NCBI GenBank assembly: GCA_020444065.1
Contig: JAHLLQ010000001.1
Location: 930,001 to 994,000 of the forward strand
Source of the DNA: a bacterium
Lineage (GTDB): Bacteria > Sumerlaeota > Sumerlaeia > SLMS01 > JAHLLQ01
Direction: 5' to 3'
Length of the DNA: 64,000 nucleotides
Below, piece after piece: positions 1-64,000 of this stretch; the stretch's first letter is position 1, and each line of letters begins with the position of its first letter. Under the pieces are notes generated by a model that was not told the origin of the DNA, ran no database searches, and was given only the letters and a program-made list of their open reading frames with translations. The position numbers and the translations under genes are program-made.

Positions 1-243
1 GCCAGCTCAGGCAATTTCGTCTTCGCGCGCGGTGGCGATGCGCCGGCGCTCTTCAAAGAACTCCGCAATAACCGTATCCTCGTTCGCTACTTCGACACCC
101 CAGAGTTGCGCGACGGAATGCGCATCACAGTTGGGACGCTGGCCGAAGTGACGGCATTGATCGAATTGCTGCGCGGACCCATTGTGGGATTGCCGGATCC
201 ACCCACTCAACCCGACGCACAACCTGTCGAGCAGACGCTGTAA
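1..243 (+). CDS. hisC: Histidinol-phosphate aminotransferase, C-terminal fragment
   Basis: The first 80 codons visible are the end of a PLP aminotransferase; the gene begins left of the window. The segment ILVRYFDTPELRD followed by MRITVGT is the C-terminal small-domain signature of HisC, including the Arg that binds the substrate phosphate/carboxylate in this family. Known role: transamination of imidazole-acetol phosphate to histidinol phosphate in histidine synthesis. A Pro-rich tail follows the domain and the gene stops at TAA 241-243, just before a strong hairpin. Other class I/II aminotransferases share the fold, but the RYF..P.LRD..RITVG pattern is most typical of HisC. Confidence 0.85.
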   Translation, partial: ASSGNFVFARGGDAPALFKELRNNRILVRYFDTPELRDGMRITVGTLAEVTALIELLRGPIVGLPDPPTQPDAQPVEQTL

Positions 244-250
244 GAAACTG

Positions 251-279
251 CGGCCCCTCTTCACAAAGAAGAGGGGCCG
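251..279. terminator. Intrinsic terminator, probably bidirectional
   Basis: A perfect 12-bp stem (cggcccctcttc / gaagaggggccg) with a 5-base loop lies between the convergent hisC end and the end of the large beta-helix gene. T-rich bases follow on both sides (ttcgttt on plus, gtttctta on minus), so it can serve both genes. Confidence 0.8.
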
Positions 280-305
280 ATTCGTTTCATGCGGTCGGGT
301 TGAGC

Positions 306-3300
306 CTAACGACCCATCATGTCTCCGACATCAATTGCTCCATCGCCGTTAATATCGGTAGGTTCGTTGCCGTCATCGATTGCCAGCACATCGGAGAGGA
401 CCTCGCTCCATAGCGCAGGAATATCACCGATGGCATTGCCGACTTCGTTCGTCACGATCGGGTCTTCCAGATCGAAGATGATCGTGGCAATGTTGCGGAT
501 CGTGACGGAAAGATCCGTCGCCGTCGTGTCCTTGGGCTTCACGGAGAAGACGATGTAGCCCTCGCCGCGGTGCGTTTCGTCATTCGGAGGCAGGAAGCCT
601 GCCAACGTATCCAGCGGCAGTTCCTCCGTTTCCGGATCGAGCGTGCGGAACGTGAAGTCAACGCGACCGGACGTATCGTCGACGCTGCCGCGAATGTTGA
701 CAAGCCACTCCGCCCCAACGTCCGCACGGTAGTCGGCGATACTGACGTACTCGTTTATTGCAGCCGGACGTTCGGGGAAGCTCATTTGCTGATCTCCCCA
801 TCCCAGTTCCTGAACACGGAACGTGGTCCAATCGATATCGGCAGCCAAGTCGTCGGTGATGAACACTTCCTGTGCGGGCGCCGTCGCTTCGGGCTTGTTC
901 TCAAACAGGATCGTGTAGACCAGCTCGTCATCTCGTTCGACGATGTGGTAAACGCCCCAGCCAAGCGGCGCCTGCTTCTCGTTGGGATCGGTAGGTTGGA
1001 TTTCATTCATGCGCGTGCGATCAACTTCGTCGCGCGGCTCGGGCGGTTTGCGCGGACGCGGCTTCTTGTAGGTCGGCTTACAGGAATCGCCGCAGCATAC
1101 ATCGTCCGGCCGCGGAATAGCGCGCTCAACGCGTGCGATGTCAGCGCGAGTGAGAACCTTCGCGGTCGTCGTGTTGGAAACCTCAGAGGTGAGTGTAGCC
1201 GGGATGTAAGAAACACCTGCCCAGGTTCCACTTCCGGTCGTTGCGTAACGAAGCCGCGTGTCGGCCGGTGTATCGAGATCGCCGTCCTCATCCTCGGACC
1301 AAACCAACAGCGCCATCGTGTCCACCGCGGCCATCGTCGGCCCGTCGCACCAGGCAGACGTGCTGACGACAGTTGGGGTACTCCAGAAGCTTCCAGTCCA
1401 TGTCGACGAAACGATGTTCGACTGCGTGTCGGAAACAACCTGCACCCAGACCGCGAAGATCTTCGATCCAATGCGGAGAATAGCGGGCTGTTCGTTGCGT
1501 CCCGGCAGCGTATCGATCGCGATCGGCGTCGACCAGACATCGGCAATTCGGCGCGAGAACACGATGTGGGACTGCTGAGCAGTTGCATCGACAGTTGCAA
1601 TTGGCGAGTTGGAATCGAGCCCAGTAGCCGAGGCCTGCGACCAGACGGCGAAGAGATTGCCGCTCGCATCGAAGATCATCTGCGGATCGCGATTGAATTG
1701 TCGCTCCGTCTGGATCGGCGACGGTGCCGACCAGCCGGTTCCGTCATCGACGGAGAACACAACCTGGTTGCCGAGGCCGTTCGCGTAGTCGCCAACGTCC
1801 TTGGTCCAGATCATGAGCGATTCACCTGCGGTGCCATTGCGCAGCGCTGAAGGCTGACCGTCGTCGTACAGATCGGAGGCGATCGTACTCAGCACAGGTG
1901 TGCCTTCGTACGTGCCACCCGTTCCCGTCAGAGGCTCGGCAACTGTCTCGAGCGATTCAGTTACAACAAGATCGCCATCGATATACGTGCGCGAGTAGTG
2001 CATCACCTTATCGGTCACCCAACGGTCTTCGCGGAAATCTGGAAGACCGCGGCGACAGGCATCGCCCCATTGCTTGCTGATCTTGCGCTTCGCGAATCCG
2101 CCGAAGATCGCAGCTTCGCCGGATAGCGTAACGCATGCGCCGTCGACCTTGAAGCCTTCGTTCGGATTCCACTGATACGAGCCGGTGATGTTCAGATCGC
2201 CCTGGCCCTTGCCGACGCCGAGGTTATCCTCGATAACAACGCGTCCGCCGGCGATGCAGTCGATTCCGATGTATCCCGTGTCGGGCAGCCCTGTGAACTC
2301 GTGATTCCAGTACAGCGCGCCCTTCATTTGGACGGCGACCGGGATGGAGAAGGTCGCCTTCCCAACGGGAACACCGCCGACAATAATCGGCAACGGACGA
2401 GCGAACTCCGTCTCCAGACCGCCCGTGGCTGTCATCTTCATCGTCCATGGCATGTAGCGACAAGGCTTGCAGGAGAGGCGGTAGGAGGCCTCGATGGTGC
2501 CACTGCCGTTGGCCTTCAGCGAATCGCCCAACTCGATGGCGATGTTCGCGCCACCACTCTTCTTGTACTCGCCACAGGTCTTCGGCCCTTCACACAGTTC
2601 GAAGCCAACTTCGGCGGCGTAGCTCTTGCCGAAGACTTCCTGCAGGCGCTGCGGAATCTCGATCTTCGTCGCGAAGTTCAAGCTGTCGCACGTATCGCGG
2701 GCGGGATTCTCAAGAATGATCGGCGGCGTGTACCAATCCCCCGCCGAGGAAGGATCGACGGCCGCCATGTAGAGATCCGTGTCGTCGGCCGTGCCGTTGG
2801 CGCGCTGCATCCAAATCACGCGCCAGGTTCCGTCGGGAGCCAACGTCAAACGCGGCGCCAGATCGTCGTTGGCGTCGCTGGTCAGGGCCTGCGGGACAGT
2901 CCACTGGAACGCGGTCCCATCCCAGTCACCGGCGGACCAGACAAGCGTGTTCACACCGTTCGCGTCCATCTCTTCCCAAACGGCCAGCATACCATCCTGA
3001 CCAGCCCCGAAGAGGTTCGCATCGTAGACAACGTGAGGGGCAGATCCAACGGTGTCGGCGAGAGCCGCCGAACCTTGCCACGTCGAATTCTGCCACGCCA
3101 GCGAATAGAGTTCGCCGCCGTTATCCCACACGAGCATCGCCTTGCCGGAACCGCCCGAGGTGAGCGATGGAGAGCGGCCAAGCAGCACGTTATCCGGTCC
3201 CTGGATCGTTGGATCGGTGTCGTAGATCGGAATGTCGCCGGCCTGCACATCGATCTGACCGGAGATAGTCAACATCACGGGTGAATCGAGGAAGTACCCG

Positions 3301-6300
3301 TTCACGTACAGGTCGTAGTCACCGTCGGGCAGATTGCTGAAACAGAACTCGCCGTTGCTATTCGAACGCGCGACCAGAGGCGCGCTGTCAGGATCGGCGA
3401 TGTCGTAGAGCTTCACGGCGGCCGAAGGCTGGGGCCTTCCATAGGGCAGCAGCAGCAATCGGCCACTGATCGCAGCGGCTGGTGCGCCGGCGGCCAGGCG
3501 TGCCTCCAGGTCAATCAGGTGACTGACCGAGTAGGCCGGATCCGGAGACGCCGTGCCGCGATTGCTGATGCGTTGGGCAGCATCCTTCAACATATCGATG
3601 TGGTCCGCCGTGGTGGCACCGAGGCGGGATTTAAGCGTCGGCCATGCTGCATCCCAAGTTGCAGTGTCGATCACTTCAGGGCGCAGCGTGTCCTTCTGCG
3701 AGTCCCAATCGATCACGGAACTGTCCGCGAGCTTCTGCTCCAGGACGAGTTGGAAGGATTCATTCAATTGGCGCTGGAAGTACACGTCGATCGTCTTGCG
3801 GAACTCGGGAGGCATCGAACCGGCATTATTGCTAGGTCCGATTGAGAGAATCTGAAGGTTGTCCGTTCCGGCTTCTTCAAGGAGAGATGTCCGAAGCGTT
3901 GCATCATCCACCGTGGCGGAAATAACCAGAATTCGAGCGTCGGCGTCTGCATCGCCGGTGTTCTGATAGGTGAGCGATGCAATCTGCGGACGGCCTGCAC
4001 GGAAGCTCCACGTCTGATGCTGGAAGCTTGCCGAGAACTCCGCGCCGAGACCTTGGGTGATTTCAAATGCGGCAGACAGAATACGCTCTGTCGCGTCGGG
4101 CCATACCGCGACGACATCCGCCGTCCCAACCGGCAAGCCGGTCAAATCCATCGGAACAACGAGCTTGGTCGCTGTGTAGGAACTCGGTGTGAATGTTCCG
4201 AGAACAGCGCGACTGCCATCGCGCAGCTCGACCGACATGCCGGATGTGAACCCTGCGCCGGTCAGTTCCTGCGTGAATTCCCCTGCATTACCGGCGGCTT
4301 CGGTTTCAACGCTTTCCAGGTAGTACCGCTCATCGGTTGCCTGAAGCTGATAGCTGCCTGAGCCGCTGGGGCTGTTGTATTCCACGGCGATGTAGTAAAT
4401 GCCGGTCGGCGGTGAGGGAATAACAATGTTCCAGCCGCCGTCGCGTTCGTGTCCCCGCCGATCATAGAAGGCCGGCGTTGGTTGTTCGCCATCGCGTTCC
4501 GTCAGAATCCACGTTCCATCGCCCGAGTTCGGAGTCAGGCGAATCAGCAGATTCTCGACGTCGCCGCTTTGCAGGGTCAGAACATAGTAGTCCGTTCCTG
4601 CGGTTGTGGCGCTCGTTGGTGAGTCCAATCCGAATGGCTGGACTTCGGATGAGCCGGCTTCATCGGGCGAAGTCGCCCACGGGACAAATGCCACATTGTT
4701 GCTCACTGGATCGCCCAGGCCGTCCGGATTCAACGAGGCATGATAGGGACCGCTGGGATCGCCCCACCAGCAATTGCGCGCGGGAAGCGGCGTGGGTTGG
4801 TAGGTCGATGCGTTTTGCACGGCGTAGGTGCCGTTGCCGGAGAAACGACACCCTTCGATCACGGATGGGAACTCGTCTCCAACAAATGCGTAGGCTCGAA
4901 TGCCGATTCCTGCATTGTCATAGAAGTCGCAATTGTATGCGCGCGCGGGACCATACAGGTCGAGTCCCACGTCTCCGTTGTCGTGGAACACACAGTTCTC
5001 AACAACGGCATCGAAGTCGGCCACATACCCTTGCAGCGACAGGGCGGAATAGTCGTGCCCCGTGAATTCGCAGTTCGCAAATGAGGTGCGCGCACCCGAG
5101 TCAACGTGAACGCCGTAGGACCCGGTCGTGTTGCGGAAAATGCAATTATCTGCATCGAATGCGCTGTATCCGTATGTCGGCCCACCGGAAATCGAGACGA
5201 ATCCTTCGACGATGCAGTGTGAGAACTCGACGCGCCCGCCGTTGTTCACATTCAACGTCGACGGGATGCCGGCATCGAACTCGGAATCCAGGAACTTCAC
5301 GGGGTTTTCCGCCGTGCCGATCGCCCTCAAAAGGCCGTTATGTACCGTGGTTCCACCCCGGAGAATGACCTCAAGACCTGGCCCGAATGTAATGGTGTTT
5401 TCGCTGTAGAGTGAAATTCCGTAGGTTGTGTAGAATGGATACCCGGGATCTTCGATTGTGATGTCGATTCCTGTGGGCATGCTCAAGTAGCTGACACCCT
5501 CGAGACTTATCCAGTCGTGCAGGTTGCCTGACATCGAAAGCCCCTGCAACACCGGAGTCCAAATCATGTAGCTTGGAAGAATGAGGGGTTCCGCGGCGCA
5601 GTTGTTGATCGTCAGATCAATCATCAATGCCCGGCTCCAGGGTTCACGCGTGTCAGGCGAGTAGTACAATCCTCGCCCAGCGGAGTGATCGATGGTGACA
5701 TTGCGCGCCTCGAAGTCGCTCGTCACAACGTAGATGGTATTGCCGTACTCGAATCGACAGTGAGAGAGTCGGATGGTGCTGCTGCGTTGGAACATGGATT
5801 CACGCATGCTGCCCGGCGTGAGATTCTCATCATCGGACGTGAAGACAACTGGGTTGTTCTCGGTTCCCTCAACAACCAGCGTCCCGCCTGTTTCGATAAA
5901 GAGATCGTAGTTGTACAGCTGGCCATTGATCAGAACGCGTGCGCCTTCCTCGATGCGGCCGGTGATTCCGTTTGGCGTTCGGATGTAGGGGACGCGCCAG
6001 GTGGTGTTCCCACCGATCGTATAGTCGCGCGTCTCGTTGTTGGAGGCCACAACGTCTATTCCATCGAATCCGTTGTTCGCAAATGTCGGCGACGTGATGA
6101 TAGGATTCCGGTCAAATCCGGGGAACCTGATCGCCGAATCGCCGGAGTCGTGGATGTTCACCTCACTCAAGATTGACTGGGTGGGATGGTTGAAACCTTG
6201 GAACTGGATTCCGTAGCGCGGACAGTCGCTGATCTCGACGTTGGAGAGTTCCATCATTGCCGGGAAGTCCGCCGAGTTGTTCTCGACCGTGACAATGCCG

Positions 6301-6827
6301 TCTTGATAGCTGTAGCGCAGGACGCAATTCTCGAGTGTTGTGTCGTGTGAAGACGTCGAGATGATTCCCGATTCCTGCCACGGATCGTGGGAGGCTCCGC
6401 CGTACTCGACAATCGCATGAGAAAGCTCGAGGGTCCCACTCTGCGCTACGACAATACCGATCCATCCACCGGATGTCGGCGTGTCGGAATCATGCGTAAA
6501 GATGACCGGTTCAGCCTCAGAGCCTGCGGTGACCAGGGCGCCGCCGGACTGAACAAGCAGGCGACCATTGTCGGCAAAACGCACCTCGACGCCTGATTCG
6601 ATGGTCAGCGTGAAGCCGTCTGCAACAGTAATGCCCGTGGTGTGAACGGGACTGTCTGCCGATGTCCAGATTGTGTCTTCGGTGATAGTCTGGGCCGCGG
6701 CCGGCCCGGAGACTCCGAGAATGAAGAGAAGAACTGCTGCCGCTAGAACCCATCCCGCCTGCTTCTTACACGTACCCCCCTGGTTTGCGGCACACGAATC
6801 CGGCGCCGCTGCAAACACACGACTCAT
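306..6827 (-). CDS. Giant secreted right-handed beta-helix protein with dockerin-like C-terminus
   Basis: A 2,173-residue protein. The chosen ATG has GGAGG eight bases upstream; an in-frame extension to 6905 lacks such a site. Residues about 22-46 form a signal peptide (hydrophobic VLAAAVLLFILGV then AAA/Q). Residues about 50-710 are repeats rich in Asn, Gly and short strands, typical of parallel beta-helix (PbH1) proteins, closing with the common NCWWGDPSGP motif. Next come a pre-peptidase C-like segment, an IPT/TIG-like segment, a carboxypeptidase-regulatory-like domain (GRLLLLPYGRPQPSAAVKLY), and WD/sialidase-like repeats. A segment near the end resembles conserved repeat domains of surface proteins (PNEKQAPLGWG). 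The last residues hold DINGDGAIDVGD, one calcium-loop half of a dockerin. Probable extracellular or cell-surface polymer-binding or adhesion role; substrate unknown. It is the only gene on its strand here and has its own promoter candidate. Confidence 0.8.
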   Translation of the reverse strand: MSRVFAAAPDSCAANQGGTCKKQAGWVLAAAVLLFILGVSGPAAAQTITEDTIWTSADSPVHTTGITVADGFTLTIESGVEVRFADNGRLLVQSGGALVTAGSEAEPVIFTHDSDTPTSGGWIGIVVAQSGTLELSHAIVEYGGASHDPWQESGIISTSSHDTTLENCVLRYSYQDGIVTVENNSADFPAMMELSNVEISDCPRYGIQFQGFNHPTQSILSEVNIHDSGDSAIRFPGFDRNPIITSPTFANNGFDGIDVVASNNETRDYTIGGNTTWRVPYIRTPNGITGRIEEGARVLINGQLYNYDLFIETGGTLVVEGTENNPVVFTSDDENLTPGSMRESMFQRSSTIRLSHCRFEYGNTIYVVTSDFEARNVTIDHSAGRGLYYSPDTREPWSRALMIDLTINNCAAEPLILPSYMIWTPVLQGLSMSGNLHDWISLEGVSYLSMPTGIDITIEDPGYPFYTTYGISLYSENTITFGPGLEVILRGGTTVHNGLLRAIGTAENPVKFLDSEFDAGIPSTLNVNNGGRVEFSHCIVEGFVSISGGPTYGYSAFDADNCIFRNTTGSYGVHVDSGARTSFANCEFTGHDYSALSLQGYVADFDAVVENCVFHDNGDVGLDLYGPARAYNCDFYDNAGIGIRAYAFVGDEFPSVIEGCRFSGNGTYAVQNASTYQPTPLPARNCWWGDPSGPYHASLNPDGLGDPVSNNVAFVPWATSPDEAGSSEVQPFGLDSPTSATTAGTDYYVLTLQSGDVENLLIRLTPNSGDGTWILTERDGEQPTPAFYDRRGHERDGGWNIVIPSPPTGIYYIAVEYNSPSGSGSYQLQATDERYYLESVETEAAGNAGEFTQELTGAGFTSGMSVELRDGSRAVLGTFTPSSYTATKLVVPMDLTGLPVGTADVVAVWPDATERILSAAFEITQGLGAEFSASFQHQTWSFRAGRPQIASLTYQNTGDADADARILVISATVDDATLRTSLLEEAGTDNLQILSIGPSNNAGSMPPEFRKTIDVYFQRQLNESFQLVLEQKLADSSVIDWDSQKDTLRPEVIDTATWDAAWPTLKSRLGATTADHIDMLKDAAQRISNRGTASPDPAYSVSHLIDLEARLAAGAPAAAISGRLLLLPYGRPQPSAAVKLYDIADPDSAPLVARSNSNGEFCFSNLPDGDYDLYVNGYFLDSPVMLTISGQIDVQAGDIPIYDTDPTIQGPDNVLLGRSPSLTSGGSGKAMLVWDNGGELYSLAWQNSTWQGSAALADTVGSAPHVVYDANLFGAGQDGMLAVWEEMDANGVNTLVWSAGDWDGTAFQWTVPQALTSDANDDLAPRLTLAPDGTWRVIWMQRANGTADDTDLYMAAVDPSSAGDWYTPPIILENPARDTCDSLNFATKIEIPQRLQEVFGKSYAAEVGFELCEGPKTCGEYKKSGGANIAIELGDSLKANGSGTIEASYRLSCKPCRYMPWTMKMTATGGLETEFARPLPIIVGGVPVGKATFSIPVAVQMKGALYWNHEFTGLPDTGYIGIDCIAGGRVVIEDNLGVGKGQGDLNITGSYQWNPNEGFKVDGACVTLSGEAAIFGGFAKRKISKQWGDACRRGLPDFREDRWVTDKVMHYSRTYIDGDLVVTESLETVAEPLTGTGGTYEGTPVLSTIASDLYDDGQPSALRNGTAGESLMIWTKDVGDYANGLGNQVVFSVDDGTGWSAPSPIQTERQFNRDPQMIFDASGNLFAVWSQASATGLDSNSPIATVDATAQQSHIVFSRRIADVWSTPIAIDTLPGRNEQPAILRIGSKIFAVWVQVVSDTQSNIVSSTWTGSFWSTPTVVSTSAWCDGPTMAAVDTMALLVWSEDEDGDLDTPADTRLRYATTGSGTWAGVSYIPATLTSEVSNTTTAKVLTRADIARVERAIPRPDDVCCGDSCKPTYKKPRPRKPPEPRDEVDRTRMNEIQPTDPNEKQAPLGWGVYHIVERDDELVYTILFENKPEATAPAQEVFITDDLAADIDWTTFRVQELGWGDQQMSFPERPAAINEYVSIADYRADVGAEWLVNIRGSVDDTSGRVDFTFRTLDPETEELPLDTLAGFLPPNDETHRGEGYIVFSVKPKDTTATDLSVTIRNIATIIFDLEDPIVTNEVGNAIGDIPALWSEVLSDVLAIDDGNEPTDINGDGAIDVGDMMGR

Positions 6828-6959
6828 GGGATCACTCCCTCCGCTTGGCTGTTTGGTTCCCCGGTTCCTTCGTCCCAGAAGGTGCGATATTTGAGTGGCT
6901 GTCAATTCCCCCTGGATGGCTCATGCCGTGATTAGGTCAACGATTCCTTTATCCTTAAC

Positions 6960-6987
6960 ATAGTATATGTCCGGGGGCGGAGGTCAA
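6960..6987 (-). promoter_or_regulatory. Candidate sigma-70 promoter of the giant beta-helix gene
   Basis: Read on the minus strand, TTGACC (6987-6982) is followed after 16 bases by TACTAT (6965-6960). This would give a leader of about 125 bases before the ATG at 6827. It lies in the divergent region shared with htpG. The match is by eye only. Confidence 0.4.
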
Positions 6988-7070
6988 GATGACAATCATT
7001 CCAAGTGGCCCCCCGTTTGCAATTCCGACCGACGGAAAACACCGGAATCATCAGGAGGAAGACCAGAAAC

Positions 7071-8930
7071 ATGGCCACGGAAACAAAATCCCCCGAGACC
7101 CATCAGTTCCAGGCAGAGATCAAGCACCTGCTGGATATCGTCATCAATTCGCTGTACACGCACCGCGAGATCTTCGTACGCGAGCTCATCTCCAACGCCG
7201 CCGACGCGCTGGAGCGATTCCGCCATGAACAATTGGTAAATAAAGACTTACAATACGACAAGGCACCGCTGGAGATCCACATCGATCTCGACAAGGAGGC
7301 TAAGACCTTCCGCATTACGGACACCGGCGACGGCATGACGCGAGAGCAGTTGGCCGAGAATCTCGGTACCATCGCTCACTCTGGAACGCGCTCTTTCCTG
7401 TCCCGCCTGGCCGACAGTGCCCAGCAGGACGTCAACCTGATCGGGCAGTTCGGCGTGGGCTTCTACAGCGCCTTCATGGTGGCCAAGAAGGTTACAGTCG
7501 AAACCAAGTCGTATCATCCCGACTCACCCGGCTGGCGCTGGGAGAGCGATGGCGCCGGCGAGTACACCATCTCCCCCGCCGAGGACCTGCCGCGCGGCAC
7601 GCGCATCACAGTCGAGTTGAAGGATGACTGTGAGGAGTACGCCGATGACTTCCGCATCAAGGATGTGGTCCGCCAGTTCTCCAACTTCGTTGCCTTCCCG
7701 ATCCTGGTGAATTCGGAGAAGGTGAACACGATCCAGGCGATCTGGCTGCGGAACAAGAACGACGTGAAGGACGAGGAATACAACGAATTCTACAAGTTCA
7801 TCGGCAACTCGACCGATGAACCGAGCTATCGCATGCACTTCTCGGCGGACGCCCCGCTGGCGATCAATGCTCTGTTGTTCGTGCCGAAGGATAACTTCGA
7901 ACGTTTCGGATTCGGCCGCACGAAGCCGGGCGTGGATCTGCATTGTCGCCGCGTTCTGATCATGAAGCAGCCGGAAGAATTGCTGCCGGAATGGATGCGC
8001 TTCGTGAAGGGCGTGATCGATAGCGAAGATCTGCCGCTGAACATCTCGCGCGAGACGCTGCAGGACAGCTCACTGGTTCGCAAGCTGTCGCGCGTAATCA
8101 CGGGGCGCTTCATTAAGTTCCTGGCCGAGCAAGCGAAGTCCGACGAGGAGAAGTACGCGGAGTTCTTCACGACGTTCGGCGGCTTCATCAAGGAGGGCGC
8201 CGCGCAGGACTTCGCGCACCGCGAGGACCTGGCAAAGCTCCTGCGCTTCGAGTCCTCCAAGACCGAAAAGGGCAAGATGACGTCGCTGGCCGAGTATCTC
8301 AGCCGCATGGGCGACGATCAGAAGCAGATCTACTACATCAACGGACCGTCGCGCGAAGCGATCGAGGCCGGCCCCTATGTCGAGGCCTTCAAGGCCCGCG
8401 ATCTGGAAGTTCTCTATCTCTACGAGCCGATCGATGACTTCGTGATGTCGAACCTCGGCACGTTTGAGGAGAAGGAACTCGTTTCCGCCGACCGCGGCGA
8501 TCTGGAACTGCCGGGTGAAGCGAAGTCTGAGGGCGAGGAGCTTTCCACGGAAGCTGCAGGCGAATTGTGCGGTTGGCTGAAGAGCACCCTTGGCGAGACT
8601 CGCGTGCACGAAGTGAAGTCTTCCAAGCGCCTGGTCGACAGCCCGGCTGCGGCAACGACGCAAGGCCCCATGAGCAGCGCGATGCAGCGCATGATGATGT
8701 CGATCAACCGCGACAGCGAACTGAACACGCAGTTCCTTAGCCTGGAAATCAACCCGCGGCATGCGCTGGTTCATCGACTGAACGCACTGCGCACGGAGAA
8801 CGAAGACTTCGCGAAGGACCTGGCCGAGCAGTTGTACGACAACGCGCTGCTGGCGGCGGGGCTTCTGACCGATCCACGCAGTATGGTGGAGCGACTCAAC
8901 AAACTGCTGGCGAAAGCCGCCGGTGCATGA
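7071..8930 (+). CDS. htpG: Chaperone protein HtpG (Hsp90)
   Basis: A 619-residue protein, close to the usual length of bacterial Hsp90. The start ATG follows AGGAGG by 12 bases and gives the typical N-terminus ending in HQFQAEIKHLLDIVINSLY. The GHKL ATPase motifs are all present near the N-terminus: ELISNAADAL (Asn and Asp for Mg-ATP), DTGDGMTREQL, LGTIAHSGTRSFL and GQFGVGFYSAFMVA. Middle and C-terminal dimerisation domains follow, with SSAMQRMMMS before the C-terminal helices. Known role: cytosolic ATP-dependent chaperone for folding and stress recovery. It is transcribed divergently from the beta-helix gene; no CIRCE-type operator was seen upstream. A 12-bp inverted repeat starts four bases after the stop. 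Confidence 0.97.
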   Translation: MATETKSPETHQFQAEIKHLLDIVINSLYTHREIFVRELISNAADALERFRHEQLVNKDLQYDKAPLEIHIDLDKEAKTFRITDTGDGMTREQLAENLGTIAHSGTRSFLSRLADSAQQDVNLIGQFGVGFYSAFMVAKKVTVETKSYHPDSPGWRWESDGAGEYTISPAEDLPRGTRITVELKDDCEEYADDFRIKDVVRQFSNFVAFPILVNSEKVNTIQAIWLRNKNDVKDEEYNEFYKFIGNSTDEPSYRMHFSADAPLAINALLFVPKDNFERFGFGRTKPGVDLHCRRVLIMKQPEELLPEWMRFVKGVIDSEDLPLNISRETLQDSSLVRKLSRVITGRFIKFLAEQAKSDEEKYAEFFTTFGGFIKEGAAQDFAHREDLAKLLRFESSKTEKGKMTSLAEYLSRMGDDQKQIYYINGPSREAIEAGPYVEAFKARDLEVLYLYEPIDDFVMSNLGTFEEKELVSADRGDLELPGEAKSEGEELSTEAAGELCGWLKSTLGETRVHEVKSSKRLVDSPAAATTQGPMSSAMQRMMMSINRDSELNTQFLSLEINPRHALVHRLNALRTENEDFAKDLAEQLYDNALLAAGLLTDPRSMVERLNKLLAKAAGA

Positions 8931-8933
8931 TTC

Positions 8934-8982
8934 AAGGGGGCGATCTGGAAGACTTCTCGGAGACGCCATGGATCGCCCCCTT
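8934..8982 (+). promoter_or_regulatory. Long hairpin enclosing the ribosome-binding site and start of the next gene
   Basis: The arms aagggggcgatc (8934-8945) and gatcgccccctt (8971-8982) are perfect reverse complements (12 bp) around a 25-base loop. The loop contains the GGAG and the ATG (8968-8970) of the FG-GAP gene, and the right arm is its codons 2-5. T-rich sequence (ttctttt) follows the right arm, so the structure looks like an htpG terminator placed over a start codon. It could stop htpG transcription, hide the start from ribosomes, or both. Confidence 0.55.
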
Positions 8983-10949
8983 CTTTTCCTCTTCCTCCTA
9001 CTGACGCCGATCGCCCTTATGGCTCAGGGTGTTTCGACCGATCTGGCCGACCCGCCGGACGGCGTGCAAAGCGTCTATTTCTACGATCTCGATGGCGGGC
9101 GACGGGGCGCGCCGGTGCTGTCCGGCGATTTCGACGGCGACGGGTTTCCCGACGTGGCCAGCACGCCGTTTTACTCCAGCATGCGCGATAGTCGCGGCAA
9201 TGTTCTCCGCGCGAACTGCGGCAAGTTGGAGATTATCTTCGGCGATGGAACAATCGAAGGCGAGATCGATACGTTTACGTATATCGGGCGTCGCCTGGTC
9301 GCGTGGGGCGCGAGGGATTACGCGCAGCTCGGTCTCGAATTCATCGTCGCGGACTTGAATGGCGATGGATGCGACGACCTTGTTCTCGGCGGTACGCAAG
9401 GCACATACGTCGGCGATCCATCGACGCGCGGCGCCGGCGAAGTCGCGATCCTCTTCGGACGCCCGGAATGGGGGAACGCTGTCACCGAGTTGGACATGGC
9501 GGACCTGCCGCCGAATCAGCCGGTGCGCTTCTATACCGGCCACGAAATCCTCGATCGTCTCGGTGGTTGGGTGAAGGTCTGGGATCTGGATGACGATGGC
9601 TTGCTCGATATCGTGATGAGCATGGACCAGGCGGATGGGCCGGCCAACAGCCGCGATCGCGCGGGCGGCGTGGCGATTGCCTGGGGCATGGATGAGCCGC
9701 AAGAGGTCGTCACACATATCGGCGATCCGCAGACGACAGCGACTCTTACCATCATCCATGGACGCGATGCTGCCGACATGCTTGGAGCGACGCATTACGC
9801 CGGCGATTGGGACGGAGACGGGAAGATCGATCTTGCCGTCGCGGCAGGCGTGATCCGCAGCGGCCTCGCGAGCATCGATGGGCTCAGCTACAGCGCGAGC
9901 GGCGGCGGCGACGGCCCGGATAACATGCGAATCAACGCCGGCGAGGTGTCGGTGTTCTGGAACGCCGCGGAACTGAAGTCGTTTTCGGAAGTGGATCTCG
10001 CATCGCTTCCGCCCGAACTGAAACTCTCCACGATCTATGGTCCCTACGCCTCGACGCTCATGGGCGAAGAGGTCGCCAGCGGTGACTTCGATGGCGACGA
10101 GATCGAGGATCTGCTGATCGGTGCATTCAACTACGATAACGCGCGAGGAGCCGGCTGGGTGCTGTGGGGGGGGCAAGGCCTTCGCGCGCTCGATGACGTG
10201 GATCTCGCGGACGCCCCGACGACGGCGGCGCTTCGCATCGAAGGCCATTGGAGCAATGGCATCAGTGCAGACACGATCGATGCCTTCGATATCAACGGCG
10301 ATGGTGCGGACGATCTGTTCTGGGCTTCGCCGCAGGCCTCTGCGGGCGGGAAGGCCTTCAATGGGCTGACGCACGTGCTCTTCGGCGGTCCTCAGTGGCG
10401 CACAGGACCAAACGCGCGTCTGCTGACAGACTTCGAGACAGGAAGTGTCGGAGACGTGATGTGGACGCGCCTGTTCGCCGCAGACACAGGGGACCTGTTC
10501 GCCTACTCCGCTGGCGCGGGAGATCAGAACCTGGATGGCGTGACGGACTATCTGGCGAACTGCATGCAGGGCGACGGCTTCAATAACCAGTACCGCGACG
10601 CGAGCGAATACCACGTCTTCGATGGGCACGAACTCGCACGGCGAGCGGCCGCGCCGATGGATGTGCAGACGACGAATTCGCTCGTCATGTGGAGCGCCTC
10701 ACAGCCCATCTTCGGGCCGGTTGTGCGCTACGAGGTGCTGGCGAAAGATCTGTCCGACGATTCGAGCACGATCGTGCCCACAGACGGCCCCGCGACGGAG
10801 TTCACCTACGATCCCGCGGCTCTGGCCCCTTCGGCGGTTCGCTCAGCGATGCAGCGCAACGAAACCTCCGTCTGGGTCCCAGTCCCTGGCGGCCCAGAGA
10901 TCCCCACGCCCACACCAACGCCCGCGGCGCCGTCGGGCTGGATGGCGAA

Positions 10950-10953
<4 letters not shown>
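8968..10953 (+). CDS. Secreted FG-GAP repeat protein with PTPTP linker and GW tail
   Basis: A 661-residue protein. The ATG preceded by GGAG begins a clean signal peptide (MDRPLLFLFLLLTPIALMAQ). At least six FG-GAP/integrin-type calcium loops are visible: DFDGDGFPD, DLNGDGCDD, DLDDDGLLD, DWDGDGKID, DFDGDEIED and DINGDGADD. Their spacing of about 60-100 residues is as expected for a seven-bladed integrin-alpha-like propeller. A Pro-Thr linker (PTPTPTPAA) precedes the final PSGWMAN. Probable extracellular ligand- or surface-binding protein. The tail resembles the ends of two other secreted proteins in this window. The stop codon overlaps the stop of the convergent histidine kinase gene by four bases, and the start lies inside a hairpin. 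Confidence 0.85.
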
Positions 10954-12263
<1,310 letters not shown>

Positions 12264-12629
12264 GGCAGAGACCTCCGAGACTCCCTGTAGTATGGTTCCG
12301 GGATTCGAGGGCGAAAAGCGGAAATGCAATGGGGGTCGCTAACGAATTCATAATGGCGGTGCCGAGAATTCCGGCACGAATCATGAAAGGGGCACTCTTG
12401 CCCGCCGAAAGCGTGTGCCCGTCCCCAACTTCTGACGAATTGTGGCAGAAACGCCACATTCCGCCTTGACGGGGGGCCGAAGGTTCCATACCACGCACGC
12501 GCTCCGCAGGCAGCAGCGAGATTTCGCTCCGCTCGCGTTTCTTGGCCCGGGGCACTTTTTTATGCCCGGCGGCGCCTCTCCGGCGGACCCCAGAACGCAG
12601 AAACCAAACCCTGAAGGATAGAAGAGAAG
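12264..12629. other. Divergent intergenic region between the histidine kinase and fusA genes
   Basis: This 366-base stretch has no convincing gene. It must hold promoters for both flanking genes. Visible items are a perfect inverted repeat TGTGGC-6-GCCACA at 12441-12458, which could be an operator, and a TTGACG at 12466-12471 that could be a fusA -35 element, although no good -10 follows at the right distance. A GC-rich stretch precedes the fusA ribosome-binding site. Confidence 0.4.
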
Positions 12630-14735
<2,106 letters not shown>

Positions 14736-14764
14736 TCCCTGTAGTATCAACAACACACAAACAA

Positions 14765-14798
14765 GACGGCGCGGACTTCGGTCCGCGCCGTCTTTCTG
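14765..14798 (+). terminator. Intrinsic terminator of fusA
   Basis: A perfect 12-bp stem (gacggcgcggac / gtccgcgccgtc) is closed by a TTCG tetraloop and followed by tttctgttt, 30 bases after the fusA stop. Confidence 0.92.
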
Positions 14799-14941
14799 TT
14801 TCAGGGCATTCCCGAATGGCAATAAATGCGTTACAATCGAGAACCGGGACACACTTCTCCCCCGCAAACCCTCCCTTGACCGATGCGGGGCAACGCCATA
14901 AACTCCCGGCCGAGTTGTAGCCTGACTTCGGGAGGATCCCC

Positions 14942-17848
14942 ATGAAGCGTTTCGCCCATTTGCTCACCCTCGGATTGCTTGCGGGGGCCGCCGCTCCGCT
15001 GGCGGCTCAGAATACTAATCCGCACGCGACGTGGCACTGGCACATGCACCAGCCGATCTACTGGAACGACCAGTTGGAGTCGGGCACAGATCGCTATGAA
15101 TACGCATGGGATTCGATCCAGGCAACGGATGGCGGGCGCGCCCACCCGGAGAACAACCTCCGCGAGATCTTCGGCAAAGACGATCGCCGCATCGGCTACC
15201 AGTGGGGCATGCGAGATTCGCTGGCCGGAATCAGCGGCCATGCCGATTCAGGCGCATCTGTGAGCTACTCAGGAGCGCTGGCGGAGAACGTCGGCAGCCT
15301 CGGCGCCGCACAGCAGTTGGGCTATCAGACGAACTGGAGTTCGGCGATCAACGAAGCCAACGAGTGGAACACCACCGACGGTCATCCCCGCATGGACCTT
15401 GTGAACTTCTCATTCCATCACGCGCTACTGCCGCTGCACGACGCGGAAACCGTTCGCATGGAACTTCTCCTCCACCGCGAGAAAGTGAAGGAAGTCTGGG
15501 GAACGGATGCGCTTTCTCGCGGGCTCTTCCCGACCGAGATGGCGTTCTCGACGCGACTCATTCCGGTGCTGGAAGAAGTTGGCATCGAGTGGTCGATCGT
15601 GTCCGGCGAACACATCGCGCGAGCCTGCCCGGATTTCCCGCTCATCCTGGGAACCGGCGGTGTGAATTGCGAACCGCCGAATCCCGCCGATCAGATCAAC
15701 CCGAACGGCGTGATATTCACTCGCGATCAGATCGATCGCGGATGCAGCCCCGTGAACGCGAACCCGCTTTCCTACCAACCTGCCTATGTGAAGTACATCG
15801 ATCCGGAAACAGGGACGGAGTCCTCGGTCATTTCCATTCCGGCGGATCAGGTCTGGAGTTGGCGCAACGGTTACGCCGCGCACGATGCGGAATTCATGAA
15901 GGATCTAACGGCGCGCAATGATCCCGCGCAGCCATCTCTCGTTCTAATGGCGCACGATGGTGACAACGCCTGGGGCGGCGGCAGCAGCTACTACAATGAA
16001 GCCGTGCCGAACTTCGCAAACGACGCCGCCTCAGAGGGGTTTGCCGTCTCGACCATCGAACAGTATCTCGAAGATTTCACGCCCCCAACGTCGAGTGTCA
16101 TTCACGTCGAGGACGGCGCCTGGGTGAACGCGGACGGTGATTTTGGTTCGCCGACGTACATTAACTGGAACTACCCGTTGCTGGATTCCAGCTACAAGGT
16201 CGATCCAATCAACGGCTGGCACGAGAAACCGCGCGATTATGCGATTTTCACGGCGGCGTTGAATCGCGTCCTGACGGCGGAGCAGATGAGCGGGCATACG
16301 CCGGATCTCCAGAAGATTCTGCATCCCGATGGATCGACGCACGACGTCGATCGCGCGTGGCATTACTTCCTGGGATCGCTGGACTCAGGGAACGTGTATT
16401 ACGGCGCTGCGCTCGACATGGAAGTGAAGGCGACGATCGGCTGCAACGAAGCAGTCGAGCATGCTGACGCGATCATCAACGCGCGCCGCGCCGCCGATCT
16501 TACGCCTCCGAGCGTCTGGACGTTGCAGCGCTGGCCGTACAATCCGGGTGGACAGAACTTCGGCAACGCACATGGCTACCAGATCTACTACGATGACGGT
16601 GACTTCGTGATCTGGACGTTCGCCTCTGATGTGAGCGGCATGCAGAGTGTGAACTTGAAGTACCGCATCGATGTGGACGGAGTGAATCCACTGGACTCGT
16701 CGCAGAACGAGACGTTCGCCGGTGGCGCAGAAGGAGGCGAATGGCAGACACTGGCGATGAATCAGCGCACATTCCCCAAAGACGATCCGACAAATAACCC
16801 AAGCCTGGACTTCTTCGAACTGCCTGATTACATCGCCGATCACTACAGCGTGGAAGTCAAAGATCTGCGCGATGTATTGATCGACTATTACGTGGAAGCC
16901 ACCGACACCGCCGGTAACGTGAAGAAGACGGACATCTATCACGTCTACATCGGCGATGGCAGTGGGAGCGGTGGAGAAGAAACCGATCGCGTGACACTCG
17001 ATCCCAATCCGCCTCAGGCAGGACAGACACTGACAATCACGTACGATGCGTCGAGCACATCGCTGGATGGTGCGGCAGATGTCTGCATCCATCGCGGCAA
17101 GAACGACTGGCAGTCGCTCGTGGACGAGCCGATGACGCATGTCGCGGGCAACGATTGGATCACGACGATTACGCTCGATGCGGACACGAGCCAACTCGAC
17201 TTCGTCTTCAACGACTGCGTGCCGAATGTGTGGGATAACAACGGCGGCAACGACTGGCACTTTGCCGTCGAGGGAAGTACGCAACCCACGCCGACGCCCA
17301 CCCCCACTCCAGGACCGGATCAGCCTTTCGTAATGGATGGAACAATCGATGCCGCCGCTTGCGAGATCACCGGCGGTCTCTACCTGGCCGTTGCCGAGGG
17401 CTGGCTCTATATCGCAACCGACCAGGTGACTTCGGTCGACGGATTCCTGTACGTGTCTGCAGATCCGTCGACGCTGCAAAGCGCCAACTGGGGCAAAGCC
17501 GGACAAGTCGGCAAGTGGGACTACTTCCTGGCCGCCGAATCGAACAATGATTATAGTTCGTGGTTTAGCAGCAACCAGACGGGATTGACCGACGACTCGA
17601 ACCTCTACGTGCACGCTCGGAGTGGCACCATCCTGGAAGGTGCAATCCGTCTATCCCTGATTGGAGAGACCGAAACCTACGCGGCGCTGGGTCTGTTTGG
17701 CACAAACGACAGCGAGCCACTGCTCGGCCAGGCGCCCGCCAGTCTCGATTCAGATGGGGATCTCGATGGCGCGGAATACCGCCACATCGTGGTCGGACTG
17801 AGTCCCTGTCAGGATGGGCCGATCCCGAACGGATGGATCCTTCGATAG
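14942..17848 (+). CDS. Secreted GH57-type glycoside hydrolase with starch-binding-like module and GW tail
   Basis: A 968-residue protein. The ATG follows GGGAGGATCCCC and opens a signal peptide (MKRFAHLLTLGLLAGAAAPLAAQ). WHWHMHQPIYW at about 31-41 matches GH57 motif 1. GLFPTEMAFS puts the likely nucleophile at Glu199, and MAHDGDNAWGGG near 336-347 is the likely acid/base region. About residues 680-775 (DRVTLDPNPPQAGQTLTITY to GNDWHFAVEG) resemble family-25 starch-binding modules. A PTPTPTPTP linker and a beta-rich domain of about 170 residues follow, ending in IPNGWILR. Known GH57 enzymes act on alpha-glucans; here the likely role is extracellular alpha-glucan degradation or branching. The end is 57 bases before lepB, with a hairpin between. 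The tail is shared with two other secreted proteins here. Confidence 0.82.
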   Translation: MKRFAHLLTLGLLAGAAAPLAAQNTNPHATWHWHMHQPIYWNDQLESGTDRYEYAWDSIQATDGGRAHPENNLREIFGKDDRRIGYQWGMRDSLAGISGHADSGASVSYSGALAENVGSLGAAQQLGYQTNWSSAINEANEWNTTDGHPRMDLVNFSFHHALLPLHDAETVRMELLLHREKVKEVWGTDALSRGLFPTEMAFSTRLIPVLEEVGIEWSIVSGEHIARACPDFPLILGTGGVNCEPPNPADQINPNGVIFTRDQIDRGCSPVNANPLSYQPAYVKYIDPETGTESSVISIPADQVWSWRNGYAAHDAEFMKDLTARNDPAQPSLVLMAHDGDNAWGGGSSYYNEAVPNFANDAASEGFAVSTIEQYLEDFTPPTSSVIHVEDGAWVNADGDFGSPTYINWNYPLLDSSYKVDPINGWHEKPRDYAIFTAALNRVLTAEQMSGHTPDLQKILHPDGSTHDVDRAWHYFLGSLDSGNVYYGAALDMEVKATIGCNEAVEHADAIINARRAADLTPPSVWTLQRWPYNPGGQNFGNAHGYQIYYDDGDFVIWTFASDVSGMQSVNLKYRIDVDGVNPLDSSQNETFAGGAEGGEWQTLAMNQRTFPKDDPTNNPSLDFFELPDYIADHYSVEVKDLRDVLIDYYVEATDTAGNVKKTDIYHVYIGDGSGSGGEETDRVTLDPNPPQAGQTLTITYDASSTSLDGAADVCIHRGKNDWQSLVDEPMTHVAGNDWITTITLDADTSQLDFVFNDCVPNVWDNNGGNDWHFAVEGSTQPTPTPTPTPGPDQPFVMDGTIDAAACEITGGLYLAVAEGWLYIATDQVTSVDGFLYVSADPSTLQSANWGKAGQVGKWDYFLAAESNNDYSSWFSSNQTGLTDDSNLYVHARSGTILEGAIRLSLIGETETYAALGLFGTNDSEPLLGQAPASLDSDGDLDGAEYRHIVVGLSPCQDGPIPNGWILR

Positions 17849-17866
17849 GAAATGGCACGAAATTCT

Positions 17867-17893
17867 CTCCGGGTATTGGTGAGATACCCGGAG
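17867..17893 (+). promoter_or_regulatory. Hairpin sequestering the lepB ribosome-binding site
   Basis: A perfect 10-bp stem (ctccgggtat / atacccggag) with a 7-base loop lies 19 bases after the GH57 stop. The GGAGG used by lepB starts inside the right arm (17890-17894), so folding would hide it. No T-run follows, so a terminator is unlikely. It could couple lepB translation to ribosomes leaving the GH57 gene. Confidence 0.55.
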
Positions 17894-17905
17894 GTCTCGT
17901 GCCCG

Positions 17906-18466
17906 ATGACAGCCGAAGCAGTATCGCAACCACGGCAAGAGCCGCGACATCCCAACAAGGTAACGGGTCGGCGCTTGCTGATCACGAGCCTGATCCTGCT
18001 CGCTTTGATGGTCCTGTGGGGGCTCTTTATTGGGGGGAGTCTGCGGGCAGACGAAGTAATCAGCGGCTCGATGATTCCAACTCTGCAAATTGGCGATCGC
18101 CTGATTGTACGCGAGTGCACTGACTGCACTCCAGACCGCGGCCAGATCGTTGTCATTGAGGCGCCCGATGGCAATGGCCCCAACATGGTGAAACGCGTTG
18201 CCGCGGTTCCTGGGGACATGGTCGTCGTTGTGAATCACATGGCGTACATCAATCGAAAGCCATCGCGTTCGGAGCTCGAAAGCCGTGGGGCGTGGCCTCC
18301 CAGCTACGTGAAGGGCTACATGCTGGGCGAGGATGAGTACTTCGTTCTCGGCGATAATGGCGACAACAGTTGGGATTCCATCTATTTCGGCCCGATCAAA
18401 GGCGAGACCATTGTTGGCAAGCCCCTCCTGCGCTATGCTCCCCTGACGCGGTTCGGCTCTGTCTGA
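17906..18466 (+). CDS. lepB: Signal peptidase I
   Basis: A 186-residue S26A peptidase. The start is the ATG 11 bases after GGAGG; an upstream in-frame ATG at 17852 would run through the hairpin. One membrane segment (about 23-43, LLITSLILLALMVLWGLFIG) precedes SGSMIPTL, with catalytic Ser near 55, and MVKRVAAVPGD, with catalytic Lys near 96. The C-terminal box FVLGDNGDNSWDSIYFGPI is standard. Known role: membrane-bound removal of signal peptides from secreted proteins. It follows directly after the secreted GH57 gene, which is a plausible but unproven functional link. Shorter than E. coli LepB, like many single-TM signal peptidases. Confidence 0.93.
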   Translation: MTAEAVSQPRQEPRHPNKVTGRRLLITSLILLALMVLWGLFIGGSLRADEVISGSMIPTLQIGDRLIVRECTDCTPDRGQIVVIEAPDGNGPNMVKRVAAVPGDMVVVVNHMAYINRKPSRSELESRGAWPPSYVKGYMLGEDEYFVLGDNGDNSWDSIYFGPIKGETIVGKPLLRYAPLTRFGSV

Positions 18467-18607
18467 AGAATCTACTTACAAACATCCCCATAATCACCAG
18501 TTCACCATGACTTTCTTTTCTGGAGGGCAGCCGTCGACTGGAGTTGACAGTCGGCCTCCTGCTCCGGAAACTGCTCCGCTTCGCATGTCTAAGGAGAAAT
18601 AAGATCG

Positions 18608-20383
18608 ATGGTAGAAAAAGTGACCAAGAAAACCAAGAAGCCGGCCGCAAAGGCCAAGAAGGCCGCCGGCTCAAAGAAAGCCGCCGCTTCTCAGAAGAAG
18701 TCCGTCGGCCCGAAGGTGAAGATTACCCTTCCAGGCGGGAACTCCATTCGCGTGCCGCTCAATACGCCGGCCGGTGAAGCGATGAAACTCGGCAAAGTCG
18801 AGGCGCCGTACCCGATCGTTGCGGTGCGTTTCCGCAACAAAGTTTATTCGATGGAGCGCCCGCTCGATAAGGCGGGTCTGCTCGAGCCCGTTCACCTGGG
18901 CAGCCGCGACGGAATGCTGATCTATCGCCGCAGCTTGAGCTTCGTTCTGATCCGTGCAGTCACCGAACTGTTCCCGGATCTGCGCATTTATATCAATCAC
19001 TCGCTCGACCAGGGCTACTACTGCGAGTTGTACTGTGAGCAGTATCAGAAGGACGGCCCGGTGCAGGTCAGCGAAGTCGATATGCGCTCGATCGAAAGGC
19101 GGATGCAGGAAATCATCGACGCCGATGAGCCCATCCAGCGCGGCGAGTATCCTTTGGAGAAGGCGATCAAGATCTTTGAAGAGGCGGAACTGCACGACAA
19201 GGTCGAGTTGCTGAAGTACAGTGCGTCCGGCCCGGTGTCAGTGTACCAGCTCGGCAGCGAGATCAACCACTTCTACGGCCAACTCGCGCCCTCGACGGGC
19301 TATCTGAAGACGTTCGAATTGCAAACGGTCGAACCCGGTTTTGTGCTGCGTTTTCCGACGATCAGCAAACCGCTCGATACGCCGCCGTTCGTTCACCAGG
19401 AGAAGATGTTCGGCGTTCTGAGCGAATACGAGCGCTGGATGCGAATCCTCGAGTGGCGCACGGTTCCGAACTTGAATGCGCTGATCGATGCCGGGCGCGT
19501 TCGGGAGTACATCCTGATCGCGGAAGCGCTGCACGAGAAGCGCCTGGCTGCGATCGCCGACCGAATCACGACGCACGAACGTCGCCCGCGTATCATCCTT
19601 CTGTCCGGCCCATCGTCCTCCGGCAAGACGACCAGCATGAAGCGTCTGGCGATTCAGTTGCGCGTGAACGGAAAACGCCCGGTCGTCGTGAACCTTGACG
19701 ACTTCTTCGTCAACCGCGAGGACACCCCGCGCGACGAAAAGGGCGAGTACGATTTTGAGTCGTTCCACGCAATCGACGTGGCACGTCTGCAGGAAGCGAT
19801 TCGCGGATTGCTGCGAGGCGAGAGGGTTCAACTGCCGAAGTTCAACTTCCAGAAAGGTCGCAGCGGTCCGGGCGAGACCATGCAAATCGATGAGGATCAA
19901 CTGATCTTGCTCGAAGGCATTCACGGCCTAAACGACAACCTGCTGCCGACGATTCCGGATGGCTTGAAGTTCAAGATCTACGCAAGCCCTCTGACGCACT
20001 TGAACATCGACGATCACAACCGAATCCCTTCCAGCGACGCGCGGTTGATCCGTCGACTGGTGCGCGATTTCAACTATCGTGGTTACGACGCGGTGCAGAC
20101 ACTGAAGCGTTGGCCGTCGGTGCGCCGTGGTGAAGAGAAGAACATCTTCCCGTACCAGGAAAACGCCGACGTGATCTTCAACTCGGCACTTCCGTACGAG
20201 ATCGCCGCACTGAAGACCTTTGCTCAGGCCGTCCTCAAGCGCGTCAAGCGCAGCGACCCGGAAATGAGCGAGGCTGCGCGCCTGATGAAATTCCTGTCTT
20301 ACTTCCGCGAGATCGATCCAGACTTCGTCCCGCGTCATTCACTGCTGCGCGAGTTCATCGGTGGATCGTGCTTCACGTACTGA
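18608..20383 (+). CDS. TGS-domain nucleoside (uridine-like) kinase with basic N-terminal tail
   Basis: A 591-residue protein with AAGGAG nine bases before the ATG. Residues 1-36 are almost entirely Lys, Ala and Ser, like histone-H1 tails. About 37-100 is a TGS domain (KITLPGGNSIRVPLNTPAGEAM). About 100-290 resembles the second N-terminal editing-type domain of threonyl-tRNA synthetase (HSLDQGYYCE). From about 328 to the end it is a P-loop kinase of the uridine kinase/phosphoribulokinase family: LLSGPSSSGKTTSMKRL (334-342 core), VVNLDDFFVNREDTPRDE and ILLEGIHGLN. Such TGS-kinase fusions are known and usually called nucleoside kinases; the substrate is not proven. The basic tail is unusual and may bind nucleic acid. 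Confidence 0.85.
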   Translation: MVEKVTKKTKKPAAKAKKAAGSKKAAASQKKSVGPKVKITLPGGNSIRVPLNTPAGEAMKLGKVEAPYPIVAVRFRNKVYSMERPLDKAGLLEPVHLGSRDGMLIYRRSLSFVLIRAVTELFPDLRIYINHSLDQGYYCELYCEQYQKDGPVQVSEVDMRSIERRMQEIIDADEPIQRGEYPLEKAIKIFEEAELHDKVELLKYSASGPVSVYQLGSEINHFYGQLAPSTGYLKTFELQTVEPGFVLRFPTISKPLDTPPFVHQEKMFGVLSEYERWMRILEWRTVPNLNALIDAGRVREYILIAEALHEKRLAAIADRITTHERRPRIILLSGPSSSGKTTSMKRLAIQLRVNGKRPVVVNLDDFFVNREDTPRDEKGEYDFESFHAIDVARLQEAIRGLLRGERVQLPKFNFQKGRSGPGETMQIDEDQLILLEGIHGLNDNLLPTIPDGLKFKIYASPLTHLNIDDHNRIPSSDARLIRRLVRDFNYRGYDAVQTLKRWPSVRRGEEKNIFPYQENADVIFNSALPYEIAALKTFAQAVLKRVKRSDPEMSEAARLMKFLSYFREIDPDFVPRHSLLREFIGGSCFTY

Positions 20384-20407
20384 TGCAAACGAACAAACGC
20401 TGAATCA

Positions 20408-20440
20408 AAGGCGCCCTGGAAACGGGGCGCCTTGTTATTT
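20408..20440. terminator. Bidirectional intrinsic terminator
   Basis: A 9-bp perfect stem (aaggcgccc / gggcgcctt) with an 8-base loop is followed on plus by gttattt. It lies between the nucleoside kinase and the convergent small Cys-protein gene, whose last codons overlap its plus-side tail. Confidence 0.75.
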
Positions 20441-20602
20441 GGCGTACTTCTCGAGAACCTTCTGCCGTTCCTCTTCCGACAGCGAAGCGATGTACTTCTT
20501 CCAGCCGGGGCACCACTTCGTATGCCACTTCCAGAGCCTCGCAAGAATGGACGCTGGGTTGTCGTCGTACTTCGATCGCAGTGTGCAGTTTTCGCAAGCC
20601 AT
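20435..20602 (-). CDS. Small conserved Cys/Trp-rich protein, 55 residues
   Basis: A short gene, easily missed by length cut-offs. It begins MACENCTLRSKYDDNPAS and continues ARLWKWHTKWCPGWKKY, ending SEEERQKVLEKYAK. The pattern CxxC, KYD.NP.S, LW.WH...CPGWK and a charged C-terminal helix matches a small uncharacterised family that I recall from spirochaetes and Bacteroidetes. AGGAAAGGGCC precedes the ATG. The three Cys and one His could bind a metal such as zinc. Function unknown. It is divergent from the next gene and convergent with the nucleoside kinase. Confidence 0.8.
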   Translation of the reverse strand: MACENCTLRSKYDDNPASILARLWKWHTKWCPGWKKYIASLSEEERQKVLEKYAK

Positions 20603-20787
20603 GGCCCTTTCCTCTCCTCACAATGGGCTGGCTCAATGAGATGCCGCGTTCAGTCCTGGGGCGACAGGAATCTCGCAATTCGGCATGTGCCGGCAATGGG
20701 GTGGTCGATTCGTTTCTTCTTGCGACGGTGAAGAGTGTCCGCCAAGGCTGAAGGTACTGGCAGATTGGGGGAAAGAAGGAGAACTCG

Positions 20788-21453
20788 ATGGCCTCGGCAC
20801 CCACGATACCGATTTACCAGACGAACGGCGACCACGCGGGCGAAAAGATCGACGAGATCTTCGCACCGCCGGAGTTCTTCGCGCTCGCGACAGCCATCAG
20901 CTACGTCCTAAAGGAGTTCCGAACCCAGAAGGATGGCGGTGCCCTCCGCATCGTCTCGGGGTTCGATCGCATCGTCTCGGGCAAACGGGCCGAGATGAAT
21001 GCCATGTTCACATGGTACTGTGCCGTAGCTGCGGAGCATGCTCTGCTGCAAGGAAACGAGTCTTGGGAGGCGTCGCCGGAGGATTTTCATGAAGATGCCC
21101 GGATCTTCCTGGCGCGAGTCTTCCTCGCGGAGCCCTTCCTTTCCCCAACAGTTGTGAATCTATACACGAACCTCTTCTTGCTCCTCAAATCCCTGATTAC
21201 CAAGGCCGGGAGTGAGATGGGCGAAGAGGGCGCCATCAAGAGGATCTTCTGCGCCGTGCCCCGTCTCGTGACCAATTCGATGAAGCCTCAATACATCAAG
21301 GCATTCGATGCTGACATCGCTCTCGCCGCCAAGGAACGGATCGATCTGCTGCTGCACTTCTGCCACAAAGTGGAGTCGGGGAACCTCGAGTACTGCTTCT
21401 GCCGCCCCGACCGCATCAAAGAGAAACCCAACCTCTCGCAGTACATGTCTTGA
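20788..21453 (+). CDS. Uncharacterised 221-residue protein
   Basis: I do not recognise a family. The ATG has AAGGAG eight bases upstream. The protein looks mostly alpha-helical and soluble, with no signal peptide: an N-terminal helix-rich part (EFFALATAISYVLKEF), a hydrophobic helix near 115-130 (NLYTNLFLLLKSLITKAG) and two Cys near the C-terminus (EYCFCRP). It stands alone between the small Cys-protein gene and murA, with no terminator seen in the 206 bases before murA. Coding is supported by the ribosome-binding site and by GC-rich third positions like those of its neighbours. Confidence 0.7.
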   Translation: MASAPTIPIYQTNGDHAGEKIDEIFAPPEFFALATAISYVLKEFRTQKDGGALRIVSGFDRIVSGKRAEMNAMFTWYCAVAAEHALLQGNESWEASPEDFHEDARIFLARVFLAEPFLSPTVVNLYTNLFLLLKSLITKAGSEMGEEGAIKRIFCAVPRLVTNSMKPQYIKAFDADIALAAKERIDLLLHFCHKVESGNLEYCFCRPDRIKEKPNLSQYMS

Positions 21454-21659
21454 GACTGGGATTTGGGATCGCATGGGCGCGGCCTCACAGAATCACTTTC
21501 TTGCTTCTTGCCGATTGGCTTTTCTTGACAGTGTTCCGCTGAAACAGATCGAGTGGCGCTTAGCCCTGCCCATCCGCAGGGCCCGGCGGGGATGGCGGCC
21601 CTGCCCGATATTGCCCGGCTGCCGCCAATTCGTTCGTGGCCGAAGGAGCACCTCACCCA

Positions 21660-23009
21660 ATGGATATGTACGTCGTCGAAGGAGGACAGCCGCTTCGCGG
21701 CACAGTCTTCGTCAGCGGCTCGAAGAACGCCTGCCTGCCGCTGATGTGTGCGGCATTGCTGGCGGATGGCCAGACCGTTCTGGAGAATGTTCCGGATCTC
21801 CGCGACATCCGATCGATGATCTCGCTGTTGGAGCATTTGAACGCCAAGGTGGTGTTCAAGAACAGTCGCCTCGTGATCGATTCGCGCCAGTTCGATACCG
21901 ACTGGGTCCCGTACGAAATGATGCGGAAGATGCGTGCGTCCATGTACGCCTTCGGACCGACGATCGCCCGGCTCCAGCGGGCCGCGGTTTCGAAGCCGGG
22001 TGGATGCAACATCGGCAACCGCCCGATCGACCTCCACCTTAAGGGCTTCCGCGCCCTCGGCGTTGAGATGGTCGAACGCAAAGGCTACGTCCATGCCCGC
22101 CACAACGGCCTGAAGGGCGCCGAGATGTCGCTGCTGGGCCCGAATGGTTCCTCAGTCGGTGCCACCTGCAACGTTCTGATGGCCGCCGTTCTGGCCGAGG
22201 GCCGCACCGTAATCAATGGCGCCGCCCGCGAACCGGAAGTGGTCGAGTTGGCGAATTTCCTGACCGCCATGGGCGCCCAGATTGACGGCGTCGGCACCGA
22301 AACTCTGACGATCGACGGCGTCGAACACCTGGAACCGGTCAAGTGGCGTGTGATGCCCGATCGCATCGAAGCCGCGACGTTCGCTGCTGCCGCGCTGATG
22401 ACCGACGGCGATGTCCTGCTGCAGAATATCAACGGCACCGACATGACCTCCACGCTGTGGGCGCTTCGTAACTGGGGCGCGGAAATCACGCACACCTCGG
22501 AAACGTCGATGCGGGTCCGTCGCACCGAGGGCGAGCCCGGCAACCCGCTCCACTTGGTTACGGAGCCCTATCCGGGCCTTCCGACGGATGTCCAGCCGGC
22601 GCTCGTGGCCCTGCTCGGGCTGACCCCCGGCTCGTCAACGGTTCGCGAGACGATCTACTTCGATCGCTTTATGCACGTCGAAGAGCTCAACCGCCTGGGC
22701 GGCAGCATGCGCCGCGAAGGCTCGATGGTGGCGATCGAGGGCGCAAAGCAATACGAGGGCGCCGCGGTGATGGCGTCCGACCTGCGCGCCGGAGCGGCGC
22801 TGGTGCTGGCGGCCCTTTCCGCTAAGGGCGAAAGCCAGGTTCGCCGCATCTACCACGTCGAACGCGGCTACGAGCGCTTCGAGCAGAAGCTCGCTTCTCT
22901 GGGAGCCAAGATTCGCCGCGCCGAAGAACAGGAACGCGACCCCGGCCTGGATATCTGGGAAGAGAACGAGACTGAAGCCGGCCTCTCCGAGGTCGAAACC
23001 CAGGCGTAG
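21660..23009 (+). CDS. murA: UDP-N-acetylglucosamine 1-carboxyvinyltransferase
   Basis: A 449-residue EPSP-synthase-fold enzyme. The ATG lies 11 bases after AAGGAG; a GTG 24 bases further upstream is less likely. [20 protein letters not shown] is the family N-terminus with the catalytic Lys. [19 protein letters not shown] contains the active-site Cys (Cys115 in E. coli), so the enzyme should be fosfomycin-sensitive in principle. [21 protein letters not shown] and [13 protein letters not shown] are also typical. Known role: first committed cytoplasmic step of peptidoglycan synthesis, transferring enolpyruvate from PEP. The C-terminus has an acidic extension ([16 protein letters not shown]) whose DNA is duplicated 3.8 kb downstream. 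Confidence 0.96.
22974..23009 (+). repeat. Direct repeat, murA 3'-end copy 1
   Basis: The last 36 bases of murA (starting gaagccggcc, ending gcgtag) recur exactly at 26750-26785. Weaker similarity extends about 25 bases further upstream on both copies. Confidence 0.95.
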
Positions 23010-23040
23010 GCCCCCTGCCACACAGAACGAAAAGCAATCT

Positions 23041-23070
23041 CGCCCCCCGCTTCCCCGGGGGGCGTTCTTT
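23041..23070 (+). terminator. Intrinsic terminator of murA
   Basis: An 8-bp stem cgcccccc / ggggggcg is followed by ttcttt, 31 bases after the murA stop. Confidence 0.8.
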
Positions 23071-23165
23071 GTCCTCATGACTCCTCACCGGCTTCTAGCT
23101 TGACCTCTCGGCGGAAGACTGCCATCTGCATATTGTCTCAAGTATCTTGGTGGGAGGAGAAAGAC

Positions 23166-25814
23166 ATGAAGTTCCTGTCGTGCATGACCGCTCTTCTATT
23201 TGTCACGATCGCGCCCGCATGGGCGCAGATGACCTGGGAGGACCTGGAGATCACGGGTGCTACTGTGCGAGGGGATAACCTCGTTGTAGACCCATCCGAT
23301 CCGAACCACATCTACTTTGTCGCCACAATCGGGGGTGAATGGCCGCCCTACCTCTTCGAGAGCAAGGATGGGGCGGCGACTTGGCAGAAGGTCATGGATG
23401 TCGGTGTGACGGATTGGAGCGGGACGTTTCGGGAGGTACACTTTCTTCCCGGAGATCCGAACACCATCTATGTCGGGCGACACATCAGCACCGATGGCGG
23501 CCAAACGTGGGAGTATCACGGTTTTTCGACTCCGATCTACGCAATTCACCCGAGCGATCCCGACATCATGTATCGCAAGAATCACTACGATTGGCGCGAA
23601 CCATACTACCCCTTCATGCGTACAACCGACGGCGGCGCCACGTGGGATGAAGTCGGCCCAGTGCCAGAAAGTGGGGTTGGAACTCCCACGTCAATCGCGC
23701 TCGATCCGAACGACACGGACGTTCTGTATTGTACTCTGTTGAGCTACGAAGGGGTCGGGGCGATCGATAACTTCGGCGTCTTCAAGTCAATCGACGGTGG
23801 GGACACTTGGGCCAAGACTCCGCTGCATTCCATCCTTCATGAATCGCTGCTGGATCGAGTCGTGATCGATCCAGGCGACTCCACACGGTTGCTGGCAAGC
23901 GTCTGGGGAGGAGGCGGAGGAATCTATCTTTCAGAGGATTCGGGGGACTCCTGGACGGAAACGCACTATGGGGCCATCATGTACCTTCTGCCAGATCCCT
24001 ATGTCGCGAGCCGATTCTATGCCTTCTCTGATCGAACCGATGTCCTGAATTCGACAGTGCATCTCAGCTACGATGGCGGCCAAACCTGGGATGATCAGTG
24101 TACGCACCTGCCGGAATTGGCTCAGCGTGTTCGTGCCGCCGCCATGCCCACGACTGGGACACTGCTGGCTGCGATGGACCATGACAACGGCGTGAGCAAG
24201 AGCACCGATCAGGGTATGACATGGCAACTTATGAACGAGGGCCTTTCGGCAATCAACGTCTCCGATGTCTATGTCCATCCGGAGAACCCCGATCTGGTCT
24301 TCCTCGGGACACAGCGCGGAGCATTCCGCGCCGACATGGGCACCTGGTCGCAAGGCGATCCGGTCGACTGGGAGATCGTCACGGATTCCAGATACGAGGC
24401 CACGACGCTGACAGCGCTGCCGGGAACCGGGGGCGAGATGCTCTGCACTGGGTTCAGTTGGATTCATCAGAGCCTGGACTATGGTGAGACCTGGAGTAAC
24501 ATCTACAATGCGGGACCCGGCGACAAGACGACCTACTTGAACTCGATCTATGCCTCGGAGAACGACCCCGGTCGTGTGATCTTCGCCGGCGCAGATTGGG
24601 ACAGCAAAGTGGCTAAGCTGCTCACCTCCGGAAGCAGTGGGACGGCGCCCTACACGATTGCTGCTCCCGCCGGAATCGGGACAATCAGTTGGATGGAATG
24701 GGGTCCGGTCGGGAATTCGCGGATTCTGTACGCAGGATGCAAGTCGATCTACGGGTATCCCGGCGGCATCTTGCGCAGCATGGATGAGGGAGATACGTGG
24801 GAAGTTCTCTCCGGCTACCAGGGCGAGATGTACTACTTCTATGGCCACAGCATTGCGGTGGATCCAAACAATGGGAATGTGGTCTATGCCGGCAATGGAA
24901 GCGGGGGGTACACCGATGGCGGTGATTGGTGGGCCGGCCTGACCGGAGAACTCCCGATCTGGCTCCAGCTCGAACGGTCTGGCAACGATTTCACCGCGAG
25001 ATTGTCGAGCGACGGCTCAACGTGGCAGGATTACGGGAGCCTGAATATGGACCTGCCGAGCGATGTCTATGTCGGTCTCGCGGTCTCTGCCAATTTCGAC
25101 AATGTCTCCACGACCGCGACCTTCGAAAACGTCACATGGGCAACGGCGGCGCCATGGAGCAACATGGACATCGGGGAGCACACCAAATCCGGTGGAGTGA
25201 TCGAGACCGCGGGACAGTATGAAATCACTGCGTATGGGCATGAAATCTACGGCCGCCAGGATGCGTTCCACTATGCCTATCAACAGCTCTCGGGCGATGG
25301 CGTCATCACGGCTCGCCTTGTCGGATTTGCAGATGTAACAGCATGGTCGAAGGCAGGATTGATGGTTCGCGAGACGCTGACAGCCGGCTCCAGGAATGTG
25401 TTTGCAGGCGTCGCCGGGAATGAGACGCTGATGCTGCAACAACGCAGCAAGTCCACAGACGTCTTGTTCCTTGAGAAATCCGTCGATGCCGGGGATACCT
25501 GGGAAGACATCGGCCCGGCGCTGGAGGAAGGTCAGGTCTACGAGGTCATTCGTGACATCGAGATCGACCCATCGGACTCGTCCCACATTTTCTTCACAAC
25601 GGGATCGAGGATCTACGAGAGCACCGATGCGGGCGATTCCTGGACTCTGCTCGAAGAGGGCCTCGATAGCGTTGGAGTCATTGAGTACCAGCCTCCCAGC
25701 GCTCGAAGAAGCCCGTCGGGCCTTCTATTCGCAGCCTTCGGCGGATCAGTATCCGTTGCCGAACTGGCGGCCGTTGCGTCAGCCGATCCCAACGGGTGGA
25801 TGCTCTACGAATAG
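23166..25814 (+). CDS. Secreted beta-propeller (BNR/sortilin-like) protein with inserted ConA-like module and GW tail
   Basis: An 882-residue protein. The ATG follows GGAGG by eight bases and starts a signal peptide (KFLSCMTALLFVTIAPAWAQ). Many BNR/Asp-box-type units are visible, such as SIDGGDTWAKT, SEDSGDSWTET, SYDGGQTWDDQ, STDQGMTWQLM, SMDEGDTWEVL and STDAGDSWTLL, with the DPNDTDVLY/DPSDSSHIFF spacing seen in sortilin-type ten-bladed propellers. Between blades, about 585-770, sits a DUF1349/concanavalin-like module in an unusual order (see findings). The end is DPNGWMLYE. Likely an extracellular carbohydrate-binding protein; no catalytic residues identified. It lies in the segment flanked by murA-end repeats. 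Confidence 0.82.
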   Translation: MKFLSCMTALLFVTIAPAWAQMTWEDLEITGATVRGDNLVVDPSDPNHIYFVATIGGEWPPYLFESKDGAATWQKVMDVGVTDWSGTFREVHFLPGDPNTIYVGRHISTDGGQTWEYHGFSTPIYAIHPSDPDIMYRKNHYDWREPYYPFMRTTDGGATWDEVGPVPESGVGTPTSIALDPNDTDVLYCTLLSYEGVGAIDNFGVFKSIDGGDTWAKTPLHSILHESLLDRVVIDPGDSTRLLASVWGGGGGIYLSEDSGDSWTETHYGAIMYLLPDPYVASRFYAFSDRTDVLNSTVHLSYDGGQTWDDQCTHLPELAQRVRAAAMPTTGTLLAAMDHDNGVSKSTDQGMTWQLMNEGLSAINVSDVYVHPENPDLVFLGTQRGAFRADMGTWSQGDPVDWEIVTDSRYEATTLTALPGTGGEMLCTGFSWIHQSLDYGETWSNIYNAGPGDKTTYLNSIYASENDPGRVIFAGADWDSKVAKLLTSGSSGTAPYTIAAPAGIGTISWMEWGPVGNSRILYAGCKSIYGYPGGILRSMDEGDTWEVLSGYQGEMYYFYGHSIAVDPNNGNVVYAGNGSGGYTDGGDWWAGLTGELPIWLQLERSGNDFTARLSSDGSTWQDYGSLNMDLPSDVYVGLAVSANFDNVSTTATFENVTWATAAPWSNMDIGEHTKSGGVIETAGQYEITAYGHEIYGRQDAFHYAYQQLSGDGVITARLVGFADVTAWSKAGLMVRETLTAGSRNVFAGVAGNETLMLQQRSKSTDVLFLEKSVDAGDTWEDIGPALEEGQVYEVIRDIEIDPSDSSHIFFTTGSRIYESTDAGDSWTLLEEGLDSVGVIEYQPPSARRSPSGLLFAAFGGSVSVAELAAVASADPNGWMLYE

Positions 25815-25823
25815 ACGCGAAGT

Positions 25824-25855
25824 CGTCCCGGGCAATCGATAAGATGCCCGGGACG
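25824..25855 (+). terminator. Hairpin after the beta-propeller gene, possible terminator
   Basis: A perfect 11-bp stem (cgtcccgggca / tgcccgggacg) with a 10-base loop starts nine bases after the stop. There is no T-run, so it may be an RNA 3'-end stabiliser or factor-assisted terminator instead. Confidence 0.45.
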
Positions 25856-25872
25856 ATGCGCATCGATGCTGA

Positions 25873-25902
25873 CATTCCGCGCGTCGCCGTCATGGCGGTG
25901 TG
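25873..25902 (+). repeat. Copy of the phosphatase-like gene's signal-peptide region (copy 1)
   Basis: Thirty bases match 26956-26985 at 28 positions, with the last 21 identical. In the matching frame this copy reads VAVMAV then hits TGA, whereas the downstream copy continues as a signal peptide. Confidence 0.85.
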
Positions 25903-25934
25903 ATAAGAGTTCTTGGCTGGCTGGAGGCGCTTGC

Positions 25935-26720
25935 ATGCACACAGAATTAACTACTGTCGCCTTTCTTCTTATTACCTGCGTGATCGCTCACGCTGACGAG
26001 GCGGTTTCCACCGAGCCTCACGATCGCCAATCAACGCCTGCGATTGCCGCAGGAGGGCAAGCAACTGGGCAGTTCAGTTGGCAGGATTTCGGAGAGAGAG
26101 CAGTCCTGATTCATTCTTCAGGATCAGCGATCTACTTCCGTAGGATATCTACGCCGGAAGCCGGTGAGAACGCGAAGTGGCTTGGAGTCACGGAAGTTAG
26201 TCAAGCTCAGTGGCTCATGGTGATGGCGGATTGCCCTTCGGAGCACACGGGGTCTGAGTTGCCCGTAACGAACGTCAGTTGGTACGATGCCAACGACTAC
26301 TGCGACTCCTTCAAGGACCTTCCTGTCAGAATTCGGCTTCCTTCTGTCTCAGAATGGGAAAGCGCCTGCAACTGTACCGGATATCCGGATTTCGAGGAGG
26401 CGCCAGCGCCTTTCTGGGCATGGTATCAACCCAATAGCCCAGATGGTCCTCATCCGGTCGGGACAAAGCCTGCGAATCCAAAGGGATTCTACAACATGCT
26501 GGGGAATGTGCAGGAATGGTGTCTGGATCAAGATCAGATGCGAATGGGGATGAAGGAATTCAAGGGCCAAGACATCCGACAGTGCAAAGGGGGTGAATGG
26601 GGGCTGCCAAATGATCTCCACCTCAATTGCGACACGACATGGGCCTTGCACGCAGGCGACTCGAATAGCCACATGGGATTTCGCATCTTGGCGGAGATGA
26701 AGGAATCGGCGGTCAAGTAG
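25935..26720 (+). CDS. Secreted FGE-sulfatase-fold (SUMF1-like) protein
   Basis: A 261-residue protein. The ATG is seven bases after GGAGG and starts a signal peptide (TVAFLLITCVIAHA). Fold motifs of the formylglycine-generating-enzyme superfamily are present: LGVTEVSQAQW, PVTNVSWYDANDYC, IRLPSVSEWESAC, GFYNMLGNVQEWC, KGGEW and SHMGFRIL. The paired active-site cysteines near the C-terminus of true FGE are not visible, so oxidase activity is doubtful; many secreted family members bind ligands or act on unknown substrates. GC content is visibly lower (about 50-53% in two 60-base samples) than in the neighbours, which fits acquisition by transfer. It lies between copies of the flanking genes' ends. 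Confidence 0.85.
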   Translation: MHTELTTVAFLLITCVIAHADEAVSTEPHDRQSTPAIAAGGQATGQFSWQDFGERAVLIHSSGSAIYFRRISTPEAGENAKWLGVTEVSQAQWLMVMADCPSEHTGSELPVTNVSWYDANDYCDSFKDLPVRIRLPSVSEWESACNCTGYPDFEEAPAPFWAWYQPNSPDGPHPVGTKPANPKGFYNMLGNVQEWCLDQDQMRMGMKEFKGQDIRQCKGGEWGLPNDLHLNCDTTWALHAGDSNSHMGFRILAEMKESAVK

Positions 26721-26749
26721 CCGGGGAATACTGGCAGGAGATCGAGACC

Positions 26750-26785
26750 GAAGCCGGCCTCTCCGAGGTCGAAACCCAGGCGTAG
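26750..26785 (+). repeat. Direct repeat, murA 3'-end copy 2
   Basis: An exact 36-base copy of the murA end including its TAG stop. In the murA frame the local reading is [19 protein letters not shown], against [16 protein letters not shown] in murA, so it looks like a diverged or displaced original gene end. No intact murA-like gene is attached. Confidence 0.95.
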
Positions 26786-26932
26786 ATGGCTCTCCAAATC
26801 ACCGGAACCTTTGATAGCAAGCCACACAACTCGCGCGTCGGGGTTGCGCTTCGGGCCTGATTGGATTCTAACATCTGCCCGGACCGTGCGGTCCGTTGTT
26901 TGACCGACCCTCCGCGCGAGGACCGCAACTCG

Positions 26933-27916
26933 TTGATTTTGCGCACCTTACAGGCCATTCTGCTCGTCGCCGTCATGGCGGTGTGGGGAGAGGCACGGGC
27001 GGCCCCCGAGGTCCATTTGCCGCTGTTTCGTGTGCCGTCGGGGGCCGAGGTCGATCGGCTGATGGTGGCCGCGACCGATACGAGCCCACCGCTGCAGTTG
27101 GACGTCCCGGGGATCGCTGAAGTCTGGCGGATGAACGAACTGGTCATCGCCGGATCGGCTCCTCCGAATGAAGAGGCGTTGCGTGCACTGCGGAAGGAAG
27201 GCGTTCGCACGCTGATCAGCATCGACTTCGCTCCGCCGGATTTCTATGCGGCGGCAGCGCATGGAATGGCTTACGTCCACGTCCCGATGAGGTACGGGCA
27301 CATCAACAGCGGCGAGCTGTACAATCTGCTCCGAGTCGCCAGTTGGATGGAGGGCAATTACTACATTCACGCCGCCCCGGGAGAAATCCGCGCGCTGCCC
27401 GTGGCGGCAATCACGGCGGGGTGGCTGGAAAATCGCAGTTCCGAACGAGCGCTTTTCCTCCTTCGCCGCGCGGGCTATCCCATCTCCAGGTCCGCCGTGT
27501 GGGCCGATATTGCCGGGCCTTATTACTACATCGATCGGGCTCGAATCGATTGGGTGCCGGAGGACTTTCCCGAGAAGGTCGGAATGCCCCCGACGATCTG
27601 GTGGATGCAGCACATGAACGAGTCGTTCGCCGTGCTGCGCGAGGCGGCGCGTTTCGGATGGGATGCGCCTCCGAACTACACGGAGACCTCCCCCGCGGCG
27701 GAAGCACAGAGCATTGCGCAGAGCCTCGAACGCCTTGGTCTGCTGAGCGGGGATTCGGACGCACACAAGCGAGAGCTCATGGAGCAAGCGGCGCAGAAGG
27801 CGCGTGCGCTTCAGGAAGCTGTCGAAATCAAGGACAGGCAGGCGATCGGCGAGGCATGGGAGGGACTGAAGTTCTCGTGTCTCGAATGCCATATCGCATA
27901 CCGCGACGTGGAGTAA
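26933..27916 (+). CDS. Secreted dual-specificity-phosphatase-fold protein with c-type heme motif; catalytic Cys absent
   Basis: About 327 residues from a TTG that has GAGG 11 bases upstream and directly precedes a signal peptide (LQAILLVAVMAVWGEARA). Other starts, up to a TTG at 26861, are possible. Residues about 60-200 follow the DSP/protein-tyrosine-phosphatase pattern (VIAGSAPPNEEALRALRKEGVRTLISID; YVHVPMRYGHI). The P-loop reads IHAAPGEIRA, where active enzymes have HCxxGxxR, so the nucleophilic Cys is Ala. The C-terminal 90 residues are helical and end in SCLECHIAYRD, a CxxCH heme-c site near the end as in cytochrome c' bundles. Probably periplasmic and redox or ligand binding rather than a phosphatase. 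Its signal-peptide DNA is partly duplicated at 25873-25902. Confidence 0.75.
   Translation: MILRTLQAILLVAVMAVWGEARAAPEVHLPLFRVPSGAEVDRLMVAATDTSPPLQLDVPGIAEVWRMNELVIAGSAPPNEEALRALRKEGVRTLISIDFAPPDFYAAAAHGMAYVHVPMRYGHINSGELYNLLRVASWMEGNYYIHAAPGEIRALPVAAITAGWLENRSSERALFLLRRAGYPISRSAVWADIAGPYYYIDRARIDWVPEDFPEKVGMPPTIWWMQHMNESFAVLREAARFGWDAPPNYTETSPAAEAQSIAQSLERLGLLSGDSDAHKRELMEQAAQKARALQEAVEIKDRQAIGEAWEGLKFSCLECHIAYRDVE
26956..26985 (+). repeat. Signal-peptide region of the phosphatase-like gene (copy 2, in gene)
   Basis: This is the in-gene partner of the 30-base repeat at 25873-25902, encoding ILLVAVMAV of the signal peptide. Confidence 0.85.
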
Positions 27917-27946
27917 GCGCGGCCATCATTCACGCCCTGAGAATAC

Positions 27947-27980
27947 AATCGCCCCCGACCGTTCGGCCGGGGGCGATTTT
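27947..27980. terminator. Bidirectional terminator between the cytochrome-like gene and the tRNA genes
   Basis: An 11-bp stem (aatcgcccccg / cgggggcgatt) with further inner pairing is followed by tttt on plus and by a T-containing run on minus. It lies 30 bases after the plus-strand gene and 10 bases after the 3' end of the minus-strand tRNA-Glu. Confidence 0.8.
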
Positions 27981-27989
27981 ACTTTCCGA

Positions 27990-28066
27990 TGGTAGTCCCA
28001 AGGGGATTCGAACCCCTGTTTCCGCCGTGAGAGGGCGGCGTCCTGGACCGGGCTAGACGATGGGAC
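27990..28066 (-). tRNA. tRNA-Glu (CTC)
   Basis: A complete cloverleaf of 77 bases with encoded CCA. The acceptor GTCCCAT pairs at the 3' end, the anticodon stem CCGCC/GGCGG encloses loop CTCTCAC (anticodon CTC), and the T arm is CAGGGGTTCGAATCCCCTT. It is tandem with tRNA-Gln, 25 bases apart on the same strand. Confidence 0.95.
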
Positions 28067-28091
28067 CCCAATCCTATGAAGAGAAACTTGT

Positions 28092-28167
28092 TGGCTGGGG
28101 AGGGAGGATTCGAACCCCCGACATCTTGATCCAGAGTCAAGCGTGCTACCAGCTGCACCACTCCCCA
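28092..28167 (-). tRNA. tRNA-Gln (CTG)
   Basis: A complete cloverleaf of 76 bases with encoded CCA. The acceptor TGGGGAG/CTCCCCA is perfect, the anticodon stem CTTGA/TCAAG encloses loop CTCTGGA (anticodon CTG), and the T loop TTCGAAT is standard. Confidence 0.95.
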
Positions 28168-28211
28168 GCAGGAGGGCCTGCGACATCCTTGCCGCAAGCG
28201 TGTGAAGGTCA

Positions 28212-28955
28212 TTACGGAGACCCTTGCGGCTCGTCAAGGCTAGAATCCGCGTTTTTTTCGCCAAACCGGCGGAACCAGATGCCGGTACACTCGGGCAAAA
28301 TCGCCAACTGCTCGTCGCGGACTCGATCGGCCAGGATGTCGCCGAAGAAGAATCGCGTCAGCCGTTCAGCCTCGTCGACGGACTCGAATCGATAATCGGT
28401 CCGAATGGCATGACGAGAGAAGCCGTACTCCTCTTCGAAGGCTTGATAGAACTCCGCCAGCCACGGCACCGGAGGAGCAGGCTCGGTATTTCCGGTGCCG
28501 AGGGTCTCGATGATCACGGCTCCTCCGCCGGGACGCAGAACGCGGCGAATCTCCGCCATGACCGCTGCGAGTTTCTCGCCCCAGGCGTCGCGATACCACC
28601 CGGCCAGGTGCCCGAACGTCCAACCCGCCAGGACGAGATCGGCGCAGTTGTCCTCGCAGCGCAAAGCAGCATTGTCAGCCACGGCAAGCGTCCAGTTCTC
28701 GGGAAGGCCCGCGAGGCGTTCGCGCGCGACGGCCAGCATGGCATCTGCGGCGTCGAATGCCTGAACCGATCGAGCAAGCGGAACGATCTGGCGCGTCAGG
28801 CGGCCGGTGCCGGCCCCGAATTCGACGACGTCGCATCCTGCCGGGTCGGCGATCTCTCGAATTGCGCGGAGCAGATTGCCCTGGAAGTCCTCCCTCGAAA
28901 CGAGGAGGTCGTAGTCGTCTGCCTGGGTGGCGTAGATTTTCTGAAAGTCGGCCAT
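28212..28955 (-). CDS. Class I SAM-dependent methyltransferase
   Basis: A 247-residue protein without signal peptide. Motif I is VVEFGAGTGRLT near residue 43, motif II has an acidic residue in QAFDAADAML, and the post-I/IV region reads CADLVLAGWTFGHL with EIRRVLRPGGGAVIIE as motif V/VI. It belongs to the Methyltransf_11/25 group, whose members act on diverse small molecules, lipids or proteins; the substrate cannot be told. The ATG has only a weak AGGA upstream. It is co-oriented with the two tRNA genes downstream and divergent from the epimerase gene. Confidence 0.88.
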   Translation of the reverse strand: MADFQKIYATQADDYDLLVSREDFQGNLLRAIREIADPAGCDVVEFGAGTGRLTRQIVPLARSVQAFDAADAMLAVARERLAGLPENWTLAVADNAALRCEDNCADLVLAGWTFGHLAGWYRDAWGEKLAAVMAEIRRVLRPGGGAVIIETLGTGNTEPAPPVPWLAEFYQAFEEEYGFSRHAIRTDYRFESVDEAERLTRFFFGDILADRVRDEQLAILPECTGIWFRRFGEKNADSSLDEPQGSP

Positions 28956-29142
28956 GAGGGTTGGTCCTGATTCGTGGTCTTGGCATGTTATCGTTCCGAA
29001 ACCCCTGATGAGAGGATCAAGCGCGGGAGGTTACAAGAGAAGACTTTCCGCGGCTCTTGCGATGCCTCTATTCCGCTCTAAGGCGTCCGCTTCCGCTTGC
29101 CACTGTTGGGCGATGCGTCTTTCCATCGCGGCGGAGGTCGTC

Positions 29143-30123
29143 ATGATTGCGTTTGTTACCGGAGCGACCGGCTTTGTCGGCCAGAATCTCTGCGAGCGCT
29201 TGCGCCGCGAAGAGTGGGAGGTTCGCGCGCTTGTCCGAAAGACCTCCCGGACGGATTTTCTGGAGAAGATCGGGTGTGAGTTTGTTCAGGGCACGCTTGA
29301 GTCCGAGAAAGCCATTGGACGTGCGACGGCCGATGCGGATGCGATCTTCCACCTGGCGGGACTGACGAAAGCGGTCCGCCCGCAGGAGTTTATGAAGGTC
29401 AACGCTTCGGGTACGAAGCATGTCCTGCTCGGCGCGCACGAGGCGGGCTTCAAGGGGCGGTTTCTGCACCTCAGCAGCCTCGCGGCGGCAGGCCCGGCAG
29501 TCGAAGGCAAGCCGCGTACCGAGGATGATCTCCCCGCGCCGGTCAGCCTTTACGGGCGCAGCAAGCTGAAGGGCGAGCAATTCGCCGCACGCGCACGAGA
29601 GGCCTTTCCCGTGACGATCCTTCGCCCCGGCGCGATCTACGGACCGCGGGAGCACGAAATCTACGAGATCCTGAAGCCGCTGAAGAAGACGGGCATCTCT
29701 GTGTCCGCCGGTCCGGATATCGACCTTCAGATGACGCACGTCGACGACGTGGTTTCTGCGCTCGTGGTCACAGCGAACGATTCCGCCGCGGCAAACCAGA
29801 CGTATTTCGTCAACGATCCGCAGACCTGGCCCTACTCGCGCGTGATGGAGTTGATGGGCGACGCGCTCGAACGGCGCATTCGACAGATTCGTATTCCGCT
29901 GGCTGCGGGTTGGGCAGTGGGTGCAGTTCTCGATACCGCCGGACGAATCGCCGGTCGGCCGCTCTCTCCGTTCGGACGCGACAAGATGCGCGAACTGGCC
30001 GCAGGATCGTGGATCGCAGACAGTGGAAAGCTGACGCTCGAATGCGGGTGGAAAGCTCAATGGGCGCTGCCCGAAGGACTGCGCCAGACGATTCGCTGGT
30101 ACCGCGAAAACGATTGGCTGTAA
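29143..30123 (+). CDS. NAD-dependent epimerase/dehydratase (extended SDR)
   Basis: A 326-residue protein. The start ATG follows GGAGG by six bases; an earlier ATG at 29113 lacks a site. The Rossmann motif FVTGATGFVGQNL is at the N-terminus. The catalytic Tyr and Lys are in SLYGRSKLKGE with an upstream Ser in HLSSLAA, and ILRPGAIYGPRE is the typical substrate-binding loop. The family acts on nucleotide sugars, hopanoid precursors, sterol-like or other polyol substrates. The closest-looking pattern is HpnA/3-beta-HSD-like enzymes, but no squalene or hopanoid genes are adjacent. It is convergent with the zinc-ribbon membrane gene, four bases apart. Confidence 0.88.
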   Translation: MIAFVTGATGFVGQNLCERLRREEWEVRALVRKTSRTDFLEKIGCEFVQGTLESEKAIGRATADADAIFHLAGLTKAVRPQEFMKVNASGTKHVLLGAHEAGFKGRFLHLSSLAAAGPAVEGKPRTEDDLPAPVSLYGRSKLKGEQFAARAREAFPVTILRPGAIYGPREHEIYEILKPLKKTGISVSAGPDIDLQMTHVDDVVSALVVTANDSAAANQTYFVNDPQTWPYSRVMELMGDALERRIRQIRIPLAAGWAVGAVLDTAGRIAGRPLSPFGRDKMRELAAGSWIADSGKLTLECGWKAQWALPEGLRQTIRWYRENDWL

Positions 30124-30127
30124 GCGC

Positions 30128-30499
30128 TTAGCAGCGTTCCTCCAGGTAGTCCTGGACAACGTAGAAGACGCAATTCAACCCCGCCAGCAAAACCGCAATC
30201 ACGAGATAGAAGAGCAGGACGACGAGCGACTCGCCAAAGCCCCTTTGGTGATTTCCGAACATGCCTTTCAAGAAGGCGAGCACTCCGTAGCCGGTCGAGC
30301 CAATCGCTCCCAACATGACAAGGATTCGACAGAGCGGAAGCACGAACTCATACATCCAAGGCCCACGCTTTCCGTACACACCGCCTGGAGAAGGTGCGGG
30401 CGAACTCGCCATCTGAGCGACAGACCGCAAGTCCGTGCCGCAGTCGCAGAATTCCACCTCGTCAGGGTGCTTGCGATAGCAGGAAGGACAGGTCTTCAT
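30128..30499 (-). CDS. Small zinc-ribbon membrane protein
   Basis: A 123-residue protein with GAGG nine bases before ATG. The N-terminus MKTCPSCYRKHPDEVEFCDCG has four Cys in a zinc-ribbon arrangement. After a Pro/Ser/Gly linker come two membrane segments, about 52-78 (EFVLPLCRILVMLGAIGSTGYGV) and 90-115 (LVVLLFYLVIAVLLAGLNCVFYVV). It lies 20 bases downstream of the Ser/Thr kinase gene on the same strand, so the two are probably co-transcribed and may work together. Function unknown. Confidence 0.8.
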   Translation of the reverse strand: MKTCPSCYRKHPDEVEFCDCGTDLRSVAQMASSPAPSPGGVYGKRGPWMYEFVLPLCRILVMLGAIGSTGYGVLAFLKGMFGNHQRGFGESLVVLLFYLVIAVLLAGLNCVFYVVQDYLEERC

Positions 30500-30519
30500 A
30501 GGTCATCCTCAAAGCTGGT

Positions 30520-33500
30520 CTACGGCACTGCCGCCAGTTCGTCCTGTGCGGCGTTGACATCTTCCGCCGAGGCGCCCGCTGCTTCGGCTGCGGCGATGGC
30601 CTGCAGATATATCGCGCGTGCTTCGGGGTAAGCGTGTGTCAGCGCCAACGCCCGGGCGTCGTGCAGCAATTGCATCCACTCCGGCGGATGCAGGAGTTCC
30701 GGCGGGTAGCTTGCCTTTCGTTCTGCAAGCACGCGCTCCATCGCTTCGTGCAGTTCCTCCCCCGCCGGGCGCAGGTCATCGAGTGTCAGTCCACTTCCAG
30801 GGAATTCCTTCTGCCAATCCGGAAGGGGCGCCACCGTGTCCAGCCATGCGAGGACAGCAGTCGTGAGGAAATCGCCTTCGTCAGTGGTCAGTTCTTCCAA
30901 TGGTGGCTCGGGCAACGCGGTGACCTTGCCCTGAAGGCCGAATTGCTCGACATACGGATCAACGCGCCGCAGCCGATACGGATGCGTTGTGGGAGCATCG
31001 GTCATTTGCAGAATCAACTCGCTTCGAAGGATCGGCGCGACAACCAGGTCCGGCCGATTGAGATCGTTGCTTCGCAGCGCCTCGATCATGCCCTGGTATC
31101 GACTCGTCAACTCCATCGCCAAGTATCGCGGCGGATAAACAGGAGTGTTGAACGCATCATCCTGCAGCCACTTGCTCAAGATCAGCATGTTACGGCCGTT
31201 GTCGCGATCGCCTGCGAGCGACTCGTCGATCAAGTTTCTCAGAAGGTAGTAGATCACGCGCCCATTGAAGACGCCTTCGTGACTGCGGACCTCACGCGAA
31301 AGCGCCAACGACCAGAGGAAGATCGGCGTCGCTTCCTTGCGAAGTTCCTGGCGCCAGAGGTTCTCGCCAAGATTGAAGAACGCGGCCTGCATTTCCGGAG
31401 TGTCAGTCTTGTACGCCGTCCGTTGTGCCTCGATGGACCGAATATAGAAAGGCTCCGCTTCGGCCAGGCGCCCCTGGTCGAGAATTGCAATCGCAAGCGC
31501 GTTGTAAAGCGATGCGGTGTCGGGATGATCGGGGCCGAGCCGCTTCAGACGAATGTGCAGCGCGTGCCGCCAGATGGATTCCGCTTCCGGCAGACGTCCG
31601 CGCGTGAAGAAGAACTCCCAGGCGACGTCATGGTACAAGGAGCCGATGTCCGGGTGATCTTCGCCCTTGGTAGCGCGATAAATCGCGAGCGCTCGATACT
31701 CCAACGGTTCTGCCTCGTCGTATCGCCCAAGCGCACCCAGCGTCATGGCCAACGTGTGTGTCGCATCGGCGACTTCCGGGTGATCCGGGCCGTGATTCTT
31801 GAGCGCAATCTCGTAAGCGCGTCGCGCGTACGGTTCTGCCAGGTCTGGGCGACGGTGGAATCGATACAACTGTGCCAGGCTGTGGTTCGTCGCACCAACG
31901 GTGGTGGAGTCGGGACCATACAGCTCGGTCTCCAGCTCGAGCAGACGCAGGAACTCTTCCTCTGCAAGATCGTACCGCCCTTCGCCGAAGAGTTGCTGGG
32001 CAACGCTTGCCAACGCTTCAACGGTTTCAGGATGCTGCTCACCAAGCAATTCTTCGCGCAACTGCAGCGAGCGTTGGAAGTACGCCATCGCCTCGGCAGC
32101 GCGCCCGGCCGCATTCAACGCATCGCCGACTTCCTTGTAAGCACGCGCCGCCTCAGGCGACTCTTCGCCATAGAGTCGCTGATAAAGCGGCAAAGTGGGT
32201 GTGGAATACTCCGCCGCTCGATAAGGCTCTCCGAGAGCATCCCACTGATCGGCAAGTGTGAGCGACAACTCCGCCCACTGCGGCTCGAGAATGTTGAGAC
32301 TCTGGCGATACAACGTGCGATAGGCATCCGCATCGGGATCGAGTTTCTGGTAAGCACTAGCCGTCAGCGCCAGGGCCCGCGCCGTATCCGGATGATCGGC
32401 CCCGCGCAGTTGGCGCGTGCGATCGACTGCCTGCTCAAGCAATTGCGTCGCGGATGTCAAATTGTCTGCCCGTGCCGCGGCAACGCCCATTCCGATTAGT
32501 GGCTCGGGAAGCGCCGGCAATTGATCATGCACGTCACGATACAGGCCATAGGCGCGCGTGATCTCATCCGTGGACTTACTGCGCGCGAGCAGAACATTCG
32601 CCTCTGCGAGCGTTAGTTGATATGGTGGAGGGCCGAGTGAATAACCGGCTTCCGCCAGGCGAGAATGCTCTGCTTCAAGTTCCTTCAGTTCCGTGAAGAG
32701 CGGCGCCAGTGCTTCTTCATCGAGCGTAGTGGAAGCGCTCGGGGTGATAGAATCCGGCAATGGCGCTAGTCGTCCAAGCCGTGGTGCCAGCGTTTCTTCG
32801 CGCTCTCGCAAAGCAGTTAGTTGTGCCAGCTTGCTTGCGCGCTCCTGGTGAACTTCCAATCGCTGCGCAGCGAGTCGACGCTCAAGGTCTTTGCGCGAGT
32901 TTGCCTGTCGCAACCCGAACACCACGACGAGCGAACCGCTCATCAGGATGATCAGGATGATGCTGGCGACCAGGAAGAGCTTGCGCTGCCGGTCTTTTTG
33001 AAGACGCAGCACTTCTTCCGCCTCAACGCCTTTGATCAGCTTCTCGCGCTTCTCCTCGTTTTCCACGGCACCGGCAAGCGTCCGTGCCAACTGAAGATCC
33101 CCGGCGTACAATGCCTGGTGCGCGTGGCGCTCGAGAACCTGCTGGCGCATTGTTTCTGCGCGTTCGTTGCCGGGCCACAATTGCAGCGCCCGCACAAGTC
33201 GCTGCTCCAGTTCCGTCAGTCGCTCGTAAGCGATGATCAACGCGCCGGTGCCTTCGAGGATGTTCTCGATTTCGTTCGTGATCTCCACACTCTCGCGCCG
33301 CCGACCTGCACCGCTCAAATACTCCTCAATCGCGAGTCGAAAATCCCGCGCCGAAGCGGGGCGGTCTTCCGGCTTCGTGGCCATGGCCTTGAACGCCAGG
33401 GTCGACAACTCCGGCGGACACCAGCTTGGTAGTTCTTCAATCTGATTGTGAACGGCCTGCAGGTAGGCGCCCTGTGCCGTGGGGGCGGTGTGGGGAGGCT

Positions 33501-34515
33501 TTCCGGCTACGATCGCGTAGAGGATGCCGCCGAGTAGATAAACGTCGGTGTGAAATCCGAGCCCATCCGGCGATTCGCATGTCTGCTCCGGAGCCATGAA
33601 CGCCGGCGTGCCACACGGATTCGTGGCCGTCGCCAAAGACAGGAACTTCGGCACGTTCTCTCTCGAGTGCATCGGGACTTCCGACTGGATGCTGACGGCC
33701 AAGCCCCAGTCCATCAGAAAGACTTCGCCAAAGTCGCCGATCATGACCTGCTGCGGCTTGAGATCGCGATGGATGATTCCCTTCGCGTGCGCGTAGGCAA
33801 CGGCATTGCAAACGTCGATCAGGATGCGCATATGCCGAGCCAGGTAGGCATCCAGGTTGAAGTCCGCCGCGCGTCGATCGGCGACGATGAGATGGTGCCA
33901 CGGCGTGCCGCGAACCAGCTTCATCGCCAGCAGCGGTTCCTCTTTGCCGCGAGCCGCCGTGCGCCCAAGATCGTAGACGGGAACGATGTTCGGATGGTCC
34001 AGTTCGCCGCTGGTGAACGCTTCCTGCAGGAAAGCGGAAACCTCGCCGGCGGAAAGACACTTCACCGCAACTTCGCGCGCGAGTGAGGACTGCCACGCGC
34101 GCCAGATTTCGCCTTGGCCGCCCCGGGCAATGACTTCCTTCAGCACGAAGTCCGGACGATCCTGCTGCGGCTTGCGTTCTTCGAGCCGTTCCGGCAGTTC
34201 ACCCTCCGCGCCGGCCGTTTCGGTCCCCGGTCCCATTGTCGGCGGAGTGGCCTTGCCGCCGAATGTCGGAATCTCGCTCTTCGAAACCGTCATGGCGTTG
34301 GATTCGCCGGACGGCTGCTGGATCGTGTGACGCGATGGCAACGAGGCCAACGCGTCGAATCCCGCCGGGGCGGTTTCGGTGCGCGGAGCTTCGAAGGACA
34401 ATGTCTGGCTGGGATTCAACTGCGTCAAAGTCGCCATCTGCTCGGGCGACAAAGGCAGTTCCTCCTCCGGCATCTCCGTCGGAGCCTCGCTGAGCTCTTC
34501 AGGGTCCTTGGCCAT
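30520..34515 (-). CDS. Membrane Ser/Thr protein kinase with TPR repeats
   Basis: A 1,331-residue protein. The ATG has AGGAGG seven bases upstream; an in-frame extension to 34641 is unneeded. A disordered acidic N-terminus of 120 residues precedes the kinase domain (about 122-400): RGGQGEIWRA glycine loop, Lys152 in VAVKCL, IHRDLKPQQVMIG with catalytic Asp251, DWG in place of DFG at 269 (frequent in planctomycete-type kinases), and GTPAFMAPEQ. A coiled region leads to a single membrane helix (512-534). A further coil and about ten TPR units of the kinesin-light-chain type (for example HPDTARALALTASAYQKL) follow. Topology implies a cytoplasmic kinase and an outside TPR sensor. A Hanks-type signalling role is likely; substrate unknown. 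Confidence 0.93.
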   Translation of the reverse strand: MAKDPEELSEAPTEMPEEELPLSPEQMATLTQLNPSQTLSFEAPRTETAPAGFDALASLPSRHTIQQPSGESNAMTVSKSEIPTFGGKATPPTMGPGTETAGAEGELPERLEERKPQQDRPDFVLKEVIARGGQGEIWRAWQSSLAREVAVKCLSAGEVSAFLQEAFTSGELDHPNIVPVYDLGRTAARGKEEPLLAMKLVRGTPWHHLIVADRRAADFNLDAYLARHMRILIDVCNAVAYAHAKGIIHRDLKPQQVMIGDFGEVFLMDWGLAVSIQSEVPMHSRENVPKFLSLATATNPCGTPAFMAPEQTCESPDGLGFHTDVYLLGGILYAIVAGKPPHTAPTAQGAYLQAVHNQIEELPSWCPPELSTLAFKAMATKPEDRPASARDFRLAIEEYLSGAGRRRESVEITNEIENILEGTGALIIAYERLTELEQRLVRALQLWPGNERAETMRQQVLERHAHQALYAGDLQLARTLAGAVENEEKREKLIKGVEAEEVLRLQKDRQRKLFLVASIILIILMSGSLVVVFGLRQANSRKDLERRLAAQRLEVHQERASKLAQLTALREREETLAPRLGRLAPLPDSITPSASTTLDEEALAPLFTELKELEAEHSRLAEAGYSLGPPPYQLTLAEANVLLARSKSTDEITRAYGLYRDVHDQLPALPEPLIGMGVAAARADNLTSATQLLEQAVDRTRQLRGADHPDTARALALTASAYQKLDPDADAYRTLYRQSLNILEPQWAELSLTLADQWDALGEPYRAAEYSTPTLPLYQRLYGEESPEAARAYKEVGDALNAAGRAAEAMAYFQRSLQLREELLGEQHPETVEALASVAQQLFGEGRYDLAEEEFLRLLELETELYGPDSTTVGATNHSLAQLYRFHRRPDLAEPYARRAYEIALKNHGPDHPEVADATHTLAMTLGALGRYDEAEPLEYRALAIYRATKGEDHPDIGSLYHDVAWEFFFTRGRLPEAESIWRHALHIRLKRLGPDHPDTASLYNALAIAILDQGRLAEAEPFYIRSIEAQRTAYKTDTPEMQAAFFNLGENLWRQELRKEATPIFLWSLALSREVRSHEGVFNGRVIYYLLRNLIDESLAGDRDNGRNMLILSKWLQDDAFNTPVYPPRYLAMELTSRYQGMIEALRSNDLNRPDLVVAPILRSELILQMTDAPTTHPYRLRRVDPYVEQFGLQGKVTALPEPPLEELTTDEGDFLTTAVLAWLDTVAPLPDWQKEFPGSGLTLDDLRPAGEELHEAMERVLAERKASYPPELLHPPEWMQLLHDARALALTHAYPEARAIYLQAIAAAEAAGASAEDVNAAQDELAAVP

Positions 34516-34685
34516 TGATCCCCTCCTGGGGCGGCTGATCGTTTGATGCGTATGATGGGCGCTTGGCGGAGACACGAGCAAGCGGATTTGCCCCCACCGG
34601 CATTGACAGGACGTCGGCAGACTCCGCACATTTTCTCCCACGCGAGCGGGCTTGTTAGCGCCGCGGTCAACAAGGGATGAGTGGT

Positions 34686-35090
34686 ATGAGCACCAGCGAG
34701 CGGGCCGAAGAGTGGCCCTACGAAGTTGGCGAATTCGTTTGTCATCAATGCGGCAATTGCTGCCGCGGCGAAGGTTACGTCGAGCTGAACAAGAAGAACA
34801 TCGACGAGATCGCCGAGTTCCTCGGCCTCAGCCGAGAGTCCTTCCTCGACACCTACTGTCAATATGATCGCCCGACCCACAAGTGGCACCTGATCGACCA
34901 GTCGGATGACCTAAAGAGCTGCATCTTTCTGGCGCAGGACAATTCCTGTCGAATCAATCCGGTCAAGCCGCAGCAATGCCGAGACTTCCCGGCGCGGTGG
35001 CGTCCGGAAAACATCATGGATTTCTGCGAGGGATGGCGCGCCGCGGCGGGCCATCCCCCGGCGAACAAACGCACAATGTCCGAGGACTGA
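34686..35090 (+). CDS. YkgJ-family cysteine cluster protein
   Basis: About 134 residues. The second of two close ATGs is preferred because AAGGG lies nine bases before it; the first is at 34677. The motif FVCHQCGNCCRGEGYV and later SCRINPVKPQQCRDFPARW give the CxxCxxCC...C...C arrangement of the zinc/iron-chelating YkgJ family. Molecular function is not established for this family; an Fe-S or zinc site is expected. The stop is two bases before the radical SAM gene's ATG, so the pair is very probably translationally coupled. It is divergent from the kinase gene. Confidence 0.85.
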   Translation: MSTSERAEEWPYEVGEFVCHQCGNCCRGEGYVELNKKNIDEIAEFLGLSRESFLDTYCQYDRPTHKWHLIDQSDDLKSCIFLAQDNSCRINPVKPQQCRDFPARWRPENIMDFCEGWRAAAGHPPANKRTMSED

Positions 35091-35092
35091 AT

Positions 35093-36088
35093 ATGGCGCG
35101 GGACGATGGGTGGCGGCCGGGCTATTTGGCCCTGCTGGAGAGTGGTGAACTGGAACGCCGAGCACAGGCGTTGGAGGAGATGCTGGCGGATTGCTGCGTG
35201 TGCCCGCGCGAGTGCCACAGCAATCGCCCCGGAGGGGAAACGGGCGGATGTCGCGCCGGCATCAATCCCATCGTCTCTTCCTATTGCCCCCACTTCGGCG
35301 AAGAACCTCCCATCTCCGGCAAACACGGTTCAGGAACGATCTTCTTCGGCCTCTGCAATCTACGCTGTGAGTTCTGTCAGAACTACCAGATCAGCCAGGA
35401 CGTTGCCGAAGCGCGCGGCCACGAATGCACGATCCCACAACTGGCCGATCGGATGCTCGCGCTGCAGCGCCTCGGTTGCCACAACATCAACCTAGTTACC
35501 CCGACGCACTTCGTGCCGCAGATCGTACGCGCGCTGCTGATCGCTGCCCGCGGCGGGCTGCATATCCCGATCGTCTACAACACGAACGCCTATGATCATC
35601 TGGATGTACTGCGCCAACTCGAAGGCATCGTGGATATCTACCTGCCAGATCTGAAGTACGCCGATCCGGATGCGGCGCGGAAGTACTCGCACATTCGCGA
35701 CTATCCGACGCATGCCCGCGCTGCACTGAAGGAGATGTTCCGCCAGGTCGGCGATGAAGTTCTGCTGAATGGCGATGGCGCTGCTCGGCGGGGCATGATC
35801 ATCCGCCACCTGGTCCTGCCGAACGAGTTGTCAGGCACAGAAGACTGCCTGGAGTGGATCGCGACGGAACTGAGCCCGCACGTTTCGATCTCGCTGATGG
35901 CACAGTACTTTCCGGCGCATCAGGCGATGAATCATGTGCTGTTATCACGTCGCATCTCGATGCGCGAATACGGTCGCGCGCTCCGCGCCTGCGAGCGCTT
36001 CGGACTCGAGAACGTCCTGACGCAGGAACCGATTTCGTCGGAGTACTACCGCCCGGATTTCACTCAGGACGAACCGTTTACGCGGTGA
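35093..36088 (+). CDS. PflA-like radical SAM protein
   Basis: A 331-residue protein with GAGG seven bases before ATG. The radical SAM site is LCNLRCEFCQN (CxxxCxxC). An additional N-terminal Cys cluster (CCVCPRECHSNR, GCRAG, SYCPHFGEEP) matches the COG1313 group, often named pyruvate formate-lyase activating-enzyme-like. LVTPTHFVPQI and IYLPDLKYADP are characteristic. The true target is unknown and pyruvate formate-lyase is not nearby, so the substrate assignment should not be trusted. It overlaps the operon with the YkgJ-type protein, suggesting a shared metal-centre role. Confidence 0.9.
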   Translation: MARDDGWRPGYLALLESGELERRAQALEEMLADCCVCPRECHSNRPGGETGGCRAGINPIVSSYCPHFGEEPPISGKHGSGTIFFGLCNLRCEFCQNYQISQDVAEARGHECTIPQLADRMLALQRLGCHNINLVTPTHFVPQIVRALLIAARGGLHIPIVYNTNAYDHLDVLRQLEGIVDIYLPDLKYADPDAARKYSHIRDYPTHARAALKEMFRQVGDEVLLNGDGAARRGMIIRHLVLPNELSGTEDCLEWIATELSPHVSISLMAQYFPAHQAMNHVLLSRRISMREYGRALRACERFGLENVLTQEPISSEYYRPDFTQDEPFTR

Positions 36089-36216
36089 ATCACGGAGTAC
36101 CCACGTTCCACAATCCGGCTGCCTGTTTCGCCTTTGCGATAAGAACAGGATAGCGATCCCCTTTCAAATTGCTCCCCCGGTGATGTCGTATGAGAATCAC
36201 GGCAGGAGGGATGGTA

Positions 36217-37572
36217 ATGGGACTTCGTAGTTTGCTCTCGCTGCTCGCGCTTCTGATGCTCGGGCCGATTACCGCTCGGGCAGAAGCAACAAAACCCGTC
36301 GTTGTGGCAACAACGCCGACGATGGAAGCGCGCGAAGTTGATCCGTCTCTTTCCGAAATCGTCGTGCGGTTCGATCGCCCCATGGCTCCTGGTTCCTGGT
36401 CCTGGTGCGGCGGCGGGGAGCACTATCCTGAACTCGCAGGCCAACCATCCTATCGCGACGACCGAACGGCCGTGCTGCCGGTGAAGCTGAAGCCGGAGCG
36501 CATGTACTTCATCAACATCAATTGCCCGTCGGCTCAGGGCTTCCGCTCCACGGAGGGTCAGGCAGTCGAGCCCACCCTCCTTCGGTTCACAACGTCGTGC
36601 GGCGATGAGATGGTCATGGCGCGCGGCGACAACTACAAGTCGTGGCAGGAGTTTCGCCGCCTCTTCCGTGAACGCTACTCATATTACGAACGCACGGGAA
36701 CCGATTGGGAATCGGTTTTCGATGATGCCGAAGGGTGGGTTCTACGCTCCCCCACCACCGAGGAATGGTTGCTGCGCGTGTCGATTCTGCTGGCGCCTGC
36801 AGAGGACGCGCACTTGTACCTGCGCGATCCTGGCGGGAAGCGCTACAGCACGTATCGCCGTCACGCAGAGTACAACGGCAACATCGAGGATCTGAAGCGC
36901 CAGTTGCCGAATCTCCAGGAGCATAATAATATCGTCTGGAGCGCCACAAAGGGGCGCGTGGGTTACCTGGCAGTTCACGCGTGGAACAACGACAACCAGC
37001 AGTTGGAGATCATCGCGCACATCATGAAGGAAATGTGCGAGGAAACCGATGCGTTAATCGTGGATGTGCGTGGGAACGGCGGCGGTGTGGAAACCGACGC
37101 GCGCGCAATGGCAGGTTGGTTTCTGCAGGAAGACAGCCACTATGCCGGTCACCGCAATCGCGATCCGGAATCGCCAACGGGCTGGACCGACGTGCGCGAG
37201 CGTTGGGTGCGCGCAAATCCGCCCGAGCGCCGTTACGAAGGTCAGGTGTTTGTGCTGCAGGGCCCTGTGTGCCTGAGCAGCAACGAGGCATTCCTGTTGA
37301 TGATGCGCCAGGCACCGCGAGCCGTCTCGATCGGTGCAACAAGCGGAGGAAGCTCCGCCAATCCGCGTTCGTGGCCATTGCCCAACGGCACAATGGTCGT
37401 TCTCCCGCGCTGGCAAACGCTGACGCCCGATGGCTCGCCATGGGAAGGCGTCGGCATCGCGCCGGACGTCGAAGTCGATGGCGACTTTCGCGTGAAAGAC
37501 ATCGTGCTGGCGCGGGCGCTCGAAATGGCCGAGACGGCCATTGCGAAATCCGACGACAAACTCGACGAGTAG
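36217..37572 (+). CDS. Secreted S41-family (tail-specific) protease-like protein
   Basis: About 451 residues. The chosen ATG follows AGGAGGG by about seven bases and starts a clean signal peptide (GLRSLLSLLALLMLGPITARA); ATGs at 36190 and 36211 are upstream. Residues about 25-130 form an Ig-like domain (VVVRFDRPMAPGSWSW). The S41 core follows: RVGYLAVHAW, ALIVDVRGNGGG, PVCLSSNEAFLLMM with the likely nucleophile Ser, GATSGGSSANPRSWPLPNG and GIAPDVEV. There is no PDZ domain, unlike CtpA. Likely an extracytoplasmic peptidase. Its stop is three bases from the convergent aminotransferase stop. Confidence 0.85.
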   Translation: MGLRSLLSLLALLMLGPITARAEATKPVVVATTPTMEAREVDPSLSEIVVRFDRPMAPGSWSWCGGGEHYPELAGQPSYRDDRTAVLPVKLKPERMYFININCPSAQGFRSTEGQAVEPTLLRFTTSCGDEMVMARGDNYKSWQEFRRLFRERYSYYERTGTDWESVFDDAEGWVLRSPTTEEWLLRVSILLAPAEDAHLYLRDPGGKRYSTYRRHAEYNGNIEDLKRQLPNLQEHNNIVWSATKGRVGYLAVHAWNNDNQQLEIIAHIMKEMCEETDALIVDVRGNGGGVETDARAMAGWFLQEDSHYAGHRNRDPESPTGWTDVRERWVRANPPERRYEGQVFVLQGPVCLSSNEAFLLMMRQAPRAVSIGATSGGSSANPRSWPLPNGTMVVLPRWQTLTPDGSPWEGVGIAPDVEVDGDFRVKDIVLARALEMAETAIAKSDDKLDE

Positions 37573-37575
37573 ATT

Positions 37576-38733
37576 CTACTTCAGCGTTGCGGTGAATTTC
37601 CCGATTCGACGGCCGGCTTCGACGAGAAGCGGCTCCGCTGTCGCGAAGCTGCCGCGCACGAATCCGCGTCCGCCGGCGCCGAAAGCCGATCCCGGCACCA
37701 TGGCGACTTCCTGGGCCTCGAGCAGCTGCTCGCAGAACTCCACGTCGTCCAGACCCGTCTCGCGCACATCCGCGAAGCAGTAGAACGCTCCGCGCGGCAT
37801 GGGGGTGGGCAGACCTGCTTCGTTCAGCCCGTCGGCAAGGATGCGACGACGACGCGAGTAGCTGTCGCGCATCTCTCGTACATCGGTGTTCACGCGACCC
37901 AGCGCATCAATCGCCGCCATCTGGGCCGTGATCGGGGCGCACAACATGGCGTACTGGTGAATCTTCAGCATACCCGCGACGAGTTCCGCCGGGGCAGCGA
38001 TGTATCCCAGCCGCCAACCGGTCATGGCAAAGGCCTTCGAGAAGCCGGAGACGAGAATCGTGCGATCTCGCATGCCCGGCAGCGTTGGGAAGCAAACGTG
38101 TTCGCCCTCGTAGGTGAGTTCGGCGTAAATCTCATCGCTGATCACGAGCAAATCCCGGCCGCGCGCGATGGCGGCGATTTGCTCAAGCAGTTCCTTGGAA
38201 TAGGTCGCCCCGGACGGATTGTTTGGGTAATTGAGAAAGATCGCCTTGGTGCGATCCGTCACGGCGGCGCGAATGGCAGCGGGATCGGGGCAGTAGTCGC
38301 GCTTCGGATCCACGGCCACGGGAACAGGCACACCGCCGGCCAGGCGAATCAGCGCCTCGTAGCATACATAGCTGGGATCGATCACGACGACTTCCTCGCC
38401 GGGGTCGAGAATCGCCCGAAGCGCGATGTCGATGGCCTGACTGGCGCCGACGGTGATCAGAAGCTCGTCCCGCGAGTATTCTGCGCCAAACCGGCCGCTC
38501 AGGTAGGCAGCGATCGCGTCCAGGCACTCCGGGAGGCCACGATTCCCCGTGTAGCTGGTTGCGCCCTTCTCGAGCGAGAAGATGCCGGCCTCTCGAATCG
38601 ACCAGGGAGTCACGAAATCGGGCTCGCCGACACCGAGCGAAATCACCTGGGGGCGCGCGGCCACCAGGTCGAAGAAGCGGCGAATACCGGAAGGCGGCAA
38701 ATCTACAACAGTCTTTGCAAGTCGGTTTGTCAT
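37576..38733 (-). CDS. Class I PLP-dependent aminotransferase
   Basis: A 385-residue enzyme of normal length. The Schiff-base Lys lies in SGFSKAFAMTGWRLGY; NYPNNPSGATY and ISDEIYAELTYEG are the PLP-ring and phosphate-binding motifs, and RGAFYCFAD and FVRGSFA contain the C-terminal substrate Arg region. It is of the aspartate/aromatic aminotransferase (AspC/PatA-like) group; the amino donor cannot be determined. The start has a poor ribosome-binding site. It follows the Lrp/AsnC gene by 35 bases on the same strand, an arrangement that usually means the regulator senses an amino acid related to the enzyme. Confidence 0.92.
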   Translation of the reverse strand: MTNRLAKTVVDLPPSGIRRFFDLVAARPQVISLGVGEPDFVTPWSIREAGIFSLEKGATSYTGNRGLPECLDAIAAYLSGRFGAEYSRDELLITVGASQAIDIALRAILDPGEEVVVIDPSYVCYEALIRLAGGVPVPVAVDPKRDYCPDPAAIRAAVTDRTKAIFLNYPNNPSGATYSKELLEQIAAIARGRDLLVISDEIYAELTYEGEHVCFPTLPGMRDRTILVSGFSKAFAMTGWRLGYIAAPAELVAGMLKIHQYAMLCAPITAQMAAIDALGRVNTDVREMRDSYSRRRRILADGLNEAGLPTPMPRGAFYCFADVRETGLDDVEFCEQLLEAQEVAMVPGSAFGAGGRGFVRGSFATAEPLLVEAGRRIGKFTATLK

Positions 38734-38768
38734 CGCAGGAAACTGGCTTTCAATGAGTTAGCTGTCTG

Positions 38769-39251
38769 TCAGGGCGAGATCGGAAGGCGTTCCGGCACGG
38801 AGTCCTTGAACAGCAGGACTCCGTCTTCCTTATAGCGCTTGAGCACAAAATGCGTCCGCGTCGACCGCACTCCCTCGATTGTGGCGAGGCGCTCGCTGAC
38901 GAAGGCGGCGACGCTGCGGAGATCGCTGCCGTTGACCGTCACGAGCAGATCGTAGGTCCCGCTCATCAGCGTACAGGAGAGCACCTCGGGAAAGCGAGCG
39001 ATGCGCTCTGCAATGCGGTCGAAGCCGCGATCGCGCTCGGGCGAGAGGCCGACTTCGACCATGCCGACAACGCGATCGTCGGGCTGGGCCTCATCTGCCG
39101 TGATGACGCGATAACCCTTGATCAGACCCCCGGATTCGGCCTCTTCCAGCAGGCGGGCGACTTCCTCGGGCTTGGCCCCCACACGCTGGGCGATCTCTTC
39201 CTCGCTCAATCGAGCATTCTCGTGAAGCAGTTTGATGATGCGTTCCAGCAT
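38769..39251 (-). CDS. Lrp/AsnC-family transcriptional regulator
   Basis: A 160-residue protein. The N-terminal helix-turn-helix reads LLHENARLSEEEIAQRVGAKPEEVARLLEEAE. The C-terminal RAM/ligand domain has VVGMVEVGLSPERDRG, SCTLMSGTYDLLVTVNG and EGVRSTRTHFVLKRYKEDG. Such proteins form octamers or decamers and bind amino acids. It lies directly upstream of and co-oriented with the aminotransferase gene, which it may regulate. It is divergent from the M16 protease operon, whose promoter lies in the shared 249-base region. Confidence 0.92.
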   Translation of the reverse strand: MLERIIKLLHENARLSEEEIAQRVGAKPEEVARLLEEAESGGLIKGYRVITADEAQPDDRVVGMVEVGLSPERDRGFDRIAERIARFPEVLSCTLMSGTYDLLVTVNGSDLRSVAAFVSERLATIEGVRSTRTHFVLKRYKEDGVLLFKDSVPERLPISP

Positions 39252-39500
39252 GGACCTGGCCCTCGCGTCGGGATTTTCCGCGTCCTAGCCCGATTACCCG
39301 ACCTGCGGCAATGGGAGATCGGAATAGATGACAGAGGATTGCCCGAACAGGTGTCGCCGAAAGAGATTCGGCGCCGAAATCAGGATTTCTCATCTTGGAT
39401 GAAGGGTTGCGTCGGCAGCGCCGTATAACCACGGTTGCTCTGTCATATGGCCTGGCCGCGCGCCAGACCATTCCTACCGTATGAACCTTGGAGGTCACGA

Positions 39501-41027
39501 ATGAGAAGCAGACGATTTGCCCCGCTTTGGATGGGGGTGCTTCTGCTGCTGGGGGTCGCCGCGGCACCCGCGCAGAAGATTTCCGACAACCTGGTTGTCC
39601 ACCAACTGGACAACGGAATGATGTTCCTGATTTACCCGCGCGAGGGCGCACCGGTGTTCAGCACGGTAATCACCTTCGACGTGGGCGGCTCGGACGAGCA
39701 GCTCGGCCAGACCGGCATCGCTCACATGTTCGAACACATGGCGTTCAAGGGAACGCCGAAAATCGGCACGAACGACTACGAAGCCGAGAAGGCCATCATG
39801 GCCGAGATGGATGTCGTGGAGGACGAGGCCCAGGCGGAACTGCAGAAGCTGGAGCCGAACCAGGAGCGACTCGACGAGTTGCGCGCACGGCTGGCCGAAC
39901 TGCAGGAAGAGCAGAGCCAGTACATCGTGAAAGACGAGTTCGATGCGATCTACACGCAGGCCGGCGGAACGGGCCTGAACGCATCGACGGGTTGGGACGC
40001 CACGAACTACTACATCTCGCTTCCATCCAACAAGCTGGAGCTGTGGTTCTGGATGGAGAGCGAACGCGCCAAGCACCCGGTGCTCCGCGAGTTCTACAGC
40101 GAACGCGACGTCGTCGTCGAAGAGCGCCGCATGCGCACCGACAACGATCCCGACGGCAAGATGTTTGAAGTCTTCAGCTCTGTGCTGTACGACGCGCATC
40201 CCTACGGCCAGCCCATCATCGGATGGCCGACGGATGTTCGCAATCTGACGACTGAGATGGCTCGCGAGTTCCGCGCAGAACGCTACGGACCGAAGGCCGC
40301 CGTTGCCGCCATCGTGGGTGACGTGGATCCGGATGAAGTCATCGCGCTGGCAGAGAAGTACTTCGCCGATTGGGATGCCCCCGGAAAGCCCCACCGCGTT
40401 CCGACCAAGGAACCCGTGAAGAACGGTGAGCGGCGAATTGAACTGCAGAGCGATGCTCAGCCAAAGATGTATATCGGATGGAACAAGCCCGGTATCCCGA
40501 CGCGCGAAGACGCCGCCTTCTCGCTGCTGGATTCGATCATCAGCTACGGGCGGTCCTCGCGACTGATGAAGAAGCTGGTCCTGGAAGATCACATGGCCAG
40601 CGAGATCTACTCGTTCATCGGCCCAGGATCGAAGTACGACAACGCGTTCATCATCGGCTTCAGCCCGCTTCCACCGTACACGATTTTCGATGTGGAGCAG
40701 GCGGTTTATGAAGAGCTCGATCGCATCGCCGAAGAAGGCGTCACCGAGCGCGAAATCGAGAAGGTGTTGAATCAGTACGATGCCTACAATCTGCGCGGCC
40801 TGCGTTCGAACAACGGCTTGGCCCGTCGCCTTGCCAGCTCCTACACGCTGTACAAGGACCCGTATGCAATCGAGAAGGAACTGGAGCTCTTGCGTTCCAT
40901 CACTCCGGAAGAGATTCAGCAGGTTGTGAAGGAATATCTGACTCCGGAGCGCCGCGTGGTTGTTTACCGCACAGGCGAGTCGGAAACCGCTGAAGGCCAG
41001 GCGGATGGAATGGAGGCAATGCAATGA
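39501..41027 (+). CDS. Secreted M16-family zinc metalloprotease (active subunit)
   Basis: A 508-residue protein. The ATG six bases after GGAGG starts a signal peptide (LWMGVLLLLGVAAAPAQ). The inverted zinc motif HxxEH is intact in GIAHMFEHMAFKG (about His75, Glu78, His79). A helical insertion of about 50 residues (MAEMDVVEDEAQAELQKL...EEEQSQYI region) follows, as in many bacterial pitrilysin-type pairs. The C-terminal half is the second M16 domain. It overlaps the next gene (ATGA), whose product lacks the zinc motif, so the two should form a heterodimer. Probable periplasmic peptide or protein degradation. Confidence 0.93.
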   Translation: MRSRRFAPLWMGVLLLLGVAAAPAQKISDNLVVHQLDNGMMFLIYPREGAPVFSTVITFDVGGSDEQLGQTGIAHMFEHMAFKGTPKIGTNDYEAEKAIMAEMDVVEDEAQAELQKLEPNQERLDELRARLAELQEEQSQYIVKDEFDAIYTQAGGTGLNASTGWDATNYYISLPSNKLELWFWMESERAKHPVLREFYSERDVVVEERRMRTDNDPDGKMFEVFSSVLYDAHPYGQPIIGWPTDVRNLTTEMAREFRAERYGPKAAVAAIVGDVDPDEVIALAEKYFADWDAPGKPHRVPTKEPVKNGERRIELQSDAQPKMYIGWNKPGIPTREDAAFSLLDSIISYGRSSRLMKKLVLEDHMASEIYSFIGPGSKYDNAFIIGFSPLPPYTIFDVEQAVYEELDRIAEEGVTEREIEKVLNQYDAYNLRGLRSNNGLARRLASSYTLYKDPYAIEKELELLRSITPEEIQQVVKEYLTPERRVVVYRTGESETAEGQADGMEAMQ

Positions 41028-42448
41028 AGATGACGAAACTGATCAAGAACGCCGGCATTACAATGCTCATGCTGGCCGCGGTGCTGACGGCTGCGTGCTC
41101 CTCGATTCCGAGCAGCCCAAGCGATATCGTCTCGCCGCCGTTGGAGTTCTCTCCTCCGTCTCCTGAAATTCGTACGCTGTCGAACGGCATGCGTGTCTAC
41201 TTGTTGCCGAATGATGAACTGCCTTTGATCAATGGTACGCTCGTGATCCCGGCCGGTGAACTGGCGGATCCCAAGGCCAAGAAGGGCCTCGGCCGCATCG
41301 TCGGCGAGACAATGCGCATGGGTGGCACCACGAATATTCCGCGCAGCGAACTGGATGAAGAGCTGGAGTTCCTGGCCGCTTCCGTGGAATCGCGAGTCAG
41401 CGCCCGCACGATCAAGATCAATATGGGCGCCCTGTCTCGTGACACCGATCGCGTGCTGGATATCATGGCGGACGTCGTGATGCATCCGGCGTTCCCGGAA
41501 GAGATGATCACGCTCTCCAAGGAGAGCATCAAAGACGAGATTCGCCGCCGCGCGGACGATCCGATGGAATTGGCGGCTTATGAATTCCGTCAACGCTTCT
41601 ACGGCCCCGAGAATCCGTTTGCGTGGGAACCCACGATGGAATCGCTTGATTCGATCACCCGCAATGACATCGTGAAGTGGCACCGTGAAAACGTCGGCCC
41701 GAAAGACGCCTGCATTGGTTTCTCCGGCGACTTCGATCCCGACGAGTTGATGCAGAAGCTCGAAAAGGTCTATGGCAATTGGGACGGCTCGAATCAGATC
41801 GAATTCAAGTATCCCGAGCCGATCAAGTCCGTGAATCCCGGCGTTGCGGTCATCAACAAGGACCTGACGCAAACGACGCTCCGCATGGGTCACCAGGGCG
41901 TGACGCTGCACCATCCGGATGAGCTGACGATCAAGGTATACAACGAGATCTTCGGCCTTGGCGGATTCAGTTCTCGCCTGATGCAGGAAGTGCGCAGCAA
42001 TCGCGGCCTTGCCTACAGCGTCGGTGGCGCATTGTTCGACGGCAAGGGCGGCGGAATCTACATCGCCCTGACACAGACGAAGAACGAGACCGCGCGACTG
42101 GCCTTCGACGTGATGGTTGATGTCATGGAGTCGATGCGCGAAGCTCCGGTGACCGAGGAGGAACTGCAGCGGGCGAAGGATTCGCTTCGCAACTCCTTCG
42201 TCTTCCAGTTCGACAACGTTCACGAAATCGTCAACCGCCAGATGGACCTGGACATGGATGACTATCCGGCGGACTACCTGGAGACGTACCTGGATCGTCT
42301 GGATGCCGTGACGGCTGCAGATGTTCAGCGCGTCGCCCAGGAACTGACGCATCCGGACCAGATGCTGACGGTCCTCGTTGGCCCCGCGGATGAGCTCGAA
42401 TCCGAGTTCGAGAGCCTTGGCAATGTGACTGTGAGTGAGCCCGAATAA
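41024..42448 (+). CDS. M16-family lipoprotein, inactive partner subunit
   Basis: A 474-residue protein. The start overlaps the previous stop by four bases and has GGAGG upstream. A lipobox (MLAAVLTAACSS) predicts a lipid anchor at Cys near residue 25. The M16 fold is clear (LSNGMRVYLLPNDELPLINGTLVIPAG; LAYSVGGALFDGKGGGIYIALTQT), but the position of HxxEH reads GLGRIVGETMRMG, so it has no zinc-binding catalytic site. RSNRGLAYSVGG is the usual Arg-Tyr substrate-binding motif of such partner subunits. It likely tethers the active protease to a membrane. Confidence 0.92.
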   Translation: MKMTKLIKNAGITMLMLAAVLTAACSSIPSSPSDIVSPPLEFSPPSPEIRTLSNGMRVYLLPNDELPLINGTLVIPAGELADPKAKKGLGRIVGETMRMGGTTNIPRSELDEELEFLAASVESRVSARTIKINMGALSRDTDRVLDIMADVVMHPAFPEEMITLSKESIKDEIRRRADDPMELAAYEFRQRFYGPENPFAWEPTMESLDSITRNDIVKWHRENVGPKDACIGFSGDFDPDELMQKLEKVYGNWDGSNQIEFKYPEPIKSVNPGVAVINKDLTQTTLRMGHQGVTLHHPDELTIKVYNEIFGLGGFSSRLMQEVRSNRGLAYSVGGALFDGKGGGIYIALTQTKNETARLAFDVMVDVMESMREAPVTEEELQRAKDSLRNSFVFQFDNVHEIVNRQMDLDMDDYPADYLETYLDRLDAVTAADVQRVAQELTHPDQMLTVLVGPADELESEFESLGNVTVSEPE

Positions 42449-42451
42449 GAA

Positions 42452-42799
42452 ATGACGACTCCCGCGCCACTGCCCACGGAACCGGTGAAGAGCCCCGAGC
42501 GGCTGCGGCGCGAGGAGTTGTTTCTCTGGCCGTGGCGGATCATTCTGATTGTTGTCACCATCGCGAATGCGATCTACGCAGCAATCGGAATGACCGCCTC
42601 GCCGGAGCGACTGGAAGACCTCGCAACGAACACGATCCACGCCGATCTGCAATTCGCCGGCGTGGCATTTCTCAGCATTCAGTTGATCTACTATCTTTGG
42701 ATCAGTTGGACGTTTCGGCGCCTGCGCGATTGGGGAATGATCGTGTGGGCGCTGGGTCTCTTGAGCACTCTTGCCAGCGCACGATTCCCGATCGGTTGA
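42452..42799 (+). CDS. Small membrane protein of unknown function
   Basis: A 115-residue protein starting three bases after the M16 partner's stop. Two or three membrane segments are visible: about 28-48 (WRIILIVVTIANAIYAAIGM), 67-87 (FAGVAFLSIQLIYYLWISW) and 94-108 (GMIVWALGLLSTLA). No family recognised. The ribosome-binding site is weak, so translation may depend on coupling with the upstream gene. It is convergent with pgsA, one base apart. Confidence 0.7.
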   Translation: MTTPAPLPTEPVKSPERLRREELFLWPWRIILIVVTIANAIYAAIGMTASPERLEDLATNTIHADLQFAGVAFLSIQLIYYLWISWTFRRLRDWGMIVWALGLLSTLASARFPIG

Positions 42800-42800
42800 A

Positions 42801-43421
42801 TCACTCCTCGAGCAGTTGGCGATTCCTTACCAGATAAAGCGTACCGGATATCAAGGTCAGGATGACCGTAATGATCAGCAGTGCCTGCAAGGTCCAGTGG
42901 AAGATCTGGTCCGCGGCCCAATTGCTGACCAGCGGATTCTCCCACATGCCGTAGTGCCGCAAAAACTCGCGCGCCGTCAGGAAGACGAGCGTCGTGATGA
43001 TCGTCGCAAGCTGCCACCCGGTCTTGTGTTTGCCCCAACGATCGGCGGCAATCACAATGCCTCTCTTCGCGGCGACAGTCCGCAGACCGGTGACGAGGAA
43101 CTCGCGGCAGAGGATGATGATGATCAACCACGAGGGAAAGAGCTGAAGTTCCACGAAAGCCACGAATGCAGACGTGACGAGGAGCTTGTCCGCGAGCGGA
43201 TCCAATAGGATTCCGAGCGTCGAAACCTCACCCGTCTTCCTTGCAATGTAGCCGTCCAGCCAATCCGTGATCGACGCGGCGATCACAAACAGTAAGGCCA
43301 CGAGCCGAAACCAGGCATAGAAGCCAGGCTCCTCGGGGAACGCACCGCCAACAAGCAGCGCGACCAGGAAGAACGGAATGATGAAGATGCGGCTGAGACT
43401 AAGTTTATTCGGTAATGTCAT
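42801..43421 (-). CDS. pgsA: CDP-diacylglycerol-glycerol-3-phosphate 3-phosphatidyltransferase
   Basis: A 206-residue multispan membrane enzyme. The CDP-alcohol phosphotransferase signature DxxDGxxAR...G...D...D is intact in the segment from DWLDGYIARKT to LLDPLADK. The N-terminus NKLSLSRIFIIPFF is typical of PgsA. Known role: phosphatidylglycerophosphate synthesis, committed step to phosphatidylglycerol. Its ATG shares one base with the stop of gcvT (TAATG), so it is probably translated by re-initiation after gcvT. Confidence 0.93.
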   Translation of the reverse strand: MTLPNKLSLSRIFIIPFFLVALLVGGAFPEEPGFYAWFRLVALLFVIAASITDWLDGYIARKTGEVSTLGILLDPLADKLLVTSAFVAFVELQLFPSWLIIIILCREFLVTGLRTVAAKRGIVIAADRWGKHKTGWQLATIITTLVFLTAREFLRHYGMWENPLVSNWAADQIFHWTLQALLIITVILTLISGTLYLVRNRQLLEE

Positions 43422-44509
43422 TAAGTCGCCTGTCCAAGGGCGGACTCAGTCACAACGGCAAGGTGTGTCTGATCCTCGATCCGCACCTGAAGCTGTGTTC
43501 CCACGGTGGATTTGAGCGCGTCGACGAATCCCATCCCGATAGCGCGATCGATTCGCGGGCTGCGCGCTCCGCTTGTAACGAAACCAACGGGTGTGCCGTC
43601 AACCTCGATGGGGTCGCCCTTTGATGGGATCTTCACGCCGTCGAAGCGCAATGTCACGAGACGCCGGCTGAACTCGCCGCATGTGCTGTGGAGCAACGCG
43701 CGCTTTCCAAGGAACTTGCGCTTTGTGAAGTCCACGCGCATCGCGGCGCCGATCTCAATCGGCGTCGTGTCGTCGTCGATTTCGCGGCCATAGCGCGGCA
43801 CGCCGGCTTCGAGACGAAGAACGTCCAATGTCAACCAACCGACAGGCACAAGACCCATCTTGGAACCGACCGAGTAGATGCGCTCCCACACGCTCTCGAC
43901 GTAGAGCGAACCCGCATAGACTTCGAAGGACTGGCTGCTGCCGATCTTCCGGTTAAAGACAAGGCAACGGGCCTGGCCAATTTGCACGATAGAGGTGGTA
44001 TTCGGTTCCGGTGGGGGTGATCCGTCGAGGACGGATGCATCGAGAATGGAACGCGCAAGAGGACCTCGGATATCGAGCGCCCCCTGAGTGACGCTGGAGT
44101 CGGCGACTTCGACGTCGAACTCCTCCATCTCGTCGCGCAGCCACTGATGCACCTGCTGGCGAGCGCCACCGTGACTGTGAATTAGAAAGAATTGGTCGCC
44201 CTTGTAGATCGCGACTTCATCGATGATGCCACCGCGCTCGTTGCACATGAAGCAGTGTGCGAGTCTGTTCTGCGGCAGACGTTTGAGATCGATTGTCACG
44301 AGGCGATTGAGCGCTTCTTCGCGCTTTTCGCCACTGACTTTGAATCGTCCCTGGTGACAAAGATCGATCAGTCCAGCGCTGTCTCCAAGCGCATCGTACT
44401 CAGCTTCCACGGAGCTGTAATAAGCGGGGATTTCCCAGCCGCCTTCTTCGATGAATCGCGCTCCGTGCGCTTCATGCCAACTGCCAAGGGGAGTCCTGCG
44501 GCCAGCCAT
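43421..44509 (-). CDS. gcvT: Aminomethyltransferase (glycine cleavage T protein) family
   Basis: About 362 residues from the second in-frame ATG, with AAGG 12 bases upstream; the first ATG (44521) is equally possible. RTPLGSWHEAHGARFIEEGGWEIPAYYS matches the T-protein N-terminus, DLCHQGRFKVSG is the folate-site region (usually D-x-S), and LGLVPVGWLTLDVLRLEAGVPRYGREI is the hallmark segment. The C-terminal OB-like domain has PVGFVTSGARSPRIDRAIGMGFV. No gcvH or gcvP is near and no glycine riboswitch was seen. It could be the true T protein or a folate-binding YgfZ-like relative. Confidence 0.82.
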   Translation of the reverse strand: MAGRRTPLGSWHEAHGARFIEEGGWEIPAYYSSVEAEYDALGDSAGLIDLCHQGRFKVSGEKREEALNRLVTIDLKRLPQNRLAHCFMCNERGGIIDEVAIYKGDQFFLIHSHGGARQQVHQWLRDEMEEFDVEVADSSVTQGALDIRGPLARSILDASVLDGSPPPEPNTTSIVQIGQARCLVFNRKIGSSQSFEVYAGSLYVESVWERIYSVGSKMGLVPVGWLTLDVLRLEAGVPRYGREIDDDTTPIEIGAAMRVDFTKRKFLGKRALLHSTCGEFSRRLVTLRFDGVKIPSKGDPIEVDGTPVGFVTSGARSPRIDRAIGMGFVDALKSTVGTQLQVRIEDQTHLAVVTESALGQAT

Positions 44510-44635
44510 GATAATCGCCATCCTTGCGAACGAGAATCGTGCGCGGCCCGGAGGCCTGAATAGGAAGTGTGCCCAAACGAACGGCCGGGCGCAAGTCCAC
44601 TTGAACCCTATTCGGTGCTTCTATCGGCGGGGGAC

Positions 44636-44670
44636 AAAAAAAGAGCGGGCCGGGGAAATCCCCGGCCCGC
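44636..44670 (-). terminator. Strong intrinsic terminator of the cohesin-like gene
   Basis: On the minus strand a perfect 12-bp GC-rich stem (gcgggccgggga / tccccggcccgc) is followed by tc and a run of seven T, 27 bases after the stop codon. Confidence 0.93.
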
Positions 44671-44696
44671 AGGCATTCCGGATCGGCTCGGTTTGA

Positions 44697-46400
44697 TCAC
44701 GGAAGAGCCAACGGAGAGTCGTACTGGGTGATCTTGAGGGTCTTCAGGCGAACCGTGGGGTTCTCGTCCGGAACGTTTGCATAGATGTCGTACATTTCGA
44801 AGGCGATCGCCATCGGCAGGGTGTCGACCTCGGGCGGCGTGGCTGCCCAACTCGTGTAGGTCTTTGCGCCGGAGGCATTGTAAGCCGCGTCGGTCGCATC
44901 GCCGGCGGCCGCCGTCATCGTGAAGTAATACATCCACTCGAGATTCTCGGTGGCGAGACGGAGACGGATAACCGGTGTGCGGGCAGCAGCGGTCGCATCG
45001 CTGGTCACCGTGGCTTCGATCTTGTACCACTTGCTCTGGTTGGCGACGAGACCCTGGCTGGAAAGCTGGCCAAATGTCGAGAACCAGGAGCCGTAGGAGA
45101 AGATGCCCGTGCCGGACTCGTAGGTACCGCCGGTCTGGATGCCCAGGCCGTCGGCGTTCGAGTAGGTGACCTGCTTGCCCGTCAGGTTATCGGCCTCGTG
45201 CTGGAACACGTCAACGTCCGCACCGGTGAAGGTGTGATCGTAGATGACCGTCTCACCCGTCAGCGTGGCCGGATCGACGACATTCTCATTCAGGTTCTGC
45301 AGGTAGATGCCTTCATTCGGCGCACCAAGCAGGAACAGGAACAGGTCGGCGGCGACGTTGAAGCCGTCGGGGCCGACGCCGTTGTTGTTCGTGGCCTGCA
45401 CGTGGTTGAGCAGACGCATCGTCTTCGGGGTGGATTCCGGAACGACCTGAACGCCATCGGCACCGTTACCGGGCAGATCCTGGAACAGAGCGTAGGAGGC
45501 GTAGAAGCTGTCGCCGGAGTCCGTACGAATACGAATGGGGGGGACATTGAAGCCGGTCGCGTCGGACTTCATCTTGAAGTCGGTGACGTAGATCATGCCG
45601 GTGTTCGGCGTACGCCAGACGGTAGCGGGGTTGTCCTTGTGCCCGTACCAGAAGCCGAAGGAGTCCATCACTTGGCCTTCGATCTTCGCACCTTCACCGG
45701 CCACGGCAGTACCAACCGGCAGGCTGCCACCGACGGGAAGAATAGCCTCGTAGGTCCAGTTCGGATCGGCACCGGTCGTCTGGAAGTCGGTGCTGATCGG
45801 GAATCCGCTGGAAGTGATGTCCAGAATCAGGGTTGCACCGCCCGGGCGCGTCTGGCCACCGGGGACAACCGAATTGCCGCTGGCGTCAGAGATGCCAAGG
45901 AGGCCGGTGTTGTTGTCGATCGCGGAAACCAATTCCAGCGTGACCGAACCGGTCGCGCTTGGATCGATGGTCGCCTGTATTGTTGCGATCTGTGTCTGCG
46001 AAGCGGCGTTAAAAGTCTCCGCCGGAGAGACGCTGGAATACAACACGCCGCGGTGCTCGACGACGTCGCCGGTGATCGCACCACCGGTGGCGCCCGAACG
46101 GCTCAGGGCGTTATTGGCATAAACGAAGTTTCCTGAGGCAAGGCCGGAGGAACTGGTCGAGCCCAGAATATCCAGCTTGTCATCGTCGGCCTGGGACACG
46201 CGGACGGTGAAATTGGCGCCCGCCACGTCGCCGGCTGCATCCAGGTAGATGGGGATATTGACGGTCTCGCCCGGCGCGCCGGACATGGACGTCGTACCGA
46301 ATGAGAAACTTTGCGCGGAGGCCATCGAGCTGACGGCCAAAGCTACGACGCCCGCCTGGGCCAGTAGCTTGGTGATCTTGCGAGCCGATCCTGTCATCAT
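44697..46400 (-). CDS. Secreted protein with cohesin-like N-terminal domain
   Basis: A 567-residue protein. GAGGAGAAA precedes two adjacent ATGs (46400 or 46397). The signal peptide is KLLAQAGVVALAVSSMASAQ. About residues 30-195 read like a cohesin/hydrophobic-binding beta-sandwich (MSGAPGETVNIPIYLDAAGDVAGANFTVRV; TGSVTLELVSAIDNNTG). The remaining 370 residues form a beta-rich region I do not recognise, with one EMYDIYANVPDENPT segment near the end. There is no GW tail. Codon use is as for highly expressed genes and there is a strong terminator, so it may be an abundant surface or extracellular protein. Pairing with the dockerin-like end of the giant protein is only a possibility. Confidence 0.78.
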   Translation of the reverse strand: MMTGSARKITKLLAQAGVVALAVSSMASAQSFSFGTTSMSGAPGETVNIPIYLDAAGDVAGANFTVRVSQADDDKLDILGSTSSSGLASGNFVYANNALSRSGATGGAITGDVVEHRGVLYSSVSPAETFNAASQTQIATIQATIDPSATGSVTLELVSAIDNNTGLLGISDASGNSVVPGGQTRPGGATLILDITSSGFPISTDFQTTGADPNWTYEAILPVGGSLPVGTAVAGEGAKIEGQVMDSFGFWYGHKDNPATVWRTPNTGMIYVTDFKMKSDATGFNVPPIRIRTDSGDSFYASYALFQDLPGNGADGVQVVPESTPKTMRLLNHVQATNNNGVGPDGFNVAADLFLFLLGAPNEGIYLQNLNENVVDPATLTGETVIYDHTFTGADVDVFQHEADNLTGKQVTYSNADGLGIQTGGTYESGTGIFSYGSWFSTFGQLSSQGLVANQSKWYKIEATVTSDATAAARTPVIRLRLATENLEWMYYFTMTAAAGDATDAAYNASGAKTYTSWAATPPEVDTLPMAIAFEMYDIYANVPDENPTVRLKTLKITQYDSPLALP

Positions 46401-46747
46401 TTTCTCCTCGAACTGAGTCGATGTTTCGAGTCAGAGCCGAGATCCGACCCTGTTTGAAACCACTGAAATTGAACGTCCTGCTTCTGTGTACGCTCTCACG
46501 TCCCCAGCCTCGCCCAACGGCGAATAGCCGTCAATCCGAAACAAGACAATACGCGGTTCATATAGAACCACGCCCTTTTAGGGGTTTACTAACGCAAGAA
46601 GCGTCCCTCCCTCAACAGTTTTCCACACTTCTTGGCATTTCCTTCTGTGATTCAATTGATGGGTAAAAACGGGGCTGGCGTCAAGTTCAAAGCAAACAGA
46701 AAAACGCCTGTTCAGGACAAAGCTATGGATAGCGGCGGAATTCCGCT
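46401..46747. other. Leader and promoter region of the cohesin-like gene
   Basis: This 347-base stretch has no convincing gene and is more AT-rich than its surroundings. It holds a perfect inverted repeat GGTTC-ATATA-GAACC at 46555-46569, a possible operator, a short CCCT/AGGG hairpin just beyond, and a poor TTGACG-17-CATCAA promoter candidate on the minus strand near 46650-46685. GCGGAATTCC occurs twice close to its right end, at the 3' end of the neighbouring membrane-protein gene. Confidence 0.4.
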
Positions 46748-47194
46748 TCAATCCTGCGGAATTCCACCCCAGTTGAAGAGATCGATCGGCCCCAGTTCCA
46801 GAACCTCACCGGCCGAATATCCCGCAACCACAACGGCAATCCCAACGAGGAGCCCCAACATCAAACTGGCCGCAAAGACGTCGATATTCAGATCAGGGGC
46901 GATCTTGGTGATTCCGAAGTGAATCCAGGGGATCGAGATGATGGTGGAGATCGCGAAGTAGGGAATGGCGTACCAGATCCCGATGTTCATCAGGTCGATC
47001 AGCGGCATCGTCACAAGTCCTCCCACCCCGGCCAGCGCCAGCAGCACGATCCAGGACATGAATCCTTTGACCCGGATGTTCTTGCGGAAAATCAGGCAGC
47101 CAATGGCCACAAGAACCGCAGAAAGCCCCCAGACGATCGCCAGATACAGGGGGGAGCCGATGTTAATTCCCATGAAGACTATGGATGCGCTCAT
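46748..47194 (-). CDS. Four-helix membrane protein of unknown function
   Basis: A 148-residue hydrophobic protein with GAGGAG nine bases before ATG. Four membrane segments are visible: about 15-35 (LYLAIVWGLSAVLVAIGCLIF), 45-65 (MSWIVLLALAGVGGLVTM), 73-95 (IWYAIPYFAISTIISIPWI) and 107-127 (VFAASLMLGLLVGIAVVVAG). I recognise no family. It starts 18 bases after the cysteine desulfurase stop on the same strand, so it is likely co-transcribed with it. Confidence 0.75.
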   Translation of the reverse strand: MSASIVFMGINIGSPLYLAIVWGLSAVLVAIGCLIFRKNIRVKGFMSWIVLLALAGVGGLVTMPLIDLMNIGIWYAIPYFAISTIISIPWIHFGITKIAPDLNIDVFAASLMLGLLVGIAVVVAGYSAGEVLELGPIDLFNWGGIPQD

Positions 47195-47212
47195 GTGGCG
47201 GACTCCTCTATC

Positions 47213-48331
47213 TCAGGTCGGCACAACAAGGTCGCGGAGCGCATCGGCAAGCCGGTCCACTTCAGCTTCCGAGGTTTTGTGCCCCATTGTAATGCGTAAT
47301 CCGGCGGCGGCACGCTCACTGTCGAGCGGAAACATTGCTTCCAGTACCGGCGAAACGGAAACGACGCCCGTGGAACAGGCTGATCCGGGCGAAACGTCGA
47401 TCCCGCGCTGATCGAGCGCGATCGTCAGATCGGTCCCCTCGAATCCAGCGAAGGAGAGGTTCAGAAACCCCGGCAGACATTCGCCCTCTCCATTTCGAAG
47501 GAAGGCCACTCCGCGAGCGGAAAGTCTCTCCAACAGGCGTGTCTCCAGCTCGCGCAGCCTCTCTGCACGCTCCTGCTGCTCCCCCACCGCCAGTTCGGCT
47601 GCGTGAACGAATGCTCGAATCAGCGCCACCGGCGGGGTCCCGGCGCGGCGTTCGTGCTCATGCGGCCCACCGGTCAATTGGGAGACGAGCCGATGTACCA
47701 GGGGCCCGACCAGGCACCCGGCTCCCGGGGGTCCATATATTTTGTGAGACGAGAAGACCACAAGGTCGGCGCCGAGCTCCTCGCAGTAGATCGGCAGCTT
47801 GCCGAGGCTCTGTGAGGCATCGCACAGCCAGACTGCGCCGGTTGATCTGCGCCACTGCTGCGCCATTTGAACATCCTGAACAACGCCTGTCTCGTTGTTC
47901 GAGTGCATCAGGCACAGCAGGTCGACAGGGGCATCGGGTAAGTCAACTCGCCCGTCCGATTGCACCGACAGTTCGATGACTTCCGCACGGCCAGCTTCAG
48001 CGAGCGTCTGCACGGTATCGCGCACGCAGGAGTGTTCGATCGCAGAGGAGGCAACTCGCGGCGGCCGATCCGTCGAATCGACGAATCCGCGCAACGCGAG
48101 GTTCGCGGCTTCCGTTGCTCCGGATGTGAAGATGATATCGCCGGGATTGGCGCCGATGAGAGAGCCAAGCCGCTCTCGCGCATCTTCAAGCAGACGCCGC
48201 GCGCGCTGGCCGGATTGGTGAATGCTGGACGGATTGAGGGCCTCTGCCAGATCGGTGCAGAGGCCCTCGGAAACTCGCGGATCCATCGGCGTGGTGGCCG
48301 CGTAATCGAAGTATGCGCGTGCGGTTGCCAT
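47213..48331 (-). CDS. Cysteine desulfurase, NifS/IscS type
   Basis: A 372-residue PLP enzyme. The ATG nine bases after AAAAGG gives the classic N-terminus AYFDYAATTPMDPRV. IIFTSGATEAANLALRG binds PLP, MHSNNETGVVQDV is conserved, the Schiff-base Lys is in FSSHKIYGPPGAG, and the mobile-loop catalytic Cys is in SPGSACSTG. Known role: sulfur mobilisation from cysteine for Fe-S clusters, tRNA thiolation or cofactors. No IscU, MnmA or rhodanese gene is adjacent, so the acceptor is unknown. It is a little shorter than IscS, as are many class I NifS-like enzymes. Confidence 0.93.
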   Translation of the reverse strand: MATARAYFDYAATTPMDPRVSEGLCTDLAEALNPSSIHQSGQRARRLLEDARERLGSLIGANPGDIIFTSGATEAANLALRGFVDSTDRPPRVASSAIEHSCVRDTVQTLAEAGRAEVIELSVQSDGRVDLPDAPVDLLCLMHSNNETGVVQDVQMAQQWRRSTGAVWLCDASQSLGKLPIYCEELGADLVVFSSHKIYGPPGAGCLVGPLVHRLVSQLTGGPHEHERRAGTPPVALIRAFVHAAELAVGEQQERAERLRELETRLLERLSARGVAFLRNGEGECLPGFLNLSFAGFEGTDLTIALDQRGIDVSPGSACSTGVVSVSPVLEAMFPLDSERAAAGLRITMGHKTSEAEVDRLADALRDLVVPT

Positions 48332-48380
48332 AACAGACCTTTTCTCAGGCCAATGGCGCGCCGCGCAAGGCGCTTTGTTG

Positions 48381-49412
48381 TCAGTCGCTCGAATCTCCGT
48401 CGCCCTGGAAGGGCAATGTGATCGGAACCCAAAGGAGGCGGACGTTCGCTTTGCCGTTCTTGCGGCCCCAGCCAACGATACCCCACAGTGGACCGTGGCG
48501 CGAATCCGTCCAGTGCTTCGCTCCGTCTTCGCGCTCTGCCAGATCCGTCCACAGAATTCCCGACAGCAGCAAACGAATGCGGGCCTCGTCGCCTTCATCC
48601 CGCTCCAAGACATGCACGTTGATCAAGCCGAGAGAACCGAAGAGCGGACCGTGAAGGCCGACCGAAACGGAGTCGTCGCTGTCCTCGACGTCGACACCGA
48701 GATCGAACCAAAGGACTGTCCCGATCATGCCGCCGAGCGCGAGGGGGGCGCCCATGTACCCCTTCACCTGGTCCGGAACTTCTTCATCATCGATGATGTC
48801 GGTGTCCCTCACATCGAATGTCAGGTAAGCGGGACCAAGACTCCACAGAACTTGCCAGAATCCGAAATCGGCCTTCTCGTCCACGTCGGTTGGGGCTGTT
48901 CCCTTGATCTTGCCGAAGAACAGCGGAATGCCGCAGGCCTCAACCTTTGTGCGGTCATCCGGCCAATTCTCGTGACTCGCTCCAGCCCAGAAGGGCGACC
49001 AGTACACCTTCTGCTTCGCCTCGGGTGAGGCGGAATCAGGTGTGTAGATCGTCTGCGTGTGGCTTGCTCTGATGGGAAGCAGGAGGAACGGAAGTCCAAG
49101 CCCATTGTAGCCGAACGATGTGATTTCAAGCTCATCGGCGGACTTGAAAACCTTGGTTTTGTTGTAGAGGTTATCCGGCAGAAGCCAGAGGATCTCCTTC
49201 TCCTGGCGCGGAAAATCGCCGTCTTCATCGGGCGCGATGTCCTGCCAGACGGACAGGGGAACCTTGCCATCATCATTGGGAATCGGCCGATCGGGGAAAC
49301 CCTTAGTGGTCACACTGCTTGAACACCCGGACGCAAACAGCAGAACGACAATAACGGCGATAAGCCAGCCAAGGGTTCGGCTGGAATCACAGCAGCGGCA
49401 GCATTTGAACAT
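48381..49412 (-). CDS. Lipoprotein of unknown function
   Basis: A 343-residue protein with GGAGG six bases before ATG. The N-terminus has a CCRCC cluster, a hydrophobic segment and the lipobox VLLFASGCSS with anchor Cys near residue 30. The rest is beta-rich with many Trp, Gly and Pro, for example YWSPFWAGASHENWPDD, GIPLFFGKIKG and RHGPLWGIVGWGRKNG. The repeating GLPFLLLPI/GPLFGSLG strands suggest a barrel- or propeller-like fold. I do not recognise a family. It is 49 bases upstream of the cysteine desulfurase gene on the same strand. Confidence 0.78.
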   Translation of the reverse strand: MFKCCRCCDSSRTLGWLIAVIVVLLFASGCSSSVTTKGFPDRPIPNDDGKVPLSVWQDIAPDEDGDFPRQEKEILWLLPDNLYNKTKVFKSADELEITSFGYNGLGLPFLLLPIRASHTQTIYTPDSASPEAKQKVYWSPFWAGASHENWPDDRTKVEACGIPLFFGKIKGTAPTDVDEKADFGFWQVLWSLGPAYLTFDVRDTDIIDDEEVPDQVKGYMGAPLALGGMIGTVLWFDLGVDVEDSDDSVSVGLHGPLFGSLGLINVHVLERDEGDEARIRLLLSGILWTDLAEREDGAKHWTDSRHGPLWGIVGWGRKNGKANVRLLWVPITLPFQGDGDSSD

Positions 49413-49519
49413 AGTACGCCTCCATCGGTATCTGAACCTTCTGGTCAGTCATCTTCCCCGATAACCCATGATCACATTATTCGGTTTGCGTGGAAAAGCC
49501 TTCAAAATCGGGCCTCGCC

Positions 49520-49548
49520 AAAAAAAGAGCCCTCCTCGATGAGGAGGG
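49520..49548 (-). terminator. Intrinsic terminator after tRNA-Ser
   Basis: On the minus strand the stem CCCTCCTC/GAGGAGGG is followed by ct and a run of seven T, eight bases after the tRNA 3' end. Confidence 0.93.
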
Positions 49549-49555
49549 AAATCGA

Positions 49556-49645
49556 TGGCGGAGGCGGAGGGATTCGAACCCCCGGTACCCTCTCGGGCAC
49601 GGTCGCTTTCAAGGCGACTGCCTTCAACCACTCGGCCACGCCTCC
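49556..49645 (-). tRNA. tRNA-Ser (TGA)
   Basis: A 90-base class II tRNA with encoded CCA. The acceptor is GGAGGCG/CGCCTCC, the anticodon stem GTCGC/GCGAC encloses loop CTTGAAA (anticodon TGA), a long variable arm (CCGTGCCCGAGAGGGTACC) is present and the T arm is GGGGGTTCGAATCCCTC. Confidence 0.95.
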
Positions 49646-49682
49646 GCGGAGGGGAAGTCGTAGCCAACAACGCCCGCGGCGA

Positions 49683-50342
49683 TCAAGCCAATTGAGCCGC
49701 CGCGGCGAGAAATGCTCGGAGTTTCTCGGGATCAAGCCGGCCGGAGGTCCGTACACCGCTGCATACGTCGACTCCGAACGGGCGAACGATCGAGATGGCC
49801 TCGGCCACGTTTTCCTGATTCAGGCCGCCCGCCAGATACACGGGACAGTCCACCGACTCACGGATTCGCGCGCTGATCGTCCAGTCGTGAACGCGACCGG
49901 TTCCGCCGAGTTCCGGGGTGGTCGCCGAGGGCGTCCCCGTGTCGAGAAGCAACGCGTCGACGTGCGGTGCGATTGCTTCCGCGTCGCGCAAGGATTGCTC
50001 AGATTCGACGTGCAGAACCTGCACGAGTCGAATGCCAGGCAATTCCTCACGCAACACGGCATAATGCGCCGGATCGATCCGTCGACAAAGCTGCAGCGCG
50101 CCGGCGCAACAACGGCGTTGCTGCGCAATGAGTTCGTCACCGGATGTCAGGCTTGTCAGCAAGAACGATGTGACGCCGGGAGGAGTCATTCGCGCAATGG
50201 CGGAGATTGTCGATTCGTCGATCACGCCGGGGCCACTCGGCATCGCGGAAACGAGTCCAAGCGCCGATGCGCCCGCATCGATCGCGAGGCGAGCCTCTTC
50301 GACCGACATGATGCAGCAGCTCTTGACGCGAATCGGCGTCAT
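49683..50342 (-). CDS. trpF: Phosphoribosylanthranilate isomerase (TrpF) family
   Basis: A 219-residue TIM barrel with GGAG nine bases before ATG. IRVKSCCIMSVEEARLAIDAGA replaces the usual KICG with KSCC, keeping a Cys at the general-base position. VDALLLDTGTP keeps the Asp general acid, and YLAGGLNQENVAEAI and GVDVCSGVRT are phosphate-binding segments. The protein matches a known TrpF-like subfamily with VK.CCI and GPGVI motifs. No other trp genes are near, so the tryptophan role is uncertain and it could be a paralogue with another sugar-phosphate substrate. It starts six bases after the RsmB-like gene. Confidence 0.82.
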   Translation of the reverse strand: MTPIRVKSCCIMSVEEARLAIDAGASALGLVSAMPSGPGVIDESTISAIARMTPPGVTSFLLTSLTSGDELIAQQRRCCAGALQLCRRIDPAHYAVLREELPGIRLVQVLHVESEQSLRDAEAIAPHVDALLLDTGTPSATTPELGGTGRVHDWTISARIRESVDCPVYLAGGLNQENVAEAISIVRPFGVDVCSGVRTSGRLDPEKLRAFLAAAAQLA

Positions 50343-50347
50343 GCGAA

Positions 50348-51775
50348 TCAGCTCCGCCTTGTCAGGACTGAGAGGAAAAAACCATCCGTTCCATGGCGAT
50401 GCGGATAAAGCTGCATGTCGCCGGCGCGCGTGCGTTGATCTTTCGGAAGGCCGAGATCGACGCGCTGGAAGTTCGGGTGCGCGGCCAGGAAGTCATCGAC
50501 TCGTCCACCGTTTTCATCATGCAACAAACTGCACGTAACGTACGCGAGGCGTCCGCCGACTTTGACGAACGGGCTCCATTGGGCGAGCAGTTTCGACTGC
50601 AATTGCACGCGCTGCTGCAACACATCGTGAAGCGTGCGCCACTTGAGTTCCGGACTGCGACGAAGCGTTCCCATTCCCGAACATGGAACATCCAACAGCA
50701 CAAGATCCGCCAGTTCATCCTGCGCAGGCGCGTCAGATGAAGGTTCATTTTCGATCAACTCTACGATGCTGACGCCCGCATCTGCGGCGCGCTGAAGAAG
50801 ATTCGAGCGACGCCCTTCGGAGGGTTCGTAGGCGCGAATGCGTCCCTGGTTTTGCATCAACGCAGCGAAATGCAATGTCTTGCCGCCGGCACCGGCACAC
50901 GCGTCGATGACGGTCGAGCCGGCCTGCGGCGCGATGAGTTCGCCGACACGCTGCGAGCCTTCATCCTGGAATTCGTACCAACCATCCTTCGTTCCGGGCA
51001 ATGCACCGCGCGCGAGGCGCGAATCGAAGACGAATGCATTCTGCGCCAGTTCGCCCCGACGGGCCGTGAGTTCCACCTCGGCCAAAGCGGCTTCGAATGC
51101 GTCCATGTCGGTCTTCAGCGTATTGATGCGGATCGTTGTTGGAGCATTCTCGTTCAATGCCGCGGCGGCGGCATCGTACTCGCGCGTCGGAAGTCCGAAG
51201 CCAAGCAGAGCCCACAACCACTCCGGGATCGAGTGCTTGCGCGCCAGATCGATCGGCTTCGATTCGCGACCGAACTTGCCGAACAACTCGCCGATGCGAT
51301 CGATCGTTCCGTCGATCCACTCTGTCGGAAGGTTCGGCTTCTCGAGCGGCCAGGCGTCGATCAGACGCGGCTTCTCTTCACGCAACGCACCGGGCTCGAC
51401 TTCATGCGCCGCCAGCGTCGTGCGAACGCGATCGATCCAGTTGTCGGCAGTGCGACGACGACGTTTCGGATCCTGCTTCGGATTCGCCCAGACCAAGTGA
51501 TTCGGAGACACCGTGATCGGGAAGCCGACCGTCCGGGAGACTTCCTTTTCGAAATGTCGCGCGATGTGCTCCAGGCCGGCATAGATGGCTTCGTCGATTC
51601 GGCGAAGGTGCCGAATGGCGTGATAGAAGACATCGCCGACGAATCTCCGCTCCTTGGAACCCAGGAATTTCTTCTGGGCGAAGAATTGCGACAGGGCCCG
51701 GTCTGCAGGCAGGCCAGACGTCCGGAAGTTGCCGAGAAGCTCGGCCGTCATGTCGATCAGAGCGGAACGTTGCAC
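50348..51775 (-). CDS. RsmB/NOL1-type rRNA (cytosine-5) methyltransferase
   Basis: A 475-residue protein from a GTG start; an ATG at 51751 is an alternative. The N-terminal 150 residues resemble the NusB-like RNA-binding domain of RsmB (ADRALSQFFAQKKFLGSKERRFV). The C-terminal catalytic domain has the SAM site VIDACAGAGGKTLHFAALM, motif IV LLDVPCSGMGTLRRSPELKW and motif VI TCSLLHDENGG, whose Cys is the nucleophile in this family. Known role: m5C967-type methylation of 16S rRNA. Similar length to RsmB (about 430) with an insertion in the linker. It heads a short operon with the TrpF-like gene. Confidence 0.88.
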   Translation of the reverse strand: MQRSALIDMTAELLGNFRTSGLPADRALSQFFAQKKFLGSKERRFVGDVFYHAIRHLRRIDEAIYAGLEHIARHFEKEVSRTVGFPITVSPNHLVWANPKQDPKRRRRTADNWIDRVRTTLAAHEVEPGALREEKPRLIDAWPLEKPNLPTEWIDGTIDRIGELFGKFGRESKPIDLARKHSIPEWLWALLGFGLPTREYDAAAAALNENAPTTIRINTLKTDMDAFEAALAEVELTARRGELAQNAFVFDSRLARGALPGTKDGWYEFQDEGSQRVGELIAPQAGSTVIDACAGAGGKTLHFAALMQNQGRIRAYEPSEGRRSNLLQRAADAGVSIVELIENEPSSDAPAQDELADLVLLDVPCSGMGTLRRSPELKWRTLHDVLQQRVQLQSKLLAQWSPFVKVGGRLAYVTCSLLHDENGGRVDDFLAAHPNFQRVDLGLPKDQRTRAGDMQLYPHRHGTDGFFLSVLTRRS

Positions 51776-51795
51776 GGGAATACTCTACGGTCTTG

Positions 51796-51831
51796 GAATG
51801 AAACGCCGGGGCCCATCTTCGGGCCCCGGCG
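51796..51831 (-). terminator. Intrinsic terminator of the DUF4954 gene
   Basis: On the minus strand an 11-bp stem (cgccggggccc / gggccccggcg) with a 6-base loop is followed by tttcattcc, about 50 bases after the stop. Confidence 0.75.
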
Positions 51832-51883
51832 GAAAGACACTTCATGGGAAGGGGGGGACGCAATCAATCTGTTCCCCTGCTCT

Positions 51884-53782
51884 TCAACGCGAGATGACGT
51901 CGTGAATCTCCTTCAATGCGTCTTCGAGGCGCTTGACGAAGGCATCATCATCAATGGTCCCGTGAACGGCCAGGTAATCCGGGATAATGCGCTGGCCGCG
52001 GTTCGTGTCGGTCTTGCGGCAATTCCGGGCCAGCTTCACAGCGTGTTCATAGATTGGGAAGGACGCCTTCAGTGCATCTCCCCACGTCTTGCCAGCGGCG
52101 AAATTGTCGATCTTGCGCCAAATGCTGTGAGGCAGAGCGTCCAGTTCATCGCTGCAGAAAACATCGTCCTTGTCGCCGATCAGTTGTTGCCACTTGTTGA
52201 AGACATTCAACGCGATGATCAGCTTCACCGCAAACTCATAGGCGAAAATGCCCTGCTGACGACTCGATTCACGCAAGAAGTTCTTCCCAAGACCAGGGAT
52301 CTGCTTCTCTGTGTAGAAGGTCTCGCCCGTGGAAAGAACGCCCTCGGGCTCATCACCTGGATTGCGCAGACGTTCCAGCGCCTCGACGATTGCCGGCAAC
52401 ATATCCGGGCGCAGGGCGCGGGTTTCCAGCTTCACCCAGCGCGCCCGATCGCGGTCGCGGAATTTCGACATGTTGCGCAACAACCCGTACATGCTGTTGT
52501 TCAACACCCAACCAGGCATGATCTCGTTGAAGGCCGGAGAAAGCTGCGGCGAATTCAATGTTGGCGTGTTGATCAGCGAGAAGGGATACTGCACGCGCTG
52601 CGGCAGTGTCGTCACACCACTGGCGATCAACGAATACGGCGCCTCGGTGTAATTCGCCGGGAACTTGATCGACGCGCCCAGGCCGTAGAACACGCCCTCG
52701 CCCGCCCAATGCTCCTGGTCCGGCGCCTTGCCGCTATGGTTCGAGCCGACATTGGCGCCATAGCTGACGTTGCCTCGGCCGCCCGGCCAGAAAGTGGCGA
52801 TCAGCAGCGATTGGTGATGGAAGGCGACGAAAGGCCCGACGAAGGAGCTCCGGCACTCGCCGCCGGAAACGCCGCTGTTCGGGCCGATGATGGAGCTCGA
52901 AACGCGCGCGGATTCCTTCGCCCAACTGAACTCCGCAAAGTGACAATTCACGCAATGCGCGCCGCTTTCGATCGTGACGCCATCCTGTGTGGTGACTTGC
53001 TTCAGAATCACACCGGTGCCGATATTCGTGGGCGCCTCGTGAGAGGACGTGATAATGCAGTCTTCGATTCCGCCGGCATCCAGAAGGAACGCGTACGGCC
53101 CGATGGCGCTTCGCAGGACGTGTTTGACCCCGAACAGGCGCGCGTGACGAGAGATCAGAACCGTGTTGCGACTGCGACGCTTGCGATACTTCGCGCAGAT
53201 GTCGCGGTACTTCTTCTGCACGTCCTTGTCGCCCATCCGGACGGCCAGCCACTCCAGCGCGTCGGTTGTCATCTCGGGGAACACGGGCAACTGGCGGCCG
53301 CCGCTGCCGGGCGCGAAGACAATCTCGCGATCCAATCCCATGCAATTCAAGTCGCCACCCGCGATCAGACCGCAGCCATAAACCAGCGCGCCGCGCAGCA
53401 CATCAACCCGCGACATCATCGTGACGTTGCGAATCGCGCAGCCGTCGCCAATCAGGACATCCTCGACCGAGCAATCTTCGAGTCCCGGCTCCATGGAGGC
53501 CCCGGGCATCAATGGGATGGACGGACCCGACAGATTTCCGATCAGGCAATGGCCGTGAAACGACACATTGCGGATGTTGGACAAATCGCCGGACTTGGAG
53601 ATCTTGACCTTCGACCAGTCGCGGCAGAAATTGCCCTGCGACTTCAGTTGCGCGATCTGGCCATCATCCAAGGGAGTCGGCCACTCATCGAACAGATCAG
53701 GGTATTTCGCGCCGTCCTTGTGACAGGTTTCGGCATCCAGGAAGGATTCTCTTTCGGCGAGTTTCTCAATGACAGCGAGCAT
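51884..53782 (-). CDS. DUF4954-family left-handed beta-helix protein
   Basis: A 632-residue protein. The ATG six bases after GGAG is preferred to an in-frame start at 53839. The opening QLKSQGNFCRDWSKVKIS and RNVSFHGHCLIGN match DUF4954 proteins of Bacteroidetes and spirochaetes. Hexapeptide-type turns (LIGDGCAIRNVTMMS; IGTGVILKQVTTQDGVTIESG; SSSIIGPNSGVSGGECRSSFVGPFVAFHHQSLLIATF) indicate a left-handed beta-helix like that of nucleotide-sugar acyl- or pyrophosphorylases. A helical C-terminal third follows. Function not established; a sugar-nucleotide role is inference only. It is monocistronic with its own terminator. Confidence 0.85.
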   Translation of the reverse strand: MLAVIEKLAERESFLDAETCHKDGAKYPDLFDEWPTPLDDGQIAQLKSQGNFCRDWSKVKISKSGDLSNIRNVSFHGHCLIGNLSGPSIPLMPGASMEPGLEDCSVEDVLIGDGCAIRNVTMMSRVDVLRGALVYGCGLIAGGDLNCMGLDREIVFAPGSGGRQLPVFPEMTTDALEWLAVRMGDKDVQKKYRDICAKYRKRRSRNTVLISRHARLFGVKHVLRSAIGPYAFLLDAGGIEDCIITSSHEAPTNIGTGVILKQVTTQDGVTIESGAHCVNCHFAEFSWAKESARVSSSIIGPNSGVSGGECRSSFVGPFVAFHHQSLLIATFWPGGRGNVSYGANVGSNHSGKAPDQEHWAGEGVFYGLGASIKFPANYTEAPYSLIASGVTTLPQRVQYPFSLINTPTLNSPQLSPAFNEIMPGWVLNNSMYGLLRNMSKFRDRDRARWVKLETRALRPDMLPAIVEALERLRNPGDEPEGVLSTGETFYTEKQIPGLGKNFLRESSRQQGIFAYEFAVKLIIALNVFNKWQQLIGDKDDVFCSDELDALPHSIWRKIDNFAAGKTWGDALKASFPIYEHAVKLARNCRKTDTNRGQRIIPDYLAVHGTIDDDAFVKRLEDALKEIHDVISR

Positions 53783-54012
53783 GATCGTCTCCGTACACCG
53801 AACAGATGGGGCCCAAGTCTCGAACGCTGCGGCGGTCACTCCCCCAACCGAGTCATCCCGCGCGTGTCCGTTCCCGACCCGTAACGCTTTGGGTTATTAC
53901 TAAGACAAAAGCCTAAGAGGAGCAAGGAAACCCTTGGGGCGGGGGCGGAAAAGTTTGAGGAAAAAGCCCGACAATGGCGATAATGGAGATCACTATCGGA
54001 GGAAAAAGAACA

Positions 54013-54690
54013 TCAGTCCGCGTACAATGCCGTCCCAACGCGAACAAGCGTAGCGCCTTCTTCAATGGCAACTTCGAAATCGTTCGTCATTCCCATTGAA
54101 AGGTGTGGAAGGCCGAGTCCGGTCGATTCGCGAAGCCTCGCCGCCAGTTCCGCCATCCGACGAAAAACGGGACGGACTTCCTCCGGATCGTCCACAAACG
54201 GCCCGATCGTCATCAAGCCCTCCAGCTTGATGTGCGGCATGGATTCGACAGCGCGCACCAATGCCTCTGCATCCTTTGGTTCGACGCCGGCCTTCTGCTC
54301 CTCCCCCGCCAGGCTTACCTGGACGAGGCCATGCACGACCTTGTCGGCCTTTTCGTAGGCCTTTTCCAGCGCCTCTGCCACAGAGAGTCGATCGATGGAA
54401 TGGACCCATTGAACGATTTCGGGAAGGTACTTCGCCTTGTTGGTCTGGAGGCGCCCGATCAGATGCCAGACAATATCGTCAGGAAAACCCGGGATCTTGT
54501 CGCGAGCTTCCTGGACGCGCGATTCGCCGAACTGGCGGATGCCGAGATCGTACAGTTCGCGCGTCTGCTCCACCGGACGCGTCTTCGAGACGGCGACGAG
54601 AGTCACCTCTGACGGAGAACGGCCTGCCTTGCGGCAAGCCGTTTCGATGCGAGCCTGAACGCCCGCAAGATTGGACTTCATATCAACCAT
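54013..54690 (-). CDS. yggS: YggS/PROSC-type PLP homeostasis protein
   Basis: A 225-residue protein. The start ATG shares one base with the upstream gene's stop (TGATG). LVAVSKTRPVEQTRELYDLG contains the PLP Lys (about residue 34), and FGESRVQEARDKI, WHLIGRLQTNKAKYL, SIDRLSVAEAL and LSMGMTNDFEVAIEEGATLVRVGTALY are all family signatures. Known role: binding and buffering of pyridoxal phosphate, with no catalysis known. Often near cell-division or pilT genes in other bacteria, but here coupled to a zinc-ribbon protein. Confidence 0.93.
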   Translation of the reverse strand: MVDMKSNLAGVQARIETACRKAGRSPSEVTLVAVSKTRPVEQTRELYDLGIRQFGESRVQEARDKIPGFPDDIVWHLIGRLQTNKAKYLPEIVQWVHSIDRLSVAEALEKAYEKADKVVHGLVQVSLAGEEQKAGVEPKDAEALVRAVESMPHIKLEGLMTIGPFVDDPEEVRPVFRRMAELAARLRESTGLGLPHLSMGMTNDFEVAIEEGATLVRVGTALYAD

Positions 54691-55397
54691 CAGTACGGCG
54701 CAGCCCCTTCGGCGGCCTTGCGGCTCCGGCATTCATCGCAGATGCCCTCGGGCAGCGGCATCATGAAGACGGAATGGCATTCGTTGCAGACGTAGCGCTT
54801 GTCGTAGACCTTCTTCTTCTTGCCATTCCGGAGGTTGTGGAACTCGCGGAACATAATCGTTGCCGTCTCCTTCAGGTTGTCCTCCCAGACGCGGAAGACG
54901 TTCGGCGCGATCAGATAGGGGTGCTTCTCTTCAAAGCGCTTCAGCTGATTGACGGCTGTGTTTACGGAACTGAGGATTTCGGAGAGCTCGTTGATGATCT
55001 TCAGATCCTCGCTCTCGATCTTCATCGAGGGAGTCTTGCAAAGCTCCTCGTACCGCTTCATGCCCTCGCGGCGCTTGCGGGTCGCCTCGTCTTCCTCCGG
55101 CTCGGGGGCGGATTCCTCCGCGGTTTCCGGCTCCTTCGCCTCTGCCGCGGGAGCCTCCTCGGCCGGCACGGCCTTGTACTCTTCCTTCTTCGGCTCAGCG
55201 GGCGGCTTGGGCGCAGCGGAAGCGGCCTCCGGTTTTGCCGGAGCGGTCTTCGCGGCCGGAATCTTCTTATCCCACTCTTCGAGTTCCTTCAGGGCGCTGC
55301 CCCAGTCCACGGGGCCCGAGGACTCGATGCGGATCTCGAACTTCTCCGGAGAGCTCTGATCCGGCTCTTCATTGGTCACTTTTTTTTCGTCTGGCAC
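54690..55397 (-). CDS. Acidic Ala/Pro/Glu-rich protein with C-terminal zinc ribbon
   Basis: About 235 residues from a GTG nine bases after GGAGG; an in-frame extension to 55460 lacks a site. About residues 45-110 are low-complexity Ala, Pro, Lys and Glu (AAKTAPAKPEAASAAPKPPA). A helical segment (DLKIINELSEILSSVNTAVNQLKRFEEKHPYL) follows. The end holds a CxxC-14-CxxC zinc ribbon (YVCNECHSVFMMPLPEGICDECRSR). Probably cytoplasmic; no known function. A run of eight A lies just inside the 5' end (55380-55387). It is translationally coupled to yggS. Confidence 0.75.
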   Translation of the reverse strand: MPDEKKVTNEEPDQSSPEKFEIRIESSGPVDWGSALKELEEWDKKIPAAKTAPAKPEAASAAPKPPAEPKKEEYKAVPAEEAPAAEAKEPETAEESAPEPEEDEATRKRREGMKRYEELCKTPSMKIESEDLKIINELSEILSSVNTAVNQLKRFEEKHPYLIAPNVFRVWEDNLKETATIMFREFHNLRNGKKKKVYDKRYVCNECHSVFMMPLPEGICDECRSRKAAEGAAPY

Positions 55398-55729
55398 GAT
55401 CCGGTGCCTCCCAACTGATTTGCTCCCCTCAACCCCTTGAAGAGACGAGCCCAAACCCAAAGCGGAATGTTATTGATGCCCCCGAACACCTGTCGAGCCC
55501 AATTCGGCTCCTCACTCCACGCCTCAAGGCAACATCGAATCCCCGCCCGGGATCGGCATGTTCAAGGTGAGTATCACACATGGGGGAGAGAACGTCAACC
55601 CAAGGCGAAAGCGGATGATAGCTGTGGGGCGAGGCCAATCATCCACAGATTACAGGATTTCGCAGATTTCTTCTGCCTGGTCTCTCCAATCTGCGTAATC
55701 TGCGCAATCTGCGGATAACACACTTCCAC
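55398..55729. other. Intergenic region with an inverted-repeat element
   Basis: This 332-base stretch between the zinc-ribbon gene and the end of the BMC gene holds no convincing gene. Its right part is a dispersed-type inverted repeat (listed separately). The left part presumably holds the promoter of the zinc-ribbon/yggS pair. Confidence 0.5.
55641..55716. repeat. Imperfect inverted repeat of CAGATT/AATCTG units
   Basis: Arm 1 (55641-55668, starting atccacagattacagg) and arm 2 (55688-55716, ending caatctgcggat) are reverse complements with only a few differences. Each arm is made of three head-to-tail units resembling ACAGATT or GCAGATT spaced 9-10 bases apart. The arrangement resembles small dispersed palindromes found between genes in some phyla. 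It follows the 3' end of the BMC shell gene. Confidence 0.75.
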
Positions 55730-56287
55730 TCAGATAAACTCGTGGAACAGCTCCTTGCTCGGGCCGGGGATGACGACGCTGGCGACGAGGATGCCGTCTT
55801 CGGCGGCGCGGGAACGGCCGGCGGCGACGGAGGCTTCAACGGCCGCAACATCGCCGGTGACCACGAAGAAGCCCTTACCACCGATCGCCATCGCGAGGTG
55901 CACGCGGAAAAGCTTCACATCGGCGGCCTTGGCCGCGGCGTCCGCGCAGTCGATGATCGACGTCGCGGAGAACGTCTCGACGAGCCCGAGAGCCTTCGCT
56001 TCGTGGGGCTCGACAACGACAGAGCAACCGATCGCCGGGAAAATGTCCTGGTGAATTCGCGGAATGTGGCGCGACTCGATGAGGCCCTCGCGAGCCTCCG
56101 CGGCGCCGGCCTCAGTCGAGGCTGCCGTGTCCGCCACGTTGCCGCCGACAACGACGAGGTACTTGCCGCTGCAGATCGTTCGCGCAAGGATCAATTGCAC
56201 ATCCGCGGCCTTCAGCATGGCGTCCTGGACGACGTATCCCAGCGCGATGCTGGAGCATTCCACGAGTCCGATCGAGTTCATTTCCAT
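55730..56287 (-). CDS. pduT: Bacterial microcompartment trimeric shell protein, PduT type
   Basis: A 185-residue protein made of two BMC domains in tandem (about 4-88: SIGLVECSSIALGYVVQDAML; 96-180: ALGLVETFSATSIIDCADAAAKAADVKL). The segment RTICSGKYLVVVGGN keeps the Cys that in PduT (KTICPGK) holds the Fe-S cluster at the trimer pore. AIGGKGFFVVTGDVAAV is the second domain's signature. Known role: shell trimer conducting electrons or holding a cluster at the pore of a microcompartment. It lies 18 bases downstream of the PduS-type gene, its known partner. No hexameric BMC-H, BMC-P or enzyme genes are in the window. Confidence 0.93.
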   Translation of the reverse strand: MEMNSIGLVECSSIALGYVVQDAMLKAADVQLILARTICSGKYLVVVGGNVADTAASTEAGAAEAREGLIESRHIPRIHQDIFPAIGCSVVVEPHEAKALGLVETFSATSIIDCADAAAKAADVKLFRVHLAMAIGGKGFFVVTGDVAAVEASVAAGRSRAAEDGILVASVVIPGPSKELFHEFI

Positions 56288-56305
56288 GGGTCAGGGGATC
56301 CTTCC

Positions 56306-57607
56306 CTAGCGTTCGATGACGATGGCGTCTTGGGTGATTTCGGCCACGCGGCCGGCGGCGCTGGCGTGGATCGGCACGCCGAGGTCCTTCTCGCCGACGT
56401 TGGCGATGATGTCGCCTTCCTTGACCGACGCGCCGGCCTTCACGATCGGAACGGCAGGTGCGCCAATGTGCTGGCTCAGCATAATGGTCAGGCGCGGCGA
56501 TTCAGGCATGTCCGGAAGAAGCGGACCGACATTTTCAAACTGGTTCAGATTCAGGCGAGACATCAGGCGTTTGACCGGCACGTGGCGCCCGTCGAAGACC
56601 GGATGCACAGGGCGCGGCATGCCGTTCCATTTCCAGCCATTGGCCTTCACCTCGGCCTTGCCACCGACGCAGGCATCGCGCGGATCGAGGCTTTCCGGAC
56701 ACGCCATCAGCGTACACAGGTTGCACTCGCAGCAGTAGGTCGTGCCGATGACCTGCGCCTGGCGGTCGTGCACGAAACCCAGCGAACGCATCGCCTTGTG
56801 CGGCTCGATCGGATGCCCAAGCAAATACCGCGGGCAGAATTCCGTACAGAACGAGCACTGGTCGCAGGCCGACCTTCCGATGCGATCGCGCGCCTGCTTC
56901 GGCCGATCGTAAACGTTCAGCAGATCGTGATCCGAAGGCAGGACGATCAACGCGCCGGTTGTGCGCGTCACCGGCTCGTCCAGCGATTTGACGCGCTTGC
57001 CCATCATGCAGCCGCCGCTCAGAACGCCGAAGTCGTCGACCTTTGCCCCGCCGGCCATCGCGATGCAGTCGCGGAACGGTGTGCCCAGGGGCGCAGCGAT
57101 CGTGACCGGATGATGCACGGCGCCGACAACGCTCAGGTACTTGCGCGTCACGGGCTTCGCGCGCGCCAGGTTGATCACCGTCTCGACATTCTGGACGGCG
57201 CAGTCGACATCCTTCGGTAATCCGCCCGGCGGAATGACTTTGCCGGTCGCTTCATAGACGAGGATGAACTCGTCGCCGGTCGGGTAATAGTCCTTCAGCG
57301 GATGAATCCGGATGTTGTCGGAGAGCAGCTTCTCGAGAATCTCGATGACCTGCGTGTACTTCGCCTTGATGCCGATGATGCCTTCCTTGGCGCCGATCTG
57401 GCGCATGATCATCCGCGCGCCTTCCATCATCTCGTCGGCGAACGCCCGCATCATCTCCTTATCCTTATGGAGGAGCGGTTCGCATTCGGCGGCGTTGATG
57501 ATGAATGTCGAGACCGAGCCGCCGAGCTTGACGTACATGGGAAATCCGGCACCGCCGGCGCCGACAATCCCCCACTGGCGAGCGTTTTTGATCAGATCGG
57601 ATGACAT
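56306..57607 (-). CDS. pduS: PduS-type microcompartment electron-transfer flavoprotein
   Basis: A 433-residue RnfC-like protein with GGAGG 11 bases before ATG. The N-terminus WGIVGAGGAGFPMYVKL and NAAECEPLLHKDKEMM form the FMN/NADH-binding RnfC domain, followed by an SLBB-like region (YLSVVGAVHHPVTIAAPLG). Two 4Fe-4S sites are visible: CDQCSFCTEFCPRYLLGH and CCECNLCTLMACPESLDPRDAC. The C-terminal barrel-sandwich is VPIVKAGASVKEGDIIANVG. Known role: NADH-dependent cobalamin reduction or redox shuttling inside microcompartments, with PduT. Upstream on the same strand is an amber-interrupted membrane gene. Confidence 0.93.
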   Translation of the reverse strand: MSSDLIKNARQWGIVGAGGAGFPMYVKLGGSVSTFIINAAECEPLLHKDKEMMRAFADEMMEGARMIMRQIGAKEGIIGIKAKYTQVIEILEKLLSDNIRIHPLKDYYPTGDEFILVYEATGKVIPPGGLPKDVDCAVQNVETVINLARAKPVTRKYLSVVGAVHHPVTIAAPLGTPFRDCIAMAGGAKVDDFGVLSGGCMMGKRVKSLDEPVTRTTGALIVLPSDHDLLNVYDRPKQARDRIGRSACDQCSFCTEFCPRYLLGHPIEPHKAMRSLGFVHDRQAQVIGTTYCCECNLCTLMACPESLDPRDACVGGKAEVKANGWKWNGMPRPVHPVFDGRHVPVKRLMSRLNLNQFENVGPLLPDMPESPRLTIMLSQHIGAPAVPIVKAGASVKEGDIIANVGEKDLGVPIHASAAGRVAEITQDAIVIER

Positions 57608-57727
57608 CGAACGGCAAACCTCCGGGCTGGAAAGACGCCTTGCACAAGTCCACGATGGTGGACGGCCGGCAGACGGGAAGACAAGAACAAAGTGGGCGGG
57701 CGTCGTAGCGTGCCGAGGCCCATGTGA

Positions 57728-58147
57728 TTACTTCGGATCCTTGGCCTCGGATTCGAGCACGGCTCGGATGTGCCAGTTGATGTGCCCCATGCATCCAACG
57801 TCGACCAGGGCAACTGCGCCGACCGCGATCAGCACTCTCAAGCTGCCTGTCCCCTGGGCAATCCCGCCGGCGAGCAGCAACCAATACGCGGTGACCGCCC
57901 CCGCGAGGATGAGGATTGCGACGAGGAACTACACGGTCCCACCTGCCCGATCGAGCCGGAGTCGAAAAGAGCTGAAGGCCAGCGCTACCAGCAATCCGGC
58001 GTGCCAGCAGACGAGAGAGAAGATCGCCGATGCTCCCAGATCCGGCAGGAACTGAAGGATCAAAGCGACTGGCAACAGACACACCAAGATCAGGCAAACG
58101 TTCAAGCCGTCCAGCAAATCCGGCCGATGAAAGGATACATGCTTCAT
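57728..58147 (-). pseudogene. Membrane-protein gene interrupted by an in-frame TAG codon
   Basis: From an ATG seven bases after GAGG (MKHVSFHRPDLLDGLN) the frame runs 72 codons to TAG at 57929-57931. It continues without any shift for 66 more codons to TAA at 57728-57730. The first part has two membrane segments (CLILVCLLPVALILQFL; IFSLVCWHAGLLVALAF), and the second has two more (FLVAILILAGAVTAYWLLL; LIAVGAVALVDVGC), so together they form a plausible four-helix protein of about 138 residues. One base change (CAG or TGG to TAG) would explain it. It could be a pseudogene, a sequencing error, or two short proteins. It lies 120 bases upstream of pduS. Confidence 0.7.
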
Positions 58148-58199
58148 GGAAGGTCCTCTTCGCTGAGGATGGGACACGGAGATTCAGGTGGCAAAGCGC

Positions 58200-58604
58200 T
58201 TAGCCAGTAGGTCGTTGGGCTTCCTTCAACGCCGCCCTCTTGAACTCCGCCGGAGGATCGTAGTGATGAATCGCAACGTAGTGCAGGATCAGGTTCGGGC
58301 ACACGTATATCGTTCGATGCTTGCCCTTCACCACGATCTCGCAGGAGCCGAGGTGAAGGTCGCCTCCAGGGAGCGGGTTATTGACTGGGTATTCACTGCA
58401 GAATGGGCATTGGTGCCATCCACGGGTCCTATGCACCGGCGAACGGGCCAGCACCGCCAGCGCGCGGACCAACTCTCCATCTGGGATTGCTTGAGGGATA
58501 GAGTGCGCGTGATCCAGCCAGCCAACATTCCGCAGTTTGCGACCAAAGTAGCGCATCCGAATAAAAAGGGAATAGGAGTACCTGCTGAGGTCGGCGTAGT
58601 ACAT
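58200..58604 (-). CDS. Uncharacterised 134-residue protein
   Basis: The ATG has AGGA seven bases upstream. The layout PDGELVRALAVLARSPVHRTRGWHQCPFC, then LGSCEIVVKGKHRTIYVCPNLILHYVAIHHYDPPAEF, resembles a small family of bacterial proteins that I recall only as hypothetical, with a CxxC motif, a short beta-hairpin giving a Tyr-x-x-Pro-x-Leu-Ile strand and a closing HY...Y.PP..F segment. Function unknown. It starts the minus-strand group that runs into the interrupted membrane gene and the PduS/PduT pair, 52 bases upstream of the former. Confidence 0.7.
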   Translation of the reverse strand: MYYADLSRYSYSLFIRMRYFGRKLRNVGWLDHAHSIPQAIPDGELVRALAVLARSPVHRTRGWHQCPFCSEYPVNNPLPGGDLHLGSCEIVVKGKHRTIYVCPNLILHYVAIHHYDPPAEFKRAALKEAQRPTG

Positions 58605-58620
58605 GAGTCCTATGAGTAAA

Positions 58621-58650
58621 CTGACAGGATTGACAAGATGAACAAGATTG
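58621..58650. repeat. Short degenerate direct repeats (GACAGGATT type)
   Basis: Three head-to-tail units (gacaggatt, gacaagatg, aacaagatt) of about nine bases lie between divergent genes. The unit resembles those in the inverted repeat at 55641-55716. Confidence 0.5.
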
Positions 58651-58819
58651 AGGGCGCGTTGCGGCCCTCCCGATCTTCATCCGTTCATAGGTGAGTGGCT
58701 GGGCATGGGCAATGGGATTCCGCGTACTAACCCCTTGCCGCTCTGGGGGGTGATGGCGGACAGGTCTTGCTGGCTCTGCGACACCGTCGATTGGAGCCGA
58801 TCTTGCCAGGAAACTGGTC

Positions 58820-60175
58820 GTGAATCAGGCAAAGCTCCCCAGATTGCTCGTTCTCTCGTTCGCCGCGTTGATCGTGGTGGGGGCGATTGCGTTGATGTTG
58901 CCGTTTGGAATGGCGAGCGAGGCCGGCGCCCTGAAACCGGTGGAAGCGCTGTTCACGGCAACGTCGGCTGTCTGCGTAACAGGGCTGATCGTCCGGGATA
59001 CGGCAACCGAGTTTACGTTCATCGGGCAACTGATCATCCTGGTCCTGATCCAGCTCGGGGGCCTGGGGATCCTGACGCTGTCGAACTTCTTCCTGCTCAG
59101 CCGCCGCTCGCGAATTGGTCTGGGAGCACGCGAGATGATCGCCGAAACGCACGGCGGCCTGGCGCATATCGAGCCCCAGCACCTGCTGCGCCGCATCGTG
59201 GTTTACACGTTCGCCAGCGAAGCCGTCGGCGCGCTGATCCTGACGATCCGGTTCGCCTTCGACTATCCGTTCGGCCAGGCACTGTGGCTGGGCATTTTCC
59301 ACTCCGTTTCGGCATTCTGTAACGCGGGTTTCAGTCTGTTCTCCAACAGCCTGGAAGGATACCGCGACGACTTCGTCGTGAACGTAGCGGTGATGGCGCT
59401 GATCGTCCTGGGCGGCCTGGGGTTCATCGTGTTTGCGGACCTATCGTACTGGGTCCGACAGCGCCGGAAGCGACGCGTCAAGCTGTCGCTGCACACACGG
59501 GCGGTCCTGCGCGCGACGACGATCCTGGTGGTTGGCGGCTGGGGGATCCTGGCGATTCTGGAGATGCGCAACCCGGGGTCGGGCAACTCGATCTGGGAGT
59601 GGTTCCAGAGCTCGCTGTTCCTGTCCGTAACTGCGCGAACGGCCGGATTCAACACGGTGGCAATGTCGGACCTGGCGAATCCGACCCTGTTGGTGCTGAT
59701 GATCCTGATGATTATCGGAGCCTCGCCGGGATCCACCGGCGGCGGTCTGAAGACGACGACGGCAGCGATTCTGACCTCGATCATCAGTTCCCGGTCGCGG
59801 AATCGGCCGAAGGTGGAGATCCTGGATCGTAGCATCCCCGCGGAATTGGTGGCCAAGGCGCTCGCCGTGACCGCCGGCTATATAGCGGCCATTGTCGTGG
59901 CGACGATTCTGCTGCAGAGTGCCGAGTACGGCCTGCGCCCGCACGCCGAAGTGCGCGGCCAGTTCCTGGAGCATCTCTTCGAGGTCGTGTCGGCTATGGG
60001 CACGGTGGGATTGTCACTGGGCGTGACGGCGAAATTGTCGAGCCTGGGCAAGCTGATCATCATCGCGTGCATGTTCATCGGCCGCCTGGGGCCGCTGATG
60101 ATTGCGATCTCGCTGGTGGGTCGTCGCAAGCGGCTGAACTACACAATGCCGGAAGAAAACCTGATGGTAGGATAG
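58820..60175 (+). CDS. Trk/Ktr-type potassium channel subunit
   Basis: A 451-residue membrane protein of the TrkH/KtrB family, starting at GTG nine bases after AGGA. Four pore-loop repeats are visible, each with a selectivity Gly: TATSAVCVTGLI, VSAFCNAGFSLFSN, VTARTAGFNTV and VSAMGTVGLSLGV. The SPGSTGGGLKTTT segment after the third pore is the family's gating region. Length is near KtrB (about 445) and shorter than TrkH. Known role: potassium uptake gated by the RCK subunit encoded four bases downstream. Confidence 0.95.
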   Translation: MNQAKLPRLLVLSFAALIVVGAIALMLPFGMASEAGALKPVEALFTATSAVCVTGLIVRDTATEFTFIGQLIILVLIQLGGLGILTLSNFFLLSRRSRIGLGAREMIAETHGGLAHIEPQHLLRRIVVYTFASEAVGALILTIRFAFDYPFGQALWLGIFHSVSAFCNAGFSLFSNSLEGYRDDFVVNVAVMALIVLGGLGFIVFADLSYWVRQRRKRRVKLSLHTRAVLRATTILVVGGWGILAILEMRNPGSGNSIWEWFQSSLFLSVTARTAGFNTVAMSDLANPTLLVLMILMIIGASPGSTGGGLKTTTAAILTSIISSRSRNRPKVEILDRSIPAELVAKALAVTAGYIAAIVVATILLQSAEYGLRPHAEVRGQFLEHLFEVVSAMGTVGLSLGVTAKLSSLGKLIIIACMFIGRLGPLMIAISLVGRRKRLNYTMPEENLMVG

Positions 60176-60179
60176 GCGA

Positions 60180-60929
60180 ATGAAACGGACATTTACAATC
60201 GTTGGCATGGGAACATTCGGAGGCCAAACGGCCAAGGCGCTGTACGAGGCCGGGGCGAAGGTGCTCGCAATCGACGTGGACGAGCGCGAAGTCGAGCGAG
60301 TCGCCGAGTTCGTCACGAAGGCCTACTGCGCCAATGTGCTGGATGAGGACTCGATCAAAGCCGCCGGTGCCTTCGATGCGGACGCCGCCATCATTGCGGT
60401 TCGCCGCCGCTTCGACGTGACGGTGCTGGCTACACACCTGTTCAAAAGTCATGGATTCAAGGAGATCATCGCCGTCGTGGACTCTACCCAGGAATCGAGC
60501 GCCATCGAGTCCATCGGTGCCACCCACGTGGTCTTCCCCGAACGCGACATGGCCCAGCGGCTGGCCCGCAACCTGACGATGCCGGACCTGGCAGAGCAGA
60601 TTCCGCTCGGCCCGGATGTCGGCATCATCGAGGTGCATTGCCCCGCGTCTTTCGAGGGCAACTCATTGATTGAGCTGAACTTACGAAAAAAATTCGGCGT
60701 TAACGTGATTGCTATCAAGCGCAGCACGGGGACCTTCGCTGAACGCATCTCAATCGAAGTCGCCCCGAATCCGATGGAAGCGCTGCGATCAGGGGACGTG
60801 CTGGTGCTGCTGGGTAAGTCGGAACATCTCAGTGAGTTCGTCGACGAGTTCGGACAGAAACCGATGAATCCGGAGACCATTCAGCCGCGGGAAGAGGAGA
60901 AGAACGGAGCTCCGGAGGCAGAGAAGTAG
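60180..60929 (+). CDS. Potassium uptake regulatory RCK protein (KtrA/TrkA type)
   Basis: A 249-residue cytoplasmic protein. The RCK_N Rossmann domain starts TFTIVGMGTFGGQTAKAL (GxGxFG) with the ribose-binding acid in VLAIDVDEREV and continues to about 130. The RCK_C domain (IIEVHCPASFEGNSLIEL to VLVLLGKSEHLSEF) ends near 225. A short acidic tail follows. A single RCK_N/RCK_C unit is the KtrA arrangement, not the duplicated E. coli TrkA. Known role: nucleotide-sensing octameric ring that gates the channel subunit. Four bases separate it from the channel gene. Confidence 0.94.
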   Translation: MKRTFTIVGMGTFGGQTAKALYEAGAKVLAIDVDEREVERVAEFVTKAYCANVLDEDSIKAAGAFDADAAIIAVRRRFDVTVLATHLFKSHGFKEIIAVVDSTQESSAIESIGATHVVFPERDMAQRLARNLTMPDLAEQIPLGPDVGIIEVHCPASFEGNSLIELNLRKKFGVNVIAIKRSTGTFAERISIEVAPNPMEALRSGDVLVLLGKSEHLSEFVDEFGQKPMNPETIQPREEEKNGAPEAEK

Positions 60930-61083
60930 GCTTTCTGGCCAATCAGGCGTTCTTTTCGTTGACCACTTGCAACGGCTAGGGACTAGCATCCCACGCTTTC
61001 CCGGCTGCCGGGTATCCGGCGGCCGCTGCTTTGTCATATTCCTTGGGCGCTGAGGGGCGCCTTTTCTGGAGACCTTTGCCGTT

Positions 61084-63111
61084 ATGATGCAGAAACTCCG
61101 CAGCCGGTATGTCATGAAGAAGATTCTGTGGGCGATTCTGATCCTCACGATTCCTTCCTTCGTGCTATTCTATGGATTCTCGGGCTCGGGCAGATCCGGC
61201 AATCAGCCCCAACTGGGCAATACGTTCGTCGAGATCCAGACGAATCATGGGAAACAGGAGATCACGCGCGAGGACATGAAGAGCGCGCGGGACTCTCTGT
61301 CCTACTACTATTCGATGTTCCTGGGCCAGAATGCCACCAACGCCCAACGGACTCAGATCAGCAGTGCCTTAACCAACAAAGAGATCGCCGACTACGCGGT
61401 GAGCGCGGCTGCGATGCAGCAGCTCGGCGAGGAGTGGGGAATCGCGGTTTCGATGGAGCAGGTCAGCCGGTATCTGTCGAATATGGGACTGACCGATCAG
61501 ACACTCCCGCTCTACTTGCAGCAACGGCGCATCTCGAAGAAGCAGTTGATCGCGCAAAGCCTGTTCGATCTGCAGAACTCCCGGACGCAACAGTTGGTGG
61601 GTTCCGTCGCGCGCGTTTCCCTGCTTGAGCTTTGGCAGGAGTACCTGCTGCAGAACGAAGAGCTGAAGGCCGAATACGCCGTCTTGAAGACGTCCGATCT
61701 GCTGGACTCTATCGAGGTGACCGACGCCGAGGTGGCCGAGTACTACAACGATCACCTGGACAACTACATCGAGCCTGAGAAGCGCATCTACCGCTACATC
61801 AAGCGCGAGCCCGCACCGCTCGATTTCATGATGGATATCCCGGAGTCCGAAAGCAAAGTCATCTACGATACGATGGATCCCGAGAGGCAGCCGCAGTATG
61901 CCACCGGCGAGCGTCGGCAGGTCCGCAACATCATGTTGACCGTGGATGAGGGTGAGAATGCCGACGATGTGAAGGGCGAGTTGGAACAGATTCGCGAGCG
62001 CATCGCCAACGGCGAGAGCTTCGAAGAACTGGCCAATGAGTTCAGCGACGATCCGGCAAACATCCGCTTTGACGAGGGAACGACGGCAACGATGCGCGGC
62101 GGTCTGCTGGCGACACGGGTTCGGACCAATCAGCCGGAAACCTGGGCAGCCATCTACGGACAGGCCTGGGTTGATGCCGTCACCACAACGCCCGCAGGCG
62201 AGTTGACCGACGTGGTTGAAGGACCCGACCAGGAGTCCTTCCTGTTGGCGGAGGTTGAAGACGTGGCGGAGTCCACAAAGATTCCATTCGAGGAAGCACG
62301 TCCTCGGATCGAACGTCAGTTGCGCCAGAGCAAGATCCGCGAGCAGCAGGAAGCTCGTTCAAAGGAAGCCGACGAAATCGAGCTGGAAATGCGTGAACTG
62401 GTCGCGACGCGCACGACGCTGGAAGGCGTTGCTCGCGAACTGAATATGGACGTTCAGGAGACCAGCCCAACGATCTCCACCAGCACCTCGATTCGCGGTG
62501 TAGGCAGCTTCCGTCAGAATGAGATGGCGCTGAGCCGTCTGGACCTCGGCGAGATGAGCCCTGCTCTGCGCTCTGACATGGATGCTGTTGTGGTCATGGA
62601 AATCGCTAAGATCCTCCCGGAACGCCAGCAGACTCTGGACGAGGTTCGGGACCAGGTCACGCGCGCCCTGAAGCGGGAAGTTGCGGCGGAGCAGGCGACG
62701 GAAATCGCGGAACAAATCCGCGAGCGTGTCGAATCGGGTCAGGACATGGAGAAGGTGGCCGAGCAGCTCGGTGCCGAATACGTTGCAGCAGGCGACGCGT
62801 TCACGCGTGCGAATGCTCCGGGCGAACTTCGCGGTGCTTCCGAGTTCGCGAATGAATCGCTGCGCGCAAAGGTCGGCGAGCCACGGGTCGTAAAGAGTGG
62901 CTCCGGCGACTTCGTCAACGCCGCGGTCGTCTTTGAACTGACCGAGAAGAACCCGCCGGACAAGAAGGTCTTCCTGCAGGATATGCGTCAGTTGGAATCC
63001 GGACTGCGCAGCATGAAGGAGCGCACGTTCGTGGATGAATTCCGCAAGGATGCGCTGAAGACCATGAAGCCGAAGTTCAACGAGGAGATGTTCACGAACG
63101 AGCAGATGTAA
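61084..63111 (+). CDS. PpiD/SurA-type membrane peptidyl-prolyl isomerase and chaperone
   Basis: A 675-residue protein with one N-terminal membrane helix (ILWAILILTIPSFVLFYGF, about 14-33) and the rest extracytoplasmic. An N-terminal SurA_N/PpiD-like chaperone region (REDMKSARDSLSYYYSMFLG to LLELWQEYLLQNEELKAEY) is followed by a parvulin-like rotamase domain around 275-395 (RRQVRNIMLTVDEGENADD; FEELANEFSDDPAN; VEGPDQESFLLAEV). A long coiled C-terminal region follows. The parvulin domain is loosely conserved, so isomerase activity is uncertain, as in E. coli PpiD. Role: folding of secreted and outer-membrane proteins. GGAG lies 12 bases before the start. A small GGCGC/GCGCC hairpin with a following TTTT sits just upstream (61046-61065). 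Confidence 0.85.
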   Translation: MMQKLRSRYVMKKILWAILILTIPSFVLFYGFSGSGRSGNQPQLGNTFVEIQTNHGKQEITREDMKSARDSLSYYYSMFLGQNATNAQRTQISSALTNKEIADYAVSAAAMQQLGEEWGIAVSMEQVSRYLSNMGLTDQTLPLYLQQRRISKKQLIAQSLFDLQNSRTQQLVGSVARVSLLELWQEYLLQNEELKAEYAVLKTSDLLDSIEVTDAEVAEYYNDHLDNYIEPEKRIYRYIKREPAPLDFMMDIPESESKVIYDTMDPERQPQYATGERRQVRNIMLTVDEGENADDVKGELEQIRERIANGESFEELANEFSDDPANIRFDEGTTATMRGGLLATRVRTNQPETWAAIYGQAWVDAVTTTPAGELTDVVEGPDQESFLLAEVEDVAESTKIPFEEARPRIERQLRQSKIREQQEARSKEADEIELEMRELVATRTTLEGVARELNMDVQETSPTISTSTSIRGVGSFRQNEMALSRLDLGEMSPALRSDMDAVVVMEIAKILPERQQTLDEVRDQVTRALKREVAAEQATEIAEQIRERVESGQDMEKVAEQLGAEYVAAGDAFTRANAPGELRGASEFANESLRAKVGEPRVVKSGSGDFVNAAVVFELTEKNPPDKKVFLQDMRQLESGLRSMKERTFVDEFRKDALKTMKPKFNEEMFTNEQM

Positions 63112-63143
63112 TCGCTCGGCAGAACATGACGATGCCAAACGAT

Positions 63144-63172
63144 TCGGGCCCGGTTCGCCGGGCCCGATTTCT
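63144..63172. terminator. Strong intrinsic terminator
   Basis: A perfect 10-bp stem (tcgggcccgg / ccgggcccga) with a TTCG tetraloop is followed by tttcttt on plus, 33 bases after the PpiD-like gene. Weaker T-richness on minus may also serve the convergent gene. Confidence 0.9.
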
Positions 63173-63192
63173 TTGTGGCGATGAATATCTTG

Positions 63193-64000
63193 TTACTTGT
63201 CCGCGCGATTGGCGTTTCGGATCGCCTCGACCGCTGCCGCATCCATTCCGCTGTTCAGCAGGCAATCGGCAATGAAGTCCGACTTGGCCTCGCAGTAGTC
63301 GGAAATTCCAAGCGATTCCTCGTAAGCTAGCCTCCGTTTAAGCTCGGCGTACTCTTGAACCGAATCTGGGTTTGCAAGCAGGAAGCGCCTGAGTCGCAGG
63401 TGGTTTTCGAGCGCTTCGCTGTCATGCACGCAGACGTACAGATTGTGGCGAAAACCGATATCGGCCGGCTCGCGATAGGCGATCCGCCCCGGAATACCCA
63501 AGTCGCCGCGATGCTCGTAGCCAAGCCCTTCGAGTGCGTCGCGCACATCGGAAAGAACGCCTTCGGACTCGACGACAATATCGACATCAATCACTGGCTT
63601 TGCCGCCAGCCCGGGAATCGACGTGCTGCCGACATGCTCGATGGAGCGCACGCCCTCGGGCATTGCGGGCTGCAGCAGCGCTTTGAGATAGGCGAAGCGC
63701 AGCGGCCACTCCGGATCGTAGTCGACGATAAGGATTGGCATCGGGGCGCTGAGTTCGCGCGCAAGGTCTTCGAGGAATCGAATCAGCGACCGGGCTCGCC
63801 GCTGCGCTTCCTCGCGCCCTGCCTCGGTCTGCATCGTTGCGGGAAGTCGTAGGAGCTTCGTGAAGAAGTGGTCGATCGAGAACTGTTTGTCATCCCGCTC
63901 GCGACTGCGTGCCCAAGGATCCGCGCCATCAAAGAACTCCGTCCCCATTTTCACGCCGGTGGCAATACATCGCATGATGCCAATCGTCCCGAGCGCTTCC
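63193..64000 (-). CDS. HD-domain hydrolase/GrpB fusion protein, cut by the right window edge
   Basis: The frame stays open from 63193 to the window end, so the true start lies beyond 64000. The first visible residues, EALGTIGIMRCIATG, then FSIDHFFTKLLRLPATMQTEAGREEAQRRARSLIRFLEDL, match the C-terminal part of COG1418-type HD phosphohydrolases (the ...AIGIART...INHFYEKLL pattern). From about PILIVDYDPEWPLRFAYLKALL onward, 170 residues are a complete GrpB domain (HVGSTSIPGLAAKPVIDVDIVV; FRHNLYVCVHDSEALENHLRLRRFLLANPD), a nucleotidyltransferase-fold family. GrpB proteins are normally stand-alone. A nucleotide-related role is inference. An internal ATG (63975) is within the HD segment and should not be taken as the start. 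Confidence 0.8.
   Translation of the reverse strand, partial: EALGTIGIMRCIATGVKMGTEFFDGADPWARSRERDDKQFSIDHFFTKLLRLPATMQTEAGREEAQRRARSLIRFLEDLARELSAPMPILIVDYDPEWPLRFAYLKALLQPAMPEGVRSIEHVGSTSIPGLAAKPVIDVDIVVESEGVLSDVRDALEGLGYEHRGDLGIPGRIAYREPADIGFRHNLYVCVHDSEALENHLRLRRFLLANPDSVQEYAELKRRLAYEESLGISDYCEAKSDFIADCLLNSGMDAAAVEAIRNANRADK

Follow-up and report, generated by a model that had tools for sequence, protein, structure and literature searches.

The locus analysed here raises the question of why a shell protein of the bacterial microcompartment (BMC) type and its redox flavoprotein partner stand together with no other compartment gene around them. The window, the whole 64-kb stretch of DNA that was analysed, corresponds to C1:930001-994000 of the Sumerlaeota genome G000 (5.2 Mb, 14 contigs, 97% complete). 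On the minus strand of the window, a gene encoding a PduS-like flavoprotein of 433 aa (56306..57607) is followed, after a gap of 18 bp, by a gene encoding a PduT-like BMC-T shell protein of 185 aa with two PF00936 domains (55730..56287), as identified by ORF and domain search. The neighbours of the pair are unrelated genes. The initial annotation had reported this pair and no other shell gene in 64 kb, and the coordinates, domains and genome-wide searches agree with it. Whole-genome PF00936 and PF03319 searches gave 7 and 3 matches, respectively; only both halves of the PduT-like protein lay in the window, with no further BMC-domain or BMC-P gene there.

The best solved relative of the PduT-like protein was 3nwg (E 1.6e-40), with PduT itself lower in the same list. 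Its pore Cys, counted from the translation as Cys39 from the ATG at 56287 (TICSGK; codon at 56171..56173, minus strand), was kept in 6/6 aligned PduT homologues and is expected to be a 4Fe-4S ligand by analogy with a PduT structure (3pac) that has a 4Fe-4S binding site in its title. The PduS-like protein contains an FMN/NADH domain, an SLBB domain, two 4Fe-4S sites and a C-terminal RnfC-type barrel, and matched Complex1_51K FMN, SLBB (28.2 bits, cut-off 27), Fer4_17 and RnfC_N. With coordinates derived from residue numbers, its first 4Fe-4S motif, CxxCxxCxxxC (C248, C251, C254, C258), lies at 56834..56866 and its second, CxxCxxCxxxxC (C292, C295, C298, C303), at 56699..56734, both on the minus strand, and all eight Cys were invariant in 6/6 homologues. 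The preservation of the pore Cys and both 4Fe-4S sites, read initially from the window, thus extends to the homologues. The pair shares the fold, the pore Cys, the two 4Fe-4S sites and the pairing with PduT and PduS of the Pdu compartment. However, the PduT-like protein falls below the NCBIfam equivalog cut-off (TIGR02526 PduT, 119 of 250 bits), and the cargo found in G000 includes no B12 enzyme. The PduS-like protein reached 218 of 246 bits for TIGR01945 RnfC, and both proteins are named "-like" because the NCBIfam cut-offs were not reached.

The pair had been explained either as a satellite of a microcompartment encoded elsewhere or as a redox pair working without a shell, and a genome search for BMC-H and BMC-P genes and signature enzymes had been proposed. 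This search located a shell set and three enzymes with compartment-type tails. The shell set consists of two BMC-H proteins (PF00936; C10:30281-30598 and C3:395881-396165), three BMC-P proteins (PF03319; C2:423503-423814 and two adjacent genes at C2:721458-722047), one BMC-T, which is the PduT-like protein, and one three-domain BMC protein (PF00936; C1:892006-892887). The enzymes are a CoA-acylating aldehyde dehydrogenase with an N-terminal encapsulation peptide (C4:2370-3866; NF011927, 603 bits, cut-off 403, aligned from residue 1), the aldolase DERA with an N-terminal extension of ~80 residues containing the amphipathic segment IADVVMQVM (C4:245713-246621; TIGR00126, 275 bits, cut-off 117), and an RpiB paralogue of 195 aa with a conserved C-terminal tail, RpiB2 (C2:246341-246928; TIGR00689, above cut-off). 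Counting linked genes once, the components lie in nine places (six shell places, the rest cargo) with other genes around each, and the genome-wide PF00936 and PF03319 searches found no place in G000 where BMC-H and BMC-P genes occur together. The satellite explanation therefore holds insofar as BMC-H, BMC-P and tailed cargo are encoded elsewhere in the genome; its main locus does not exist as such, and there are nine separate places instead. A redox pair without a shell is unsupported, given the shell set and tailed cargo. Nor is the pair a paralogue of a complete locus with its own PduT and PduS, since G000 has no second PduT-like BMC-T, and the nearest other BMC gene, that of the three-domain protein, is 37 kb away, to the left of the window.

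In the single-contig relative G015 (3,289,105 bp), PduT-PduS was found at 91 kb, DERA at 673 kb, RpiB2 at 3238 kb and the dehydrogenase at 1143 kb; the BMC-H genes lie at 586 and 875 kb, and the BMC-P genes at 906, 1162 and 2850 kb. Because the components are scattered on this single contig too, the dispersal is no assembly artefact. G000 and G015 are the basis for stating that no main locus exists; contig breaks may hide linkage in the fragmented genomes, some of which have components linked in twos or threes, such as the dehydrogenase with PduL in G034 and the BMC-P triplets of G013 and G014. No common 12-mer, allowing 2 mismatches, occurred in more than 3/9 of the components' own upstream regions, and as 60/60 control sets also reached 3, there was no sign of a common regulator.

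Several genes adjoining the shell genes were recorded. A LarB gene (nickel-pincer cofactor, above the NCBIfam cut-off) lies directly upstream of the two adjacent BMC-P genes of G000 (L015:9096-12148; C2:720595 onward), and a NAGPA-domain gene comes after LarB and the two BMC-P genes; the same order was seen by eye in G010 (L193:2663-5665). At L011:9782-10963, 3 bp separate a BMC-H gene from a UbiA-like (MqnP-type) prenyltransferase gene downstream of it. Flavoprotein-like proteins adjoin BMC-H in relatives (L061:10913-11734, L063:10221-11003, L056:8907-9683, L059:9014-9775 and L071:8888-9748); those of L061 and L056 matched PF02441, and that of L061 also matched TIGR02536 below cut-off. Their C-terminal ITAEDV...IIT resembles the RpiB2 tail and is possibly a shared compartment module. 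G000 contained only two PF02441 proteins, which resemble UbiX and CoaBC and were rejected as this flavoprotein.

To see how far the components occur together, G000 and 40 further genomes were searched; these 41 genomes are related, so the p-values given here overstate independence. BMC-P and the CoA-acylating aldehyde dehydrogenase were present in exactly the same 26/41 genomes (Fisher p 1.6e-11), leaving aside one dehydrogenase match of 26% identity in G030. PF00936 was found in 25 of these 26, the exception being G010 (80% complete). PduL was absent from 10/26, among them G000, where the search gave 0 matches and the E. coli and T. maritima control genomes gave matches. Shell and cargo were present and PduT was absent in G007, G008 and G009; therefore, PduT is not always needed. 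Four of the 26 genomes were set aside, namely G002 and G019 for their PVM-like loci, G021 for a small locus of another kind and G039 for its consolidated one; the remaining 22 we call dispersed. The PVM-like loci L052 (G002, same family) and L053 (G019, another class member) carry PduL, a BMC-P triplet and a dehydrogenase; L052 has an aldolase-like gene by eye, and the DERA of G002 has a peptide-like segment (20.4 bits). A PVM-type locus was rejected for G000, as the PVM-like loci of G002 and G019 have other shell genes and none is present in G000.

An encapsulation-like DERA extension, judged by hydrophobic pattern, dehydrogenase-peptide profile or both, was found in 20/22 dispersed genomes, which is 20/21 of those with DERA, compared with 2/8 compartment-free genomes with DERA, strong in G011 and weak in G003 (Fisher p 3.8e-4; one DERA copy counted per genome, the peptide-bearing copy where two exist). 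The exceptions among the dispersed genomes were G018, with a DERA lacking the peptide, and G028, with no DERA match; in G020 and G026 the peptide is on second DERA copies. In the clearest cases, the DERA peptide is near-identical to the dehydrogenase peptide, as in the aldolase of G037 (ISAIVEEVVRRV) and the dehydrogenase of G015 (ISAIVEEVVRRL). The DERA of G000 itself is a weak point: its peptide scored 7.5 bits against the dehydrogenase-peptide profile, a score reached by 34 of 2000 shuffles. A single gene separates the peptide-bearing DERA from the three-domain shell gene in G013 and G022. The linker from peptide to core contains CxxCGxC, like half a ferredoxin site, in G014, G023, G034 and G039 (L095, L087, L089 and L104, respectively), and a single Cys only (ACSLPHG) in G000.

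Two RpiB copies were found in 14/22 dispersed genomes versus 0/15 compartment-free genomes (p 7e-5). Of the RpiB copies read, which cover part of the genomes' copies, 18 have a tail like TVQDLRDAI..K..L..D..T.ITPSVLD, every one of them in a dispersed genome, and the other 11 have none; the single RpiB copies of the dispersed G020 and G026 have no tail. RpiB2 is a further weak point, being without the Cys motif of housekeeping RpiB, the Cys of which we take to be catalytic. In RpiB2 (L211:3342-3929), DGAGYPSG stands in place of the CGTGIGMS of the housekeeping-type RpiB of G026, and the chemistry or substrate of RpiB2 may differ. The second RpiB of G000 is of the housekeeping type, within a transaldolase-like fusion whose partner was named by eye (L212:3-1550, C5).

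In G039, which belongs to the same phylum and another class, a contig of 6.9 kb carries the compartment genes consolidated, in the transcription order PduL (cut), BMC-H, BMC-P, dehydrogenase, PduS, PduT, RpiB, BMC-P, BMC-P and DERA. This set is SPU-type as that type is defined by Sutter 2021 (PMC8217296), namely through pfam01791 plus pfam02502. Its PduS and PduT genes stand in the same order as the window pair, and this order is kept in G000, G013, G015, G029, G035 and the G039 operon; what G000 keeps of a G039-like arrangement is the PduS-PduT order and the BMC-P pair. The simplest history suggested by these arrangements would be the break-up of a G039-like operon into scattered genes. The G039 operon is the strongest support for reading the dispersed compartment as a deoxyribose-phosphate metabolosome.

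From sequence, we consider it likely that the window pair is the electron-export module of such a deoxyribose-phosphate metabolosome, with its genes scattered over the chromosome. DERA would yield acetaldehyde, which the dehydrogenase would convert to acetyl-CoA with formation of NADH. PduS, an RnfC/NuoF-type NADH dehydrogenase, would take the electrons of NADH for transfer to the 4Fe-4S cluster within the pore of PduT, and the cluster would pass them to an acceptor outside, so that NAD+ would be regenerated inside. This export scheme follows a proposal cited by Axen 2014 (PMC4207490), and we infer that it applies to G000. PduS and PduT need not be the sole route to NAD+. PduL-based acetyl-CoA recycling was ruled out for G000, which has no PduL match. 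In G029, a phosphotransacetylase-like gene (named from sequence) is close to PduT.

The isolation of the pair among unrelated genes, and the three relatives with shell and cargo and no PduT, would also fit a pair that is a relic, or that moonlights as a cytoplasmic NADH-oxidising module and is no longer shell-bound. We regard this as improbable, however, as all six homologues retain the pore Cys and the eight Cys of the clusters, the PduS-PduT order is kept in five genomes and the G039 operon, and G000 has a full set of shell and cargo. It is unlikely, if slightly less so, that the dispersed compartment processes another aldehyde, the product of some enzyme outside the set found, and that the DERA peptide is incidental. 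Most of the dispersed genes adjoin unrelated genes, and G018 and G028 have no peptide-bearing DERA, as such a reading would allow; against it, 20/22 dispersed genomes have a peptide-bearing DERA and 18 a tailed RpiB, and the G039 operon links DERA and RpiB to shell and dehydrogenase genes.

The cargo found here is cobalamin-independent; to our knowledge, the chemistry of DERA, RpiB and the CoA-acylating dehydrogenase needs no cobalamin. This argues against PduS being mainly a corrinoid reductase, with PduT passing electrons inward for cofactor repair, a reading that we consider very improbable although Axen 2014 (PMC4207490) connects the PduS of the Pdu compartment with cobalamin. The same puzzle was noted for SPU loci in that survey.

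Among known compartment types, SPU is defined in all subtypes by DERA (pfam01791) and RpiB (pfam02502) in the type descriptions of Sutter 2021 (PMC8217296), and PduS occurs in Atribacteria SPU loci (Axen 2014, PMC4207490; Sutter 2021, PMC8217296). As described in these two papers, SPU loci share DERA, RpiB, a CoA-acylating dehydrogenase and BMC-P with G000, where the aldolase is DERA, the isomerase is the tailed RpiB2 and the dehydrogenase bears an encapsulation peptide. G000 differs in having no contiguous locus and nine places instead, a three-domain shell protein, a C-terminal tail on RpiB and no PduL-type phosphotransacylase, which is usual, though not universal, in SPU. As BMC-H and BMC-P share no place in G000, the system would function in the manner of SPU without being an SPU locus. 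FRAG types are described as having shell genes in up to six places, a BMC-P triplet and few linked enzymes, in many candidate phyla, and no obvious signature enzyme is given for FRAG1-7 (Sutter 2021, PMC8217296). G000 likewise has six shell places with no defined locus and 3 BMC-P genes; in contrast to FRAG1-7 as listed, it has a DERA with a peptide and an RpiB with a tail.

The word microcompartment does not occur in the main text of two Sumerlaeota genome papers. Sumerlaeota were formerly named BRC1. The BRC1 loci of 2014 were described as isolated and satellite-like, some with PduL or dehydrogenase, and the text on them left undecided whether the core locus was unsequenced or gene proximity was unneeded (Axen 2014, PMC4207490). 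In contrast to those loci, the near-complete genomes studied here have no core locus, and their cargo is identified.

The three-domain shell gene was complete in G000, G007, G008, G009 and G013, with 53-68% identity to that of G000, and was split by a contig break in a sixth genome, G022. It was the only PF00936 gene in G007, G008 and G009 (91, 88 and 75% complete, respectively). In a tree of 64 BMC domains, with branch supports unread, each of the three domains clustered by itself across these genomes, domain 2 of G013 falling beside, not inside, the domain-2 clade; the fusion is thus probably old and kept. Among the best 80 loci from 84,980 species, three domains in one ORF were found in the Sumerlaeota locus only. 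BMC-T proteins have exactly two PF00936 domains and form trimers; with three in one natural chain, this protein differs from BMC-T and from the engineered tandem BMC-H 6ner, and its expected tile would be a dimer forming a pseudohexamer, in place of a trimer. The structural model was moderate (pLDDT 63.5, pTM 0.48), with alignment A3, in which MAFFT split two-domain proteins over domains 1 and 3, left out of folding. Modelled domains 1-2 superposed on BMC-T 3nwg (Z 21.9, rmsd 2.4 A over 178 residues), and modelled domain 3 alone matched PduA (Z 17.1). We see about even chances that, in some Sumerlaeota, a dimer of this protein makes a pseudohexamer with two-fold symmetry and three distinct pore loops that builds the facets of a DNA-sugar compartment, the organelle of G007, G008 and G009 being made of this tile and BMC-P with genes sharing no locus. 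No publication on a natural three-domain BMC protein was found in the literature searched, with most subscription papers and preprints outside its scope, and the protein seems undescribed.

Scattered shell genes, as in the FRAG types, and satellite-like BRC1 loci are already known. New, within the literature searched, are the cargo that assigns a function, two near-complete genomes with no core locus, and the three-domain tile. These give a testable function, the breakdown of deoxyribose, the sugar of DNA, to a cryptic and widespread class of compartments with scattered loci and no signature enzyme, and they offer an answer to the question posed in 2014 about the core locus of this phylum. The three-domain protein would add a tile geometry beside BMC-H, BMC-T and BMC-P, with a possible use in shells with asymmetric pores, and the dispersed genes indicate that such organelles can persist without an operon.
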